From: Bacteroidota bacterium
Lineage (GTDB): Bacteria; Bacteroidota; Ignavibacteria; Palsa-1295
Assembly: GCA_021324735.1 (NCBI GenBank)
Contig: JAJPIO010000018.1
Span: forward strand, 62,001-126,000
DNA: 64,000 nucleotides
Direction of reading: 5' to 3'
A program made the position numbers and the translations under genes. Shown here piece by piece: positions 1-64,000 of the stretch (the stretch's first letter is position 1; every line of letters begins with the position of its first letter). The notes beneath the pieces were generated by a model. The model ran no database searches, was not told where the DNA came from, and was given only the letters and a program-made list of their open reading frames with translations.

Positions 1-2013
1 AGTGCCGTCTGGTGTAACGAATACACTTTCATTGCGCCTGGTGGAAAAGACTCCATCTTCGAATTCCAGCTTCAACCCCCGCTATGGAATCCGAATGCAA
101 ACCTGTACGACTCGACGATCGTCATTAATTGGTGCTCCTATTTTGCATCGAATAGCTGCTCGACGTTCCAGAATGTAAGCTGTGGCAGCTTCACGATCAT
201 CCCCACCAGCTTCCAATGTTGCCAGGCCGATACATTCACGGCCTCGGTAACAACGCCAGGCTGCGATCCACTTTTTAACTTCAACGTTCGCAATCAGAAC
301 AATGGAAGTTATAGCATCGATGGAGTTCGATTTCAAATATTGAGTGCATTTGAAGGTGTCATGCGTCCCTCTGCAATAAGGGCTCCAAGTGGCTGGACGT
401 TGGATTCTGTAACCACCGAGTCAGCTACGTTCCATACCGGCGCAGGTTCTGGAATACCTTCAGGAGGATCGCTCAGCGGATTTCGGATTGGTGTTCGGGC
501 TCCGCAGGCTGCGACTGCAGCAGGATTTGTAATGACGACCTTTAGTGGCGGCGCCATGATCGCACGCGATACCGTCTTCTCGATACCAATGACTCCGCCG
601 GCCTGCTCGGAAGATCCAAGTAATGATACGGTTGTAGTAACAAATGCAGGGACCTGCCACTTTGTTGCCAACCTCGAGAACTTCCACACGGGTCAGGGAT
701 ATCATTTGGTTACCTCCAGAATTACCAAGTTAGTTATGAGCGTAACCACACCCGGTGTAACCTTTGAATCCGGTTTGGTACCCAATGCACCAAACCCGAA
801 TTGGAGTTTGGTTGGACAAGGTACGCAAACGCTAACATGGACTACGCCAAGTACAAATTATGGCGTGCCGGGCGGTATCATCTGGGCATTCCCCTTTGTG
901 CTTAATAATCCGACGCCCGCTCAGCCGGTACAAATTCAATGGCAAACGTTTAGTGATACTACATCGAACACGAGTGGTTCTGTCACCGTGGCCTGTGCGG
1001 TTCCTGGTCCGAAGGATACGGTTATTATGAAACCAAGTGCAATGTGTGAAGATACCCTGATCGTGAAAAATCGCCATACTCCAACTGCTGGCGTCCAGTC
1101 GATCACAGTACAATCACTAACTCCTGGATGGACATTCTCGTCCGCAGCGGGTACCCTGAAAGGACCTGCGCATTGGGAGAGTTCTGTTGCTAACGGACTT
1201 TCCTTCTTCAATACCGGCGGTTCGCAATACGACCTTCCAACTGGGCAGAATGATACGTTCTACTTCGCCGTGATTCCGCCAGCTCATCCAACGACAACGT
1301 ATCAGTTAGAGGTCAAGACCTATGAGAGCGTCACTCATAATATCAAGGTCGACACAACGATCTCTTCCATTCCAGCTTGTACACCGCCTATTGTCTGTGA
1401 TTCGGCGTCGGATCTCCCGAATACCGCGGCTTGTGAGGATACCTTTACGATCTATAATCGCCGATTGACAGAAAATATCGATAGCATTGTCGTGACGCCA
1501 CAGGATGGTTGGATCATCCGCTCGGCGAACGCCATCGCTTTTAACTGGCACGCGAACGTAACTCCAACACGGGCTACCTTCAGTGGTGGTACGATCGTAC
1601 CGAATGTACCCCAAGGTGGCTTCATCGTTGGCTTTAACGATGGCCCGCAACATAACTTCCATGCTACGGTGCAGTCATACGCTGGCGGCGTCGCCTGTTC
1701 GGCCACCTTCCCTGAAACATGTCAGAACTTAGCTGTAAATTCGATAGCACCGGACGCATTGGCTTTCACCGTCGCGCCGAACCCGCTCAACAGTCGCTCC
1801 GACATCACATTCACCACCAGCGATTTCGACCGCGTCGATCTCGTCCTTATGGACGTGCTTGGACGAACGGTTCAGTCGGTGTTCAGTGGTATGCTTGGCT
1901 CGGGCAATCATACGTTCACCTTGGATGGCAGTTCACTTCCGGCAGGAACGTATTACCTTCGCCTCGAGGTGAACGGTACACGACTGACGAAGAAGGTTAT
2001 TATCGAGAGGTAA
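1..2013 (+). CDS. T9SS cargo protein, 3' part (5' end outside window)
   Basis: The frame is open from base 1 to the TAA at 2011-2013 (670 residues visible), so the start lies upstream. The visible part holds repeated units of roughly 110-150 residues, each with a conserved Cys and 'CEDT' or 'CxDT' phrases (for example CEDTLIVKNR and CEDTFTIYNR), typical of repeated beta-sandwich segments in secreted Bacteroidota proteins. The last ~80 residues begin VAPNPLNSRSDITF, contain VDLVLMDVLGRTV and end in YLRLEVNGTRLTKKVIIER, which is a type A T9SS C-terminal sorting domain. The protein is therefore inferred to be exported by Sec, passed through the T9SS and anchored at the cell surface. Its function is not recognised. 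A strong terminator follows at 2040. Confidence 0.85.
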   Translation, partial: SAVWCNEYTFIAPGGKDSIFEFQLQPPLWNPNANLYDSTIVINWCSYFASNSCSTFQNVSCGSFTIIPTSFQCCQADTFTASVTTPGCDPLFNFNVRNQNNGSYSIDGVRFQILSAFEGVMRPSAIRAPSGWTLDSVTTESATFHTGAGSGIPSGGSLSGFRIGVRAPQAATAAGFVMTTFSGGAMIARDTVFSIPMTPPACSEDPSNDTVVVTNAGTCHFVANLENFHTGQGYHLVTSRITKLVMSVTTPGVTFESGLVPNAPNPNWSLVGQGTQTLTWTTPSTNYGVPGGIIWAFPFVLNNPTPAQPVQIQWQTFSDTTSNTSGSVTVACAVPGPKDTVIMKPSAMCEDTLIVKNRHTPTAGVQSITVQSLTPGWTFSSAAGTLKGPAHWESSVANGLSFFNTGGSQYDLPTGQNDTFYFAVIPPAHPTTTYQLEVKTYESVTHNIKVDTTISSIPACTPPIVCDSASDLPNTAACEDTFTIYNRRLTENIDSIVVTPQDGWIIRSANAIAFNWHANVTPTRATFSGGTIVPNVPQGGFIVGFNDGPQHNFHATVQSYAGGVACSATFPETCQNLAVNSIAPDALAFTVAPNPLNSRSDITFTTSDFDRVDLVLMDVLGRTVQSVFSGMLGSGNHTFTLDGSSLPAGTYYLRLEVNGTRLTKKVIIER

Positions 2014-2039
2014 TTAGCAAAATACCCCTCACCCTAAAT

Positions 2040-2072
2040 CCCTCTCCCGCCAGGAGAGGGATTTTTTATTTT
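2040..2072 (+). terminator. Rho-independent terminator of the T9SS cargo gene
   Basis: A perfect 8-bp stem (CCCTCTCC at 2040-2047, GGAGAGGG at 2053-2060) with a 5-base loop is followed by ATTTTTTATTTT. It lies 27 bases after the stop codon at 2013. Confidence 0.85.
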
Positions 2073-2114
2073 GCCTCGATAAATTAGCGCAGGGGAATGG
2101 CTTCAACGTTACCA

Positions 2115-2150
2115 CAAAAAAAAGAGGGCGGAAAACTCCGCCCTCTTTTA
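2115..2150 (-). terminator. Terminator of trxA, usable in both directions
   Basis: A 12-13-bp stem (AAAGAGGGCGGA at 2121-2132, TCCGCCCTCTTT at 2137-2148) has A and T runs on both sides. It sits 27 bases beyond the trxA stop on the minus strand and could also act as a second terminator for the plus-strand gene. Confidence 0.85.
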
Positions 2151-2176
2151 CATTAACCGGTTATCCAGTATAACAC

Positions 2177-2515
2177 TTAGGCCATATGTGGCTTTAACTT
2201 GGCAAGAATACGGTCCTTACCGACGGCGCCGATGATCTGATCGACGACCTGCCCACCCTTAAAGATAAGAAGCGTCGGTACAGAGCGAATACCGAAATTC
2301 ATCGAGGTCTCCGGGTTCTCATCGACATCGAGTTTACCGATGGTCGCTTGTCCCTGGTATTCGCTGGCAAGCTCCTCGATGATCGGGGCGATCATGCGGC
2401 AGGGGCCGCACCACGTCGCCGTAAAATCGACGAGGACCGGCTTATCATTCTTCAATACATCCTTTTCAAACGTCGCGTCCGTTAAATGGAGCGGTCCTGT
2501 GGTTGTGGTAGTCAT
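2177..2515 (-). CDS. trxA: Thioredoxin
   Basis: This 112-residue cytoplasmic thiol-disulfide reductase has the canonical WCGPC redox site at residues 35-39 (FTATWCGPCRM) and the cis-proline SVPT around residue 80. Length and the full thioredoxin fold pattern (DVDENP, GIRSVPTLLIFKGG) are normal for the family. A Thr-rich extension of about six residues precedes the fold. It lies 38 bases downstream of dnaE on the same strand and is probably co-transcribed with it. A clear terminator follows. The partner reductase is not in the window. Confidence 0.97.
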   Translation of the reverse strand: MTTTTTGPLHLTDATFEKDVLKNDKPVLVDFTATWCGPCRMIAPIIEELASEYQGQATIGKLDVDENPETSMNFGIRSVPTLLIFKGGQVVDQIIGAVGKDRILAKLKPHMA

Positions 2516-2553
2516 AACTGTTCCTAATAATACGTTGCGATTGCTTAGCTTAC

Positions 2554-5500
2554 TTATCGAGTGAATAGCAACCGGTTAGTGCCAAAAACTTTCCCGAATT
2601 CTCGTACCAGATCGTCACTCGGCTCGACTTGATACTTATCCGGCAGACGGTATTTACGGCTCCCGCCCGCGGCTGTTTCAACAGAAATAAAGGTGGTACA
2701 GGTGCCGCGAAATCGGGTACAAAGTTGCTCGATCTGTTCGACCGTTGGCCGAGCCGCCTCGCTATCGAACAGGCGCACCAGTACGCCTTTGGTCACCTTT
2801 TTCCGCATTCCCTGAATTTCGTAGGCTTCATCGACGATGACGGTCGGTGCTTCATCCGGGCCGTTGCGCCTGATCTTCCCTCGGAGAAAGACAGGCTTTT
2901 CATCTTGCACCAAATGCTGAAATTGTTTAAATGCGTCGCTCCAGAAGACACATTCTATCTTGCCCGTAAAATCCTCCAGTTTGACAATAGCGAATGCGTT
3001 GCCATTACGGTCGAGCTTGCGGACAATACCCACGATCACTCCCCCGATCAAAACGGGGTCGTTCTGCTTGGTCTGCCCGATATCGATCGCTTTATGCGAT
3101 ACGAAGCTCAGCACATCGATACGATACGGTTCGAGCGGGTGGCCACTAACATAAAAGCCGATCGCCTTCTTCTCCCGCGAAAGCATTTCGACCTCGGTCC
3201 AGCGATGTTCGGCATCGACGATCGGTGGTGGCGGAGTAACCTGTGGTGCGTCCGGCTCGCCGAACAGTGAATTCTGGGGGCTTGCCGCTTCGTCGCGGAC
3301 CTTCTGTCCGTAGCTCAACGCCCGCTCGATATTCTCGAACAGATCCGAGCGGTAAGCCTGCAAAAGGCGCTTATCACTATTGCATGTATCGAATGCCCCG
3401 GCTTCTACGAGCGCCTCCATGGCACGTCGATTCGTAAGCCGCGTATCGACGCGAGAAGTGAAATCGAATATGGAGGTGAACGGACCATTCTTTTCTCGCT
3501 CGGTAACGATCGCTTCGACCGCCTTTTCGCCGCAATTCTTAATGCCGGCCATGCCAAAGCGGATGCCTTCTTTGGTCGCTGTAAAATGAATAAAGCTGGA
3601 ATTCACATCAGGCGGCAGCGTGCGGATATTATACTTCTTCGCCTCATCGATGAGCTGCACGACGTAGTCGGAGTCCTGCATCTCGTGCGTCATATTCGCG
3701 GCTAAGAATTCCGCCGTGTAATGCGCTTTGAGGTATGCCGTCTGGTAGCTGACAACGGAATACGCAAGGCTGTGCGATTTATTAAATCCGTAAGAAGCAA
3801 ATTTCGCAAGGCGGTCGTAAAGCTCTTTCGCGATCTTTTCGGGAATCTCGTTGCTGACACACCCTTTGATAAAGACCTCCTTCATCGCCTCCATTTTGGC
3901 GAGGTCTTTCTTACCCATGGCACGACGCATTTCATCGGCTTTGGCAAGCGAGAAGCCAGCCAAATCGCGCGCAATACGCATGACCTGCTCCTGCACTACT
4001 ACGACGCCATAGGTCTCTTGTAATATCGGTTCGAGCTTGGGGTGCAGATATTCGACTTTCTTTCGCCCGTGCTTTCGCTCGATGAACTCCGGAATGTGGT
4101 CCATCGGGCCGGGACGATAGAGAGCATTCATAGAAGAGAGATCTTCCATGTTCTCCGGCTTCAGCGCGCGCATGTAGTTCTGCATGGGCGGCGAATCGAA
4201 CTGGAAGACGGCAATCGTATCACCGCGCCCGAACAGCTCGTACGTCTCCGGATCATCAAGCGGGATCGTATCGATATCGATCTTTACGCCGTGGTTCTGC
4301 TCGATGAGAGCAAGCGTCGTATCGATGATGGAGAGCGTCCGCAGGCCGAGGAAGTCCATTTTGAGAAGGCCCGCTTCCTCGACGTCCTTCATGTTAAACT
4401 GCGTAACCGCTTCCTCGAGATTCGGGGTTTTATAAAGCGGTACATAATTGGAAATATCGCTCGGCGCGATAACCACACCAGCCGCATGCTTGGACGCAGA
4501 ACGCGCAAAGCCCTCGAGTACAAGCGAATACTCGATCAATTTTTCAACGAGCGGGTCCTTGCGAGAAAGGATCGCCTTGACTTCGGGTAATTCGACTGCC
4601 TCTTCCAGAGGTGTTACCCGACCCATAATGACCGGGATGTTCTTCGTGATCTCGTTGATCGTCGAGAGTGGCACACCCAGGACACGTCCCACATCTTTGA
4701 GAACCGCACGCGAAGAGAGAGTTGAAAACGTGATGATCTGAGCTACCGATTCGCGTCCATATTTATCGCGGACATACTCGATCACCTTCTCGCGCTTGTC
4801 GTCCGAGAAGTCGATATCGATATCGGGCATCGATACGCGCTCGGGATTCAGAAATCGCTCGAAGAGCAGATTATACTTGATCGGATCGACATTCGTAATG
4901 CCTAACGCATACGCAACAAGCGAACCGGCCGCAGAACCACGGCCGGGTCCTACGCTCACGCCCATTTTACGCGCCGCGGCAATAAAATCCTGTACGATGA
5001 GGAAGTAACCAGCATAGCCCATCTTCTTGATGACCGAGAGCTCGAAATCCGCCCGTTCTTCGATCTCTTTGGTCATAGAAGAGAATCGCCGGTCGATCCC
5101 CTTTCGCGTGAGTTGGTCCAGGTATTCATCCAGCGTGCCTGCACCCGAATCGGCCGGGATCGGAAAGGCCGGCATTTTGAAATCCTTCGAGAAGGTGACA
5201 TCACACTTCTCTTCGATCTCCATTGTACTCTCGATCGCCTCGGGCCATTTGGAAAAGAGCTTGTGCATCTCTTTTGCCGACCGGAAGTAGTTCGTATCGG
5301 TGCCGTACTTTAAGTTATTGACATCCGGCGTTTCCCTGCCGGATGCGTCACGAATGAGGAGCAGAACGTTATGAGGAATGGCATGGGCCTGCTCGATATA
5401 ATGGCAATCGTTTGTGGCAACGAGCTTGACGCCGAGCTCTTTCGCTAATCGAGGAGCATGCTCGCGCAAAGCTGCTTCCCGATCAAGACCGTGATCCTGA

Positions 5501-6039
5501 ATCTCGATGTAAAAATCTGTATCAAAAAGGTCTCGAAAGCGGGTAGCAATCTGCTTGGCCCGATCGTATTCTCCTGTGACCAAATACGGCCCGATAATAC
5601 CACCGGAGCAAGCGGTCGTAGCGATCAGCCCTTCATGATATTGCTCCAGCATCGGCATATCGATGCGGGGCTTGTAATAGAAGCCGTCGGTATGACCGAG
5701 CGTGACGAGCTTCATCAAATTCTGATAGCCCTTTTCATTCTTGGCTAGAAGAATGAGGTGATTGTAGGCTTTCTTTTTCCCTTCCGGATCGTCGAAGCGC
5801 TCGCGCTCCGTGGCGCTGCCGTCCGAAACAAAGTAAACTTCGCAGCCGATGATCGGCTTGATATTATTGGCCTTCGCTGCTTTATAAAATTCGAATGCTC
5901 CGAACAGAACGCCGTGGTCCGTTAAGGCGACGGCTTTCATCTCATTCTTTACGGCAGCCTGGACGAGAGCTTTCGTACTGCAGGCACCATCGAGCAGCGA
6001 GTAGTAGGTATGATTATGAAGATGGACGAACTCGGCCAA
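2554..6039 (-). CDS. dnaE: DNA polymerase III alpha subunit
   Basis: This is the replicative polymerase catalytic subunit, 1161 residues, a normal DnaE1 length. The N-terminus carries the PHP domain (HLHNHTYYSLLDG, with ALTDHG near residue 40). The polymerase active site follows around residue 400 (PDIDIDFSDDKREKVIEYV), then the helix-hairpin-helix and OB-fold regions (PVLIGGVIVGIVRKLDRNG). The only sensible start is TTG at 6037-6039: an in-frame TAA lies 15 bases upstream, and the conserved FVHLHNHT sequence begins at residue 4, so a downstream ATG would delete the PHP domain. The leader is AT-rich and has no clear Shine-Dalgarno sequence. trxA follows. Confidence 0.97.
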   Translation of the reverse strand: MAEFVHLHNHTYYSLLDGACSTKALVQAAVKNEMKAVALTDHGVLFGAFEFYKAAKANNIKPIIGCEVYFVSDGSATERERFDDPEGKKKAYNHLILLAKNEKGYQNLMKLVTLGHTDGFYYKPRIDMPMLEQYHEGLIATTACSGGIIGPYLVTGEYDRAKQIATRFRDLFDTDFYIEIQDHGLDREAALREHAPRLAKELGVKLVATNDCHYIEQAHAIPHNVLLLIRDASGRETPDVNNLKYGTDTNYFRSAKEMHKLFSKWPEAIESTMEIEEKCDVTFSKDFKMPAFPIPADSGAGTLDEYLDQLTRKGIDRRFSSMTKEIEERADFELSVIKKMGYAGYFLIVQDFIAAARKMGVSVGPGRGSAAGSLVAYALGITNVDPIKYNLLFERFLNPERVSMPDIDIDFSDDKREKVIEYVRDKYGRESVAQIITFSTLSSRAVLKDVGRVLGVPLSTINEITKNIPVIMGRVTPLEEAVELPEVKAILSRKDPLVEKLIEYSLVLEGFARSASKHAAGVVIAPSDISNYVPLYKTPNLEEAVTQFNMKDVEEAGLLKMDFLGLRTLSIIDTTLALIEQNHGVKIDIDTIPLDDPETYELFGRGDTIAVFQFDSPPMQNYMRALKPENMEDLSSMNALYRPGPMDHIPEFIERKHGRKKVEYLHPKLEPILQETYGVVVVQEQVMRIARDLAGFSLAKADEMRRAMGKKDLAKMEAMKEVFIKGCVSNEIPEKIAKELYDRLAKFASYGFNKSHSLAYSVVSYQTAYLKAHYTAEFLAANMTHEMQDSDYVVQLIDEAKKYNIRTLPPDVNSSFIHFTATKEGIRFGMAGIKNCGEKAVEAIVTEREKNGPFTSIFDFTSRVDTRLTNRRAMEALVEAGAFDTCNSDKRLLQAYRSDLFENIERALSYGQKVRDEAASPQNSLFGEPDAPQVTPPPPIVDAEHRWTEVEMLSREKKAIGFYVSGHPLEPYRIDVLSFVSHKAIDIGQTKQNDPVLIGGVIVGIVRKLDRNGNAFAIVKLEDFTGKIECVFWSDAFKQFQHLVQDEKPVFLRGKIRRNGPDEAPTVIVDEAYEIQGMRKKVTKGVLVRLFDSEAARPTVEQIEQLCTRFRGTCTTFISVETAAGGSRKYRLPDKYQVEPSDDLVREFGKVFGTNRLLFTR

Positions 6040-6357
6040 CCGTGTAATTAATAATTAAGAATGAATAAAGAATAGATTCAGACGTGGCACCTGCTTTAGC
6101 TTGTGCCAAACCCAATAGGTAAATTCACAACCACTATGAACGGACGTGAATTCGCATCAAATTCTATTTTAATTTGAATGCTGTATGAACGATTTTTGGG
6201 AGTGTGTGTGTAGAACAGGCATTCTGCCTGTTGGCGGACTTTTAGTCCGGCTGCGACAGAGGAAGGATCGGAGTTCTCACACACCGGACTAAAAGTTCGT
6301 CACGGAAACACTTTAATAGTTCATTGAGGAATAGGCTTATCGACGGTTAACAATGAC
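6040..6357. other. Intergenic stretch with palindromic repeats, no gene
   Basis: These 318 bases lie between dnaE (reading away, leftward) and the end of the small secreted gene. I see no convincing coding region; a short minus-strand open frame here is composed of repeat sequence. The content is an AT-rich dnaE leader (6045-6075), a GGCAC/GTGCC hairpin (6086-6107) and the repeat described at 6211-6300. Confidence 0.6.
6211..6300. repeat. Compound palindromic repeat element
   Basis: The element contains a hairpin AACAGGCA-TTC-TGCCTGTT (6214-6232), directly followed by CGGAC-TTTTA-GTCCG (6235-6249). An inverted copy of the second unit, CCGGACTAAAAGTTCG, lies at 6284-6299 with one mismatch. 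This build resembles dispersed REP-like repeats of Bacteroidota genomes. It is not part of a gene. Confidence 0.6.
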
Positions 6358-6876
6358 TCAAAATTTATCTTTCAAATTGAACACATCTAAAATAAGCGCT
6401 CGATTTTTGAAGTGAAGAGTAGTCGCGATAGACTCTGTTTCCCAAACATCCATCAATGAACCGCTGCCTGTTATCGGCGTACCGAATTGTCGTTCCAGCC
6501 TGCCCTCCACATCTTTATACTTCCAATCAGGAACATCATTATGGTATCCCGATATTACAATAGCCAGTAATGAATTTGAGTCCTGCTTAATGAGAGTTGT
6601 AAGAACCGAATCCTGGCTTGGAGCACCATGAAGCCACCTCACTTCCGATATCGTGTCCCCTTGAGTTATTAGGCTCAATGTTCCTGGTAAGTTAAACATA
6701 GAGAATGAACCGTAGGCAATTAACTTTCGGCCATTCGTCATTTGCATCGAATCGCAGCCTATAGTTCTACCGAGCACGAGAGCCTTCGCATGAGTTAAAG
6801 ACATCCCCGGCATCGGCAGCTGTGCTTTTAGAGACGAAGAGATGAATATGATTATTAAAAAAGAAAGGTATCTCAT
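6358..6876 (-). CDS. Small secreted protein, unknown function
   Basis: The product has 172 residues, with a signal peptide (MRYLSFLIIIFISSSLKAQ, cleavage near residue 19). The mature part has no recognised family. It contains a GxxIxxVRWLHG-like strand and a segment DVEGRLERQFGTPITGSGSLMDVWETES that looks like a helix followed by a 'GxP' turn and a Trp-containing strand. The same order (helix, YGPP, ITWAS) appears in the secreted protein at 19326-19799, which suggests a loose relationship. It lies 9 bases after pgl and is the last gene of the pentose phosphate operon. It is more AT-rich than its neighbours. Confidence 0.7.
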   Translation of the reverse strand: MRYLSFLIIIFISSSLKAQLPMPGMSLTHAKALVLGRTIGCDSMQMTNGRKLIAYGSFSMFNLPGTLSLITQGDTISEVRWLHGAPSQDSVLTTLIKQDSNSLLAIVISGYHNDVPDWKYKDVEGRLERQFGTPITGSGSLMDVWETESIATTLHFKNRALILDVFNLKDKF

Positions 6877-6885
6877 AACACAAAA

Positions 6886-7596
6886 CTAATCTCTCGGAGA
6901 AGCGTCCGTATCGACGAACCACACCAACTCACCTCGTGGCTTCACATACGCAGCAGGATATTCCGATTTAGAATTCTCAGAATCAGCCACCACAGCTTTC
7001 AATATTCCTTTCTTGTCTTTCCCCGACACAAGAAAGAATACATTCCTTGCTTCATTGATGATGCTAAGCGATAGAGATATTCTATCTATGGGCGGCTTCG
7101 GGGAATGCGTTGATATTACTACCCTATTCTCACTCGGATTAAACTCCGGCCCCGGGAACAGCGATGCCGTATGCCCATCCTCGCCGAGACCAAGCAGGAT
7201 GAGATCGAATTTTGGAATATCCGATTTAAAAAAGGAGCGTAGCTCGTTGGCATAGGCATTAGCCGAATCGGTCGGATCTGCCATAATGGGGACCGGATGA
7301 ATATTTTCGCGCGGTATAGCGATCTTATCGATCAGCGATTCTTTCGCCATTCGGTAGTTGCTCTGCGGGTCATCGTGCGGGACGAAGCGCTCGTCACCCC
7401 AGAAGAGATGGATATGCTGCCAATCGATCGAGCTTTCATTGGCTAGCAGTTCATAAATAGGCTTGGGAGTGCTGCCACCCGATAAGACCAATGTAAAGCG
7501 ACCACGCTCTCGAGTGGCGCTCTTCGCTTGTTGGGCGATGGCAAGCGCCGCAGCTTCGGCAAGGGCAGCTTGCGACGCATAGGACGCAATGCGCAT
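6886..7596 (-). CDS. pgl: 6-phosphogluconolactonase
   Basis: This 236-residue enzyme hydrolyses 6-phosphogluconolactone to 6-phosphogluconate, the step between Zwf and Gnd. The family motifs are all present: LSGGSTPKPIYELL near residue 38, FWGDERFVPHDDPQSNY near 65, and LLGLGEDGHTASLFPG near 135. Length is normal for the DevB/SOL type. It starts 4 bases from the end of hldD. All three oxidative pentose phosphate enzymes are therefore encoded in one run, although two unrelated genes stand between zwf and pgl. Confidence 0.96.
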   Translation of the reverse strand: MRIASYASQAALAEAAALAIAQQAKSATRERGRFTLVLSGGSTPKPIYELLANESSIDWQHIHLFWGDERFVPHDDPQSNYRMAKESLIDKIAIPRENIHPVPIMADPTDSANAYANELRSFFKSDIPKFDLILLGLGEDGHTASLFPGPEFNPSENRVVISTHSPKPPIDRISLSLSIINEARNVFFLVSGKDKKGILKAVVADSENSKSEYPAAYVKPRGELVWFVDTDASPRD

Positions 7597-7600
7597 TTTT

Positions 7601-8563
7601 TTAATAATACTTGTCCGGCTGCATCAAATAATTTCGGGCATAGTCTTGCACCGAATCCTCCAGCTCTCGGAACGGCTTCGCATACCCCGCTTTGCGAATT
7701 TTCGACATATCCGCTTCCGTAAAATACTGATATTGCTTGCGGACATTCTCCGGCATCTCGATATAGATAATATTCCGAGGCTTGCCCATGGCATCGAACA
7801 TCGCATTCGCAAGGTCATTCCAGGAGCGGGCTTTACCGGTGCCGAGGTTGAAGATGCCATTAACACTCGGATTCTCAACCGCCCACATGACGACATCGAC
7901 CGCATCCATCACATAAATAAAATCGCGCTTGAACTCGCCATCTTTATAGCGCGGATCGGCACTCTTGAAAAGCCTGAGAGCGCCGGTCTCCTTGATCTGA
8001 TTGTACGCCTTGAACACGAGGCTCGCCATGTCCCCTTTGTGATATTCGTTGGGACCAAAGACGTTGAAAAACTTGAAACCGCATGCCTTCGATGTCAGAC
8101 CATTATCTAATAACCACATGTCGAAGTCTTGCTTCGATTGGCCGTAGAGGTTCAGTGGCTGAAGTGTAGGCGTTACGCTGTCGCTATCGGAAAATCCTTT
8201 CGACCCATCGCCATAAGTCGCAGCGCTCGATGCGTAAATAAAGCGCGTTCCATGCTCGAAGCACCATTCGGCGAGCGCCTTCGAGTAATTCAGGTTGTAG
8301 CGAAACAGCAGGTCCTGATTGCGTTCCGTCGTAGAGGTGATCGCACCGATGTGCAGCACGGCCTCGACATCCGACGGATCGATCTTTGCGAGATCGTCAA
8401 GGAAGCGGTCGCGGTCTTCGAAACGGTAACTTTTACCGCGGAGATTTTCGAGATGCGCGAATTCCGTGCGATCGACCACGAGGACGTCCTTATGCCCCGC
8501 CTCGTTTAATCGTCTCAAAATCACGCTGCCGATAAATCCCGCGCCGCCGGTGAGGATGATCAT
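7601..8563 (-). CDS. hldD: ADP-L-glycero-D-manno-heptose 6-epimerase
   Basis: This 320-residue extended short-chain dehydrogenase has the Rossmann motif GGAGFIGS at residues 6-13, the SSAATYG strand near 112-118 and the catalytic Tyr140-x3-Lys144. Sequence such as FFNVFGPNEYHKGDMASLVFK and the length match HldD (RfaD), which makes ADP-L-glycero-D-manno-heptose for the LPS inner core. The heptose precursor sedoheptulose 7-phosphate comes from the pentose phosphate pathway, so its place beside zwf, gnd and pgl is sensible. A heptosyltransferase-like gene lies at 22986. It lies 22 bases downstream of the deoxyhypusine synthase homologue. Confidence 0.93.
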   Translation of the reverse strand: MIILTGGAGFIGSVILRRLNEAGHKDVLVVDRTEFAHLENLRGKSYRFEDRDRFLDDLAKIDPSDVEAVLHIGAITSTTERNQDLLFRYNLNYSKALAEWCFEHGTRFIYASSAATYGDGSKGFSDSDSVTPTLQPLNLYGQSKQDFDMWLLDNGLTSKACGFKFFNVFGPNEYHKGDMASLVFKAYNQIKETGALRLFKSADPRYKDGEFKRDFIYVMDAVDVVMWAVENPSVNGIFNLGTGKARSWNDLANAMFDAMGKPRNIIYIEMPENVRKQYQYFTEADMSKIRKAGYAKPFRELEDSVQDYARNYLMQPDKYY

Positions 8564-8585
8564 ATCTTTTTACAATCCAAACGGA

Positions 8586-9560
8586 TCACATATCGAGGAT
8601 GTACGCGAACATAAGCGGGGCAACGATCGTCGCGTCACTTTCTACGATGAACTTTGGCGTTTCGATACTCAACTTTCCCCACGTGATCTTCTCATTCGGC
8701 ACAGCGCCGGAATACGAGCCATAGCTGGTGGTGCTATCGCTGATCTGGCAGAAGTAGCTCCAGAACGGCACGCCGTCGCGCTCTAAGTCCTGGTGCAGCA
8801 TCGGTACAACGCAAATCGGGAAATCCCCCGCAATTCCGCCGCCAATCTGGAAAAACCCGATGCCGTCCTTGCCGGACTGATTAGTGTACCAATCTGCAAG
8901 CCACACCATGTACTCGATACCGCTCTTCATCGTGCTTGCTTTCAGTTGGCCCGTGATGACGTACGATGCAAAGATATTTCCCATCGTCGAATCTTCCCAA
9001 CCCGGCACGACCATCGGCATGTTCGCTTCTGCGGCAGCGATCATCCACGAATTTCGAGGGTCGATCTCGTAATATTGCTCGAGCTCGCCACTCTTCAGCA
9101 ATCGAAACATGAACTCGTGTGGAAACAGACGCTCGCCCTTATCCTCGGCATCTTTCCATACTTTAAAGAGATGCTTTTGAAGTCTGCGAAAGGCTTCTTC
9201 TTCCGGTATGCAGGTATCGGTAACTCGGTTCAAGTGGTTTTCCAGTAGATTCCACTCATCAGCAGGCGTGAGGTCTCGATAGTGCGGAACTCGCCTGTAG
9301 TGCGAATGCGCAACGAGGTTCATAATGTCCTCTTCGAGGTTTGCACCGGTGCAGGAAATGATATGCACCTTCTTCTGACGGATCATTTCCGCAAAGCTGA
9401 TCCCCAGTTCACCCGTGCTCATTGCGCCCGCAAGTGAAACGAGCATTTTTTTGCCCGATGCAATATGCTGTTTGTATGCGGTTGCAGCATCCACGAGCGC
9501 GGCAGCATTGAAGTGAAGAAAGTGTTTTTCGATAAAGGCGGAAATTGGACGTGGGGTCAT
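8586..9560 (-). CDS. Deoxyhypusine synthase family protein
   Basis: The product is 324 residues and belongs to the deoxyhypusine synthase (DHS) family: NAD-binding elements SLAGAMSTGE (about 42-51) and ISCTGANLEED (about 68-78), GGGIAGDFP near 248, and the segment TWGKL with Lys296, which aligns with the catalytic lysine of eukaryotic DHS (WGK motif), followed by VESDATIVAPLM. In eukaryotes and archaea DHS transfers aminobutyl from spermidine to eIF5A. Bacteria lack eIF5A, and some bacterial homologues make homospermidine or other polyamines, so the substrate here is unknown. It is embedded in the gnd-zwf-hldD-pgl operon. The 81-base gap from zwf holds alternative hairpins. Confidence 0.9.
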   Translation of the reverse strand: MTPRPISAFIEKHFLHFNAAALVDAATAYKQHIASGKKMLVSLAGAMSTGELGISFAEMIRQKKVHIISCTGANLEEDIMNLVAHSHYRRVPHYRDLTPADEWNLLENHLNRVTDTCIPEEEAFRRLQKHLFKVWKDAEDKGERLFPHEFMFRLLKSGELEQYYEIDPRNSWMIAAAEANMPMVVPGWEDSTMGNIFASYVITGQLKASTMKSGIEYMVWLADWYTNQSGKDGIGFFQIGGGIAGDFPICVVPMLHQDLERDGVPFWSYFCQISDSTTSYGSYSGAVPNEKITWGKLSIETPKFIVESDATIVAPLMFAYILDM

Positions 9561-9576
9561 GAAGAAAAGAAGGATT

Positions 9577-9618
9577 CCGTTTTAGCAGCGCCCTAAAACG
9601 GCAAATCGCCGTCGGGCG
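9577..9618 (-). promoter_or_regulatory. Mutually exclusive stem-loops between zwf and the DHS homologue
   Basis: One stem is a perfect 9-bp pair, CCGTTTTAG (9577-9585) with CTAAAACGG (9593-9601). The second is ACGGC (9598-9602) with GCCGT (9608-9612), extended by CGCCC (9589-9593) with GGGCG (9614-9618). Both use the bases around 9593-9602, so they cannot form together. There is no T run on the minus strand, so this is not a simple terminator. Attenuation or RNA processing inside the operon is inference. Confidence 0.45.
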
Positions 9619-9641
9619 TTCTGCCATCGGCTTAAGAAATC

Positions 9642-11072
9642 TTATCCCTTTAATTTCTGGGCTTCCTTCGGCCCCCAGGAGCCCGCCGGATACGGATAAA
9701 GTGTATGATGCGAATGCAGCACCGGCGTATAGAGTCGCCAGGATGCAAGCGTCTCGTCGGCAGAAACGAAGAGCGTTTGGTCGCCTTCGAGTATATCGTA
9801 CAAAAGCGTGTGATAGGCGTCCGGCAAGGGACCAAACGAATCGGCATACGAAAACTGCATCCATTCGGTCTTTACCGCAATTTCACTGCCCGGCTTTTTT
9901 ACCTCGAAGGAAACACGAAACCCTTCATTGGGCTGTAGCGCGATCACCAGCACATTCGGATGGACCCTGTTTTTCTCTTCCGGCTTGAAGATCGTAACAG
10001 GAGGCCGCCGAAATGTAACGACGATCTCGGAGCGACGCTCTTTAAGACGCTTGCCCGTCGTTAAATAAAACGGCACACCGCTCCACCGCCAATTCTCAAT
10101 ACGGAGACAAAGCGAGACAAAGGTCGGCGTTTTGGAGTCCTTTTTTACACCATCCTCTTCTTTGTATCCTCGTACTCCCTCTCCGCCAATCTCACCTTCG
10201 GTGTACTGCCCTTCCACAATGTCCTCGTCGTGTATGGGAAGGATGGCGTTCAGGACTTTTACCTTTTCATATCGGATATGCCCAGCTTTGAAAGCCGTCG
10301 GAATTTCCATCGCAGTCAGCGTGAGCAACTGTGTGAGATGGTTTTGCACCATATCACGCAGGGCGCCGCTCTTTTCGTAGTAATTCGCACGCTGCTCGAC
10401 ACCCAATTCTTCGGCTACCAGTATTTCTACTTTCTCGATCTTTTCCCGATTCCACACCGATTCGAATAATGCATTGCCAAATCGGAAGGCCAGCAGATTT
10501 TGCACCGTCTCTTTGCCAAGGTAGTGATCGATACGGTAGATCTGATCTTCGCGGAAATGCTTGTGAATGAGATCGTTAAGCGCTTCCGCCGATTTTAGAT
10601 CGTGCCCGAACGGCTTTTCGATCACCAGTCGCGTATACCCTTCGCTGCTATTTAATCCAGCTTCCCCAAGACTCTCGATCGTTGGACCGAACGCTTGTGG
10701 CGGTGTAGCTAGATAAAAGATCCTGTTACCGGGCAGATCGAACGTTCGTTCTATTGCTGTGATCTTCTCGTTCAGCTTTTCAAAATCTTCGGGTCCACTA
10801 TCACCCATTCCAAAATAGTGGATACACTTCTCGCACCAGTGACCGAGTTCTTCCGAATCGCTGCCAACGAAATCGCGAATGGATTTTCGAACTTGCGACC
10901 GAAATTCGTCGTCGGTTATATCCGTCTTTCTTCCAAGACCAAGAATCGAGGTGTTTGTCGGCAACTGGTTCGCTGCGGACATTTCATAGAGTGCTGGAAT
11001 AAGTTTGCGATGTGCAAGGTCACCCGTCGCACCAAAAATGGCAATGACTGCCGGTTGAAGTTTCGTTGCCAT
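9642..11072 (-). CDS. zwf: Glucose-6-phosphate dehydrogenase
   Basis: This 476-residue enzyme oxidises glucose 6-phosphate to the lactone with NADP(H) formation, opening the oxidative pentose phosphate pathway. The nucleotide-binding motif GATGDLAHRKL lies at about residues 13-24, and the substrate-binding signature RIDHYLGKETVQNLLAFRFGN lies near 180, with the catalytic His in DHYLGKE. Length is normal. Its ATG at 11070-11072 overlaps the gnd stop, which implies translational coupling. Confidence 0.97.
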   Translation of the reverse strand: MATKLQPAVIAIFGATGDLAHRKLIPALYEMSAANQLPTNTSILGLGRKTDITDDEFRSQVRKSIRDFVGSDSEELGHWCEKCIHYFGMGDSGPEDFEKLNEKITAIERTFDLPGNRIFYLATPPQAFGPTIESLGEAGLNSSEGYTRLVIEKPFGHDLKSAEALNDLIHKHFREDQIYRIDHYLGKETVQNLLAFRFGNALFESVWNREKIEKVEILVAEELGVEQRANYYEKSGALRDMVQNHLTQLLTLTAMEIPTAFKAGHIRYEKVKVLNAILPIHDEDIVEGQYTEGEIGGEGVRGYKEEDGVKKDSKTPTFVSLCLRIENWRWSGVPFYLTTGKRLKERRSEIVVTFRRPPVTIFKPEEKNRVHPNVLVIALQPNEGFRVSFEVKKPGSEIAVKTEWMQFSYADSFGPLPDAYHTLLYDILEGDQTLFVSADETLASWRLYTPVLHSHHTLYPYPAGSWGPKEAQKLKG

Positions 11073-11980
11073 TATTCTTTTGTTATTGCGTGACCACCAA
11101 ATTCATTGCGAAGCGCCGAGAGCAGTTTATCGCCAAATGAATCCTTTTCACGCGAGCGAATACGCTCTAAAAGGGAAAGTGTGATCACCGGTGCAGGCAC
11201 ATCATTATCGATCGCTTCGAAAACAGTCCATCGGCCTTCACCGGAATCTGCAACAACCGGTGCGATACCATCCAGATTCGGATTCTTGCCGAGTGCGTCT
11301 GCCGCCAGGTCGAGCAGCCATGAACGAACGACACTTCCAAAACGCCAGATCTCCGCTACCTGATGAACGTCGAGGTCGAAATCTTTTTTGTGCTTTAAGA
11401 TCGAAAGCCCTTCAGCATAGGATTGCATCATCCCATACTCGATGCCATTATGCACCATTTTTACAAAATGCCCGGAGCCTGTAGGCCCAACCCTTCCCCA
11501 TCCTTTATCGTGGGCCGGTGCAAGTGCTTCGAAAATTGGTCGTAAATGATTGACCACTTTTTCGTCTCCACCGATCATCATGCTGTAGCCTTCCTTGAGA
11601 CCCCAAATGCCTCCGCTCGTACCGGCATCGACATACTCAATGCCTTTTGCCTTCAGGCTCTCGGCGCGGCGGAGAGTATCCTTATAGTTGGAATTGCCAC
11701 CATCAATGAGGATATCCCCGTTTGATAAAAGGGCTGTAAGAGAAGCGATCGTCTCATCGACGGGCGCACCGGCCGGGACCATCATCCACAATACTTTCGG
11801 TGCAGGCAGCGCTTTGACGAGAGCCTGCAATGACTCTGCAGATCGTAGCCCGGCAGCAGATTCAATGCGCTTGCGGGCGTCCGCACTGGGATCGTATCCC
11901 ACCACCGAATGCCCATTCGTTGCTAGGCGCTCGGCCATATTCGCACCCATCCGCCCCAATCCGATCATTCCGATATCCAT
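11072..11980 (-). CDS. gnd: 6-phosphogluconate dehydrogenase, short (decarboxylating) form
   Basis: The 302 residues carry the N-terminal dinucleotide motif GLGRMGANMA (7-16), the DGGNSNYKD substrate loop near 93 and GPTGSGHFVKMVHNGIEYGMM near 165, with the catalytic Lys in HFVKMVHN. The protein is about 300 residues, not about 470, and matches the short, usually NAD-linked GndA/YqeC-like form of the enzyme. It yields ribulose 5-phosphate and CO2. It is the first gene of the operon and has a Bacteroidota-type promoter upstream. Confidence 0.93.
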   Translation of the reverse strand: MDIGMIGLGRMGANMAERLATNGHSVVGYDPSADARKRIESAAGLRSAESLQALVKALPAPKVLWMMVPAGAPVDETIASLTALLSNGDILIDGGNSNYKDTLRRAESLKAKGIEYVDAGTSGGIWGLKEGYSMMIGGDEKVVNHLRPIFEALAPAHDKGWGRVGPTGSGHFVKMVHNGIEYGMMQSYAEGLSILKHKKDFDLDVHQVAEIWRFGSVVRSWLLDLAADALGKNPNLDGIAPVVADSGEGRWTVFEAIDNDVPAPVITLSLLERIRSREKDSFGDKLLSALRNEFGGHAITKE

Positions 11981-12008
11981 ACGTTCTTTGCCTTCCGTTG
12001 ATATGCCG

Positions 12009-12035
12009 CAAAATTACGAGAAAACGGGTATACAA
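12009..12035 (-). promoter_or_regulatory. Putative promoter of the gnd-zwf operon
   Basis: On the minus strand a perfect TAATTTTG (12016-12009) matches the Bacteroidota -7 consensus TAnnTTTG. A TTG lies 16 bases upstream (12035-12033). The box ends 28 bases before the gnd ATG. The spacing to the TTG is a little shorter than usual. Confidence 0.55.
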
Positions 12036-12112
12036 GTCTCGAACCGAACGCAGAACCCTGCGGTTTGAAAAACAACGTTGTCCACGGACACTTCACATTA
12101 GAATTTACGATC

Positions 12113-12406
12113 ATGCGCAAATACGCTCTCCTTCTAACTGTCGGTCTATTCCTCAGCGCCTCAGCGGCGAACGCCTGCGACGGTGGCAAAACAACAAAGG
12201 CCCACAAAGGCCATAAAATGACATGCACCGATGCTAAGTGCATGAAGAATGGCAAGTGCACCATGACGGCGGCCGAGATGAAGAAATCCGGTTGCTGCTC
12301 ACATGAGACTGCCGCTAAAACCGGCAAGGCAAATTGCGATATGAAGTCTTCGGCTTCGGGTACGCATTCCTGCTGTCACGCAAAAGCCGGTGCCGATAAG
12401 AGCTAA
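12113..12406 (+). CDS. Small Cys/His-rich secreted protein
   Basis: The ATG at 12113 gives 97 residues with a signal peptide (MRKYALLLTVGLFLSASAANA). An in-frame extension to 12065 is possible but would bury the signal peptide. The mature ~76 residues contain nine Cys (22, 38, 43, 49, 61, 62, 75, 87, 88), five His and many Lys. Two CC pairs are followed within two residues by His (CCSHE, CCHA), and Cys are spaced CTDAKCMKNGKC. This composition suggests periplasmic metal binding, for example Cu or Zn, but no named family is recognised. It is transcribed divergently from gnd and followed by its own terminator. Confidence 0.75.
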   Translation: MRKYALLLTVGLFLSASAANACDGGKTTKAHKGHKMTCTDAKCMKNGKCTMTAAEMKKSGCCSHETAAKTGKANCDMKSSASGTHSCCHAKAGADKS

Positions 12407-12424
12407 AAGGAATTACGTAAGCTT

Positions 12425-12460
12425 AAAAACCCCAGCCTTCTAAGCTGGGGTTTTTCTTTT
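12425..12460 (+). terminator. Terminator of the Cys-rich protein gene
   Basis: A 12-bp stem (AAAAACCCCAGC at 12425-12436, GCTGGGGTTTTT at 12444-12455) with a 7-base loop is followed by CTTTTT. It begins 19 bases after the stop. The A run makes it usable for the converging lipoprotein gene as well. Confidence 0.9.
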
Positions 12461-12474
12461 TAAGAGAATCAAAA

Positions 12475-13527
12475 TTATTGTGGGACCGAAACAGCGTTAA
12501 CAGCGATGGCTTGATTTCCCGATTGGTCCAGCTTGGTTATATAGGCGGCCTTCTGGCCATTCGGTGATATCTTGACGGAGTAATACCCAGAGCCGATCGA
12601 GGCCGTATGTCCGTTCGCAACGTTTACGGCGGTCGCAGGATAAGATGTCCCGGCTGCTTGCGAACCAGAGATATAAACGACAAGCGAACCATCCGGTGAA
12701 GCGTCCATACTTTCGACGGTATCGGTGGCAATAATGGTCGAGCGCTTTCCCGTTTGTAAATTGATCTTGTCCAGCCCGAGATTTTGGTTTTGCACGAAGA
12801 GATCGTGACTAAGTGTTGCATACGCCGAGGCATGCGGCGGTACTGCCGCATTGGGTATCGTGCGTGCTACGTTCCCTGCCGTATCGTAAATTCCAACATG
12901 AAAGTGAGCACCAAACGAGTCCGTCGAATCATAGATCGTGAGAGCGTACCGGCCGCTATCTACCCATACAGGGTGCGCGCTGACGACGCCCAAACGCGTC
13001 TGCGAAGGACTTAACATTCGTATCGGACTGGATGATAGATCATACAGGACCAGCAACTTGCTTGTTACTTGTGCGCTGCTCGTAGTCGTCAGAGCATAGC
13101 GGAGATCGGGAGATGCACCGAAGAGATAGGTATTTTGAATGATATTATTCGCAGAACCGCCCGAAAGATCGATCTTATAGATATTGCTACCAAATTGGGC
13201 CAGCGCTTGCTTACCATCGGGAGAAATGGGCAGAATCGATGTGTAATACGGGTCGCTCGGCACTACTTGATCGGTAGAAATTATCGCATTGCCTAATGAC
13301 CCATCGAGGTTAACACGATAAACATTTACGCCGGTGTACTGTGAGTTATCTATGGCCGAATAGGAAGTCTTGCGAACGTATGCGATCAGGCTGGAGCCAT
13401 CGGGCATCCAGGTAATATCGTCTACCTGCTGAGCGATCGTCGAATTCGTGCTGGAGTCGCAGCCATCAAGACCAACAGATAGGCCTGCAATTAAAAGGAG
13501 AACCCCTAAAGAAAAGTGTTTTCGCAT
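12475..13527 (-). CDS. Lipoprotein with TolB/WD40-like beta-propeller repeats
   Basis: The product has 350 residues. The N-terminus MRKHFSLGVLLLIAGLSVGLDGC is a lipoprotein signal with the lipid Cys at 23. The rest contains repeated propeller-blade phrases: ITWMPDGSSLIAYV, LPISPDGKQALAQF, GASPDLRYALTT, MDASPDGSLVVYIS and VKISPNGQKAAYIT, spaced about 45-60 residues apart. This is the PD40/TolB-type blade pattern and predicts a periplasmic or outer-membrane propeller that binds other molecules. The function is unknown. It faces the Cys-rich gene across a shared terminator. Confidence 0.85.
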   Translation of the reverse strand: MRKHFSLGVLLLIAGLSVGLDGCDSSTNSTIAQQVDDITWMPDGSSLIAYVRKTSYSAIDNSQYTGVNVYRVNLDGSLGNAIISTDQVVPSDPYYTSILPISPDGKQALAQFGSNIYKIDLSGGSANNIIQNTYLFGASPDLRYALTTTSSAQVTSKLLVLYDLSSSPIRMLSPSQTRLGVVSAHPVWVDSGRYALTIYDSTDSFGAHFHVGIYDTAGNVARTIPNAAVPPHASAYATLSHDLFVQNQNLGLDKINLQTGKRSTIIATDTVESMDASPDGSLVVYISGSQAAGTSYPATAVNVANGHTASIGSGYYSVKISPNGQKAAYITKLDQSGNQAIAVNAVSVPQ

Positions 13528-13581
13528 AAAAATTACAACACCTTTTCTTTACATTTATCGCACCTGTTTCGCACAAATGCG

Positions 13582-13589
13582 TATCTTTG
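13582..13589 (+). promoter_or_regulatory. Putative -7 box of the nucleotidyltransferase gene
   Basis: TATCTTTG matches TAnnTTTG exactly, 68 bases upstream of the ATG at 13658. No good -33 TTG is seen at the usual distance, so confidence is limited. An imperfect palindrome CGCA-CAAA-TGCG (13570-13581) abuts the box. Confidence 0.4.
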
Positions 13590-13657
13590 CAGCGATATAT
13601 TTTCGATACTTCTCATCCGAATGATGAGCGTTCGTTAATACTCCAGATCTTTTCTTC

Positions 13658-14641
13658 ATGCACGCAATCATTCCAGTAGCAGGTTTTGGCACTCGACTGC
13701 GGCCACATACCTACAGTTTACCCAAAGTTCTCTTGAATGTTGCCGGCAAGCCCATCCTTGCCCACATTCTCGACCAGATCATCAGCGATGGTGTCACCAG
13801 CGTTACTTTGGTCGTTGGATATCTCGGTGAAGCGATCGAAACGTTCGTTCGGGAGCGCTATCCCTCTCTTAAATCACAGTTTGTACGACAAGAAGAACAG
13901 TTGGGGTTAGGCCACGCCATTTGGATGGCTCGTGAATCTATCCCCTCCGATGGTTCGCCGCTCTTTATTGTTTTGGGCGATACTATTTTCGATGCCGATC
14001 TGAAGTCCGTATTTAGTGGCACCACCAGTGCCATTGGTACCTATTACGTTGACGACCCGCGTCGCTTTGGTGTGGTTGAATCCGAAGGCGGTTTTGCAAC
14101 GAAACTCGTCGAAAAGCCGGAGCATCCGAAGACGAATTGGATGATCGCCGGACTTTATTATTTTAAGAACCCGCCGTTGTTACGCTCCTGTCTGGACGAG
14201 CTAATTTCGTCCGACCGACGGACGAAAAACGAATTCCAGCTTACAGACGCTCTGCAACTAATGATCGACCGAGGGGAAAAATTCGCGACCTTTGCCCTTT
14301 CCGGTTGGTATGACTGCGGCAAACCCGAAACATTGCTGAGCACGAACCGGGCTCTCCTGGATAAACACTCACAAAGCCGGGCATTGCGAAATACTGTTGT
14401 TCACGAGCCCGTCTTTATTGCTGAAACAGCCGATATTGAAGATGCAGTGATAGGCCCCTATGCCACCATCGGAGATGCGACCAGGGTTCGGAATGCTGTT
14501 ATTCGAGATAGCATTATTGGGAATGATGCCAAGGTTGAGAACGGACTTCTCGAACAGAGCATTTTAGGAAATAATACTGTTGTGATCGGCCGCTTTAAGC
14601 ATATAAATGCGGGAGACTCTTCTGAAGTAGATTTGCCGTAA
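13658..14641 (+). CDS. NDP-sugar pyrophosphorylase (nucleotidyltransferase with hexapeptide repeats)
   Basis: This 327-residue protein has the sugar-nucleotidyltransferase signature GFGTRLRPHTYSLPK at residues 9-23, where Arg and Lys bind the nucleotide and sugar phosphate, and the metal-binding LGDTIFDAD near 108. The last ~75 residues are a short left-handed beta-helix (VFIAETADIEDAVIGPYATIGDATRV). It should join a sugar 1-phosphate to an NTP to make an NDP-sugar for surface polysaccharide. Glucose-1-phosphate thymidylyltransferase and mannose-1-phosphate guanylyltransferase both remain possible. It lies 18 bases upstream of the DUF885 gene. Confidence 0.9.
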   Translation: MHAIIPVAGFGTRLRPHTYSLPKVLLNVAGKPILAHILDQIISDGVTSVTLVVGYLGEAIETFVRERYPSLKSQFVRQEEQLGLGHAIWMARESIPSDGSPLFIVLGDTIFDADLKSVFSGTTSAIGTYYVDDPRRFGVVESEGGFATKLVEKPEHPKTNWMIAGLYYFKNPPLLRSCLDELISSDRRTKNEFQLTDALQLMIDRGEKFATFALSGWYDCGKPETLLSTNRALLDKHSQSRALRNTVVHEPVFIAETADIEDAVIGPYATIGDATRVRNAVIRDSIIGNDAKVENGLLEQSILGNNTVVIGRFKHINAGDSSEVDLP

Positions 14642-14659
14642 CTGATCTTTTACCACTTC

Positions 14660-16318
14660 ATGCTGAAGCCACGTAAGTACCATTCGTTTACAGAGTTTCG
14701 CGACCACGTTCTTTCGCTGTACCTCTCCTATTATCCTACTATGGCCTCTACGCTGGGGCTGCACGAGTACGATAATCTTTCCGAAGACTATAGTCAGGCC
14801 CGCCGCGAACAATATTTGACAGACCTTCAATGTGCGAAGGAAGTATTAGAACGAGATTATTCCAGGCAAAGCTCAGCCGGGCCCAATGATGAGATCAGTC
14901 GGTTCGAGCGCATATCGCTCGAGTGGAAAATTCGTGAAGAGATCTTTCGGCTGACCGAACTCCGCGATTTTGAATGGAATCCGATGGTCTATATCGACCA
15001 GTTGGAGATCACCCATCTTATCGATCGCGATTTTGCTCCATTCACATCGCGAATGCATTCGGTCATGATGCGCCTGCGCGGGTATCCTCGTGTGCTCGCA
15101 ATAGCACGGCAAAATTTAAATACCAATCTTGATCGGACGATCGTCGAAACCGCATTGATGGCGCTGGAAGGCCGCCTTGAATACCTCGAACAACTACCGG
15201 GGCGAACATTCTCGAAGATCGAAGATCCGCGCCTCATCGAAGAGCTAAGCGATGCGATCCAAAGTGCAAAACTTGCGCTTTCCAGTTTTATGGAAGCGGT
15301 TCGAACGGTCGTGCTTCCCAACTCGATGTACGATTCGTTTCGTCTTGGCTCCAATCTGCTCGAACGGTTTATACAGACTTCTGAGGTTATTAATGAGTCA
15401 CTGGAGAGCTTGCTTGATAAAGGCCGGCGGGAAATGGATCATCTCACGGTCGAGTTGTTTAAGGCCAGTGAAGAGTTGGATCCGCAGCAGAGTCCGCGCG
15501 AGGTCTTTCATACGTTCATCGAAAGCGAACATTTTAGCGAGCAGACGATCCTTCGTGAGACCTCGAGCATGCTCGAACGCCTTCGCCACTTCATTCTTCG
15601 GAATGAATTAGTATCGATCCCTTCGGAAGTACGCTGTACCGTAGAAGAAACGCCGGCACACATGCGCTGGGCCTTCGCAGCAATGAATAGTCCCGGCGCC
15701 TTCGAAAAGGTGGCTACGGAAGCCTTCTACTACGTCACCTTACCAGAGCCAACCTGGGACGAAGCGAAACGAAAAGAATTTTTGCACGGGCTGAATCGAT
15801 CCGTTCTCGAGATCGTCTCGATCCACGAGGCGTATCCGGGGCATTACACCCATTTCCTGCACATTCAAAAAAGCAAGAGCAAAGTAGGCAAGTGCTTTTG
15901 GTCCTATGCGTTTGTCGAGGGCTGGGCTCATTATACAGAAGAAATGATGATCCAGGCTGGCTGGGGCGATGGCGATGCTCGCATTCGGATGGCCTTTTTG
16001 CAGGAAGCGCTCATTCGTGTCGTTCGCTATATTACAGCCATTGAGCTGCACTCTGGCAAAATGACACTTTCCGAGGCACAGCACCTCTTTGAAGAGAAGG
16101 CATTACTGCGCCCAATAGCGGCGCGCCGGGAGGCGGAACGAGGCGTCTTCGATCCGGGATATTTATGTTATACACTCGGCAAATTTCAGATTCGCGAACT
16201 TCGCGCCCGAATGGAGCGAGCCGGCAAAGAGAACTTCTCTCTCTTCGACTTTCATAATAATCTTCTCTCCTACGGAGCGCCACCCGTATCGATTGTCGCA
16301 CAAATGTTGGAGCAATGA
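14660..16318 (+). CDS. DUF885-family putative metallopeptidase
   Basis: The 552 residues match the DUF885 family. The zinc-site motif HEAYPGH lies at residues 389-395 (H389, E390, H395), and EGWAHYTEE around 420-428 supplies the expected third ligand Glu420. The N-terminal half is mostly helical, as in gluzincin-type peptidases. No signal peptide is present, so it is probably cytoplasmic. Members are mostly uncharacterised, although some are described as carboxypeptidase-like. Its stop overlaps the start of the TPR gene by four bases (ATGA), which indicates translational coupling. Confidence 0.88.
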   Translation: MLKPRKYHSFTEFRDHVLSLYLSYYPTMASTLGLHEYDNLSEDYSQARREQYLTDLQCAKEVLERDYSRQSSAGPNDEISRFERISLEWKIREEIFRLTELRDFEWNPMVYIDQLEITHLIDRDFAPFTSRMHSVMMRLRGYPRVLAIARQNLNTNLDRTIVETALMALEGRLEYLEQLPGRTFSKIEDPRLIEELSDAIQSAKLALSSFMEAVRTVVLPNSMYDSFRLGSNLLERFIQTSEVINESLESLLDKGRREMDHLTVELFKASEELDPQQSPREVFHTFIESEHFSEQTILRETSSMLERLRHFILRNELVSIPSEVRCTVEETPAHMRWAFAAMNSPGAFEKVATEAFYYVTLPEPTWDEAKRKEFLHGLNRSVLEIVSIHEAYPGHYTHFLHIQKSKSKVGKCFWSYAFVEGWAHYTEEMMIQAGWGDGDARIRMAFLQEALIRVVRYITAIELHSGKMTLSEAQHLFEEKALLRPIAARREAERGVFDPGYLCYTLGKFQIRELRARMERAGKENFSLFDFHNNLLSYGAPPVSIVAQMLEQ

Positions 16319-17520
16319 AGGAGCCGTCGAAAGACTCCGTTGAATTAGCCTGGCAGTTACTGAAGCGATCCGAAGACCTGTATCTTACGGATCCGGATGG
16401 TGCTATTGCCAATGCACAGCATGTTATTGATACTGCTGTACGATATGACAATGTCCCCCTGCTAGCACAGGGACATATGGAGTTTGGCCGTGCCCTACGT
16501 CACAAAGCCGATCTGAACGGCGCTGAAGAGCACTTTCGCACCGCTGTATCGCTCTTTGAATCGATCGCTGACGAATTAAATCTTCCGAAAGCATTACAAG
16601 GGGTCGGGACGATTCTTAGCGCGACAGGTCGCCTGGAAGAGGCCAGTAAAATGTTCTCCAGGGCGTTACCGATGGCACGTGCTGCAAATGATCCGGTAAC
16701 CGTGCAACGCCTCTTGAATAGCTGGGGCATCGTCTATATTCGCACTGGTAATTATCAACTGGCCCTTAAAGCGTTTGAAGAATGCCTCGACTCTCTGGTT
16801 AAATATCCCGATCTGCATTTAGAGGCGATGGTCTACCAGAACATGGGTGGTATTTTTCAACGCAATGGTGACTACACCATTGCGAACGGAAATTTTCGCC
16901 GATCGCTGGATATTTCGCGAGCTATCAAAAATGATCGGCAAAGCGCTTCTTGTTTGATCTTTTTGGGCGATACTGCAACCGAAGAAAAGAAATACGACGA
17001 GGCAAAACGATACTTACGTGAATCGCTTGCTATCGCTCAACAGCATGGTTATCGAGACATACAGTCCCATGCACTCTTAAGCCTTGCCGAGACGATCGGT
17101 GCGGCCGGCGAACCGAATAAGAGTATTCCCTATCTGCTCGAGGCACGCCTCCTGATGCAGGAGGATAATAATAAAGTCAATTTACGAAAAGTGGAGCATG
17201 CACTGGGAACAAGCTTTATGGATCTCGGTCAGCTCGATAATGCGACATCGCATGTCGAAAACTCACTGGCGTTAGCCCGCGAAATTGGAAGCCCGCTAAT
17301 GCTCTATGAGAGTAATCTGCTTGCGTCTCACCTGGCGACCAAAAAATTGGATTACCAGCGAGCGAACGAATATTTGCATGAGGCGCTGCGACAACACCAG
17401 ATACTCTTTAGTGAGTCGAATACACGGGCGGTACGTGAAATGGAGCTTCGAATGGCGATCGAGGCGCGTAATCGCGAAGAAACCAGAACTGGGTTGATCG
17501 AAACCCAGAAAATGGATTGA
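16315..17520 (+). CDS. TPR-repeat protein with a disrupted C-terminus
   Basis: The 401 residues form about nine to ten tetratricopeptide repeats (for example LAQGHMEFGRALRHKADLNGAEEHF and QRLLNSWGIVYIRTGNYQLALKAFEEC), then a helix (REMELRMAIEARNREETRTGLIE). It has no signal peptide. Such N-terminal TPR arrays in Bacteroidota often precede a signalling output domain, but none is present. The frame stops inside a 21-24-bp tandem repeat at 17479-17567 in which one unit is 23 bp. In the frame of the first unit, a 49-codon extension (17523-17672) is open beyond it. The gene is therefore probably frameshifted relative to its ancestor. The start overlaps the DUF885 stop. Confidence 0.85.
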   Translation: MKEPSKDSVELAWQLLKRSEDLYLTDPDGAIANAQHVIDTAVRYDNVPLLAQGHMEFGRALRHKADLNGAEEHFRTAVSLFESIADELNLPKALQGVGTILSATGRLEEASKMFSRALPMARAANDPVTVQRLLNSWGIVYIRTGNYQLALKAFEECLDSLVKYPDLHLEAMVYQNMGGIFQRNGDYTIANGNFRRSLDISRAIKNDRQSASCLIFLGDTATEEKKYDEAKRYLRESLAIAQQHGYRDIQSHALLSLAETIGAAGEPNKSIPYLLEARLLMQEDNNKVNLRKVEHALGTSFMDLGQLDNATSHVENSLALAREIGSPLMLYESNLLASHLATKKLDYQRANEYLHEALRQHQILFSESNTRAVREMELRMAIEARNREETRTGLIETQKMD

Positions 17521-17567
17521 TCGAAACCAGAAAAAATGGGTTGACGGAAGCCAGAAAAAATGGATCG
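17479..17567 (+). repeat. Four-unit tandem repeat across the TPR gene stop codon
   Basis: The units are 17479-17499 (21 bp), 17500-17522 (23 bp), 17523-17546 (24 bp) and 17547-17567 (21 bp), all close to GAAACCAGAAAAAATGGGTTGATC. In the TPR frame a full 24-bp unit encodes an octapeptide such as ETRKNGLT. The 23-bp second unit shifts the frame and creates the TGA at 17518-17520. Confidence 0.85.
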
Positions 17568-18253
17568 AATGTACAGCAAAAGGCTTCTAAAAAGAACTCA
17601 GCGTATTCGAAAATTGTAATTAAGAGCGGAAGGCCCTTCGAGGAAGATACGGGATTAAGCTCGTCAGTATGATGATCTTATATTCAGGCGATCGCGAAAG
17701 CGGTTGCAACGAAAGGTCTCCGGAGCACAACGAAAAAAGAACCAACAGTGAGCCACAGGGCGCTTGACGCTTGATTCCAATTACAGGCCTCACTCCGCTA
17801 TCGTAAGCTCGATTGGTCATCCGACGATCCTGATCTGGAAAGCGCTGTTTCTTAGTTTGGGCGCATTTGAATAGCCGATCCAGGAACGTCCGAAAGCACG
17901 ATCAACGATTTTACGGTAGCGGAGAACTCCAAAATGCTGTAATGAACATCGTTCATTCGTTGCCGATCCTCTTCTAAGTGCGATTCATACGAACGCAACC
18001 CAGGAGAAGATCCGCAAGCTGAGGGACAGTGGAAGTAAGCGGTCTCTCAAGGCAGGTGCCCGCTGATACAGGGAAAATATTACGGTTCTTTTATCCCTTG
18101 TACAGATGTGCCGTAGCTTGTAGCTATGGCACTCCTCGGTGGAAATCACTGGCATTCATTGCTACGGCGGTGGATGTTTTTCCACCGAGTCTCCGGAGTT
18201 GTTCGTGTCGTATCTTCCTCGCAGGGCCTTTCCATAGTTATTAGCGGAAGTAT
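17521..18253. other. 733-base stretch without an intact gene; possible decayed coding DNA
   Basis: No full-length open frame with a plausible start is visible. From 17523 to 17672 the TPR protein's original frame stays open (ETRKNGLTEARKNGS... to a TGA). Beyond 17672 all frames are broken by stops, and I could not match the fragments to a known domain. The last 200 bases (18067-18189) are rich in palindromes. It could be the decayed end of a longer TPR regulator. Confidence 0.5.
18067..18200. repeat. Cluster of nested palindromes upstream of 18254
   Basis: The cluster contains TACAGGGA (18067) facing TCCCTTGTA (18094), a stem TGCCGTAGCT-TGT-AGCTATGGCA (18109-18131) with one G-T pair, and a perfect 11-bp inverted repeat CTCGGTGGAAA (18135-18145) with TTTCCACCGAG (18179-18189). 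CCGTAGC at 18111 also pairs with GCTACGG at 18161. A mobile or REP-like origin is possible. Confidence 0.55.
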
Positions 18254-19315
18254 ATGGAATCCGCATACACTACGACGATGGTTCGTTTACGATCACTTCG
18301 CGCTTTTTTCTGCGTTCGCTTCGCGCTTTGCATTTTTTGCGCGTTCGCACTAATTAGTCCTTCTCACCTGAGTGCTCAAGCCCGTAAGGGCAAGCAGGCT
18401 AAAGCTCCCGTTGCCAAATCTGCCTCCTCGGAGGATACTCTTCCTAAAGCTGTAAAATATTATCGGTTGGTCGGATTAGGAAGCTCTGAAGGCGATACTA
18501 CTAACACATTCCCTTATCCGACCGCTATTCTTCAGGTACTCGATACGGTACACACTCGTATTGTCGTGCGCTTCCCGGAATTAGGAATGCTCGGGATCAA
18601 GACCGATACGGTAACCGCTCCGACGTTTACCGTCGGCGATACCCTACAAGCCTTCGAAGCACCGGACGCGCTCTACATGCTGACGTTTCCAAAGACGACC
18701 TACTTCCTTTTTATTGACGTCTTTACAAAGAATAGTCAGAAGTTACTCGATTCCCGCCCGCTGGAATTCGATATGAACGTAGATGCCTACCGTAATGTGA
18801 AGCTCACCTACGTTCACGATCCAACGGCTGGTATGGGTTCACCTACTCTTCGGCGCTTGTTCAAACCTTCGCTTTTGCCGTTTTCGATCGAGACGAATCC
18901 CGGCTGGGCCTCGACGGAAACGTTGGATTCCAGTATGACCTACGCCCTGGTCTTTCGCGATCCAAACCAGCCGAATAAATTAGAAATGTCGATCACCATG
19001 CGGCCGGCATTCGTAGGAGTGGTCGATTCGAGCATGTGGCAGAATTTTAAGTCCAAAGCAGAGGTCGCATTCGGTACCAAGGGTATTGCTACGCACAGCA
19101 TCGGAGATTTCCAGGTGGAGGATACCGCGACACGGCGCTATATAAAAGGTGGACACGAATTCGTTGCCCGCAATGCCGATAGCACGCTCGATTATGTGGC
19201 CGCCTTCCTTACTCCTCGAGCGATCCTGCTCATGCTCGCCCCGATGGACGAGCCGAACCAGCAACTGGAGTTCGAATATTTTCAGGCTATTGCAAGAAGT
19301 TTTAAACTAGAATAA
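18254..19315 (+). CDS. Secreted hypothetical protein
   Basis: The product is 353 residues from the ATG at 18254, which has GGAAG four bases upstream. The ATG at 18278 would give a more compact signal peptide (MVRLRSLRAFFCVRFALCIFC...SHLSAQA). After the signal comes a Lys/Ala-rich linker (RKGKQAKAPVAKSAS). The body is predicted mostly beta with no family I recognise. Near the end, KSKAEVAFGTKGIATHSIGDFQVEDTATRRYIKGG and YFQAIARSFKLE resemble the layout of small periplasmic domains that assess protein or lipid ligands, but this is weak. It lies 10 bases upstream of another small secreted protein, so the two are probably co-transcribed. Confidence 0.75.
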   Translation: MESAYTTTMVRLRSLRAFFCVRFALCIFCAFALISPSHLSAQARKGKQAKAPVAKSASSEDTLPKAVKYYRLVGLGSSEGDTTNTFPYPTAILQVLDTVHTRIVVRFPELGMLGIKTDTVTAPTFTVGDTLQAFEAPDALYMLTFPKTTYFLFIDVFTKNSQKLLDSRPLEFDMNVDAYRNVKLTYVHDPTAGMGSPTLRRLFKPSLLPFSIETNPGWASTETLDSSMTYALVFRDPNQPNKLEMSITMRPAFVGVVDSSMWQNFKSKAEVAFGTKGIATHSIGDFQVEDTATRRYIKGGHEFVARNADSTLDYVAAFLTPRAILLMLAPMDEPNQQLEFEYFQAIARSFKLE

Positions 19316-19325
19316 AACAGGATTT

Positions 19326-19799
19326 ATGAGGTTCAAAGGATTATTAGGTTTTATTCTTCTTATTCCCCTCTCTCTTAAGGCGCAAAATCATCCGTTGGAG
19401 ATCCATGGCCTGCACACCGGTATGCTTGCCCGCGAGGTCATCCTCCACTCTCAGGCGCCGGTCGATACAATGATATGGGGTGGTGAAGATGGGGCAAGTA
19501 TCTTTTCCTTCAAAGGTGAATATCTGCGCGATTCAGGAGATTTCCGGATCGGTCTGCAAGGGACGGAGATCACACAGGTTAGTTTTATTGCCCGCGAACG
19601 ATCGGTCGAAGCTAATACGAAAATATTCAATAAGGTCTATTCCGAGCTAAAGAAGATCTATGGCCCTCCCATAGAAGATTATCATAACGTCTATCGTATC
19701 ATAACCTGGGCAAGCGCTACCGAAGAGCTTAAACTCACAACTGCCGATCAGGGAAAATTCTATAGCGTCACTCTTACGAAGCGGCAAAGTAAGCGATAG
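19326..19799 (+). CDS. Small secreted hypothetical protein
   Basis: The product is 157 residues, with a signal peptide (MRFKGLLGFILLIPLSLKAQ, cleavage near 20). The mature protein starts HPLEIHGLHTGMLAREVILH and contains ASIFSFKGEYLRDSGDFRIGL, then a helix VEANTKIFNKVYSELKKIYGPP and ITWASATEELKLTT. The last part, a helix running into YGxP and then a Trp strand, is a common arrangement in small periplasmic beta proteins and also appears in the protein at 6358-6876. The function is unknown. It sits between a secreted hypothetical and ychF. Confidence 0.72.
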   Translation: MRFKGLLGFILLIPLSLKAQNHPLEIHGLHTGMLAREVILHSQAPVDTMIWGGEDGASIFSFKGEYLRDSGDFRIGLQGTEITQVSFIARERSVEANTKIFNKVYSELKKIYGPPIEDYHNVYRIITWASATEELKLTTADQGKFYSVTLTKRQSKR

Positions 19800-19873
19800 C
19801 CGGTCCTCGGAACAAAACGCGCTACTCTATTGCTACGGGGGCGTATTTTGAATTGGGAGGACAGCGGTAATTC

Positions 19874-20974
19874 ATGGGTATTCGATGCGGCATCGTAGGT
19901 TTGCCAAATGTTGGAAAATCGACGCTCTTTAATGCTATAACGGCAAGTTCACAAGCGGCAGCAGAGAACTACCCTTTCTGCACCATCGAGCCCAATACAG
20001 GAGTTGTGCCCGTCCCCGATGGACGGATTCGTGAGCTTTCGGCATTAGTAAATCCTGACCGCGAGGTACCCGCCACGATCGAGTTCGTCGATATTGCCGG
20101 TCTGGTCAAGGGAGCAGCGCAGGGCGAAGGCCTCGGCAATCAATTTTTATCTCATATCCGTGAGGTCGATGCGATCGCGCACGTTGTTCGCGCCTTCGAC
20201 GATCCTAATGTCATTCACGTCGATGGTTCGGTCGATCCGAAACGCGACATCGAAGTCATCGAGACCGAACTCATTTTAAAAGACCTCGAAACGCTCGACA
20301 AGAAGGCTGACGCCGCACAGCGTAAAGGCAAGACCGGCGATCCTAAAGCTAAAGCAGAAGCCGATTTCTACGAGCGCCTTCGCGACCATCTCACCAAAAG
20401 CCGCTTGGCGCGATACTTCCCTATCGCTTCCGAAGACGAACAGGACTGGCTGCGCGAGATGCACCTGCTTACTGCTAAACCGGTACTGTATGTAGCCAAT
20501 ACGGATGAGCAAGGCGTGATCGAAGGCAATGCTTACATTACTGCAATTCGTGAGATCGCCGAAAAAGAAGGTGCGCGAGTGGTACCGATCTGCGCCAAGA
20601 TCGAGATGGAATTGGTCGAACTGCCCGAAGACGAGCGCGTTCATTTTTTGCAGGAGCTTGGACTTAAGGAACCGGGACTTAATGCACTGGTGCGTGCGGC
20701 CTACGACCTCTTAGGACTTCAGACGTATTTCACCGCGGGTCCGAAGGAAGTCCGCGCGTGGACTGTCCGCAAGGGCGCAAAAGCACCGGAAGCGGCGGCT
20801 GTCATCCATACCGATTTCGAAAAAGGATTTATCCGTGCAGAAGTCATGAAATTCCGCGATTTTATTCGGTTAAAATCCGAGGCGGCGGTTCGGGAAGCCG
20901 GACTTCTGCGAAGCGAAGGACGCGAATATATTGTTGAGGATGGCGATGTGATGCACTTTAGGTTTAACGTATAG
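19874..20974 (+). CDS. ychF: Ribosome-associated GTPase/ATPase YchF
   Basis: This 366-residue protein of the Obg-HflX class has the Walker A motif GLPNVGKST (9-17), the G2 region NYPFCTIEPNTG and the G3 motif DIAGLVKGA. The variant G4 motif NTDE is typical of YchF, which prefers ATP. A coiled-coil segment (EADFYERLRDHL) and a C-terminal TGS domain (VRKGAKAPEAAAVIHTDFEKGFIRAEV) follow. It binds ribosomes and has been linked to stress responses. A strong ribosome binding site (GGGAGGA) precedes the ATG. Confidence 0.97.
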   Translation: MGIRCGIVGLPNVGKSTLFNAITASSQAAAENYPFCTIEPNTGVVPVPDGRIRELSALVNPDREVPATIEFVDIAGLVKGAAQGEGLGNQFLSHIREVDAIAHVVRAFDDPNVIHVDGSVDPKRDIEVIETELILKDLETLDKKADAAQRKGKTGDPKAKAEADFYERLRDHLTKSRLARYFPIASEDEQDWLREMHLLTAKPVLYVANTDEQGVIEGNAYITAIREIAEKEGARVVPICAKIEMELVELPEDERVHFLQELGLKEPGLNALVRAAYDLLGLQTYFTAGPKEVRAWTVRKGAKAPEAAAVIHTDFEKGFIRAEVMKFRDFIRLKSEAAVREAGLLRSEGREYIVEDGDVMHFRFNV

Positions 20975-20982
20975 AAGTATAG

Positions 20983-21050
20983 AACCGGGATTCGCAGGAT
21001 TGGATGGATTTTTAGGATTGATTTTGAAGGATTTTTGGAGGATTCATAAA
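20983..21050. repeat. Degenerate GGATT-rich short repeat after ychF
   Basis: The stretch repeats GGATT or AGGATT about seven times at 9-14-base intervals. Similar short repeats are dispersed in Bacteroidota intergenic regions. It contains no gene. Confidence 0.5.
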
Positions 21051-21112
21051 ATTCGGTAGCATCTATCCTATTGTGCCGAGCTTAGAATGAGAGCTTTCCG
21101 CTAAGGACTAAC

Positions 21113-21733
21113 TTGGAAGTACCACGGACTAAATACAACCAAACGTATCTTTCACGCGACGAACTCGAGAAGTTGCTGCGCGACCGTGATGTCCCTGCTA
21201 CCGATATCAACAAAGTTCTCGACGCGTACGACATGGCGGAAAGCGTCCACGAATTTCAGAAGCGCCCCGATGGCACTCCCTACTTTTGGCATCCGAGCCG
21301 GGTGGCGAAGATCATGCTCGTCGAGTTGAACCAGATCGACACGAATATTATCTGCGCTGCCCTGCTCCACGATGCGTTGGAAGATTCTCACGTTCTCACT
21401 CCCGAAATTCTTGACCTTAACTTTGGCTCGTATGCCAGTTACCTCGTGCAGCGCCTGACGAAGGACATCAAAGCCGAAGGGCCGATGAAAGCCTGGGTCG
21501 AACGAGAGTACATCGAGAAATTGCAAGCGGCCAGCGAAGATGCACGAATGCTAAAGCTTGCCGACCGCCTGGACACTTATCGATGTCTCGAGTTCAACGT
21601 CAAGAAGAACCCGATCAAGTATATTATGGAGACGCAGGAACATTACTTCCCTCTCGCCCAAAACTCCCATAATCCGAGGATGCGCTACCTCATCAAGGAG
21701 CTGCAAAAGGAACAGAATAAGTTCTTGGGCTAA
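21113..21733 (+). CDS. HD-domain (p)ppGpp hydrolase-like protein
   Basis: These 206 residues form a stand-alone RelA/SpoT-type HD domain: His60 in YFWHPSRVAKI, His86-Asp87 in ALLHDALEDS and Asp151 in KLADRLDTYR. There is no synthetase, TGS or ACT domain, so it resembles small alarmone hydrolases (MESH1-like), though family members may act on other nucleotides. The start is TTG at 21113, preceded by AAGGA (21103-21107). No ATG exists before residue 41, and an in-frame TAG lies 30 bases upstream. Confidence 0.88.
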   Translation: MEVPRTKYNQTYLSRDELEKLLRDRDVPATDINKVLDAYDMAESVHEFQKRPDGTPYFWHPSRVAKIMLVELNQIDTNIICAALLHDALEDSHVLTPEILDLNFGSYASYLVQRLTKDIKAEGPMKAWVEREYIEKLQAASEDARMLKLADRLDTYRCLEFNVKKNPIKYIMETQEHYFPLAQNSHNPRMRYLIKELQKEQNKFLG

Positions 21734-21742
21734 GCGCCCTGT

Positions 21743-22057
21743 TTAGTGCAGCCCGTAGCTCACTATAATAGCTGCTACTACTGAAAGCAACATCGTTACC
21801 AGGATGAGCTTTAGGAAGGAAGCTCGGTTTACGTATGATGCTGAAATCGCAACCAACATAAGTTCTTCAAGGAGTAAGGCACTCCATGAGGCCTTTGAGT
21901 TGAAATTAGATGGCGTCGATGACAAATAATAATCAATACATACCTTCGTCAGGAGAGCAGTGACCCAGACTAACATTGCAATTGAAAAAACCTTAATAGT
22001 GAGAGCAACAGTCGCTCTATAACTACTTTCCGTTTTGCTTACTGTGGTTGTCTGCAT
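21743..22057 (-). CDS. Small membrane protein, unknown function
   Basis: The 104 residues have three hydrophobic segments (about 20-45, 60-78 and 82-102), which predict an inner-membrane protein with a short polar N-terminus. No family is recognised. It converges with the HD gene, 9 bases from its stop. No ribosome binding site is obvious. It could be a species-specific gene or a chance open frame, but the run of hydrophobic segments favours a real membrane protein. Confidence 0.5.
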   Translation of the reverse strand: MQTTTVSKTESSYRATVALTIKVFSIAMLVWVTALLTKVCIDYYLSSTPSNFNSKASWSALLLEELMLVAISASYVNRASFLKLILVTMLLSVVAAIIVSYGLH

Positions 22058-22259
22058 ACGAAGGAATTACAAACTCAAGAACTCAACTCTATTAAGTAAC
22101 ACATAGAAGCTCTATTGGTTACATAGAGAAAAATAACTCCAATTACCTTCGTAGATCCCTCAAAATATTAGTCCGCACTCACTATTATATTTCTAAGAAC
22201 AGATTACTAATTTGTTATTTAGCTCTGCTGGTCTACGAGTTGTGTAAGTAGTATTCATT

Positions 22260-22781
22260 ATGTCACGCAAAACTATTTGGATCGGTATTATAGCTTGGGG
22301 TTTCCTCACGTTTTTCGTTGCCTGGGTGCTTATCACGCCGGATAATCCTCTGACAAAATTGTACCGCGCACCAATACAACAATTGTCGGATCGCGTCACG
22401 ACCGGTCCGTATCCAACGGCCACCGATTTCCAGACGCTAAAGTCGCAAGGTATTACCGCTGATGTAAGCTTGCTGGATCCCAAGATCCCTTACGAACGAA
22501 TATTGCTCAACCGTGAGAAAAGAAATGCTCAGGCGGTGGGCATCCAGGTGTACGATTTCCCAGTCGCAAGTATTTTGGGCCAGCGGTTCGGTTCATATTA
22601 CGATGCCCACGTCCAGGCAGCAGCACATACCATCGACTCGCTGCGAAAAGACTCTCAGGGTGACAAAGTATACTTACATTGTTATCTTGGTCAGCATAGA
22701 ATGGCGGCTGTACGTACCGTGCTAACCGCAAAACCTCAGGCACCATCGTCGGTCGAAGCCTCTACCAATCCGGTACGCTAA
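22260..22781 (+). CDS. Membrane-anchored protein tyrosine/dual-specificity phosphatase-like protein
   Basis: The 173 residues start with a signal anchor (IWIGIIAWGFLTFFVAWVLI, 6-25). The rest has a PTP-like fold with the phosphate-binding loop HCYLGQHR at 140-147, a C-x5-R motif with Cys141 and Arg147. Asp99 in YDFP could be the general acid. The phrase RVTTGPYPTATDFQTLKSQG fits the N-terminal part of bacterial dual-specificity phosphatases. The domain probably faces the periplasm. The substrate is unknown. It lies 107 bases upstream of a tRNA-Gly gene. Confidence 0.8.
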   Translation: MSRKTIWIGIIAWGFLTFFVAWVLITPDNPLTKLYRAPIQQLSDRVTTGPYPTATDFQTLKSQGITADVSLLDPKIPYERILLNREKRNAQAVGIQVYDFPVASILGQRFGSYYDAHVQAAAHTIDSLRKDSQGDKVYLHCYLGQHRMAAVRTVLTAKPQAPSSVEASTNPVR

Positions 22782-22888
22782 AGGAGTCTTCCGGTAGGCT
22801 AAACTTATCTCCAAAAGCAATTTTAGCTCAAGGAAACAATTCGCTGAATTACCGCTTTATAGCGGCCGCATTCAAGCACATTTAGAAT

Positions 22889-22960
<72 letters not shown>

Positions 22961-22985
22961 CGTTGATAGCGATAAAGGCTGAAGG

Positions 22986-24005
22986 ATGACGGATGAGGAA
23001 AAACAATTGCAGCATTTCCTCATCGTTCGGACGGACCGGCTGGGCGATATAGTCCTGACATTGCCGATGGCTTCAGCCATAAAGAAAGTCCTACCCGATT
23101 CCAAAGTCTCCTTTCTCGTCCGCGAATATACACGTCCCATTGTAGAGCGATGCCCGGATGTAGATGAAGTTCAAGTGGCAACTTCTCTCAAATTGGGAGA
23201 CCTTCTCAAGAGCTTTCGCAAGTCGAAAGCAAACACAGCTTATTTCCCGAGTCCCAAATTCCCGCTGGCAGTCGCTGCTTTTCTCGCTCGTATTCCAAAG
23301 CGAGTTGGTACTGGCTATCGATGGTATTCCTTTCTCTTTACGCACAAAATATACGAACACCGTAAAACGGCCGAGCACAATGAAGCAGAGTACAATTTGA
23401 GAATGCTTCGCGCGTCTAACATAAATAGTGATCTCGCTCCATTACCTAATATCCTGTTACACCAAGAGGAAAGAATGGCGGTGGAAGACTGGCTGAGATT
23501 CGAACTGGGAAGCACCAGCGCGAAATTTGCAGTACTGCATATTCCCAGCGGTGGATCGAGTAAGGACTGGCCGTTCGAACGTTTTATTGATCTCGCTAAA
23601 CTATTGACCCTCGAACATAATCTAACTGTTGTGCTCACCGGTACAATAGAAGAACGAGATCGCTTAACGCGAGCAGCAGAACAGATCGGCACTTCAGCCC
23701 ATCTTTTTATTGGACATCCGCTCGAAGAATTAGCTGCTCTGCTTGCAAAGGCTTCGCTGGTTGTTAGCAATAGTAGCGGACCAGGACATTTGGCCTCCGC
23801 AATGGGAGTATCGACGATCGGCTTGTTTCCGTTACCTCCGGCGCTTAGTAAAGAGCGCTGGGGATTTCGTGGTGAGCATGTTATCAATCTTGCTCCCCAA
23901 CCGAAGGATGGCTGTCCAACATGTCAGGAATGTACCTGTATGGAACGTTTGAATATTGAAGCCGTACGAGAAGGTGTGAATTCGCTTATTATGACGGCGG
24001 CTTAG
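22986..24005 (+). CDS. Glycosyltransferase family 9 (heptosyltransferase-like)
   Basis: This 339-residue protein begins with the typical FLIVRTDRLGDIVLTLPMASAIKKV (about 11-36) of ADP-heptose:LPS heptosyltransferases. The C-terminal half has the donor-site phrases GGSSKDWPFERFIDLAKLL and GTIEERDR, and SLVVSNSSGPGHLASAMG near 255. It is predicted to add heptose or a related sugar to LPS core on the cytoplasmic face of the inner membrane, using the product of hldD (7601-8563). The Cys-rich tail (DGCPTCQECTCME) is unusual. It begins 25 bases after tRNA-Gly. Confidence 0.9.
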   Translation: MTDEEKQLQHFLIVRTDRLGDIVLTLPMASAIKKVLPDSKVSFLVREYTRPIVERCPDVDEVQVATSLKLGDLLKSFRKSKANTAYFPSPKFPLAVAAFLARIPKRVGTGYRWYSFLFTHKIYEHRKTAEHNEAEYNLRMLRASNINSDLAPLPNILLHQEERMAVEDWLRFELGSTSAKFAVLHIPSGGSSKDWPFERFIDLAKLLTLEHNLTVVLTGTIEERDRLTRAAEQIGTSAHLFIGHPLEELAALLAKASLVVSNSSGPGHLASAMGVSTIGLFPLPPALSKERWGFRGEHVINLAPQPKDGCPTCQECTCMERLNIEAVREGVNSLIMTAA

Positions 24006-24092
24006 CTAATTAAGATGGCAGCTTAAACTCTTTTAATTGACTTTTCGCTAATTGGTTGGTTGAAACCGTTGTCAAAGGCGTTATTTGATAGG

Positions 24093-24920
24093 ATGACAAA
24101 AAAGCTCACATTCGGTATTGTTATTTTAGCGGTAGTACTTTCTCTGCCCTCCTGGCTCCGCACCTCGGATGCCTACAATTTTACCGAAGAACATACTCAA
24201 TCTGATTTTCGCCACCTTACTAACAATGCTTTTACAGTAGGTGAAAAACTCACATTCGATATTTCTTATGGCTTTGTAACCGCAGGCCAGGCCACGATGT
24301 CAATACCGGATTATCGCTATGTTAACGGACGTAAAACATACGAGACGCGCGTAGAAGCTCGGTCAACATCGGCGTTCGATTGGGTCTTTAAGGTACGCGA
24401 TCGTTATGAGACCTTTATGGATGTCGACGGTATTTTCCCGTGGCGTTTCGAGCAGCATGTTCGTGAAGGTAGCTACTCACGCGATTACGACGCTTACTTC
24501 GACCCCGAGGCGCAAACAGCGGAAACCAGTGACGGGCAGCAATACAAAACGCCTCAGTACGTACATGATATTGTGAGTGCGTTCTATTACGTCCGCACGC
24601 TCGACCTTACGCATTCTCATCGTGGCGATGTGATCCACCTCGAGAATTTTTACGATGGCAAAAGCCATCCGCTGGATGTTCGTATTCTTGGCCACCAACA
24701 AGTAGAGACCGATGCCGGTACCTTTGAGTGTTCCGTTATTGAACCAATGGTTGTACAGGGCGGCCTATTTAAGAACGAAGGATCGATCAAGATCTGGATG
24801 ACCGACGACGAAAACCATATGCCGGTCAAGATGTCCTCGAAAATACTGATCGGTGAGATCGAGTCAAAGCTCGTGAAATATGAAGGCGTTCGCGGGCCGC
24901 TGACCGCAAAAGTAAATTAA
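24093..24920 (+). CDS. DUF3108 secreted protein
   Basis: From the ATG at 24093 the product has 275 residues with a signal peptide (MTKKLTFGIVILAVVLSLPSW). A TTG at 24060 is an alternative start. The body matches DUF3108: FTVGEKLTFDISYGFVTAGQATMSI at the start of the domain, a central RVRDRYETFMD-type strand and the C-terminal KIWMTDDENHMPVKMSSKILIGEIESKLVKYEG. The fold is a lipocalin-like barrel, and many Bacteroidota carry it. The role is unknown, but it is probably envelope-associated. Its stop overlaps the zapA stop by two bases in convergent orientation. Confidence 0.88.
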   Translation: MTKKLTFGIVILAVVLSLPSWLRTSDAYNFTEEHTQSDFRHLTNNAFTVGEKLTFDISYGFVTAGQATMSIPDYRYVNGRKTYETRVEARSTSAFDWVFKVRDRYETFMDVDGIFPWRFEQHVREGSYSRDYDAYFDPEAQTAETSDGQQYKTPQYVHDIVSAFYYVRTLDLTHSHRGDVIHLENFYDGKSHPLDVRILGHQQVETDAGTFECSVIEPMVVQGGLFKNEGSIKIWMTDDENHMPVKMSSKILIGEIESKLVKYEGVRGPLTAKVN

Positions 24921-25198
24921 TTCTCGAGCGCCTGTTCGAGCGTCGCAGCCAGCGTTTCTATGTCCTGTGCAATGCGGTCCAGCTCCCGACGTTCATTCTC
25001 CTTTTGATGAGCTTCCTGCTCGGCATAGTTAAGAGCGGAAAGAACCGCTAACGTTGTCGTGGATTGCGACGGCAATTTCGATTGCAACTCCCGAAGCTGC
25101 GCATCTACATCGGAGGCTAATTGCTGGGTAAGTGCTTCGTCGTTGGAGCGGAGCGGATATTCGGCACCGAGAATAGTAACTTTAACGGTCTGCGCCAT
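24917..25198 (-). CDS. zapA: Cell division protein ZapA
   Basis: This 93-residue protein has the ZapA pattern: an N-terminal beta-hairpin (VKVTILGAEYPLRSNDE), then a helix with the conserved TTLAVLSALNYAEQ and a C-terminal coiled coil (HQKENERRELDRIAQDIETL). ZapA bundles FtsZ filaments at the division site. It lies two bases downstream of a coiled-coil gene, which lies downstream of pheT. This pheT-coiled coil-zapA order is common in Bacteroidota. Confidence 0.92.
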   Translation of the reverse strand: MAQTVKVTILGAEYPLRSNDEALTQQLASDVDAQLRELQSKLPSQSTTTLAVLSALNYAEQEAHQKENERRELDRIAQDIETLAATLEQALEN

Positions 25199-25200
25199 GA

Positions 25201-25827
25201 TTATTTCTCGTTAGCGATAGTTGCGCGTGTTTCCAGGACGGAGAGTTGATCGATGAGCGTATCAATTGCTTTGGTAGCCTTATCTCGATCGTCGGCAGTA
25301 AAGTGCATAACATACTGAGCTGCGACCCGCTCATTATCATATAATTTCGATTTCAGGTTATCGCGCTCGTCGCTCGTCTTCTTTAGGCGATCTTCGAGTT
25401 GCTCGACCTTTCCTTGCCATTCCGCGAGTTCACCCTTCCATGCCGTTTCCACGGTTTGCTGCTCGAGCAGTTGAGTCCGGCGAGTTTCCAGTTCACCTTC
25501 AAGGTGGGATATCGTCTCGATCTGCTCGCTTAAGAGGCGCTCCTGATCGGTGAGACGCGCATTCAGTTCTTCAAACGCCTTCGAGCGCTCCTCGGTCTCG
25601 GTAGTAACACTATTAAGCAGCGCCGCTCGCTGCTCAAAATTTTGTCGCTCTTGTTCGAAGAGCTTTTCCAGATCGGAAAGACGGTGTTCGAGCGCTGCTT
25701 TTTCCTGTTTCAGATGATTGATACGCTCGGCGGCATCCCGGGCTACACGCTCGAGACGGCTCGTTGCCCGAGCGAGGCGCTCGCGGCTAAGGCCTAAAAC
25801 GATTTCACGGCTTGCGGTAGGTGTCAC
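25201..25827 (-). CDS. Coiled-coil protein, candidate ZapA partner
   Basis: The 208 residues are almost entirely heptad-type coiled coil (about 15-170), with no signal peptide and few hydrophobic stretches. The last ~35 residues (DDRDKATKAIDTLIDQLSVLETRA) form a shorter helix. No family assignment is certain. Lying immediately upstream of zapA with a 2-base gap, it is probably translated with it, and a ZapB-like role in division is an inference from position and build. Confidence 0.75.
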   Translation of the reverse strand: MTPTASREIVLGLSRERLARATSRLERVARDAAERINHLKQEKAALEHRLSDLEKLFEQERQNFEQRAALLNSVTTETEERSKAFEELNARLTDQERLLSEQIETISHLEGELETRRTQLLEQQTVETAWKGELAEWQGKVEQLEDRLKKTSDERDNLKSKLYDNERVAAQYVMHFTADDRDKATKAIDTLIDQLSVLETRATIANEK

Positions 25828-25943
25828 AACAGCAGTAACGAGTAACGGGTGATGAGTAACGAGTTATTCACAGGCCTAACGTTCTAAACTTGAGCCATTG
25901 AAAATTGGCCCCGGGCCATTGCAACTCGTACTCGGCACACTAC

Positions 25944-28373
25944 TTAAGCGCGAAGACGAGCATGAAGTTCTCCTTCTAAGCGCTTTATTATCAATTTGAT
26001 AAGTTCGTCCACCTCATGTTCTTCCAAAGTCCTTTCTTCTGAGCGGAAAACGAGGTGAAATGCCAAACTTCGCTCATGAGCCCCTTTCATTTCCTTGGAC
26101 TGATACTGGTCGAAAAGCGCAATATTCTGGAGCAGATCTTTAGGAGAAGCCTCCCGAATGGTAGCCATTACTGCCTGTGTAGAGATTCCGTCATTCAGCA
26201 CCAGGGCCAGATCCCGCTCGACGGCCGGATACTTTGGCAGCGGCTTCATCATTGGTGGCTGCCGACGAATGGCATGAGCTAGTTCGTAAAGTGCCGCATA
26301 ATCGAAGAGGACCAACCAGACATCATTGCGAAGGTCGTATGACTTCCCTATTCCAGAGGCAAGCTTGCCTATGGTCCCAACTTGCTTCTCGCCGACATGA
26401 AGCGTAAGCTGCTCGTAAGCGTCAAAATACTTACGAGGCGAAGTTGCCGGGCGGTATTCAAATTCTCGCAAGCCTAAGCGAGAAAGAAGTCCTTCGGCCA
26501 AGCCTTTAATGCCAGTAAGGTCCGCCTTTGCAGCCTCGGGATTATAGGCCGTCTTGGGTTCTTGCACTCCAGATATAAGGATGCCTATTTCCCCTTCTTC
26601 CCGTACGCGTCCTAATTTTTCAGGCTTGTCGGAATAGTGGAAGACATTACCGATCTCATAGGTCCGCTGACCTTGCGCTCCGAAGCGCTCACTGACCCGC
26701 GCAGCCTCCAGCAGATTAATAGCAACGCTCGTACGCATTTTATCTCGTTCTGCATTGAGCGGATTAATAAGCGCAACTGGCATGTCATGAAATTGCCGTG
26801 CATTCTTTTCGCTCACGAGCGGGAGCGATACGCATTCGTTCACCCCGAGAGATAAAAGCGTCGACCGAACTATGGCTTCGAACTCACGCGGCCTCAGCGG
26901 CTCACGTGTTCCACCCAGCGGCGCGCGTTCGAATGTGCTGGTAGGAATTTCCTCATACCCCACGACGCGGGCGATCTCCTCGATCGCATCTTCTTCACGC
27001 TCGAGATCGACTCGGTAACTTGGGATGTGCAGAAGCCACTCTGGCTTGCTCGGATCGCATTCAATATCCAGCCGTTCGAACACTTCCTTCATGCGTGCTT
27101 CCGGAATATTCATTCCAAGCAGCATATTTGCGCGATGTGGTCGGAAGCGGACCTCCTTGTGATCGAGCGTTTTCGGATATTCATCGATAATGCCCTCTAC
27201 AATTTCGCCACCACCTAATTCAACAATCATTTGAGCGGCACGCTCTGCCGCGCCTAATACCACGTCGAAGTTAGTACCACGCTCGAAACGATACGAAGCA
27301 TCGGTCGAAAGCCCCAGCGCCTTAGCTGTTTTGCGAATACCCGAAGGCGTGAAATAAGCCGACTCGATCAGGACATTCCGCGTCGTATCCCGAATCTCCG
27401 AATTCTCGCCACCCATAATACCAGCAATGCCGAGCGGCTTTTTGCCGTCGGTTATAAGCAGTGCGTATGGCGGCAATTTTCGGACTTTGCTATCGAGCGT
27501 TGTATACTCTTCTGCAAATCTGCCAGCAGTACGGACCACCACGTGCCCATCTTCCACCACATCGAAATCGAAGGCGTGCAGTGGATGGCCACACTCCATT
27601 AGCACGAAGTTAGTAACATCGACAACGTTATTGATCGGACGCAAGCCGACAGCTTCGAGCTTACGCTTTAACCAATCTGGCGAAGGCTTTACGGTAACAT
27701 TGCGGACGAGCTTAGCCACATAGCGAGGACAAAGATCGGGCTCAGGCAGCGATACTCGAACTTGTTTTGTGATTTCGCCTCCTTTTTTTGCTATCGCGAC
27801 TTTGGGAGTTCTGACTCGTTCTCCTGTGATCGCTCGCACCTCCCGAGCTATACCAATATGACTCAAGCAATCTGCGCGGTTAGGCGTGATACCCACTTCA
27901 AAGATCGTGTCGCGAATTCCCAATGCATCAGCGAGCGAAGCGCCTACTGCAAGTTCACCAGGCAATTCCCAAATTCCTTCGTGGCTATCGGAAACGCCAA
28001 GCTCACGCTGAGAGCAAAGCATGCCCTCGCTTTCCTGCCCGCGGATCTTCGCGCGCTTAATGACAAATCCTTCCCCTAAGTCAGCGCCGATCGTTGCAAC
28101 AGCGACGCGCAATCCCTCGCGAACATTCGGTGCTCCGCAGACGATCTTGAGCGGCTCGTGATTTCCTATCGATACCTTGGTAAGCCGGAGCTTATCGGCG
28201 TTCGGATGTGGTGAAACTTCGAGGACTTCCCCGACGACAACATTATTCCATTTTTCGCCCAGCCGTTCGATCGCCTCGACCTCGATACCGAGCATCGTCA
28301 ACCGATGGGCAAGTTCATCGGCATTAAATGGAATGGGAATATACTCCGAAAGCCAATTTAAAGAAATACGCAT
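25944..28373 (-). CDS. pheT: Phenylalanyl-tRNA synthetase beta subunit
   Basis: This 809-residue subunit has the N-terminal tRNA-binding OB domain (VVVGEVLEVSPHPNADKLRLTKV, about 45-70), the B3/4 editing domain (HPLHAFDFDVVEDGHVVVR), B5 (FRPHRANMLLGM), the catalytic-like core and the C-terminal anticodon-binding FDX-ACB domain (PKYPAVERDLALVLND). Length is normal for a bacterial PheT. It is not adjacent to pheS, which lies at 32450-33508 and is separated by three genes. A TATTTTTG box ends 5 bases before the ATG. Confidence 0.97.
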   Translation of the reverse strand: MRISLNWLSEYIPIPFNADELAHRLTMLGIEVEAIERLGEKWNNVVVGEVLEVSPHPNADKLRLTKVSIGNHEPLKIVCGAPNVREGLRVAVATIGADLGEGFVIKRAKIRGQESEGMLCSQRELGVSDSHEGIWELPGELAVGASLADALGIRDTIFEVGITPNRADCLSHIGIAREVRAITGERVRTPKVAIAKKGGEITKQVRVSLPEPDLCPRYVAKLVRNVTVKPSPDWLKRKLEAVGLRPINNVVDVTNFVLMECGHPLHAFDFDVVEDGHVVVRTAGRFAEEYTTLDSKVRKLPPYALLITDGKKPLGIAGIMGGENSEIRDTTRNVLIESAYFTPSGIRKTAKALGLSTDASYRFERGTNFDVVLGAAERAAQMIVELGGGEIVEGIIDEYPKTLDHKEVRFRPHRANMLLGMNIPEARMKEVFERLDIECDPSKPEWLLHIPSYRVDLEREEDAIEEIARVVGYEEIPTSTFERAPLGGTREPLRPREFEAIVRSTLLSLGVNECVSLPLVSEKNARQFHDMPVALINPLNAERDKMRTSVAINLLEAARVSERFGAQGQRTYEIGNVFHYSDKPEKLGRVREEGEIGILISGVQEPKTAYNPEAAKADLTGIKGLAEGLLSRLGLREFEYRPATSPRKYFDAYEQLTLHVGEKQVGTIGKLASGIGKSYDLRNDVWLVLFDYAALYELAHAIRRQPPMMKPLPKYPAVERDLALVLNDGISTQAVMATIREASPKDLLQNIALFDQYQSKEMKGAHERSLAFHLVFRSEERTLEEHEVDELIKLIIKRLEGELHARLRA

Positions 28374-28378
28374 TTATT

Positions 28379-28386
28379 CAAAAATA
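28379..28386 (-). promoter_or_regulatory. Possible -7 box of pheT, near-leaderless
   Basis: On the minus strand TATTTTTG matches TAnnTTTG exactly and ends 5 bases from the pheT ATG. If used, transcription would start at or within a few bases of the start codon. No clear -33 element is seen, and the AT-rich setting makes chance matches likely. Confidence 0.3.
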
Positions 28387-28457
28387 CGAAGCAATCGTCA
28401 TCTGTGAATCCAATAGACCTTCCCAGTTTGGGAACGTTCAATAGGACTAAGAACCTA

Positions 28458-29888
28458 ATGCTTTCTCAAGACCATTTAATCCAAGCCGCTTTTATCAGCA
28501 TGGTTGAAACTGAGTGTACCCTGGATGTCCAGGCGATCCGCAAGCATTTCCCGGCCATAACAAAAGGCCGTATTGTCACTAACAACGCCGCCAGCACTCA
28601 ACCTCCCCGAAAACTTAGCGAGTTATTTCATCAACTTTCGCCTGATTACGAGAACGTCCATCGCGGGCAATCCAATGCTTCGAAGGCGATGACGCATCTT
28701 TTTGAAGAATCCTACGATACCATCGCCGATTTTATCGGCGCCCCGAGCCGCCGGAATATTGCGCTCTATCGTAATACGACAGAAGCGCATAACGCCATTA
28801 TGTATTCGATGATGACGGAATTTCGCGATGGCGATAACGTCGTGTTGACCATGATGGAGCATAACTCGAACTACGTTCCGTGGTATGCGATGAGCCGAGA
28901 GATCCTGCCAAAATTCGGTGTCAACGTCGAGTATCGCATCGTCAACTTCGATCCTGAAACGGGCGAGTTAGACATGGCCCACATGGCATCGCTCATCGAT
29001 AAGCGGACAAAGCTCGTCGCTGCCATCGGTGCTTCGAACTTCTTCGGTACTAAAAATCCTGTTTCGAAGATCCGCGAGCTAACGAACGCAAGCGGTTACG
29101 AGCAACCGAATGGTGAACGCCGCTCTTATTTCCTACTCGATGGCGCGCAGTTAGTACCCAGTACCTATGTAGACGTCTCTGCGCTCGACGTCGATTTCTT
29201 ATCGTTCTCTTTCCACAAAATATTAGCTCCCTTTGGCGTTGGTGTACTCTACGGAAAAGAGCACCTGCTCGAGACAATGCGGCCCTTCCTCTATGGCGGA
29301 GATATGGTCGGCAATAATCAGGTATCGGCCGAGCATGTAGGCTACAATGAATTACCGTGGAAGTATAGCGCCGGCACCCCGAATATTCTCGGTGCTATCG
29401 TGAGCGCCCAGGCTTTCCGAGTTCTTCTCGATCTCGCTCTCAATCCGGAACGCGACGAGTATTTTATGACCGGCAAGAAGATCGAACGGGCGGCAGTCCG
29501 CGAGGCGATGGACCGGGTTACATCGTATACTCGTTCGCTCACAAAGCGTGCGATCGAACAAGCGAGCAGTATTCCGGGGATTCGTATTTACGGTCCGAAG
29601 GACTCAGCGAAGCGGACATCACTTATCGCTTTTAACGTCGATGGTCGCGACCCGATGGGCTTAGCCGATGCCTTGAATGAGTTTGGCGTTGAATCGCGCG
29701 CAGGCTGCCACTGTGCAGGGCTCGCGCACCGCAATCTGGACATTCCGGCCAGTTGCCGGCTCAGCTTCTACATTTATAACACGGTAGAAGAAGTAGATAC
29801 CGCCCTGCATATCCTGGATAAGATCGTTCGCGAAAATATCCATGCAAAAACGCCGTCCTTATCGGGCGGCGCTCTCGCTACAAGTTAA
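28458..29888 (+). CDS. Class V aminotransferase, cysteine desulfurase-like
   Basis: From the ATG at 28458 this is 476 residues; a GTG at 28404 and an ATG at 28500 are alternatives. Sequence similarity to the family begins near 28510 (CTLDVQAIRKHFPAI). The PLP lysine lies in FLSFSFHKILAPFG, and the Cys motif near the C-terminus is ESRAGCHCAGLAHRNL. Both are typical of SufS/CsdA-type NifS-like enzymes, which take sulfur from cysteine. No other suf or isc gene is nearby, so a role in Fe-S cluster assembly is not shown by context. It is transcribed divergently from pheT. Confidence 0.85.
   Translation: MLSQDHLIQAAFISMVETECTLDVQAIRKHFPAITKGRIVTNNAASTQPPRKLSELFHQLSPDYENVHRGQSNASKAMTHLFEESYDTIADFIGAPSRRNIALYRNTTEAHNAIMYSMMTEFRDGDNVVLTMMEHNSNYVPWYAMSREILPKFGVNVEYRIVNFDPETGELDMAHMASLIDKRTKLVAAIGASNFFGTKNPVSKIRELTNASGYEQPNGERRSYFLLDGAQLVPSTYVDVSALDVDFLSFSFHKILAPFGVGVLYGKEHLLETMRPFLYGGDMVGNNQVSAEHVGYNELPWKYSAGTPNILGAIVSAQAFRVLLDLALNPERDEYFMTGKKIERAAVREAMDRVTSYTRSLTKRAIEQASSIPGIRIYGPKDSAKRTSLIAFNVDGRDPMGLADALNEFGVESRAGCHCAGLAHRNLDIPASCRLSFYIYNTVEEVDTALHILDKIVRENIHAKTPSLSGGALATS
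29845..29872 (-). terminator. Terminator of the lipoprotein gene inside the 3' end of the class V aminotransferase
   Basis: On the minus strand the hairpin CGCCGCCC-GATAA-GGACGGCG (29871-29851, one C-A mismatch) is followed by TTTTT (29850-29846). It lies inside the last codons of the plus-strand gene and 24 bases after the lipoprotein stop. Confidence 0.5.
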
Positions 29889-29895
29889 ATTCTAC

Positions 29896-31290
29896 TTAGT
29901 GTATCTGGTAGGACTTCAGCAAGTAATTGCTGGACGTTGTTTGCGCGGATTGCCCCAACCCTCCGCTGGAGGTATTAACATCTTGTCGCTCCGGATAAAA
30001 ACCGAGCGTGCGGGAATACCAGATATCGAAGGCCAATGAATTCGTAATCGAAAGAAGGCCACCCAATCCGCTGATCTTTCCTGAGAATTTGAGCGATCCC
30101 ATCGCGGTAGCAAACGATTTCCCCGCGGCCATTACGGTTGGCGATCCCAGGTAGCTACCCGCTTCGGTGATCGTTAACTGGACAGGAAAACCGTTGTACG
30201 TTATACTGGTATCCATCAATGTTTGATTGATCGCTGAACGGCTGCCAAGCGGGATCACGAACCAATTGGAGCTGAGGAATGCGGAAACCGGTATACCGTT
30301 CGCTGAAATATTGCTAAAATCAACGTAAACCGAAAGGTCGCCATTGGACTCGACGTGATAATAGGTCACATCCCCCGAAGGGCCGCGAACTGCCATCACA
30401 TTGCTCTTACCATGGATCGTCAAAGAATTACTTACGATGGTATACGTAGAATCCGAGTGTGGCCCCGCAATACCATTGGTATCGACCTGCCACGTGTCAA
30501 ATGTAAATGTGCTGCCAGGCCCAGGAGCGTTACCGGTTCCTCCTCCACCACCCGAGGTCGTACCATTCGCCTGAATCGTTAACGTTACGGCTGAGGAAGT
30601 GCCATTGCTAACATAATTGATCTGATCGGTAACGACGCGCGGACCGGCTTGGGATGGGTTAAAAGCGACATGAATGAGTCTCGTCTGGCCACTGGTCAGA
30701 ATGACGGGCATTGCTGTCGTATCTTTGCCTTCACCTCCGCTCATGACGGCCGAGGTAATGACGATCGGAGACGTACCGCCATTGACCAAGAAGAGCGTCG
30801 TATCATGCCACTGCCCTACCGGTATCGAACCAAAATTGATAGAATTGGGGACCAGTAAAAGCAAACTGGAGCCATTTCCACCACCATTCGAACCGCCGTT
30901 TGCAACCAGTGTAATTGTGGCTACTGCATTCTTCCCATCGGTTTGATACTTAATAGAATCATAAGCGGTCTGACTGCCGGAAGGCGAGAAAAAGATAGAA
31001 ATGTCTCGATAATCGCCAGGAGCAAGCACCACTGGCTGTCTAAAATTAGAATCGACAACAGCCGATGAACTCGCGGCTTCCGACGTGATCGTCAAATTAT
31101 CGCCACCCGTATTCGAAATGCGGATCGACGTATCGCGTGTCTGGCCGTTGGCAACAAGACCGAATGCTATGGTATCGCGAACGGCTAAGAATCCGGGACG
31201 ATTACCGGGGGCCGTAGTTGACGAACTGCATCCGGCGATCACGCCCGCGATGAGCAAGCATGCTACTATATGAAACGAGGTATGACGCAT
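29896..31290 (-). CDS. Lipoprotein with two choice-of-anchor D domains and a paralogous C-terminal domain
   Basis: The likely start is the ATG at 31288-31290: MRHTSFHIVACLLIAGVIAGC is a lipoprotein signal with Cys21, giving 464 residues (an upstream in-frame ATG gives 50 unlikely extra residues). Two Ig-like ASPM/SPD-2/Hydin-type (choice-of-anchor D) domains follow: FGLVANGQTRDTSIRISNTGGDNLTI and FGSIPVGQWHDTTLFLVNGGTSPIVI. After Gly-rich linkers comes a C-terminal domain (GPGSTFTFDTWQVDTNGIAG to the end) clearly related to that of the next gene. It is predicted to be lipid-anchored in the periplasm or on the surface. The function is unknown. Confidence 0.85.
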   Translation of the reverse strand: MRHTSFHIVACLLIAGVIAGCSSSTTAPGNRPGFLAVRDTIAFGLVANGQTRDTSIRISNTGGDNLTITSEAASSSAVVDSNFRQPVVLAPGDYRDISIFFSPSGSQTAYDSIKYQTDGKNAVATITLVANGGSNGGGNGSSLLLLVPNSINFGSIPVGQWHDTTLFLVNGGTSPIVITSAVMSGGEGKDTTAMPVILTSGQTRLIHVAFNPSQAGPRVVTDQINYVSNGTSSAVTLTIQANGTTSGGGGGTGNAPGPGSTFTFDTWQVDTNGIAGPHSDSTYTIVSNSLTIHGKSNVMAVRGPSGDVTYYHVESNGDLSVYVDFSNISANGIPVSAFLSSNWFVIPLGSRSAINQTLMDTSITYNGFPVQLTITEAGSYLGSPTVMAAGKSFATAMGSLKFSGKISGLGGLLSITNSLAFDIWYSRTLGFYPERQDVNTSSGGLGQSAQTTSSNYLLKSYQIH

Positions 31291-31325
31291 AACTCTATTC
31301 CTCAATAAATCTATTATTCGAGCCG

Positions 31326-32381
31326 CTATTTTATTGAATAGCCTGTAAGCACTCCGGTGGTTGTACTCGTGCGAGTACTTCCTGCCAATTGAGTCACATC
31401 GACATGTTTTACCTGATAGGAAAGCTTCGGCGAATACCAAATACTGCTGGACTGGATCTGATCCTGATCGACCGTGCTTCCATTAGGTAAGAACACCGTA
31501 ATATGGATGGAAGTAACAATTAAAGCTTGCTTGGTGCTAAAAGTTTGTCCAGCCGCTTGCAGGTTTTCATCGTCAACGTAGGTACATGCAGCCGTCATTT
31601 TCAAGTGCGCCGGCAAAATAAGACCTCCTTTTGCATGGATTTGAGCCGTGTCATCATACAGGGTCACATCATTCTCTGTATGACTGAAAAACGGGACGGT
31701 GATCCATACCGGCGGAACGGTCACTCCCAGTTGAGGGATAGCACCAATTTTGATATATCGCGAAATATCGCCATTGGCTTCAATGTGGAGCCAACTCGTA
31801 TCTCTTAGTTGGCCTAATACTTCTGTCACATTGCTCTTACCACCAAGCGATATATTGATCGGCCCGATGGTATCGGTGCTGATCGTGTGGAGTCCTGCAA
31901 TACCATCCGTATCGACGGTGACATTATCGAACGTGAAAGTGCTGCCGGAGCCAGGTACAGAATATTTGCTATTAGCAGTTATAGAGACGGTCGTCGTGTG
32001 TGTCGTCCCTCCTGCCGTATAGACGATCGAGTCCACTACCGAGATACTTCCGCTATCGGCGGCCATTATCTGAACGTGTAAGTTCAAAGACTTACCGGCT
32101 GCCAATTTCAACGGCAAAACATCAAGCGTATCCTGTATTTTAGAACCCGTCACTGTGGGTGCACTAAAATGAAAGGCAGTGATCGTTATCGAGTCACCGG
32201 ATGGGTTGGACACAGAATAGGTGGTATCGTGCCACCTTCCCCATCCAATAACCCCAAAATCAACGCTTGCTGGAACGATCAAAGACGCAGATTGCGGCGG
32301 ATTCGTCGACGAGCTACACCCATTCCACGAGATACTAAAGGCACACAGGACTAAAAGACCAAAGACACGAAATGTTCTCAT
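31326..32381 (-). CDS. Lipoprotein with one choice-of-anchor D domain and a paralogous C-terminal domain
   Basis: The ATG at 32379-32381 gives 351 residues starting MRTFRVFGLLVLCAFSISWNGC, a lipoprotein signal. One choice-of-anchor D domain follows (PASVDFGVIGWGRWHDTTYSVSNPSGDSITI). The C-terminal ~215 residues share the pattern of the gene downstream: STFTFDNVTVDTDGIAG, GGKSNVTEV, WLHIEANGDIS and IWYSPKLSYQVKHVDV, against STFTFDTWQVDTNGIAG, HGKSNVMAV, YYHVESNGDLS and IWYSRTLGFYPERQDV. They are tandem paralogues in one transcription unit, 35 bases apart. The function is unknown. Confidence 0.85.
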   Translation of the reverse strand: MRTFRVFGLLVLCAFSISWNGCSSSTNPPQSASLIVPASVDFGVIGWGRWHDTTYSVSNPSGDSITITAFHFSAPTVTGSKIQDTLDVLPLKLAAGKSLNLHVQIMAADSGSISVVDSIVYTAGGTTHTTTVSITANSKYSVPGSGSTFTFDNVTVDTDGIAGLHTISTDTIGPINISLGGKSNVTEVLGQLRDTSWLHIEANGDISRYIKIGAIPQLGVTVPPVWITVPFFSHTENDVTLYDDTAQIHAKGGLILPAHLKMTAACTYVDDENLQAAGQTFSTKQALIVTSIHITVFLPNGSTVDQDQIQSSSIWYSPKLSYQVKHVDVTQLAGSTRTSTTTGVLTGYSIK

Positions 32382-32449
32382 AAGCGTAAAGACAACTGCC
32401 AGCACTGAGCAATTGGCCGGTAGGTTTAGTTTCGGCTCTAACCTAAGAG

Positions 32450-33508
32450 TTAGAACTGCTCCAAAAAGCGATAATCGTTCTCGAAAAAGTCGCGGATATC
32501 GGAGACACCGTAGCGCATCATGGCCGTGCGGTCAATACCTAAGCCGAAAGCATAACCTGTGTAAATTTCGGGGTCGATACCGCAAGCCGAAAGCACATTC
32601 GGATGGACCATGCCAGAACCAAGAATTTCGAGCCAACCGGAATTCTTGCACACGCGACATCCCTTGCCACCGCAAATGTAGCAACTCACGTCTACTTCGG
32701 CGCTCGGTTCTGTAAATGGGAAAAAGCTAGGTCGAAGACGAATCTTTGCATCGCTACCGAAAAATTGCCGGGCGAAGGAAAGGAGAACTCCTTTAAGGTC
32801 CGCCATTGATACACCTTTATCGACCACGAGTCCTTCCAACTGAAAGAAGGCAACGGCACTGCGAGCGCTTGCAGCCTCATTGCGATAAACTCGTCCCGGC
32901 ATAATTGCCCGAATAGGCGGACGCTGCCGCTCCATCAACCGTATTTGCACCGGCGAAGTATGAGTACGTAATAGCAACGGCTGATCTTTCGAGGTCGGAG
33001 TCCAATCCGGTGTGGGTTTAACGAAAAAGGTATCCTGCATATCCCGGGCCGGATGATCGGGCGGGAAATTCAGCTTACCGAAATTATGCTCGTCATCCTC
33101 GATCTCGGGGCCATTCTCGACGGCGAAGCCCATACGCTCGAAGATCGCGATCATCTCATTGAGCGTCTTCATCAAGGGATGCTCGTGTCCTGGTGTTGAC
33201 ACGGAAACCGGACGTGCCGGCATCGTAAGATCGAGCCTTCCATGCTCCTCATGCCCACCGGTAGCGCCAAGCTCTTCCTCCCGCTCTTTAAAGCGTGCTT
33301 CGACGCTCTGACGCAGCGTATTTAACTCCTTACCGGCCTGCGGTTTTTCTTCTTTAGATACTGAGCGCAGTTCATCAAACATCGCGGCGATTGTGCCTTT
33401 ACGTGTAAGATGAGCGAGTTTGAATGCTTCAAGTTCGGGTGCTCCGCTTATGGCATCGAGATCAGCCAAAAGCTTTTCGCGCACATTTTGAATTTCGATG
33501 AGAGTCAT
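32450..33508 (-). CDS. pheS: Phenylalanyl-tRNA synthetase alpha subunit
   Basis: This 352-residue class II synthetase subunit has an N-terminal coiled-coil region and the catalytic core [31 protein letters not shown]. It also has motif 2 ([20 protein letters not shown]) and motif 3 ([16 protein letters not shown]). Length is normal for the bacterial alpha subunit. It is separated from pheT. A zinc-like [12 protein letters not shown] segment near residue 277 is the usual insertion in this region. It charges tRNA-Phe in an alpha2beta2 complex. Confidence 0.97.
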
Positions 33509-33755
33509 TACAAAAGTAACAGCAATAAGATAAATTTAGTCCTGTAACACGTGACGGATATTTTTGTCTGGTCCATTCTAATTTTTCACTCCCAAATTGG
33601 CCAGTTTATGTACGGCTGGGCAAAAGAGTCTTGTAGAAAAACATAGGTTGGCTGTGTAACAATCACCGAGCATATCGTGTCCTTATGTCTAAGCAGTTGT
33701 ACGCAAATGCGTATAACTGGCCTTTTTTGTCGACTTATATACCTTGTCTTGCATT

Positions 33756-36512
33756 ATGAACTTCGCTACGTCTTCAATTCGATCTTTGTCTAAGAATATT
33801 CGAACGGGGTCTCTTATGGTTGCCCTCGTTATGTTAGGGATAGGCTCGTATGCCATCATCGAAACGAATGCCCACTCCAGTGGCATAACCGGCTTAACTC
33901 AAAAGAACTCATCGGCTGGGTGCTCGTGCCACTGTTCTTCAGCCAACTCCGCAACCACAGTTACCCTATCCGATAGTTTAGGGACCGGCACCCTCACTAC
34001 GGCCCCGAATACCACGATTACGTTTACTGCAACCGTGTCGAATAGCAGCGAGAGCGATGGCGGTATTGACATCGCATCTTATAGTGGGACCGGGTTAACA
34101 GCCGGTAGCGGACTTTATGCCTCCAGTGGCGAACTTACTCACAGTAGTCCAAAAGCATTTAGCGGAGGCTCCTGTAGTTGGACCTTTACCTATACTACCG
34201 GTTCTTCTGCGGGATGGGATACCTTATATGCGACGGGTAATGCGGTCAATGGAGACGGCCTGAATAATGGAGGTACTTGTGTAGATAAATGGAACTGGTC
34301 CAATAAATTCGTTATCCATGTGGTCTCGCCATCGAAGCGCATGGCTCTTGGCCGAAGTTCTATCACACTTGGTACCGTGCGCGTAGGGCGTCGCGTCGCT
34401 GATAGCACACTTGTGACTTCGAACGGCGCTGCTGCGATCACGATCAGTTCGAGTGCTATGAAGTCGGGTGCACCGTTCTCGAGTTATCCGACGGGCACGA
34501 ACCGCTCGCTTAATCCTGGCACGACAGAAATGGACAGCGTGATCTTTACTCCTACTGCACGCGGCACGTTCACAGATTCGCTCATTTACACAACGAATTC
34601 CGATACCGTACCACAGCAACATATGGGTATTCGTGTGTCCGGACAAGGCGTACAAGCAGTATTCGGTACACCGTACGGCACCACCCTCGCCTTTGGTAGT
34701 TTACGCGCGAATAGGACTGCGCAACAGACCTTTACTCTCACGAACACGGGAGATGATACTCTTTTCCTGCAAACTCCATCCGTTACTGGTGCAGGGTTCA
34801 GTATGGTCTCGGGGCCATCGAGCCTAAACATTTTACCCAATGCTTCGGGGAATGTCGTCGTTCAATTTTCACCAACGGCCAGACAATCCTATAGCGGTTC
34901 TATTACATTTTCCGCAGCGAACGGCGTATCAACCCCTACCGTATCGCTTAGCGGCGCTGGTACGCTTCCACAGTTACAAATTGCTTCAACGGCAACACTG
35001 GGCGTGACGAGAGTTAACCAAACATTACCAGGAGTCGTAAACTTTAAGAATAACGGTAACGATACGCTTCACCTATCGAACGTGTCGTTAACGCAGGCTT
35101 CGACACGTTTTACACTGGGAGCTTACGATCAGGTAGTTTTACCTGGCGCTTCAGGAATATTTCATATCTCCTACCTGCCGACCGCAGAGAAGACCGACAC
35201 TGCGACCCTTCACTTTATCAGCGACGACCCTGCGGATTCGATCGTCTCGGTGGCTCTGAGCGCTTCCGGCGTGCTACCGCATATGGTAGTAGATAAAAAT
35301 CACGATACGGTCAGTGTAGGTCAAATAAAATTGAATGCAACCGGTTCTGCTATTATTACCGTGACCAACAACGGTGGTATCGATCTTAATCTATCGAATG
35401 TGTCGGCCGGTCCGGCGCCGTTTACCTTAGCAAATAGACCAACCATCGTCTCGGCCGGAACGAGCAGCGATATTACCGTTAACTTTACGCCGACCTCGAC
35501 CGGTAATTTCTTTGGCACGCTCATTATCAGTGGTGATGACGCCGCAAATCCGTCGGATACCGTATTTCTCGTCGGTACCGGGATCAACAGTGCATTATCG
35601 ATCAATCCGTCCAGTGTCGATTTTGGTGCTGTACCCGTCAACACTACCAAGTATGATACGATCGTACTTTCAAACACCGGGACGGCCGCTGTAAACATTA
35701 CGAAATACACCCTTACAAATTCAGGTACTGCGTTTGCGGTCGTTGATTCATCGGCAAAACAAGTGGCTGCTGGCGGCACTGCGAATGTTATCGTCAGTTT
35801 TCATCCGGGGACTGCCACTACCTTCTCCGGCTCCCTTACGCTCACAACCGACGACGGTACCACTCCAACGCGCTCGATCACGTTGACCGGCCGAGGAGTA
35901 ACTGGTGCACTAACCGTCACACCTGTTACGGTTGACTTTGGAACGGTGAAGGTAAGTAGCGATTCGCTGATCCATATGGGACTTAAGAATTCCGGACAAG
36001 CAGCGCTCACGATCAGCAGTGTGGCGATCAGAGGCGCAAATGCTAATGAGTTTACAACCGGTACCTTCGCAACACCGAAGACGTTGAATGCAGGCGATTC
36101 TTCAACGATCGATGTAACATTCCAACCGACCGTGGGCGGTAACGCCGGCGCTATGCTCGACTTTACACTTGCCGATAATAGCGCCATCACTATTCCCCTT
36201 CAGGGAAATGGCCAGACCAGTCAGGGTGCTGTGAATGATGCCACACCGTTCGAGTTTAGTATCACGCTTACGCCGAACCCCGCCCATGGCCCTGTCACAG
36301 CGCACGTCAGTTTAGCGCGTGCTTCTGATGCTACGGTCGAGATCTACGATGCGGCCGGCCATCAAGTATGGCACGAATCACTCGGAGCACTCTCCGAAGG
36401 AGCACATGATGTCTCTCTGGGGACAGACGATCTTGCAAACGGCAGTTATTTCGTTCGCATCATGGATTCCAATGGAAACGCGGCCTCTACGAGACTCAAT
36501 ATCACACGATAA
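33756..36512 (+). CDS. Large T9SS cargo with choice-of-anchor V-like and D domains
   Basis: The ATG at 33756 gives 918 residues; an upstream TTG at 33744 is less likely. A signal segment lies at about 18-38. It is followed by a choice-of-anchor V-like domain with the tight Cys-His cluster GCSCHC (55-60) and then about five or six choice-of-anchor D repeats (for example DFGAVPVNTTKYDTIVLSNTGTAAVNI and DFGTVKVSSDSLIHMGLKNSGQAALTI). The C-terminus (LTPNPAHGPVTAHVSL to FVRIMDSNGNAASTRLNITR) is a type A T9SS sorting domain. It should be exported and surface-anchored by PorU and PorV (49880-56225). The function is likely adhesion or structural, but not shown. Confidence 0.88.
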   Translation: MNFATSSIRSLSKNIRTGSLMVALVMLGIGSYAIIETNAHSSGITGLTQKNSSAGCSCHCSSANSATTVTLSDSLGTGTLTTAPNTTITFTATVSNSSESDGGIDIASYSGTGLTAGSGLYASSGELTHSSPKAFSGGSCSWTFTYTTGSSAGWDTLYATGNAVNGDGLNNGGTCVDKWNWSNKFVIHVVSPSKRMALGRSSITLGTVRVGRRVADSTLVTSNGAAAITISSSAMKSGAPFSSYPTGTNRSLNPGTTEMDSVIFTPTARGTFTDSLIYTTNSDTVPQQHMGIRVSGQGVQAVFGTPYGTTLAFGSLRANRTAQQTFTLTNTGDDTLFLQTPSVTGAGFSMVSGPSSLNILPNASGNVVVQFSPTARQSYSGSITFSAANGVSTPTVSLSGAGTLPQLQIASTATLGVTRVNQTLPGVVNFKNNGNDTLHLSNVSLTQASTRFTLGAYDQVVLPGASGIFHISYLPTAEKTDTATLHFISDDPADSIVSVALSASGVLPHMVVDKNHDTVSVGQIKLNATGSAIITVTNNGGIDLNLSNVSAGPAPFTLANRPTIVSAGTSSDITVNFTPTSTGNFFGTLIISGDDAANPSDTVFLVGTGINSALSINPSSVDFGAVPVNTTKYDTIVLSNTGTAAVNITKYTLTNSGTAFAVVDSSAKQVAAGGTANVIVSFHPGTATTFSGSLTLTTDDGTTPTRSITLTGRGVTGALTVTPVTVDFGTVKVSSDSLIHMGLKNSGQAALTISSVAIRGANANEFTTGTFATPKTLNAGDSSTIDVTFQPTVGGNAGAMLDFTLADNSAITIPLQGNGQTSQGAVNDATPFEFSITLTPNPAHGPVTAHVSLARASDATVEIYDAAGHQVWHESLGALSEGAHDVSLGTDDLANGSYFVRIMDSNGNAASTRLNITR

Positions 36513-36526
36513 CGAGCAAGCATATA

Positions 36527-36562
36527 ATAAAAAAGGACGCGCTTTCGGCGCGTCCTTTTTTA
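36527..36562. terminator. Bidirectional terminator between the T9SS cargo and a lipoprotein
   Basis: A perfect 8-bp GC-rich stem GGACGCGC (36535-36542) / GCGCGTCC (36548-36555) with loop TTTCG is flanked by A7 and T6 runs, 23 bases from one stop and 27 from the other. Confidence 0.92.
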
Positions 36563-36581
36563 TTGGTGAAAATCTAAACGA

Positions 36582-37211
36582 TTAGTACCGTGGTGCCCCG
36601 TGGTGTTGATGTTCCTGAGAAGCAGGCGTTGCAGCCTCTTTCTTCATGGCTGGCTTAGCAGCTTCTTTCTTAGGAGCTTTCTCCGGCTTGGCTACTTCTT
36701 CTTTCGCTTTCATCGTATCCTTCTGCATTGCATTACCGGCAGTGTTTACCGCAAACTGCTGAATGTCTTTCTGAAGGTTCGTATGGGCGTCCTGGAAGGC
36801 TTTCCACTTATCGTTAAGATCGTTAAAATTCGTCCCCAAGCGATCATCGGCATTCTTGAACGCGTCACCTTGATCCGGTGTGGCATTCATGTATGCTTTA
36901 ACGCTGTCCTCGAGCGCCATGATCGTATTCATATCATTCATGTGCTTTTGGAGGTCGGACTTTAAGGACCCGAGCTTCGAGGTATCGGCGCCGGGCTTTG
37001 CGGCAGCATCGGCAAGCGACTTCATCCACTGGTCGTGGTCGCTCTTCATCGTATTCATCGAGGTATTGATCTGGCCGATCAATGTCTCGGCCGAGGCCTT
37101 CTTGGTTGCGTAGTCGGTCTCGAGTTCAGTATTACGCTTGCTGCATGATGCAAGGCCAAAACTAAAAGCGGCTACTGTCAGGAGTAGAGTTGCTTTACGG
37201 AGTGAGATCAT
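36582..37211 (-). CDS. Lipoprotein with helical body and charged tail
   Basis: The 209 residues begin MISLRKATLLLTVAAFSFGLASC, with the lipid Cys at 23. The body is mostly helical (ATKKASAETLIGQINTSMNTMKSDHDQWMKSL and similar). The tail is low-complexity, rich in Lys, Glu, Pro and Ala (AKPEKAPKKEAAKPAMKKEAATPA), and ends EHQHHGAPRY. It has no recognised family; the build resembles small envelope spacer lipoproteins. It shares a terminator with the T9SS cargo gene. Confidence 0.78.
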   Translation of the reverse strand: MISLRKATLLLTVAAFSFGLASCSKRNTELETDYATKKASAETLIGQINTSMNTMKSDHDQWMKSLADAAAKPGADTSKLGSLKSDLQKHMNDMNTIMALEDSVKAYMNATPDQGDAFKNADDRLGTNFNDLNDKWKAFQDAHTNLQKDIQQFAVNTAGNAMQKDTMKAKEEVAKPEKAPKKEAAKPAMKKEAATPASQEHQHHGAPRY

Positions 37212-37437
37212 AGTGAATAAATTGAAGTGAGATAATTACACATGACTTCAAACCAGAAGCCTGTGGCGAATTGAAAAATCTGATTCTGTGCGAACAAATA
37301 CTGAGCCGGAAAGTGCTCCGAAACGAACGTCCCGGACGTCTGACGGTTGAGCAAAATGAAGTAAATAAGCTAAAAAGGCCTTGTTACTAATACTTCGACA
37401 TCCTTACACTCAGGACTGAACACTTAGCACTTCTCTG

Positions 37438-37509
37438 TGAGCCCGGGCGGGATCGAACCGACGACCCTCTGATTAAAAGTCAGATGCTCTACCACTGAGC
37501 TACGGGCTC
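37438..37509 (-). tRNA. tRNA-Lys (anticodon TTT)
   Basis: The minus-strand cloverleaf has acceptor GAGCCCG/CGGGCTC, D arm GCTC-AGTGGTA-GAGC, anticodon stem TCTGA/TCAGA with loop CTTTTAA, and T arm GTCGG-TTCGATC-CCGCC with one mismatched pair. The discriminator is A. No CCA is encoded. Confidence 0.93.
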
Positions 37510-37605
37510 CCCACTTCGTGAGCGACCGAAAGTCTTAACTTAGCGGTAACCCGTGAAGCGGGCCACAAAACGTGTCTAATGTCTGCTACGTTTCCTATAT
37601 CCGCG

Positions 37606-37634
37606 TTGAGAATGCTCCTTAATCCGTATATTTG
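37606..37634 (+). promoter_or_regulatory. Promoter of asnS (Bacteroidota type)
   Basis: TTG at 37606-37608 and TATATTTG at 37627-37634 match the -33 TTG and -7 TAnnTTTG elements, separated by 18 bases. The start codon follows 53 bases later. Confidence 0.65.
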
Positions 37635-37687
37635 CACGCTTTTTTGTATTATTCTCACGATCAACTTAGAAATACCCTACCTTTCGT

Positions 37688-39037
37688 ATGCTGCAGCGCG
37701 AATATATTCAAGATCTTAAGAACTTAGTCGACCAGGAAGTAACGCTGCGGGGTTGGCTCTATAATAAGCGGTCGAGCGGAAAGATCCGCTTTCTTATCCT
37801 GCGCGACGGTACTGGCCTTTGCCAATGCGTTGTAATGAAGAACGCGGTCGATGAGGCTACTTATAATGCGGCAGATGAGCTGACGCAGGAATCCGTCTTT
37901 ACCGTCACCGGCAAGGTCCAGGCGACCGATAAGGCTATCGGAGGATATGAGATCTTCGTTTCGAAGATCGAGGTTGGGCAGAAATCGGAAGAATACCCGA
38001 TCACTCCCAAAGAGCACGGCATCGAGTACTTGATGGAGCATCGCCACTTATGGCTTCGCTCGTCGCGTCCGTGGGCGACACTTCGGGTGCGTGACTCGCT
38101 TATTCATGCGATCCGCGATTTCTTTCACGATCGTGGCTTTATTTGCTTCGATGCACCGATCCTGACCCCGAACGCCGCGGAAGGCACCAGCACCCTCTTC
38201 GAAACCGATTACTTCGACGAAGGGAAAGCATATCTGTCCCAATCCGGGCAGCTTTATGGCGAAGCTGGTGCAATGGCCTTTGGTAAGATCTACGTCTTCG
38301 GCCCAACGTTCCGCGCCGAGCGCTCGAAGACGAAACGACACCTCAATGAATTTTGGATGGTCGAGCCCGAGGTCGCCTTTATGGACCTTGAAGGCGATAT
38401 GGAACTCGCAGAAGACTTCGTCCACTACATCGTAACCCGTGTGCTCGAAGAGCGAAAGAACGAGCTTGCCATTTTAGATGATGGCTCCGGACGTCTCGTT
38501 GCTCGTGCCGAAAAGGTATTGAAGCCATTCCATCGCATGCATTACGATGAAGCTGCAAAAATTCTCGACAAGTATTGGGACGAGAAACTGGCTTCGGGCG
38601 AAGAGCTTCCGCCGACCTTCAAGCGATTCCAGTATGGGGATGATTTCGGGGCTTACGACGAAGTCGCATTGACCTCACAGTATGATGCACCGGTCATTGT
38701 GCATCACTACCCCGCTGCTGTTAAAGCGTTTTATATGAAGCGCGATCCGAATGAGCCAGATAAAGCGCTCGCCATGGACGTGCTATTCCCCGAATTCGGC
38801 GAGATCATTGGCGGCTCGCAGCGCGAGGACGATTTGAACGAGCTGTTAAAGCGGCTTGAGGAACATCAGCTACCGCAGTCGATCTTTGAGTGGTTTCTCG
38901 ATCTTCGTCGGTTTGGCAGTGTGCCTCACGCTGGGTTTGGCCTCGGTCTCGAGCGCCTCGTTATGTGGATCTGCGAACTCGAGCATATCCGCGAAGCGAT
39001 CCCCTTCCCAAGGACCCTCACGCGCATCTGGCCGTAA
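37688..39037 (+). CDS. asnS: Asparaginyl-tRNA synthetase
   Basis: The 449-residue class IIb synthetase has an N-terminal OB-fold anticodon domain (VTLRGWLYNKRSSGKIRFLILRDGTG, about 18-43), motif 1 (IRDFFHDRGFICFDAPILTPNAAEG), motif 2 (FRAERSKTKRHLNEFWMVEPE) and motif 3 (GFGLGLERLVMWIC) near the end. The AsnRS-type phrase AFYMKRDP and the length separate it from AspRS. It charges tRNA-Asn. A terminator follows 14 bases after the stop, so it is probably monocistronic. Confidence 0.97.
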   Translation: MLQREYIQDLKNLVDQEVTLRGWLYNKRSSGKIRFLILRDGTGLCQCVVMKNAVDEATYNAADELTQESVFTVTGKVQATDKAIGGYEIFVSKIEVGQKSEEYPITPKEHGIEYLMEHRHLWLRSSRPWATLRVRDSLIHAIRDFFHDRGFICFDAPILTPNAAEGTSTLFETDYFDEGKAYLSQSGQLYGEAGAMAFGKIYVFGPTFRAERSKTKRHLNEFWMVEPEVAFMDLEGDMELAEDFVHYIVTRVLEERKNELAILDDGSGRLVARAEKVLKPFHRMHYDEAAKILDKYWDEKLASGEELPPTFKRFQYGDDFGAYDEVALTSQYDAPVIVHHYPAAVKAFYMKRDPNEPDKALAMDVLFPEFGEIIGGSQREDDLNELLKRLEEHQLPQSIFEWFLDLRRFGSVPHAGFGLGLERLVMWICELEHIREAIPFPRTLTRIWP

Positions 39038-39050
39038 AAAATCTGGTAAT

Positions 39051-39090
39051 AAAAAAGCCGCTATGCACTCTGCATCAGCGGCTTTTTTGT
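39051..39090. terminator. Bidirectional terminator after asnS
   Basis: A 12-bp stem AAAAAAGCCGCT (39051-39062) / AGCGGCTTTTTT (39077-39088) with a 14-base loop has A and T runs that suit both asnS and the converging respiratory operon. Confidence 0.9.
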
Positions 39091-39104
39091 TTAGAAAAAT
39101 TGCG

Positions 39105-39485
39105 CTACCGAACCACGGTTGTTCGTGATACCGACTTGCGTGATGAGGAAGCAGCACGCGCTATAACGATCACCAATACGAGAAATGCGATAACTGCGAT
39201 GGTGATGATAAGCCAGGTATTGGAATCCGTAGTAACATCGGGTCCGGAAGTGGTGGTCGTTGTGGACGAACTGTGAGAAGAGGAATGCTCTACTGCACTC
39301 CCCGAACTCGAAGGTGCTGTACTTGTGGAAGGTGCTGAACTGGTGGCCGGCGCACTGGCCGATGGCGTATTGCTACCGCTTCCACTCTGGTCCTGTGCTT
39401 TTGCAGCAACAAACGAGAGCGTAAGCATGAGCATGATATTCATGATGATCCAACCGAAACGGTTGAGGTGCAAACGAACTGGCAT
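39105..39485 (-). CDS. Ser/Thr-rich membrane protein at the end of the cytochrome b operon
   Basis: The ATG at 39483-39485 is chosen because AAGGAG precedes it by 7 bases. A longer open frame reaching to 39740 overlaps the cytochrome b gene and is not credible. The 126 residues have a hydrophobic N-terminal segment (WIIMNIMLMLTLSFVAAKA, probably a signal peptide), a ~55-residue Ser/Thr/Pro-rich linker and a C-terminal membrane span (NTWLIITIAVIAFLVLVIVIARA). No heme or metal motif is visible. It begins 11 bases after the cytochrome b stop, so it may be an accessory subunit, but the family is unknown. Confidence 0.65.
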   Translation of the reverse strand: MPVRLHLNRFGWIIMNIMLMLTLSFVAAKAQDQSGSGSNTPSASAPATSSAPSTSTAPSSSGSAVEHSSSHSSSTTTTTSGPDVTTDSNTWLIITIAVIAFLVLVIVIARAASSSRKSVSRTTVVR

Positions 39486-39496
39486 ATTCGGTCTCC

Positions 39497-40594
39497 TTAC
39501 TTTGGTTGAGTTGTATCCGTGCTGCCGTGAGCGGTAGTCGTTTGCTCTAACGCAGCAGTTCCTTGTTCTTGAGCTACCGAAATGTATGCCAGAGTTGTGA
39601 GCCCTGCCATTCCTGCTATCGCGAGAATACCGATCCACCGAAAGAGCAAGCTCTTCTGTTCTCGGCGAGCTTTGCGATCCAGCCACGGGACCACAGCCCA
39701 GAAGATAAGGACAATCGTATAAAACGTAACAGCCGCCCATTCGGGAATGTACTTAAGCGTCTGGTAGAGAAACATAAAGTACCATTCCGGATGAACTCCG
39801 GCGGGAGGCTCAACCGGTTTTGTAAGATCGTAAGCAGGCCCCAACTGCCAGGGAAACAGCACGGCAACAGCAAGCAGTACCGCCAAACCGATAAGCCATA
39901 AGACCGCCTCACCAAGAATATACTGGGGAATAAATCGTGTTTCTGCTTTTGCAGACCGACCTATTGGTATCGCGCTACCAAAGAGTGCCGTCATGATGAC
40001 GTGCGCGGTCACAAAAACAAAAGCAAAGAGTGGCAATACTCCGACATGCAAAGCAAATAAACGCGATAGCGTAGCGCCTGTAACTGCATTCGAGCCACGC
40101 AACATCGATACGATCCAACTGCCGAATACCGGTACCGCTTTGGGGACTTCTGTACCGATGCGTGTGGCAAAGTATGCCGTAAGGTCCCACGGTAATAAAT
40201 AGCCTGTAAAGCCAAAACCGAGTATAAGTACGAAAAGAATTATGCCCGTCACCCACAAGATCGCACGCGGCGAACGATACGATCGCATAAAAAAGGTGCT
40301 AAACATGTGAATGAGGACGACCGCAATAAGAGCGTTCGAACTCCAGGAATGCACCGAACGAATGACCGCGCCAAACGGCACTTTCGTCGTGATCCATTCG
40401 ACGCTTTTATGTGCTGCTTCCGGAGTTGGCTGGTAATAAAAGAGCAGTAACAGTCCGGTGACGATTTGGACCAGAAAAAAGAATAACGCCAGCCCGCCCA
40501 GGTAATACCACATCGATGTTCCATGTCGTGGAACGACCTTCGCTTTCAGCGCTTCGACCGGTTCGCGAAGATGAAGGTGATCGATGAGCGTCAC
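39497..40594 (-). CDS. Cytochrome b of a Rieske/cytochrome b complex
   Basis: The 365 residues form the fused cytochrome b type. Heme-ligand His lie at 82 and 96 (HSWSSNALIAVVLIH) and at 183 and 198 (HVGVLPLFAFVFVTAH). The spacing in the second pair (14 residues between) is as in cytochrome b6, not mitochondrial cytochrome b. The quinol-site motif PEWYF lies near residue 268. The C-terminal part corresponds to subunit IV fused to b6. Together with the Rieske protein it passes electrons from quinol (probably menaquinol) to an unseen c-type or other acceptor. Its start overlaps the Rieske stop by four bases. Confidence 0.94.
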   Translation of the reverse strand: MTLIDHLHLREPVEALKAKVVPRHGTSMWYYLGGLALFFFLVQIVTGLLLLFYYQPTPEAAHKSVEWITTKVPFGAVIRSVHSWSSNALIAVVLIHMFSTFFMRSYRSPRAILWVTGIILFVLILGFGFTGYLLPWDLTAYFATRIGTEVPKAVPVFGSWIVSMLRGSNAVTGATLSRLFALHVGVLPLFAFVFVTAHVIMTALFGSAIPIGRSAKAETRFIPQYILGEAVLWLIGLAVLLAVAVLFPWQLGPAYDLTKPVEPPAGVHPEWYFMFLYQTLKYIPEWAAVTFYTIVLIFWAVVPWLDRKARREQKSLLFRWIGILAIAGMAGLTTLAYISVAQEQGTAALEQTTTAHGSTDTTQPK

Positions 40595-41052
40595 GAGAGT
40601 GATTTTGCTTTCGGGGTGAGAGACACCGTGAGGTCATCGGCCTGCTCGTTCACAACCAGTTCTGTAAGCGGTGAAGGCGGACGTGTACCCGGGACGTTAA
40701 TGCCATTGACGTCATACTTCCCACCATGGCACTTGCAATAGAAACCGGGCATTTGCGGGCGGTAGGAAACGATGCAACCCAAATGCGTGCAGGTGGCTGT
40801 GAAGGCACGGATGGAATTATCCGCTTCACGGACGACGATCACTGGCTCCCCTTCGATCTCTACTAACTTCGATGGACTATCGGGCGTAAGATCGGCTGCA
40901 GAAAGTTTGGCTGTATTAGAGCCTCCGATCGTCCCCTGGAATGAGAGAAATTTTCCGATCGCATAGGCGAAGGGTGCAACAAATGCCGTGAGCGCACCAG
41001 CGACAAGGGCGCGAAGGATATTGCGGCGTTTGGTTGGAAGGTGATCGAACAT
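40591..41052 (-). CDS. Rieske 2Fe-2S protein
   Basis: The 153 residues have an N-terminal membrane anchor (about 12-33, preceded by TKRRN, suggestive of the Tat signal region in this family) and the two cluster-binding motifs CTHLGC (88-93) and CKCHG (106-110). Cys88, His90, Cys106 and His109 are the cluster ligands; Cys93 and Cys108 form the disulfide. It is the first gene of the three-gene respiratory operon. No cytochrome c1 or c gene follows. Confidence 0.95.
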   Translation of the reverse strand: MFDHLPTKRRNILRALVAGALTAFVAPFAYAIGKFLSFQGTIGGSNTAKLSAADLTPDSPSKLVEIEGEPVIVVREADNSIRAFTATCTHLGCIVSYRPQMPGFYCKCHGGKYDVNGINVPGTRPPSPLTELVVNEQADDLTVSLTPKAKSLS

Positions 41053-41096
41053 TCCGAGTAACTAACGGTAAATAACGCTCATCGCTCCCCTAGTGT

Positions 41097-41127
41097 GCCA
41101 AAAAGGGATACCTATAGTATCCCTTTC
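41097..41127 (-). terminator. Hairpin terminator downstream of aldehyde dehydrogenase
   Basis: On the minus strand a 10-bp stem AAAGGGATAC / GTATCCCTTT (41126-41102) with a 5-base loop is followed by further Ts (TTTTTGG). It lies about 190 bases after the aldehyde dehydrogenase stop, beyond the inverted repeat element. Confidence 0.6.
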
Positions 41128-41147
41128 TGTATTCTCAAATTTAGAAG

Positions 41148-41300
41148 CGCGTAGGTTGAGCGTCCTCGCTCGACACCGTGGTGCGGCCGACGGGTCATGC
41201 GAAAGGGTCATGTCAACTTCGCCGCGTTCGCAAGTGTCTTGCTTGCTCCTGGTAACGGTGCCTGCGCGACCATGTCGAGCGAGGACGCTCGACCTACGCG
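41148..41300. mobile_element. Small element with 28-bp terminal inverted repeats (MITE-like)
   Basis: 41148-41175 and 41273-41300 are inverted copies of 28 bases with a single mismatch, separated by 97 bases with no open frame. Each arm contains the palindrome GAGCG-TCCT-CGCTC. No transposase is present and no target duplication is obvious. It is a possible miniature transposable element or a REP/BIME unit. Confidence 0.6.
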
Positions 41301-41318
41301 TTCAATCCGCACTACTCG

Positions 41319-42833
41319 TTACTGATTGAGATCGACCCAAACGCTTTTCGTCTCTGTATAGAGGTCGATCGCAGCGCGGCCTAATTCACGTCCAAAACCA
41401 CTGGCTTTGTAACCTCCGAATGGTACTGCATTATCGGTCGTAGAGATCGTATTGATCCATACTGTACCGGCTTTAATGCGCTTCGCGACGTTGTGAGCTT
41501 TTTTGACATCACGGGTCCAGATGGCAGCAGCAAGACCGAACTGCGAGTTGTTCGCCTCGCGTATTCCCTCTTCGATATCCTTAAATTTGATGACGCTGGC
41601 AACCGGACCAAAGATCTCTTCCTGAGCAACACGCATCTGATTGGTCACGCCTTCGAGAACGGTCGGCTTCATAAAATAACCCTTCGAACCGATACGCGTA
41701 CCGCCGATCGCAACGTTGGCTCCCTCCTCTTTACCGACCGCTACATAATTCAACACGCGGTTGAGATGCTCTTCCGAGATAAGAGCGCCAAGGCGCGTCT
41801 TCGGATGGAGCGGATCGCCGGCGACCATCTTCTGGGCACGACTACGAAGGACCGACATAAATGCATCGTAACCTGCCTCTTCAACGAAGATACGCGAGCC
41901 GGCCGTGCACATTTCCCCCTGATTGAAGAAAATACCTCCAAGCGCATACTTCGCAGCCGTCTCGAGGTCGGCATCTGCAAAAACAACGTTCGGAGATTTA
42001 CCGCCTAACTCCAGCGATACACGCTTGAGCGTCCCAGCCGCAGTACGCATGATCTCTTTACCTACTTCAACACTACCGGTAAAAGCGATCTTATCGATAC
42101 CAGGATTCGAGACCATCGCTGCACCCGTGGTCGGGCCAAAGCCGGTAACGACGTTAAAGACACCGGCCGGAATACCTGCTTCGAGCGTTAACTCTGCAAA
42201 GCGCAGTGCGGTAAGCGGCGTTTGCTCGGCCGGCTTGAGTACAATGGTATTACCGCATGCAAGTGCCGGAGCTACTTTCCAGGATAGCATCTGGAGCGGG
42301 AAATTCCACGGGATGATCTGCCCGCACACACCGATCGGCTCGCGGAGCGTGTAGACCAACGCCTCCCCACCTGCTGTGTTAGCGATCGTCTCTCCGGCGA
42401 TCTTCGTTGGCCAACCCGCGTAATATTCGAAGCACTCTGCGGCCTGCGGAATATCAAACTTGGAAGATTCGAAGATCGGCTTGCCGGTATCTAACGTCTC
42501 TAATTCGGAAAGCTCGTCAGCATTCTGGCGAATGAGTTCGGCCAGTTTCCACAGTGCCCGCGAACGGTCGCGAGGAGACATCTTACGCCAGGGGCTTCCA
42601 TCCTCGAACGCCTTGCGAGCAGCACGTACGGCTAACTCGACATCTTCGGTGCCCGCTTCAGCAATATCGGTGATCACCGCACCGGTTGCAGGATTGCGAG
42701 TCTCGAACGTTTTACCGCTCAAGGCATCGACAAATTCGCCGCCAATAAACAGTTTGCCCGGCTTTGGGCTTGCTTTCGATGGAGTTAATTCTACTGCAAT
42801 ATCTTCCGATGTGGCTGTTAAGGTCTCTGCCAT
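41319..42833 (-). CDS. NAD(P)-dependent aldehyde dehydrogenase
   Basis: The 504 residues follow the classical aldehyde dehydrogenase plan: PWNFPL with Asn177, SLELGGKSPNVV with Glu275, and the catalytic Cys309 in NQGEMCTAG. The sequence resembles the class 1/2 (retinal/betaine-type) group, which oxidises a wide range of aldehydes, so the substrate cannot be named. The N-terminus has a ~25-residue variable extension. It begins 8 bases after the thioredoxin-TPR gene and is probably co-transcribed. Confidence 0.93.
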   Translation of the reverse strand: MAETLTATSEDIAVELTPSKASPKPGKLFIGGEFVDALSGKTFETRNPATGAVITDIAEAGTEDVELAVRAARKAFEDGSPWRKMSPRDRSRALWKLAELIRQNADELSELETLDTGKPIFESSKFDIPQAAECFEYYAGWPTKIAGETIANTAGGEALVYTLREPIGVCGQIIPWNFPLQMLSWKVAPALACGNTIVLKPAEQTPLTALRFAELTLEAGIPAGVFNVVTGFGPTTGAAMVSNPGIDKIAFTGSVEVGKEIMRTAAGTLKRVSLELGGKSPNVVFADADLETAAKYALGGIFFNQGEMCTAGSRIFVEEAGYDAFMSVLRSRAQKMVAGDPLHPKTRLGALISEEHLNRVLNYVAVGKEEGANVAIGGTRIGSKGYFMKPTVLEGVTNQMRVAQEEIFGPVASVIKFKDIEEGIREANNSQFGLAAAIWTRDVKKAHNVAKRIKAGTVWINTISTTDNAVPFGGYKASGFGRELGRAAIDLYTETKSVWVDLNQ

Positions 42834-42841
42834 GTATAGTA

Positions 42842-44044
42842 CTATGGTTTGCTTTGTTCCGATGACTGGCTCGGCGCAGATTCGGCCTGAGCTTTTAACT
42901 TTTTATAATAACCGATCTGCTCTTCGAAATAATGCTTATCGTCCTTCGAACGAGCATAGCTGATCGCTGTTTCTTCATCGCGAATCGCATCCTGGAAACG
43001 GTGCATTCGCCCATACACTAAGGCTCGTGTATCGTAAAAATTTGGATTCCTTCCGTTCTTCCCGATCGCCTCATTGATGAGGGACAACGCATGGTCCATA
43101 TCGCCGGTCTTATAATTTGCAAGGCTCCATGCGTAGTCGTTGAACACCTCGGGATCGCGGCCGTGGGTAAACTCGATAATACGATCGTACATCGCCGAAA
43201 CGCTATCGATCTTCTTGCCACTTTCGTAGCGCTCCAGCATATTTTGCAGAAGCTCGAGATGAAGAAGACTATCTTCCCTGGAATGTCCCAGTGAGGCAAT
43301 CAAAGCTTCTGTGGGAGCGGTATTGCCTTCGACCGCTAACCGCGTATTGGCATACCTGATAGCTGCCCGGCGAGCCACCGTCGGATATAATGTATTAACG
43401 CTTAATACCTTCAGGTGGTAGAGAACGCTGTCATACTTCGAGCGCTCCTGGAACATGTCGATCAGCCGTTCGCGTAACTCGATGCTGGACGTATCCTGCC
43501 AGAACTTCTCGTCAAGGCTCGCAAGTGTGTTGCGGCCTTCCAGTATTTCCTGTAGTCGGTTCTGGATCGCCTTTGCCGTCAAATTCTGGGGAAAAGGAAT
43601 GCGCTCGATCTCCTTTTTATCAAGTCCGATAACGATGATCGTAGGGCGCAGAACGATGTGATAATCCTTTTCAAGGCCGCTCAGGCGCCAGCCCAGGTTG
43701 CGAAGGCTATCCAAGCCAACTGATGGTGGCGGATCGACCGCAAAATCATTTATCGCAGGCTCGAAACGCTTTTTAATAAAAACCCTAAGCTCTTTACTTT
43801 CAATAACTTCTTTGGCGAGCTTTATGCTGTTGGTGTCAACTAGGTCGAGGTCGAATACCAGAGTGGGCTTCCCAGATTCAGACGATAGCACAACCGCGTC
43901 ATCCCACATCGTCTGGAAAGGAAACTGATAATGCAGACGTGGCGTGGCGCTCGTTTCAGAGCCCATCGGCAGTTGCTGACTATGAACAGACGCGGCAATT
44001 AGCCCAAAGCCAAGGGCTACGGCGACAATAAGAAAAATACGCAG
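42842..44044 (-). CDS. Secreted thioredoxin-fold/TPR protein, probable non-ATG start
   Basis: The first ATG (43966) gives 374 residues, but the open frame continues upstream, and the 26 codons to a CTG at 44044 read MRIFLIVAVALGFGLIAASVHSQQLP (first residue from CTG), an excellent signal peptide. No ATG, GTG or TTG precedes it before the upstream TGA. The protein has an N-terminal thioredoxin-like domain (KPTLVFDLDLVDTNS; no CxxC visible) and a C-terminal half with helical repeats of TPR type (DPEVFNDYAWSLANYKTGDMDHALSLI and NPNFYDTRALVYGRMHRFQDAI). A periplasmic role is inferred. Confidence 0.75.
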   Translation of the reverse strand: MRIFLIVAVALGFGLIAASVHSQQLPMGSETSATPRLHYQFPFQTMWDDAVVLSSESGKPTLVFDLDLVDTNSIKLAKEVIESKELRVFIKKRFEPAINDFAVDPPPSVGLDSLRNLGWRLSGLEKDYHIVLRPTIIVIGLDKKEIERIPFPQNLTAKAIQNRLQEILEGRNTLASLDEKFWQDTSSIELRERLIDMFQERSKYDSVLYHLKVLSVNTLYPTVARRAAIRYANTRLAVEGNTAPTEALIASLGHSREDSLLHLELLQNMLERYESGKKIDSVSAMYDRIIEFTHGRDPEVFNDYAWSLANYKTGDMDHALSLINEAIGKNGRNPNFYDTRALVYGRMHRFQDAIRDEETAISYARSKDDKHYFEEQIGYYKKLKAQAESAPSQSSEQSKP

Positions 44045-44110
44045 GAGTGTGGTTGACCGTTCGATAGGCCTAAGAACACATAAGATGGCTCAGCGTTTCC
44101 AGAATGGGAA

Positions 44111-45013
44111 TTAGTCCCTGCTTCTTCCCTTGCGGACACGATCGATCATATACTCCGGAAAGCCGGCAGTTCGAAGGTTATCTTCCGAGGTCGCCGCATT
44201 GAACATGAGATGTAATAATTCAGTGGTCATTCCCATGCTGCTGAAACCGCCATCCAGGAAGAGGTTCTGCATCGTTACTCGGCGGGTAAGATCGCTAAGG
44301 AGGGTTACCACATAATCGCCACAATCCTCTGCGGTTGCATTGCCGAGGGGGGCAAGAAGATTGGCATACTCATACATCTTATCGAAATCATCGATGCCGG
44401 CACCGGCCCGTGTAGGGGTGGGGCTTTGGCTCACCGTATTAACTCGAATTCGCTTTTCGCCGAGGCGAGCGCCGAAACTACGAGCAACGGATTCAAGCAG
44501 AGCCTTCGCATCGGCCATATCGGCGTAGGTCGTAAACGAACGCTGGGCAGCGACATAGCTTAAGGCCACGATGCTCGCCTCATCTGACAGCGCATCCTGT
44601 GCGAGCGCTCCATGAATCAGCCGATGCAAGGAAAGGCCACTCACGTCCAGCGTCTTTAGAAACCAGTCATACTTCGAATTTTCATAGGCGAGGCCTTTGC
44701 GAATGTTCTGGGACATTCCGACCGAGTGAACGAAGAAATCGAGCTTACCCAGCTTTGCTTTTGCTTCTTCGAAGCAAGCAGAGATCTCTTCGCTATTCGA
44801 GACATCGCACGCGATGAGTGGAACATTGCCGAGCAGCTTCGCTAGTTCTTTCGGCTGCCCGACGCGCAACGCGACGGCGACATTGCTGATCGCGAGCTGA
44901 GCGCCTTCGCGATGAGCGGCGAGCGCGATCTGCCAGCCGAGACTGGTTTCGTCCAGCGGACCAAAAATTATCCCCTTCTTTCCTTCTAATAAACCGTATG
45001 ACTTCTTGGCCAT
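44111..45013 (-). CDS. fabI: Enoyl-[ACP] reductase FabI-like protein
   Basis: The 300-residue SDR-fold protein has the cofactor pattern GPLDETSLGWQIALAAHREGAQLAIS (18-43), typical of FabI. The active-site tyrosines are Tyr153 and Tyr163, with Tyr163-x6-Lys170. IRVNTVSQSPTPTRAG and MQNLFLDGGFSSMG follow. It should reduce enoyl-ACP in the last step of fatty acid elongation. The sequence is longer than E. coli FabI (262 residues) at the C-terminus, as in Bacteroidota and Chlorobi forms. It is part of the leftward run of genes here. Confidence 0.92.
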   Translation of the reverse strand: MAKKSYGLLEGKKGIIFGPLDETSLGWQIALAAHREGAQLAISNVAVALRVGQPKELAKLLGNVPLIACDVSNSEEISACFEEAKAKLGKLDFFVHSVGMSQNIRKGLAYENSKYDWFLKTLDVSGLSLHRLIHGALAQDALSDEASIVALSYVAAQRSFTTYADMADAKALLESVARSFGARLGEKRIRVNTVSQSPTPTRAGAGIDDFDKMYEYANLLAPLGNATAEDCGDYVVTLLSDLTRRVTMQNLFLDGGFSSMGMTTELLHLMFNAATSEDNLRTAGFPEYMIDRVRKGRSRD

Positions 45014-45068
45014 GATCTATCGCAATCGTTTGACGACTAATGGTAACAACAATACTACTCGATAAGAT

Positions 45069-46325
45069 TTAGGGCTTCGGCTGAATTTCAAACTCGTGGA
45101 AGACAAGCCCCGTAAGCAGCTTCGGATAAAAGTAGGTCGTCTTCTGCGGCATATATTCACCTCGATTGACGACCGCTTTTAATTCGCTGGGGCGGACCGA
45201 TCGGAGCAGGAATGCGGCATTCCAATTCTGACTTTCTTCGAGTTCGTCCAATTCACGAAATGTATGGGGATACAGCAAATTCCGTCGTTCGTCAATCGTG
45301 GTACGTGAGAGGCCCACCATCGGTATCAAGATCTCTTCTTCCAACCGAGTGGCAGTAAGCTCTTTCTCTCTTTTGCTGGTAGGCTCCAGATCGCTTACCA
45401 GCACCCATTTCGGATCGTCCGGAAATTCGATCAGCGTCACTGTGGATTCATCCCGTTCGAGCACCGCCACGCCCTCTTCACGGGAAGAGAATGGCGTCAG
45501 TTCAAACTTCTCTTTTAATCGCTCCAAAAGCTGGTATTGGTCGAAACCGGCAAGACCCTCCAATAAGCGATGCGTTGGCAGAATTACAGCGCCTTCCGAT
45601 TCCAGATTCGAAATGAACATCATGATATAGCCGGCCCCGGCGATATCCTGATGCTGTTCATAAAATTGCCGGGCCGTTTTGAAACGGTGATGACCATCAG
45701 CAATGATTATCTTACTCGGCGCAACGATCTTTTGAATTCGGTCCGCGGCCAACGTATCATCCAAACGCCAGAGGATGTGACGCACCGTTTGGCCATTCTC
45801 CAAGTGCTCGTCGACATCCATAAGCGGTGCATAGGCCGTTGCAATTTCGAGCGTCTGATCGAAGAATAGCGTCGGGTCGGAAACGAGCCCAAAGATCGGT
45901 GAGAAATTCGCATGGGTGTGTGCCATGAGCTCGAACCGATCGCGGATCGGCCCGGCATGCGTCCGCTCGTGCGGAAGCACTTGCTTTACGGAATCAGGAG
46001 CAAGGCTCAGCCGGCCCAGTACACCGGTACGGGTGATCTGTCCCCCTTCGGGCTTATCGAATATCTGATGGTAAACATAATACGCCGGCCGCTCTTCGCG
46101 AATAAGTATCTTCTCGTTCTTCCAGGCCTCGAAATTCCTTGCGGCGCTGGTATAGGGGTCCGCATCCCTATTGAATTCAAGGCGGATCACGTTGTGAGGA
46201 TCGCGTTCGTACAGTACATCGCGAAATTCCGAGCTAATAACGTCGTATGGAGGAGAGGTAACGTTATCGGCGCGGACCGTTGAAGGATTGTATCGCGTGC
46301 CGATAAACGGAAGAAACTCTGGCAT
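45069..46325 (-). CDS. DUF1015 family protein
   Basis: The 418 residues match DUF1015: PFIGTRYNPSTV at the N-terminus, TSPPYDVIS near residue 24, QVLPHERTHAGPIRDRFELM near 117 and the signature IIIADGHHRFKTARQFYEQH near 205. The conserved His-rich motif is typical. The family is widespread in bacteria and archaea and is often described as a SerK-like/ParB-type fold, but the reaction is uncertain here. It is cytoplasmic, with no signal peptide. It lies between fabI and era in the leftward run. Confidence 0.88.
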   Translation of the reverse strand: MPEFLPFIGTRYNPSTVRADNVTSPPYDVISSEFRDVLYERDPHNVIRLEFNRDADPYTSAARNFEAWKNEKILIREERPAYYVYHQIFDKPEGGQITRTGVLGRLSLAPDSVKQVLPHERTHAGPIRDRFELMAHTHANFSPIFGLVSDPTLFFDQTLEIATAYAPLMDVDEHLENGQTVRHILWRLDDTLAADRIQKIVAPSKIIIADGHHRFKTARQFYEQHQDIAGAGYIMMFISNLESEGAVILPTHRLLEGLAGFDQYQLLERLKEKFELTPFSSREEGVAVLERDESTVTLIEFPDDPKWVLVSDLEPTSKREKELTATRLEEEILIPMVGLSRTTIDERRNLLYPHTFRELDELEESQNWNAAFLLRSVRPSELKAVVNRGEYMPQKTTYFYPKLLTGLVFHEFEIQPKP

Positions 46326-46385
46326 GAAACGATCTGCGTTTTATGGTCTCAAGAAGCTGCTTCTGCGAGCGAAAAGATAGCTCTT

Positions 46386-47306
46386 TCAGGACGATGCGTT
46401 GTACCCTAATTCTTTTAAAGCTGGCTTACTATTACGCCAATCTTTCTTCGTCCTGACATGAAGTTCGAGGTAAACAGGCTGTTCCAGAAAGCGTTCGATC
46501 TCTTTGCGGGCACGTTCTCCTAACGTTTTAAGGGCTGTTCCACTTTTACCAATGAGGATAGACTTTTGCGAATCTCGCTCGACGATTATTTCGGCATTCA
46601 CGAACCACTTCCCTTTCGTTCGCTCCTTGAACTCACGGATCTCCACTTCCGTAGAATACGGTATCTCGTCGCGGAATTTATGAAAGACCGTCTCACGAAT
46701 AAGCTCTCCGACGAAAAAGCGGTTGTTCTTATCGCTTAATTGATCGGTATCGTAGAACGGCTGCGAACCGGGAAGATATTTACGAAGCGTGGTAACGAGT
46801 TCTTTCAAGTTGTAACGCTTGGTAGAGGAAAGAGGGACGATCTCTTTGAATTCCGGTTGCTCACCATAATGCTGTAAGAGCGGTAACAAGTCCTTCTTAT
46901 TCTTGATGAGGTCCGTCTTAGAAAGGGCCAGCACGATCGGCTTATTGCCGGCCACTTTCAGATAATCCTTCCACTCTTTCGGCAGCGCTCGTTCGAATGG
47001 TTGATTTGCTTCCGCTAACACAAGAACAACATCGGCGTCCGCGAAGGATTTTGAAACTTCCGCCAGCATCGCCTTATGTAAGAGCGTTGTTGGCCGCGGC
47101 ATGATACCGGGAGTATCGAGAAAGATTATTTGCTCCGAATCGGAAGAAAAAATACCGAGTACTTGCTTACGGGTGGTCTGTGGCTTGCGGGAAACAATGG
47201 AAAGCTTCGTGCCCAATAACGCATTCATCAGCGTTGATTTACCGGCGTTCGGCACTCCAACGATCGCGCAATATCCAGCCTTGAATTCAGGTTTAGCGGC
47301 GTCCAA
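46386..47306 (-). CDS. era: GTPase Era
   Basis: The 306 residues contain the N-terminal G domain with GVPNAGKST (17-25), the G3 motif DTPG near 67 and the G4 motif SKTD near 128. A C-terminal KH RNA-binding domain (ILIGKSGTALKTLGERARKEIERFLEQPVYLELHVRTKKDWR) follows. Era binds 16S rRNA and helps mature the 30S subunit. Length is normal. It starts 23 bases downstream of a solute-binding lipoprotein, so it may be carried by the porU-led transcript. Confidence 0.97.
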   Translation of the reverse strand: MDAAKPEFKAGYCAIVGVPNAGKSTLMNALLGTKLSIVSRKPQTTRKQVLGIFSSDSEQIIFLDTPGIMPRPTTLLHKAMLAEVSKSFADADVVLVLAEANQPFERALPKEWKDYLKVAGNKPIVLALSKTDLIKNKKDLLPLLQHYGEQPEFKEIVPLSSTKRYNLKELVTTLRKYLPGSQPFYDTDQLSDKNNRFFVGELIRETVFHKFRDEIPYSTEVEIREFKERTKGKWFVNAEIIVERDSQKSILIGKSGTALKTLGERARKEIERFLEQPVYLELHVRTKKDWRNSKPALKELGYNASS

Positions 47307-47329
47307 TCTTTTTTACTCTAATATCGTAA

Positions 47330-48553
47330 CTACGGTTGTTTCATTCGCTCTTCCGTACGGCGTTGCATGCTTGCCATCGCTTCTTCCGGCGTCTCCTGTT
47401 TATACAGTGCTTTCGAGACCTCATCTTCAATGATCGCTTCGACATCGAGCCACTGCGGGATGACAGGCGTCATACGTGCGTGCTGAAGCTGGGCCGTAAA
47501 CACATTTCCTTCTCTTCGGTGCAAATAAAATGTATCCGACTGCGAGCGAACATCAGCAGGATACTCATTCACCTTTCGGGCAAAGGCAAGCTCGTTCTGC
47601 GGTCGCGTGATATATTCCAGGAATATCGTTGCCTCACGTTTCATAGCGCTGTGACCATTAATGGCAAGATATTCTCCGCCCGCGAAGGACTCGCCAACGT
47701 GACCATTATTCCCCGGAAATAATACCGTATGCCATTTGAACGGTGCTTTCTCTAATCGAGGCAATAGCCAGGAGCCGCTGAACCACATTCCGAGTTTGCC
47801 CCGCACAAACGCATCATCGAGATTTTTCTGCGTCTCCATCTCGCCCCAGTTTAGCTGATCCACATAATACCGGAGTGCCTCGACGTTTTGCGGAAGGTTC
47901 ATCGTTGGGCGGCCAACGCTATCGAATAATTCACCTCCCGTGGACCAGACATACGGCAAGAACTTCTTGTAGAGGCGATGTTGGTCCGGCCCGTTGATTC
48001 CACAACCGTATGCAGTGCCCGTCGCCTGAATGGTGCTACAGAGAGCTCGCATGCCATTCCAATCGACCGAAGCAAACGCCGTATCGCCCTTTACATGTGC
48101 GGCCAGATCGTCGTTGACGAACATGACTCGTGTATCCAACAGCCAGGGCACAGCGTAGTAATGCCCCTGCCACATCCCCGGTGCAAGCGAATATACCGGA
48201 GCATTTTGAAAACGAGGGACGATCTCGTGATTCGAATCCAGCCCTTGCAGGACGCCGCTGGCAGAAAATTGTGCTACCCAATCGCTTCCCAATTCTAATA
48301 CGTCCGGCGCTGTTTCGGAATTGAATCCGACCATAAGCTTCGTCTTACCGTCCGACCAGCTAAGCTCGGTAACTTCGACCGGAATCTCTGGATGCTCGCG
48401 ATGAAATCCGGCGAGGAGCGTGTCCATAAAGGCTCGTTGTGCAGGCTCGGACCAAAAATGAGAGAATCGCAATACGCCGGGCTCGATGCCGCGGTTGCAA
48501 CCACTCAAGAGTACGCCAGCCGTTACGAGTGCAAAAAGAAATCGGCGGCCCAT
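47330..48553 (-). CDS. Solute-binding lipoprotein (ABC transporter family 1 type)
   Basis: The 407 residues start with a lipoprotein signal (MGRRFLFALVTAGVLLSGC, Cys19). The rest has the family 1 extracellular binding fold: VLRFSHFWSEPAQRAFMDTLLAGFHREHPEIPVEVTEL, APDVLELGSDWVAQFSASGVL and LDDAFVRGKLGMWFSGSWLL. Such proteins bind sugars or oligosaccharides for ABC import. No permease or ATPase gene lies nearby, so it is an orphan here. It lies 4 bases after the SLBB gene. Confidence 0.9.
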   Translation of the reverse strand: MGRRFLFALVTAGVLLSGCNRGIEPGVLRFSHFWSEPAQRAFMDTLLAGFHREHPEIPVEVTELSWSDGKTKLMVGFNSETAPDVLELGSDWVAQFSASGVLQGLDSNHEIVPRFQNAPVYSLAPGMWQGHYYAVPWLLDTRVMFVNDDLAAHVKGDTAFASVDWNGMRALCSTIQATGTAYGCGINGPDQHRLYKKFLPYVWSTGGELFDSVGRPTMNLPQNVEALRYYVDQLNWGEMETQKNLDDAFVRGKLGMWFSGSWLLPRLEKAPFKWHTVLFPGNNGHVGESFAGGEYLAINGHSAMKREATIFLEYITRPQNELAFARKVNEYPADVRSQSDTFYLHRREGNVFTAQLQHARMTPVIPQWLDVEAIIEDEVSKALYKQETPEEAMASMQRRTEERMKQP

Positions 48554-48557
48554 AGGA

Positions 48558-49085
48558 TTACTTCGTCGTAAACGAAATAAAATTGATGAGAGCGGTAATG
48601 ATCACCATAATATTGGTGATGATCCCGATCGCCTGAAAGAAGACATCGAGCGCACGACCGCTTACAATGATCGTGTCGCCAGGCTCCAAGAGCGGATTTT
48701 GTGAGAGATCACCGTTATCCCGATATGCTTCGAGGTTATACATCTCAACACGTTTCTCTGCTGCGGTATCCGCATGCACGATACGAATATCCACTAAACG
48801 TGCCTGAGCGGTCGGGCCGCCAGCAAAGCTGAGCAATTCAACGAGCGATGTCGAACCCGGCACCCGGTAATGCCCCGGCGCATTCACGAATCCCCATAGG
48901 TTAACGTCGATCTGTATTTCTCCGCCGCGCATCACGTTAAAGATCGGCATGTTCGGCGTTGAGGGATTAAGCGGCTGACTGGCACCGGTACCGGTGCTTC
49001 CAGAAGACGACGGTCCGCGTTGTGCAAGGGCATTACCGCCTGCACTAACGAGGAGAACGAAGAACAAAATGGCGAAATATCTCAT
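48558..49085 (-). CDS. SLBB-domain membrane protein (polysaccharide export-like)
   Basis: The ATG at 49083-49085 gives 175 residues, MRYFAILFFVLLVSAGGNALAQ being a signal peptide; upstream in-frame starts are less likely. An SLBB-type segment follows (NLWGFVNAPGHYRVPGSTSLVELLSFAGGP and NPLLEPGDTIIVSG, residues ~65-145), then a hydrophobic C-terminal segment (FQAIGIITNIMVIITALINFI). The protein is shorter than Wza-type exporters and has no lipid Cys. It could be a small accessory or pore-related export protein. It sits between the FN3 lipoprotein and the solute-binding lipoprotein. Confidence 0.83.
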   Translation of the reverse strand: MRYFAILFFVLLVSAGGNALAQRGPSSSGSTGTGASQPLNPSTPNMPIFNVMRGGEIQIDVNLWGFVNAPGHYRVPGSTSLVELLSFAGGPTAQARLVDIRIVHADTAAEKRVEMYNLEAYRDNGDLSQNPLLEPGDTIIVSGRALDVFFQAIGIITNIMVIITALINFISFTTK

Positions 49086-49116
49086 CGGAGCGAGAATGCG
49101 CATACGCGAATATACG

Positions 49117-49887
49117 CTATGGCGTAATGCTGAACATCGACCACGGTGAAGTAGAGCCGCCATACGGAGCCACACGCTTCACTCTCCATTGATAGGGCAC
49201 ACCCTGTTCGAGCGGCGTTGCCGTAAGCGGATACTCCATGGTAATAGTGCTCTGAAAATCACTGAGAACGGAATCCCACACGAACTGCTGATTATCCAAC
49301 CGTTGAACGATCAGGTGGAATCTGCCGCCATTGTCCGGATCAAGCCATCGAAATTGCAGTGGCGAACCGTTGAGATTTACAACTTGTCCTGCGCTCGGAA
49401 AGAGCGGCTGATCACGATCGAAATAGGTAAACGATGTTGTAATATCGACCGGCGTGGGCTTGCTATAATGCAAATTGTTAGATGGCGAGCGATAGAATGC
49501 CTGCAACTGATACCAATAGGTGGCACCCGCGACAATACCGGTCGTATCTTTAAAGGACGTTGCAAGTGGTTCGATCAGTTGATTACTCGACTCCAGTTGT
49601 GCCACTGTCGTTCGATGAGCTAATAAGCCGTCAGCATCCACCGTTGAATCGTTGATCGAACGATATAATACATATCCACTGGTATTGCCACTGGTATCTG
49701 CCTTCCACTCGATCACGATGGCATTCTGAGGCCCTACATCGGCATAAATGCGATGATCAACCGGATCGGTGATCTTTCCTGCATCCATAAACGATGGTTG
49801 TGGAGGCGTGATCTGTGGCTCGGGCGGAGCACTGCACGCTTCCACCAGCAGAAGCACCAACATCATTGCTCTGAAAGGTTTATTCAC
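49117..49887 (-). CDS. Fibronectin type III-like lipoprotein
   Basis: The 256 residues start MNKPFRAMMLVLLLVEAC, a lipoprotein signal with Cys18, followed by a Pro-rich stretch. Two Ig/FN3-like beta domains follow: IVIEWKADTSGNTSGYVLYRS ... ATYWYQLQAF and PLQFRWLDPDNGGRFHLIVQRL ... VPYQWRVKRVAPYGG. The pattern is typical of surface lipoproteins of the T9SS lineage. Its ATG overlaps the porV stop by eight bases, so it is probably translated from the same message. A surface or periplasmic role next to PorV is inferred. Confidence 0.85.
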   Translation of the reverse strand: MNKPFRAMMLVLLLVEACSAPPEPQITPPQPSFMDAGKITDPVDHRIYADVGPQNAIVIEWKADTSGNTSGYVLYRSINDSTVDADGLLAHRTTVAQLESSNQLIEPLATSFKDTTGIVAGATYWYQLQAFYRSPSNNLHYSKPTPVDITTSFTYFDRDQPLFPSAGQVVNLNGSPLQFRWLDPDNGGRFHLIVQRLDNQQFVWDSVLSDFQSTITMEYPLTATPLEQGVPYQWRVKRVAPYGGSTSPWSMFSITP

Positions 49888-51028
49888 TCGTTGTATCCTT
49901 CTTCATCAGATTGTCCACATCGACTGAAAAACTCAAACGGTGCTCCGGACCGAGTGCAGTATTTATAGAAAGCGAGTAATTTACGTCGATCTTCTTCTGC
50001 CAGTTAAATCCCGCGCCGGTTGCAAATAACCCTTGGTTAAGCCCGAAGCGCAGTGATACATTATTCTGGTAGGTCATGTCCATTCCAAATCGCGGCTGAG
50101 CTCGTTCGCCAATAAGGAAGTCAGAAGAGAATGTCGCAATAGAATTAATGATCGGGATCGGTTGAGCATACGCCGCAGCACCGGTTATATGCATTGGGAC
50201 GACCTGCGTCCGTTGCGTGCTCCAGTTAAGCTGCGTACCGGCAATATCCGAGACGCTGGCACCGATAGAAACTTTGCCGAGCGCTGGATTAAGCAAAAAC
50301 TCGGCTGCGGAAAATCGGAGCATTGCGCCGGCATCGACACCGATCCCGGAAGCTGAGCCGAAATTGCCTATTCCCTGGTGGATGATCTTGAAATTAATAC
50401 CGATCGGCACTTCGATCTTTTCTTTATAGTAGAGCCATCCCCAATCGAGCGTAAATTTATTATTACGAGCGATACTCAGAACAATAGCATCTTCGTTGTC
50501 ACTAAAGTAGTCCGGTGTTCCAGCAAATATTTCGCGGACCATTTGCGCTCGTTGGTCCGTGACACTAATATTTGTCAGGTCCGGTGTATGAACGAGATCG
50601 CCGATCGCGAGGCGCACCCAGTTTACCGCAAGCGTCACATCTTTTAGCGGATACGTCACACCTAATTGATAAAAATTAGCAAGCGAACTTCCCGGCGTGC
50701 CATATTCTGCTGAATACATGAAGCCGAATAGTCGATCGGGCACGAGTGAAACGCCGGCCGGATTCCAGTGAAAGGCCGATTCATCATTCGCGATCGCCGT
50801 ATATGCTCCTCCCATCGCCAATGCGCGTGAACCTACCGGTATCTGTAGAAACTCGCCGGCATATTTTGACTCTTGCGCGTGCGCTGGAAGAATAAGCGAT
50901 GAATAAAGGAGCAACGGAATTAGAGCCGATTTGAAAAAAGAGCGCCAAGCATTGCAATCGCGCATCACTGCCCGTTCAAGCATCGATGCTCGAGCAAACA
51001 ATTTATCTTTTTGCCTGGCGTTTTTCAT
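49880..51028 (-). CDS. porV: PorV-like outer membrane protein of the type IX secretion system
   Basis: The 382 residues carry a signal sequence (SALIPLLLYSSLILPAHAQ near residue 34-52) and the FadL-like PorV/PorQ phrase YAGEFLQIPVGSRALAMGGAYTAIANDESAFHWNPAG. A C-terminal barrel region ends LSFSVDVDNLMKK. PorV is the outer membrane protein that hands cargo to PorU and the T9SS translocon. It begins one base after the porU stop. The N-terminal 33 residues before the signal are long; the true start may be an internal ATG (residue 16 or 22). Confidence 0.9.
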   Translation of the reverse strand: MKNARQKDKLFARASMLERAVMRDCNAWRSFFKSALIPLLLYSSLILPAHAQESKYAGEFLQIPVGSRALAMGGAYTAIANDESAFHWNPAGVSLVPDRLFGFMYSAEYGTPGSSLANFYQLGVTYPLKDVTLAVNWVRLAIGDLVHTPDLTNISVTDQRAQMVREIFAGTPDYFSDNEDAIVLSIARNNKFTLDWGWLYYKEKIEVPIGINFKIIHQGIGNFGSASGIGVDAGAMLRFSAAEFLLNPALGKVSIGASVSDIAGTQLNWSTQRTQVVPMHITGAAAYAQPIPIINSIATFSSDFLIGERAQPRFGMDMTYQNNVSLRFGLNQGLFATGAGFNWQKKIDVNYSLSINTALGPEHRLSFSVDVDNLMKKDTTSE

Positions 51029-51029
51029 T

Positions 51030-54000
51030 CTATCTTACTCGCGCGAATTTACCTTTTATCTCCTGCACCGAGTTATTTGCTTTTACGGTCAATCGATAAA
51101 AATAAACTCCATTTGCTACTTCATCGCCGCCATCGTCGCGTCCATCCCACCATACCTCATGATAACCTAAGCTGGTAGGACTACCGGTACCCCCTTTTAA
51201 GAACCCGAATGTCTGCGTTGGATCGGCAGAAGGAAATGACATCGTACGTATCCTGCGGCCGCTTACCGTGTAAATATCGAGCGCAACTGACTCCGCAAAG
51301 GCGACACCACGAATTTCGTAGGCGATGAACATATAATCCTTCGTGAAGGGATTGGGATAAGACCCCAACACGCCGACACTGAACCCGTTTGAAACATGCA
51401 CGTCGAGTTCTTTGGGTGGATTATTACTGCGGCCATTATCATCGGTCGTCTGGACTGTTATCGTATGCGTACCCGGAGAAAGAGAAGGCTCCGCACGAAG
51501 ATTAATGGTAGTGGCCGTTCGGCCCGAATCCAATATCACATATTCTGAAGGCGACAGAATTCGATTGTCTATCTTCATGATCGTCTTGCCAGGGGTAATG
51601 TCAATACCATTCGCATCCTGTAAGACGGCATGAATATGCGGCTGTGGCGGCACCTCGCCATTGTTCGAGAATACCTGCCCCTCGACGGTAATATCGACCA
51701 TCGGATCGCGGGTATCTGTATTGTATGCAATTGCGAACGTACCCAGCGAAGTAAGCTTTGCGGTCAAGCTCTTCCCTACCACCGAACTCGAGAGTTTATT
51801 CCACAACTTGGAGCGATCGTCCATTCGATAAACGAACAAGCTATTCGCTGGATAGCGAGCAAGAAGAGAATCGATTCGAAACGTTAAGGTCGAGGCAGAG
51901 TCTACAAGCGGGATCGCACCGAGCGAATCGCTAACTACTCGCAAACTCGAGTATAGCTTGCCGGTATTGGTATACAGTGGCAGGAAGTGAATATCCGGCT
52001 GGATTGTCGCAATCGGAGCGTAGCGCCGATCTAACCGAATGACATCCGCCGAAATATTACTTTCAGCAGTGGGTGACAAGCTCAGGATCGCCTCATCATT
52101 GCTAAAATGGATTGCAGCGGGAATTTGCCCATCGAGTGTGGTCCCTATTCCTTTCTGGTATGCAGCAGCAGCCAGCGGATAATCGATAGCTATGGTTGAA
52201 TCATTGGATAACAGACTATCTCGAAGATTCAAAGCGCTATTACCAGCGTCCGGGCTAACCGCGAAAACAAGCGTCGATGAGTCAAGCGATGTAGGCGAAA
52301 CTGGAATGCTTACCATCACGCTACCATGCGCCGGAACGCCACTTACAACAGTGCTTCCCAATATTTTTGATGATGCCGAACGAACGTCCAGAAGCGACGC
52401 CGTGACCGAATTGACCGGTGACATTCCCCAGTTGTAAATGGGCTCGCTCCACGCAAGCCCATTCTTGGAAGAGACCAGTTTACCCGTTAAGGTGTGATGT
52501 CCTGCATCTTTGGCAATGGAAGGATCGGACGCCGCGCCGACAATTATCGAAGTAGAATCCGACGTGATGGTTGTAGAACCAGCGGTTATTGTAATGGTAG
52601 CGACGATCTTATCTCCAGCGATCAACCCAGCACCGGAAAGCTGCGTATGATAGCGGTCCTTCCCACCAGTAATTGCCATCGACTGAGACACGGTGCGCAT
52701 CGTAACCGAACCGTTCGCGGCAGTGGAATATATATTGAAATTTGCTATGACACTCGTGATCGGTTGAGGCGACTGAACGGCGGCGCTAAAATCTATATTC
52801 AACCCCACGGGCAGTGGTCGTGGCTCAAAATCAAGCTCGGTCACTCGTGTATCCGAGATCGTAACATCTTCGTCCGTAGCAGCAAATTTATTCGATGCGT
52901 TGCTCGATACCACCACTCGATAGGAACCGCTCGATATCTGCGTATTAGGCACATTATCTGTAAACGAAAAAACACCATTGGAAACCGGTGTAGTCATTAC
53001 GTGCGGCGGCACAAGAGGGCTTCTCTTGTTATCCACCAATTCAAGCGTGGCACTTCCCTGCCCGATCGACGTCGTACCGTTTATGGTAACGGTACCGGCG
53101 GGTTGAATGACGCGATTCGACAACGTCATACTCGCTTTGTCCGTCGGCACGTTCGGTGCGAGCATTGGATCACCCAACGTGTGATAGCATAGCACCAGCG
53201 TTGGTGGAATGAGATCGCCCATCAGTGTGCGCGATAAATAATCGACTTTGCCAGCGATTATTTTATCAGCGATAGACCCAGCTACGGAATCATAATAATG
53301 TGGAATGATCGCCTCCACCAATTTCCTGTCGTTCAACTCCCAGCCAAAACTGGTCGTACCCATACACGCGATCGATCCGGCAACGGGTTGATTTTGCAAG
53401 GTATTAAGAATACCGACATACTTGCCATCGTAGGTCGCGGTAAAACAGGTAAGGCTGAATACAACGGGATATTTCCCTTCGTTGTGGAATCGAGAAATAT
53501 CGCTGTTCTCTAAGATCGATCGCCCGGTGCTATCGACGAGATCGTCCCACACGGCTGTCCCACCGTGACCAAAGTAGGCCAGCAACCCGACACCGGCATT
53601 GACCGTATCGATGAGCGTTTGATCGGTACCACGATAGGGAGATTGCGCGACCGTGGATTGACGGAGTGAACTGACCCACGGCGGCACCGGCCCTGTTAAC
53701 AGGTTATCGATATCGACATCGAAGCTACCGCCGGCGCCAACGAAGAGCGCGCGGTCTTTCCAGGCGCCGGGACGTACCGGATCGGTCTCGAACTCCTGTA
53801 ATTTCGCTAAATAGATCGCATCCCCACCGGCGTCTTGTGTAGCCAAGCGGCTGATGGTAATATCCGGTATAAAATCGTCGCCATCGAGCATGGCGTACCA
53901 TTCGTCCGCAGCGACATCACCTTCCAAATATGCCTGTATGTATGGCGCCGGTACCTGATCGGGGGGAGTATATTGCTGTGGATCATCCGTGCCTTCATGA

Positions 54001-56225
54001 GTGACTCCGACCAGCATAGCATATTTCGGCGGGTCCTGCCAATTATGATAGGCATACGTTAAAAACGCCTTGATAGCATTGGCCGAACGAGCACCATAGC
54101 GAAATTCGTCGTAGATGTTCGCAACGTCCACGATCTTCGTCGATACATGATTGTGTGAAGCCCGATAGTCCGCCAGATCCTGCAACGGCACACGCGCTCC
54201 GTTATGGGTCTTCGAAAGATGATCGCGATTGGTAATAATTAGATATTCACCGGCATTCGAAGGCGACGTGAGACCTGCGAAATCATCGGTAGAATATTTA
54301 TACGGTTTAAGCTTGGTGGAATCCGTTACCGCAATAAACTCATCAGAGGCGCTGCTGATATTGATCTGAAAAATGGCTTTTGCGCTTCTCGGAACATTGG
54401 GATTGGATGTGATCACAATATTCGAAAGCTTCGAGACTCCCTTTCGATAGATGGAAATATCGGTGCGAGCAAAATTCTGAAGAGTAAATTGATATAGCCC
54501 CGTTGTTGCGGTGGGCGGAGCGCGAAACGTCAACTGGTCCTGATAGGCATAGTACATGCGATTGTACTTGATATCGATCCAGTTGACACCGAAGCGGCAA
54601 CCAGCAACATCGGTATCGCGCTGCTGTGCGAACGTGATCGTGATCGGCGCAATACCACCGCTCGAATCGGCCAGATTTACACCAAGCAACTGCGCTGTTG
54701 GCAGGATCGCAAATCGCTGCGAGGCAGTATCGGTCGACAAAAACTTTGGCGTCTGACTATCCCACGTACCATGCAATACAAAATGCCCGTTCACGGAAAC
54801 AAGCGCGTCGTCTTCGTTGGGCACATTGGGTAGTTGATTTCCTTTTGCGTCCGTCGTACCTGGATCGAAATGGGAAATGCCGTGCAGAGCTACTCGAAAT
54901 GAAACGGGCCGGTTCGTGCGAACATCGGGAAACGGGACGACGGTATGAGCTGTGTACGTCGATTGGTATCCCTGCCCCGTCGAGAGGATCGCCATGAAAT
55001 CATGGTCGCGAAGATCGCTTCGCTGATTGATATCCGAGATCTCCAGATTATCGTGGATATTATTCTCTTCGTAATGGATCGTACTTGCGAACGAGCTATC
55101 TTTTAGATCGACATAAAAACTATCGCGAGGATAGATACTCTTATTAGCGGTACGGATTTCACCCGACTCTTCCACCATTCGCTTTACGCCATCCGGCGGT
55201 ATGGGAGAATAATGGCTGCCCCATACTAAATAATAGATATTATCCTTCGTATCAGGGTCGTAATAAAAGTCCCCGATGGTACCAGGCCCATCATAGTGTT
55301 TTTCTTCGCCGTAAAACTCGAAGTAATCGTTGGGATCGAAGTGCCCATCCTGATGATCGAAGACGTATACGGCGACCTGTTGCCCTCGATTAATTATCCG
55401 CAACGTCTTCGGATCGACCGTCGATGGATCGATTCCAAAATTGCGGACATCATCGTACGTAATATGATAAATACCGCTCGTACGGATATGCATGCGGTAC
55501 ACCTTACCATCATCGGATTGAATACCTGGCAGCCGTTGCACATCGTTACTCGATTGAATGCGGCTCCCCTTCGTGCCGGAAGCGGAGCCTACCCGTGACC
55601 TAAAGACCGATGACGATACTTCAAACGGCTCGTGAAGATTGGTAACAGAAGAATACGCTAACCCTTCAGGATCGGTGATCTTTACGACGATCTTTTTAGC
55701 GTATCGCAGCACCCCGACACCGCGATCCATAAAGCCAATATCGAGGCGCGAAATATCAGCCGCCCGCATTCGGCCAACATAGTGAAGCGATGCATAGCCA
55801 ATACCGTGGTGGATATTGCCAACAGCAGTCGTTCGGTGGACGATCGGCGTGGGCCTGCCATTATCTGCAACATCCTGCGCGATCACACTCGATACCTGAA
55901 GATTTGCAGCAGAAATTGCCGTATCCTGATGTGAGATGACAGAGACGGTCGCGTGCCGCGAGACCCGAAGAGAGAATCCCAATTCAGCGAGCGGATCCCC
56001 AGTATATAATTGCGCGGCAAAAGGCTTTAAATGAAGAATACCATTGATGGTATCGAACCGGGGGGCGGGCACCGTGATCTCGAGCAAAACGGAATTACCG
56101 GAGCGGTTTATCTCCCGAATCCCGCACGAAGTAAACGATGGATCAGCGCGAGCAATAGTAACGAGCAGTAAAATACTGATCGTAACGGCAAACCAAGACC
56201 CGCCTGAGCGGTCACATCGACTCAT
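51030..56225 (-). CDS. porU: PorU-like type IX secretion C25 peptidase (sortase)
   Basis: The 1731 residues form a gingipain-type C25 peptidase: a signal sequence, an N-terminal beta-rich region, then the peptidase domain with His887 in LLAYFGHGGTAVWDDL and Cys927 in VVFSLTCFTATYDG, 40 residues apart. After a long beta-rich region the C-terminus (SYPNPFTKDYMFIAYE to NGVYFYRLTVKANNSVQEIKGKFARVR) is a FlgD-like/T9SS-type domain. PorU removes the C-terminal signal from cargo and attaches it to the surface. It is much longer than the Porphyromonas protein (about 1,150 residues). porV follows directly. Confidence 0.88.
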   Translation of the reverse strand: MSRCDRSGGSWFAVTISILLLVTIARADPSFTSCGIREINRSGNSVLLEITVPAPRFDTINGILHLKPFAAQLYTGDPLAELGFSLRVSRHATVSVISHQDTAISAANLQVSSVIAQDVADNGRPTPIVHRTTAVGNIHHGIGYASLHYVGRMRAADISRLDIGFMDRGVGVLRYAKKIVVKITDPEGLAYSSVTNLHEPFEVSSSVFRSRVGSASGTKGSRIQSSNDVQRLPGIQSDDGKVYRMHIRTSGIYHITYDDVRNFGIDPSTVDPKTLRIINRGQQVAVYVFDHQDGHFDPNDYFEFYGEEKHYDGPGTIGDFYYDPDTKDNIYYLVWGSHYSPIPPDGVKRMVEESGEIRTANKSIYPRDSFYVDLKDSSFASTIHYEENNIHDNLEISDINQRSDLRDHDFMAILSTGQGYQSTYTAHTVVPFPDVRTNRPVSFRVALHGISHFDPGTTDAKGNQLPNVPNEDDALVSVNGHFVLHGTWDSQTPKFLSTDTASQRFAILPTAQLLGVNLADSSGGIAPITITFAQQRDTDVAGCRFGVNWIDIKYNRMYYAYQDQLTFRAPPTATTGLYQFTLQNFARTDISIYRKGVSKLSNIVITSNPNVPRSAKAIFQINISSASDEFIAVTDSTKLKPYKYSTDDFAGLTSPSNAGEYLIITNRDHLSKTHNGARVPLQDLADYRASHNHVSTKIVDVANIYDEFRYGARSANAIKAFLTYAYHNWQDPPKYAMLVGVTHEGTDDPQQYTPPDQVPAPYIQAYLEGDVAADEWYAMLDGDDFIPDITISRLATQDAGGDAIYLAKLQEFETDPVRPGAWKDRALFVGAGGSFDVDIDNLLTGPVPPWVSSLRQSTVAQSPYRGTDQTLIDTVNAGVGLLAYFGHGGTAVWDDLVDSTGRSILENSDISRFHNEGKYPVVFSLTCFTATYDGKYVGILNTLQNQPVAGSIACMGTTSFGWELNDRKLVEAIIPHYYDSVAGSIADKIIAGKVDYLSRTLMGDLIPPTLVLCYHTLGDPMLAPNVPTDKASMTLSNRVIQPAGTVTINGTTSIGQGSATLELVDNKRSPLVPPHVMTTPVSNGVFSFTDNVPNTQISSGSYRVVVSSNASNKFAATDEDVTISDTRVTELDFEPRPLPVGLNIDFSAAVQSPQPITSVIANFNIYSTAANGSVTMRTVSQSMAITGGKDRYHTQLSGAGLIAGDKIVATITITAGSTTITSDSTSIIVGAASDPSIAKDAGHHTLTGKLVSSKNGLAWSEPIYNWGMSPVNSVTASLLDVRSASSKILGSTVVSGVPAHGSVMVSIPVSPTSLDSSTLVFAVSPDAGNSALNLRDSLLSNDSTIAIDYPLAAAAYQKGIGTTLDGQIPAAIHFSNDEAILSLSPTAESNISADVIRLDRRYAPIATIQPDIHFLPLYTNTGKLYSSLRVVSDSLGAIPLVDSASTLTFRIDSLLARYPANSLFVYRMDDRSKLWNKLSSSVVGKSLTAKLTSLGTFAIAYNTDTRDPMVDITVEGQVFSNNGEVPPQPHIHAVLQDANGIDITPGKTIMKIDNRILSPSEYVILDSGRTATTINLRAEPSLSPGTHTITVQTTDDNGRSNNPPKELDVHVSNGFSVGVLGSYPNPFTKDYMFIAYEIRGVAFAESVALDIYTVSGRRIRTMSFPSADPTQTFGFLKGGTGSPTSLGYHEVWWDGRDDGGDEVANGVYFYRLTVKANNSVQEIKGKFARVR

Positions 56226-56640
56226 GCGAGACTGTTAGGTTCTGACGAGAAACCAAATCGAATTACAGAATAAGCTATACTGACGGTCTTACACAGGGGC
56301 AATGTGAAAACCCGGCGAGATGAATTTCCCGCTATTTCAACACAAAATTAACAGGAATTCAGTTCGATAACTCCCCTCTTCCGCATTTACAAATCACCGT
56401 CCTATGCCGACAACTATGTCCCGGAGGAGCTTGCCCTCAGCTTGTCGAAGGGACGAAAGGAAATAGCCGCCCATTTGTTCGTATATTGTGCCTAGTGTAA
56501 TAGGCACAACGTGCCCTACCCTGTCCTGACGTCATCCTGAGCGGAGTCTTTGACGCGGTCGATGTCTGAACTTGGATTTGTTCCGTCCGCTATATGACGT
56601 GTTTTTGAGTTACACAAACTGTAAGAGACTGGAGGTCAAT
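56226..56640. other. Repeat-rich intergenic region between porU and DUF4236
   Basis: No gene is seen in 415 bases. The region holds several palindromes: CCCTCAGCTTGTCGAAGGG (56434-56452), a 9-bp inverted repeat TTGTGCCTA-GTGTAA-TAGGCACAA (56486-56509) and the sequence GTCATCCTGAGCGGAGTC (56531-56548). These resemble dispersed palindromes of Bacteroidota genomes. GTCTGAACTTGGATTT at 56564 resembles the inverted repeat near 58061. Confidence 0.55.
56486..56509. repeat. 9-bp perfect inverted repeat
   Basis: TTGTGCCTA and TAGGCACAA are separated by GTGTAA. No T run follows, so it is not a terminator for either flanking gene. Confidence 0.55.
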
Positions 56641-57015
56641 ATGTCTTTTCGATATCGAAAACGGATCAAACTACTCCCCGGTATCCACCTCAATATCAGC
56701 AAGAGTGGCATTTCAACATCGGTAGGCGTGCGTGGTGCAAGCATGACGTTCGGCAAACGCGGTACTTACGTGAATGCTGGAATACCAGGCACTGGCATCT
56801 CCTATCGCGAAAAAATCCAACGAGGAGAAATCTCCGCAGAAGAACCTGCCCATCAAATGGCAAGGCAATCTGTATCGCATCATCATCTTCACTGGTGGAA
56901 GATCGCACTGTTCTTCGCTACAATGATCCTTATTGGGCTAACAAAGATGACATTGTCATCGGACTATTTTGGCTTGGCTGGATCGGGTATTGGCTATTCC
57001 TCTTTGTACGATTAG
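56641..57015 (+). CDS. DUF4236 membrane protein
   Basis: The ATG at 56641 with GGAGGT seven bases upstream is the likely start, giving 124 residues. The first ~55 residues match DUF4236: MSFRYRKRIKLLPGIHLNISKSGISTSVGVRGASMTFGKRGTYVNAGIPGTGISYREK. The rest has a membrane span (WKIALFFATMILIGLTKMTL). The domain is found in many bacteria, often in genes near transporters or mobile DNA. The function is unknown. It is followed 30 bases later by the channel gene. Confidence 0.85.
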   Translation: MSFRYRKRIKLLPGIHLNISKSGISTSVGVRGASMTFGKRGTYVNAGIPGTGISYREKIQRGEISAEEPAHQMARQSVSHHHLHWWKIALFFATMILIGLTKMTLSSDYFGLAGSGIGYSSLYD

Positions 57016-57045
57016 GAATAAGAAGCGTTAGGAAAGGAGCGCAAC

Positions 57046-57918
57046 ATGGCAACAACTGAACGTGAATCCGCGTGGCTCAACCTTCGGCATCACGCCCACC
57101 ACCTTTTGCATTCGGAAGCAGAAGAACACCATGACCATTGGTCGCCCGCACATTGGACAAAAATAATTCTCGCTACCATCATTATGCTAAGTATGGTCTC
57201 AGTCATTCTCGAGACTGAGCCAGAACTGGAACAGACATATCATGAGTATTTTTTTGGTTTCGAGATCATTACAGTCGTTATTTTCACGATCGAGTATATC
57301 CTACGAGTTTGGTGTGTCGTGGAAGATGACAAAGAAGGCAAATCCCATCCATTCATGGTCCGATTGAAGTATGTGGTTAGCCCGCTCGCTCTCGTCGATC
57401 TGATCGCCGTTCTTCCCTTTTATCTTCCGGCGCTTCTCGGGAATGTCGATCTTCGTTTTATTCGAATTCTTCGCCTGATTCGACTGGTCCGCGTAATGAA
57501 GCTCGGACATTATTCGAAATCGCTCACCCATGTTTCTCACGTAATTAAGAAGAAGCGATCGGAACTGGCGGCATCGCTCTTTATTCTCGCAATACTGCTT
57601 CTCTTTTCTTCTACCGTCATGTATTACGTCGAGCATGAGAGCCAACCACAAGCATTTCGTAGTATTCCAGCTGCGTTCTGGTGGGGCATTGAAACGTTGA
57701 CCACCGTTGGATATGGCGACGTCGCTCCTATCACTCCACTAGGTAAGGTCTGCGCAGCGATCATTGCGATCCTGGGTATCGGTCTCTTCGGCTTACCGAC
57801 AGCCCTCATCGCGACCGGCTTCATGGAAGAGGTCCAGCATAAACGCGATAGGCAACTCTGCGAGGAGTGTGGGAAGAAATTAGAAGCGATTGAGTTGCAG
57901 AGTAGACCAGCGACGTGA
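57046..57918 (+). CDS. Voltage-gated potassium channel-like protein
   Basis: The 290 residues form a six-helix ion channel. The S4 voltage sensor has Arg at 137, 140, 143, 146 and 149 (every third residue, RFIRILRLIRLVRVMK), the pore has the K+ filter TTVGYGD (219-225), and S6 is VCAAIIAILGIGLFGLPTALIATGF. A His-rich N-terminus (RHHAHHLLHSEAEEHHDHW) and a short C-terminal coil with CEECGKKLE complete it. It should gate K+ in response to membrane potential in the inner membrane. AGGAAAGGAG precedes the start. Both DUF4236 and the channel lie in a repeat-rich stretch. Confidence 0.9.
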   Translation: MATTERESAWLNLRHHAHHLLHSEAEEHHDHWSPAHWTKIILATIIMLSMVSVILETEPELEQTYHEYFFGFEIITVVIFTIEYILRVWCVVEDDKEGKSHPFMVRLKYVVSPLALVDLIAVLPFYLPALLGNVDLRFIRILRLIRLVRVMKLGHYSKSLTHVSHVIKKKRSELAASLFILAILLLFSSTVMYYVEHESQPQAFRSIPAAFWWGIETLTTVGYGDVAPITPLGKVCAAIIAILGIGLFGLPTALIATGFMEEVQHKRDRQLCEECGKKLEAIELQSRPAT

Positions 57919-57955
57919 AGAAACCCTTACTGAAAATGCAGACGAAGATATTACG

Positions 57956-58040
57956 CTCCGTTAGGAGCGAAATAGTTGTAGCCCCCGATTTTAATCGGGG
58001 TTGAGAAGGTGAAAGATTATTTCAAACTCCGTTAGGAGCG
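57956..58040. repeat. Direct repeats of a palindrome, CTCCGTTAGGAGCG
   Basis: The 14-base unit is identical at 57956-57969 and 58027-58040; each unit is a hairpin (CTCC-GTTA-GGAG). A further hairpin CCCCGATTTTAATCGGGG lies between. This is the build of REP-type repeats known in Bacteroidota. Confidence 0.7.
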
Positions 58041-58060
58041 CAATATTTTCGAGTTTAATG

Positions 58061-58154
58061 TCTGAACTGGGATTTCTTGGATGTACTGGATGTTTGGGAT
58101 GTGGCACGAACGCTCCCACTAATCCCAAGTATCCCACCCATCTCAGTTCAGATG
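58061..58154. repeat. Imperfect long inverted repeat upstream of the TIR gene
   Basis: TCTGAACTGGGA at 58061-58072 faces TCTCAGTTCAGA at 58141-58152, and further inside GGGAT/ATCCC-type blocks pair. A related copy of its end (TGTCTGAACTTGGATTT) lies near 56563. Confidence 0.6.
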
Positions 58155-58219
58155 CTCGGCCTTCAGTACACAGGTAGAAGATATGAACTGCGAGCAAGAG
58201 AAAATGTCTTAAACGAAAG

Positions 58220-59206
58220 ATGGCCTATCATGCTACCCCCGAACAGGTTGTTCGTACCCTCTTCACTTATATGGAAAAGAGAGGGTTCGATAATCTGCTT
58301 CACATACTTACTATGGCAAGTCCAACCATACTCTTCGAGGAGCATGATAATTGGAATGGTGGTATAGACTTTTACTCGCTTTGTTTAGAAATTCCCACAT
58401 CGTTATATGCAAGCCTTGAAGACATTGAAGTGGTTGAAAATCTATTCAACGAGTCCCTGGAAAAACTTTTTCGTGATAAATCCGGTGATGTGCTGAATCG
58501 GGTTCGATTTCGACCTCAACTTGAAGATGGACATCTAAATTCTTCTCCCGTTTTGAAAGATGATGCTTATCGAATTTGGAAAGACGGATTTAGACTCTTC
58601 ATCAGCCATTCGAGTGTTCAAAAGGATGTAGCTTTAAGCTTACAAAAAGAGTTGGCCGATTATGAGATAAGTTCTTTCGTGGCGCATGTTGACATCGAGC
58701 CAAACTCATTTTGGCAAAGCGAGATTGAAATTGCATTGCGTTCGATGCATGCCATGGTCGCAATAATCAGTCCCGATTTTCAAAAGAGTATTTGGGCAAA
58801 TCAGGAAATTGGATTTGGATTGGGACGAGATATTTCAATCATGTGTGTATTAGCAGGCTCTGAACCGAAAGGATTTCTTGGGAATCGTCAAGGAATTTCC
58901 ATTAATAATGCAAAACAAACCATTCTTGATCTTTTAATAAAATCAAGTTCAACGCACCTTCAGATGAGGAAGGCTCTTTGTCGCTCAATGAAGTTCGTCC
59001 GATCATTTAACGAGGCTCGTGCAAGGCTTGATCTATTACCGCCTGAAGAAGCTTATACAGCAGAGGAGAAAGAGTTTTTAAGACAAAGCCTGACACACGG
59101 GCAAATCTTCCGCGCCCCTGACGTTCTAACTAGAGTTCAGAAACTTATAGGAGACGCGCAAAAGAGCGTCCAACCTGTGCAATCTGTGGATGATTTACCT
59201 TTTTAA
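58220..59206 (+). CDS. TIR-domain protein with unknown N-terminal domain
   Basis: The 328 residues have an N-terminal domain of ~120 residues with no sure family (RTLFTYMEKRGFDNLLHILTMASPTILF, then WNGGIDFYSLCLEIP). A TIR domain follows at about 122-215: GFRLFISHSSVQKDVALSLQKELADYEISSFV, VDIEPNSFWQSEIEIALRSMHAMVAIISPDFQKS, then IWANQEIGFGLG with Glu196, which aligns with the catalytic Glu of TIR NADases. A helical tail follows. It is visibly more AT-rich than its neighbours and lies in a repeat-rich stretch, signs of lateral transfer. TIR NADases act in antiphage defence, but no partner gene is seen. Confidence 0.85.
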   Translation: MAYHATPEQVVRTLFTYMEKRGFDNLLHILTMASPTILFEEHDNWNGGIDFYSLCLEIPTSLYASLEDIEVVENLFNESLEKLFRDKSGDVLNRVRFRPQLEDGHLNSSPVLKDDAYRIWKDGFRLFISHSSVQKDVALSLQKELADYEISSFVAHVDIEPNSFWQSEIEIALRSMHAMVAIISPDFQKSIWANQEIGFGLGRDISIMCVLAGSEPKGFLGNRQGISINNAKQTILDLLIKSSSTHLQMRKALCRSMKFVRSFNEARARLDLLPPEEAYTAEEKEFLRQSLTHGQIFRAPDVLTRVQKLIGDAQKSVQPVQSVDDLPF

Positions 59207-59567
59207 TTTTGTCACGGAGCGGTAACATATGTCCCTTCGGGCATTATTTTCAAAATGACGGCAAGTGATAATAGCACGAATTGCTTGTAGTTGTAATTGG
59301 CCCGTTTAGACTCGATGCGCCAGATATTTTTTTGAGTCTTAGATGGACAATAGAAATCGGATTTTAAAATATATAATTATCAAAATAATTGCCGGATTTG
59401 GGAACTTTTTGACCTTGTTGCTTTGTTCTATTTATTTGCGGTTCGGTATGTTTGCTTGAGAAAGTGAGTTACTACTGGACCGCTAAGCGGTCCCGATCCT
59501 ACCTGGTGATACCTCCGGAGATCGCCAGTACACCAATAACTATTAATTCTTAATTCATAATTATTAA
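59207..59567. other. Intergenic stretch between the TIR gene and secA
   Basis: No gene is seen in 361 bases, which are AT-rich. A perfect 8-bp inverted repeat GGACCGCT/AGCGGTCC lies at 59477-59493. A second palindrome CTGGTGAT-AC-CTCCGGAG-ATCGCCAG lies at 59504-59529. The last 50 bases are poly-AT (ATTAATTCTTAATTCATAATTATTAATTA). I see no clear terminator for secA. Confidence 0.5.
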
Positions 59568-62500
59568 TTACTGATTAGCTCCGTGGCAGTTCTTGTATTT
59601 CTTGCCACTGCCGCATGGACATGGATCGTTACGACCGACCTTCGGTCCGACGCGAACCGTTTGTGGTACCGGACGCGGCGCAGGTAATTCGCCGTCCTCC
59701 GAACCATTGCCCTGGAATCCGGATGGCGCGTTCGCTTTGCTCGCCATCATTCGGCTCTTCTGGGCCGGCTGATTCGGCATCATACGACGACCTGCTGGCT
59801 GCGCTGGCACCATCTGCCCCGTGCGCGGATCCTGGACCATCGGGTAGAGCTTGAATGCGAGTTCGAGAATGCCGTCGCGAATGAGAACGAGAAGCTCCTG
59901 AAACATCCGGAAGCCCTCCTGCTTGTACTCGACGAGCGGATCTTTCTGTCCGTAGGCGCGAAGTCCGATACCCTCTTTGAGTTCGTCCATCTCGCGGAGA
60001 TGGTCGCGCCACTTTTCATCGATGACGCGCAGCGTCGCAAAACGCTCGAGCTGAGCCATGCCTTCGGTCCCAAGCTGTTCTTCCTTCCGCTGATAGAACG
60101 ACTTGGCCTCGTCGATAAGACGCATCGCGACGCCATCTTCGCCTAACTGGCCAAATTCTTCGCGAGTCATTTGAGCATCGACCATGAAGCGCGTGCGGAC
60201 CTCGTCCTGCAGCTTCTCCATTTCGCCCAAATGATAATAGGTTTTCGTTACCTCGGTAACGGCATCCTCCAAAAATTCGAGGATCTCATCCTTCAATCGC
60301 TCGCCAAAAAGCGCCTGTCGCCGCCGCTCGTAAATGACCTCGCGCTGCGCGTTCATTACGTTATCGTACTCGAGCAGGCGTTTACGAGTAGCGAAGTTAT
60401 TCTCCTCCACTTTCTTCTGCGCTCGCTCGACCGACTTCGTGATCATCGAATGCTTGATGACCTCTCCTTCCTGCAATCCGAGCTTTTGCATAATGCCCGC
60501 AATTCGGTCGGAGCCGAAGAGACGCATGAGATCGTCCTCGAGCGAGAGATAGAACTGCGACGACCCCGGATCGCCCTGACGTCCGGCACGACCACGCAAC
60601 TGGCGATCGATTCGGCGAGACTCGTGGCGCTCCGTTCCGAGGATATGCAATCCACCGGATTCGCGAACGCCAGGTCCAAGCTTGATATCAGTACCACGAC
60701 CGGCCATGTTCGTAGCGATCGTTACAGACCCCTGCAAACCGGCATGCGAAACGATCTCCGCCTCGCGAGCATGTTGCTTCGCGTTGAGAACGTTATGCGG
60801 AACACCGGCGCGCTTCAACAGCTTGGAGATCGTCTCCGAGACCTCAACGCTGGTAGTACCTACCAGCACGGGTCTCCCCTGATTGCGAAGCTGCTGGATC
60901 TCTTCGATGACCGCGTTGTACTTCTCGCGTTTCGTGCGATAGACCATGTCATCACGGTCATCTCGGATCACGGAGACGTTCGTAGGAATAACGACCACAT
61001 CGAGCTTGTAAATCTCGAAGAACTCACCGGCTTCTGTTTCCGCAGTACCGGTCATACCGGCGAGCTTCTTGTACAGGCGGAAATAATTCTGAAGAGTGAT
61101 CGTCGCGAGCGTTTGCGTATCGCGTTCGACCGTTACGCTCTCTTTTGCTTCGATCGCCTGGTGTAATCCTTCAGAGTACCGGCGACCAGCAAGAATGCGA
61201 CCGGTAAACTCATCGACGATGAGCACTTTGCCTTCCTGCACAACATAGTCGACGTCCTTCTCATACAGCGTATAACTTCTGAGGAGTTGCGAAATGGTAT
61301 GAAGGCGATCGGAGCGGTCAGCATAGACCAGATGGATCTCGTCTTTGCGTTTGCGCTTCTCTTCTTCCGAAAGCCCTTCGAGCTGCGAAAGCTCGGTTGC
61401 AATATCCGGAAGAATGAAGAGATCCTTATCACCGCCGGCAGCCAAAAACTCGCGGCCTTTATCGGTCAGGTCGATATTGTGATTCTTCTCTTCGACGATA
61501 AAGTATAAGGGATCGTCGATAAGGTGCATGTTTCGCGATTGATCGCGCATGTACTCGAGCTCTGTTTGCTGCATGAGCTTGAGCATTTCACCATCGGCAA
61601 GAAGTTTTAGAAGACGCTTGTTCTTCGGCATGCCATGATGCACGCGAACGAGCAATTCACCAGCTTGCTTCTTCTTTGCCTCGTCACCCGATTTCAGAAG
61701 CTCTTCGGCTTCTGTCATGAAGGTCGCGGCCAGCGACTTCTGGGCGTTGACGATCCGCTCCACGACCGGCTTCATTTCGTCGAACTTGTGATCAGCGCTT
61801 TCGACCGGACCGGAAATGATCAGAGGCGTTCGAGCTTCGTCGATAAGCACCGAATCTACTTCATCGACTACGGCATAATAGTGCGGCCGCTGGACCATTT
61901 CCTCGGCCGACTGCACCATGTTGTCGCGCAAGTAGTCGAAGCCGAACTCATTATTGGTACCGTAGGTAATATCGGCTTCGTAGGCCGGCTTGCGCTCCCA
62001 CGGCTGCATCGTCTGAAGGATAACGCCAACCGTAAGACCTAAAAACTCGTAGATCTTACCCATCCACTGGGCGTCACGGCTCGCGAGATAATCGTTGACC
62101 GTTACGAGATGCACTCCGCGACCGGGCAGAGCATTAAGGTAAACAGGAAGCGTCGCTACGAGCGTCTTACCTTCACCGGTCGCCATCTCGGCAATCTTGC
62201 CCTGATGAAGAACGATACCGCCGATAAGCTGTACATCGAATGGGACCATATCCCATTTGATCTGCTGACCGGCAACGGTAAACGTTTGACCAACAAGGCG
62301 ACGGCAGGCTTCTTTAACGACGGCAAACGCTTCTGGAAGGATCTCATCGAGCACCTGCGCAGTAACCGCGTCGATCTCTTTTGCAAGTTCTCCCAAGCGA
62401 TCGAGAATTTGCGTACGTTCATCGTGCGGCACATCCTCTTTGAGACGCTCACGAAGCTCTTGCTGCTCGGCTTCTAATTCTCCGATCGCTTCTTTAATGC

Positions 62501-62654
62501 GGCCGCGGAATTCTGCTGTTTTGCCGCGCAACTCGTCGTCACTTAGCGAGCTAAGCCCCTCGTAGATGCCATTAATTTCATCGACGATCGGAAGCAGACC
62601 CTGAACGTCCTTCTCCTTCTTGGAGCCAAAAATCTTCTCTAAATACTTTAGCAT
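59568..62654 (-). CDS. secA: Preprotein translocase ATPase SecA
   Basis: The 1028 residues form the Sec motor ATPase. It has the Walker A motif [24 protein letters not shown], the DEAD-like box [21 protein letters not shown], the motif [14 protein letters not shown] and [22 protein letters not shown]. Helical scaffold and wing regions follow, then the C-terminal zinc motif [14 protein letters not shown]. It has extra residues between the DEVD box and the next motif ([33 protein letters not shown]), as in other Bacteroidota SecA proteins. It drives export of proteins, including the T9SS cargos. The upstream region carries two inverted repeats. Confidence 0.97.
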
Positions 62655-62676
62655 GAACCTTAAAATTCGGTCATTT

Positions 62677-62711
62677 CGAGCACGTAATAGTTTTCAACCC
62701 TAATGTGCTCG
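62677..62711 (-). promoter_or_regulatory. Hairpin in the secA leader
   Basis: CGAGCAC (62677-62683) pairs with GTGCTCG (62705-62711), extendable by a G-T and a T-A pair. The loop is about 20 bases. It sits 23 to 57 bases upstream of the secA start and has no T run, so it is more likely a leader structure than a terminator. Confidence 0.4.
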
Positions 62712-62767
62712 TTTAATATTCATAAAGGCCCATTTCCTCTAAAATGGACGCCTAATATTACAACGAC

Positions 62768-62846
62768 GGGTTCCCAGAATTCCTTCTTTTCTCAAACGAT
62801 CCGGTAAGCGGGCGGTTTGAGAATCGTTTGAAAGGGGCTGGGACCC
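62768..62846. repeat. Nested inverted repeat between the methyltransferase gene and secA
   Basis: GGGTTCCCAG (62768-62777) pairs with CTGGGACCC (62838-62846) with one bulge, and inside it TCAAACGAT (62792-62800) pairs with ATCGTTTGA (62823-62831). It lies between the rlmB-like stop (62897) and secA. Confidence 0.55.
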
Positions 62847-62896
62847 ATGCGAGGGGTTGACAAACGCTAAAACGGACGCAATCCTCCCGGGTTTCA

Positions 62897-63730
62897 TTAG
62901 TTGGGTGGAAGGGCACCACTAGTTTTCAGCCCCTGTCTCGCCCACCATAAAAATATTCCACTCGCCACGCCAACATTGAGGGAATCGACGCTTTCAGAAA
63001 TGGGAATCTTGGCAAGAACGTCACAGGTATCCATCACTTCTTGTCGAAGTCCCCAGCCTTCGGAGCCAAAGACAAGGACGGTATTGCCGTCCGGCTTTAG
63101 GTCGCTCAGATCAACCGAATTGTTTGTCAGCGCTGCTCCAATACGTCGCACAGACCGTAATTCTCCTAAAGTCCGTAATGCCTTTACCAAATTCGCAACC
63201 TGAATGATCTCCACGTCCACGATCGTCCCCATCGAGACTCTCACAGAGCGCCGCAGATAAGGATTGCAACTTTGATCGTCCACGATCACGGCTCGAGCAC
63301 CCAGCGCCGCAGCATTGCGAATAATGCCGCCCATATTCTCGGCATCAGCGATGCTATCTAATACGACAACAGTAAACGGCTCTTTCCAACTTTGGGCTGC
63401 TTCCTCTATGCTTCGTGATTCGGGAATGCGAGCGGCGATCATAATTCCCTGATGAAGGTGATAGCCTATCACCTGTTCCATTTCTTCCTTCGAAGCGAGA
63501 AAGATATTGGTCGCATCCGTTCGCTTATCGAAGAGCGGCTGAAGGTCAGCAAAGAACTCGCGGGTCATGTAGGCGTGCCGGACTTCGAGTTTACTTGCGA
63601 GAATCTTACGAGCGATTTTACCGCTCTCAGCGATAAATAATCCCCGTTCGACCGGCCCTGGCTTGCCTTTAAGCGAGCGAAAATCCTCTACGTCCGATGG
63701 TTCGAATTCTTCGAATAATGTATACGCCAC
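62897..63730 (-). CDS. TrmH/SpoU family rRNA or tRNA 2'-O-methyltransferase
   Basis: The GTG at 63730 is the more sensible start, giving 277 residues; a TTG at 63766 would add a hydrophobic stretch. SpoU motifs are present: DSIADAENMGGIIRNAAALGARAV near the middle, VLVFGSEGWGLRQEV, and the C-terminal IPISESVDSLNVGVASGIFLW. The N-terminal ~90 residues form a substrate-binding domain (GLFIAESGKIARKIL). It resembles the RlmB/TrmH group, which methylates a ribose in rRNA or tRNA, but which one cannot be told from the sequence. It lies 242 bases upstream of secA. Confidence 0.88.
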   Translation of the reverse strand: MAYTLFEEFEPSDVEDFRSLKGKPGPVERGLFIAESGKIARKILASKLEVRHAYMTREFFADLQPLFDKRTDATNIFLASKEEMEQVIGYHLHQGIMIAARIPESRSIEEAAQSWKEPFTVVVLDSIADAENMGGIIRNAAALGARAVIVDDQSCNPYLRRSVRVSMGTIVDVEIIQVANLVKALRTLGELRSVRRIGAALTNNSVDLSDLKPDGNTVLVFGSEGWGLRQEVMDTCDVLAKIPISESVDSLNVGVASGIFLWWARQGLKTSGALPPN

Positions 63731-63825
63731 GGAGAGTAAACAGCAAAATACCGCGTATGATAGCAACGGTGCTGCTGAACCGCACTACCAACGCACCTTT
63801 ACAAGAGAAAAAATGAGCCCCGTAA

Positions 63826-64000
63826 TTATTTCAAGCCCAGTGACTCTGGATTCTTTACCTCGATCATCACTCGACGATTAAGAGCTTTGCCCTGAGGGGT
63901 ATCATTCGGTGCGATCGGCCGCTGTGCACCAAATCCTTTCGCCGATAAGCGCTCTTTAGCAATTCCTAATTGCGCGAGATATTTACAGACAGACTCCGCT
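63826..64000 (-). CDS. OmpA-family C-terminal domain protein (3' end only)
   Basis: The last 57 codons are visible; the start lies beyond the window. The peptide contains KYLAQLGIAKERLSAKGFGAQRPIAPNDTPQGKALNRRVMIEVK, the characteristic end of the OmpA peptidoglycan-binding domain (GxGxxxPxxxN...GxxxNRRV). It is a typical envelope anchor domain. The gene stops 59 bases before the longest version of the methyltransferase gene. Confidence 0.85.
   Translation of the reverse strand, partial: AESVCKYLAQLGIAKERLSAKGFGAQRPIAPNDTPQGKALNRRVMIEVKNPESLGLK

Follow-up and report, generated by a model that had tools for sequence, protein, structure and literature searches.

Stand-alone TIR proteins such as AbTir, BtTir and SpbK of Bacillus subtilis are each encoded by a single gene and have a tryptophan and a glutamate four residues apart on the catalytic helix of the TIR fold. 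SpbK is described as a NADase with abortive infection (PMC12847820). A different group of systems, which includes AbpAB, Retron-Eco8 and Hachiman, couples immunity to ssDNA and SSB biology, and AbpAB and Retron-Eco8 are known to be triggered by SSB and ssDNA complexes (PMC10732053). The C-terminal tip of SSB (SSB-Ct, DDDIPF in E. coli) is the docking motif for proteins of replication and repair, more than 14 in number, and the carboxylate of its terminal Phe is a key contact (PMC5872125).

The protein described here is encoded in a stretch of 64,000 nucleotides from a Bacteroidota bacterium, called the window below. It shares the TIR fold, the Trp-Glu pair and the single-gene organisation with AbTir, BtTir and SpbK, but it has a different N-domain, an added helical domain at the C-terminal side and an SSB-Ct tip, and AbTir is only about 20% identical to it. 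Matches to Thoeris ThsB (E 3e-4) and type III ThcB4 (32 bits against a cut-off of 220) are weak and confined to the TIR domain. Membership in Thoeris was rejected, since these scores are far below the family cut-offs and no ThsA or other paired effector adjoins the TIR gene, whose neighbours are an ion channel gene, a DUF4236 gene and secA. With SSB the protein shares the acidic residues, the hydrophobic residue, the Pro and the Phe at a free C-terminus on a disordered linker, but it has no OB fold (no match to PF00436, so it is not a member of the SSB family) and the tip is joined to a TIR protein instead. While phage SSB activates AbpAB, Retron-Eco8 and Hachiman, here the putative immune protein itself bears the tip of the host SSB. 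This tip, which was absent from the original prediction for the locus, is the real novelty, and no description of a TIR or defence protein with an SSB tip was found in a literature search that covered few subscription journals.

Domains of the TIR protein

The TIR gene occupies positions 58220 to 59206 of the plus strand, as do all parts of the protein given below, runs from ATG to TAA, encodes 328 residues and is present in a single copy in its own genome. The TIR domain comprises residues 123-234 approximately (58586..58921) and has the motifs FISHSS, FVAHVDIEP and WANQEIG. The PFAM model TIR_2 covers residues 127-230 with an E value of 4.7e-13 and 50.1 bits, above its cut-off of 28, and the best PDB fold matches of the predicted structure are TIR chains. 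The predicted catalytic residue Glu196 (codon 58805..58807), with Trp192 four residues upstream, aligns with the Glu of the catalytic alpha-C helix of AbTir and BtTir and is invariant across the alignment of the family. The TIR residues are therefore present as originally claimed, and the Glu on which the NADase proposal depended stands at the expected place. A helical domain at residues 228-310 (58901..59149), seen in the AF2 model and common to relatives, is followed by a disordered linker at residues 311-322 (59150..59185; pLDDT about 50 in AF2), which varies among relatives, and by the tip VDDLPF at residues 323-328 (59186..59203), which ends in the free C-terminus.

The N-domain, residues 1-100 (58220..58519), is a compact alpha+beta domain named here the DNWNGG type. 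It folds confidently when modelled alone (AF2 pLDDT 88), and its residues W45, G47 and G48 are nearly invariant among relatives. Searches of Pfam, NCBIfam, PADLOC and the PDB sequences gave no family for residues 1-120, and a comparison of the N-domain with PDB folds gave nothing at E<=0.001 (top match E 0.012, TM 0.40). On the strength of these sequence and fold searches a known partner domain was rejected, in agreement with the original statement that the region matches no family; the loose likeness to N-terminal regions of abortive-infection proteins, which had also been proposed, is supported by none of the scans. The proposal of a new architecture stands in part: the N-domain is undescribed, but the combination is not a one-off, because 23 of the 63 full-length relatives have the same N-domain. 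The architecture is widespread, and the N-domain of the family is modular, most other relatives having a different one.

Relatives and their neighbours

The family was searched for in genomes and plasmids, with 96 matching proteins from many phyla, some of which are the same gene found twice. The TIR domain is found in all of them, often with the motifs FVAHEDIEP and W-x-x-QE-V/I-G, and the helical C-domain in most. Genes adjoining the relatives, which were chosen by eye and have no control count, include type I restriction-modification genes (loci L031, L043 and L046), a methylase/HSDR gene (L080), an MmeI-type gene (L047), a SIR2 gene (L026) and OLD/AAA genes (L034 and L090). The best reading of the sequence evidence is that the TIR protein is a likely NADase in phage defence, because the Glu is present and relatives adjoin restriction-modification, SIR2 and OLD/AAA genes; this part of the original proposal stands, while the idea of a one-off architecture does not.

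A phage origin of the TIR gene was considered and rejected, as no match was found among 50,697 phage records. For the Klebsiella homologue, a copy in E. coli was sought and none was found.

The SSB tip of the TIR protein

The own genome's SSB also ends in VDDLPF, so that all six terminal residues of the two proteins are identical, and the TIR protein has the acidic residues and the hydrophobic-Pro-Phe sequence of SSB-Ct motifs at its exact C-terminus. The C-terminus reads -PF in 42 of the 63 full-length relatives and [DE][ILV]PF in 34; such ends occur in 2 of 1842 other ORFs of the same loci, one of which is an OB-fold SSB-like gene. In 44 tip bearers, a set selected for the final Pro and Phe, there is hardly any variation in the last five residues while the preceding linker varies, with an acidic residue at position -4 in 36 and at -5 in 38. 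The tip is found across phyla and on two unrelated N-domain types.

The residue before PF is that of the host's SSB in 22 of 24 genomes, against a permutation mean of 12.4, an agreement partly confounded by shared ancestry, as the TIR tree gives only two well-supported independent contrasts. In Kerfeldbacteria the TIR protein and the SSB have nine residues in common (TISIEDIPF), and the pair from Opitutia has a common V. That the C-terminus of the TIR protein mimics the SSB tip is well supported by these sequence comparisons. About one third of the relatives are without the tip, many of them with another C-terminal extension, and the tip is therefore not essential to the TIR architecture.

Eight tip-less relatives (L024, L027, L028, L031, L032, L041, L060 and L070) have a common alternative C-terminal extension, which reads roughly GSFGFNG..P..YG.GL..HLNR.TG.

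Other proteins with the tip

At the DNA level, the pattern DD[hydrophobic]PF followed by a stop occurs exactly three times in the 3.55 Mb of the own genome: in the SSB gene, in the TIR gene and in a gene for an OLD-family nuclease. In 80 genomes of the class it occurs at 76 places. The permuted pattern D-h-P-D-F has 24 DNA matches there, only two of which close ORFs of at least 100 residues.

Carriers were read from 95 stretches, mainly of genomes with several matches, together with loci returned by pattern searches; because this sample was selected, the counts show recurrence and not frequency. The Bacteroidota survey gave 63 SSB, 32 DUF3127 proteins (OB-fold) and 24 carriers of other kinds. 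As two of these 24 are one and the same gene, 23 distinct proteins remain: seven replicative DnaB helicases, eleven immune-type proteins and five that are unassigned or probably due to chance. The immune-type carriers are the TIR protein of the window, the OLD protein (L129), a GajA (L171, E 4e-251), two Abi_C proteins (L143 and L163), a TIR-like protein (L136), a SIR2 protein (L199, E 2e-86), two caspases (L211 and L252), a kinase (L237) and a HEPN protein (L167) that scores slightly below the PFAM cut-off. The tip is kept in homologous pairs, such as the caspases, which are 56% identical, and the Abi_C proteins, which are 36% identical. Three plasmid-borne relatives of Abi_C, from Pseudomonas, Comamonas and Enterobacter, also retain the -PF end. 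The tip is missing from the four plasmid GajA relatives that were compared, so it was rejected as a conserved feature of GajA and may be specific to a lineage.

These carriers suggest that the SSB tip is a common address tag in immunity, acquired independently by unrelated effectors (TIR, SIR2, caspase, Abi_C, OLD/Gabija, HEPN and kinase) for a seat at the replication and repair hub, a generalisation that we hold at even odds. If it were true, these effectors would have one shared way to sense or strike phage replication. The SSB interactome would be one hub where many immune systems may watch this process, and C-termini that match the host's SSB tip would give a simple rule for finding new defence proteins.

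Several observations concern individual carriers. The OLD-family AAA/TOPRIM nuclease of the own genome ends in DDDLPF (L129:211-1515, on contig C6 near 28.5 kb). The caspase-domain proteins, of 467-469 residues and from two Bacteroidota genomes, end in VDDLPF or SDDLPF (L211:531-1931 and L252:619-2025), and their gene is likely an uncharacterised defence gene. DnaB of several Bacteroidota ends in DDVPF, DDDIPF or DDLPF (L222, L223, L238, L239, L244, L255 and L256), the protein of L239 being a divergent paralogue. The tip is very frequent in the small OB-fold DUF3127 proteins of about 115-140 residues (L141, L147, L184, L192, L281 and others), which look like a second SSB-type protein.

Proposed function of the tip

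We infer, with a probability of roughly 0.58, that the protein is a stand-alone TIR NADase that is docked on the partners of SSB and kills the cell once phage replication upsets this hub. The VDDLPF tip, with its free carboxylate on a flexible linker, would bind host proteins at their SSB-Ct pocket, which is basic and hydrophobic; candidates are replication, repair and recombination proteins of the RecO, PriA, ExoI and primase type. In this way the TIR protein would be held at the SSB interaction hub. If a phage reorganises or attacks the hub, or if ssDNA and SSB flood the cell, the TIR protein may be released or concentrated; the TIR domains would then oligomerise and cleave NAD+ via Glu196, and the infection would abort. 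The hub is a plausible watch post because AbpAB, Retron-Eco8 and other systems respond to phage SSB or damaged replication. The docking, the NADase activity, the trigger and the role in phage defence are all put forward here as predictions, and a tag of six residues taken from the SSB of the host would be a directly testable answer to the question of how this TIR family senses phages.

The main rival of docking is that the tip is an integrated decoy, in which phage proteins aimed at the host SSB tip would bind the TIR tail and activate the TIR domain directly, so that docking on host proteins is not needed. The tip does copy the host's own SSB, as is required of a bait, and it is found on many unrelated effectors. 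Since a decoy of this kind would bind host partners too unless it is shielded, and since no phage protein acting against the SSB tip was identified in the analysis, we consider this mechanism unlikely, though it has the strongest claim among the alternatives.

A small fixed motif at the end of a long flexible linker would also suit autoinhibition, in which the tail folds onto the N-domain or C-domain of the same protein, so that the TIR domain stays inactive until the tail is displaced. The tip occurs on two unrelated N-domain types, however, and members with the same N-domain and without the tip exist; the tail is disordered in the AF2 model, and the agreement with the host SSB tip is not predicted. 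Autoinhibition is thus improbable. The end -LPF could instead be a protease tag that keeps a toxic TIR protein scarce, by analogy with Streptococcus mutans, where ClpXP degrades SsbA via a C-terminal LPF. The same source describes LPF recognition as strain dependent, with no such recognition seen in other bacteria (PMC5143411), and neither the acidic residues conserved at -4 and -5 nor the agreement of I, L or V with the host SSB is predicted by an LPF degron. This weaker explanation is slightly less probable again. That the tip is due to chance or is a functionless inherited remnant on an ordinary TIR effector is very improbable: its absence from about one third of the relatives and from the four plasmid relatives of the tip-bearing GajA would fit, but 34-42 of 63 relatives retain it despite the divergence of the linker, the permuted-pattern control is almost empty and the tip is common to unrelated families.

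Genomic context of the TIR gene

One feature of the locus counts against docking of a defence NADase on the SSB hub, namely that the TIR gene sits between housekeeping genes and no recognisable defence island surrounds it. The gene is AT-rich relative to its neighbours, as originally described, with a GC content of 41.3% against 50.2% in the window and 54.1% in secA. Two genomes of the same genus lack it. In one of them (G001) secA directly adjoins the homologue of the gene at 51030-56225, and in the other (G003) this homologue is at the expected place just downstream of secA; therefore about 3.3 kb including the TIR gene are missing there. The segment absent from these sister genomes (56226..59567) holds the DUF4236 gene, the ion channel gene, repeats and the TIR gene, and supports the earlier description of the region as an insert. 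The palindromic repeats reported before the gene were likewise found: two copies of CTCCGTTAGGAGCG are present upstream of it (57956-57969 and 58027-58040), and the sequence has no occurrence in 100 shuffles.

Within the absent segment, the DUF4236 gene and the ion channel gene, which is of the voltage-gated type, occupy positions 56572-57918 of the window. The CTCCGTTAGGAGCG palindromes are accompanied by a hairpin, CCCCGATTTTAATCGGGG, near position 57985, and together they may be a dispersed repeat element.
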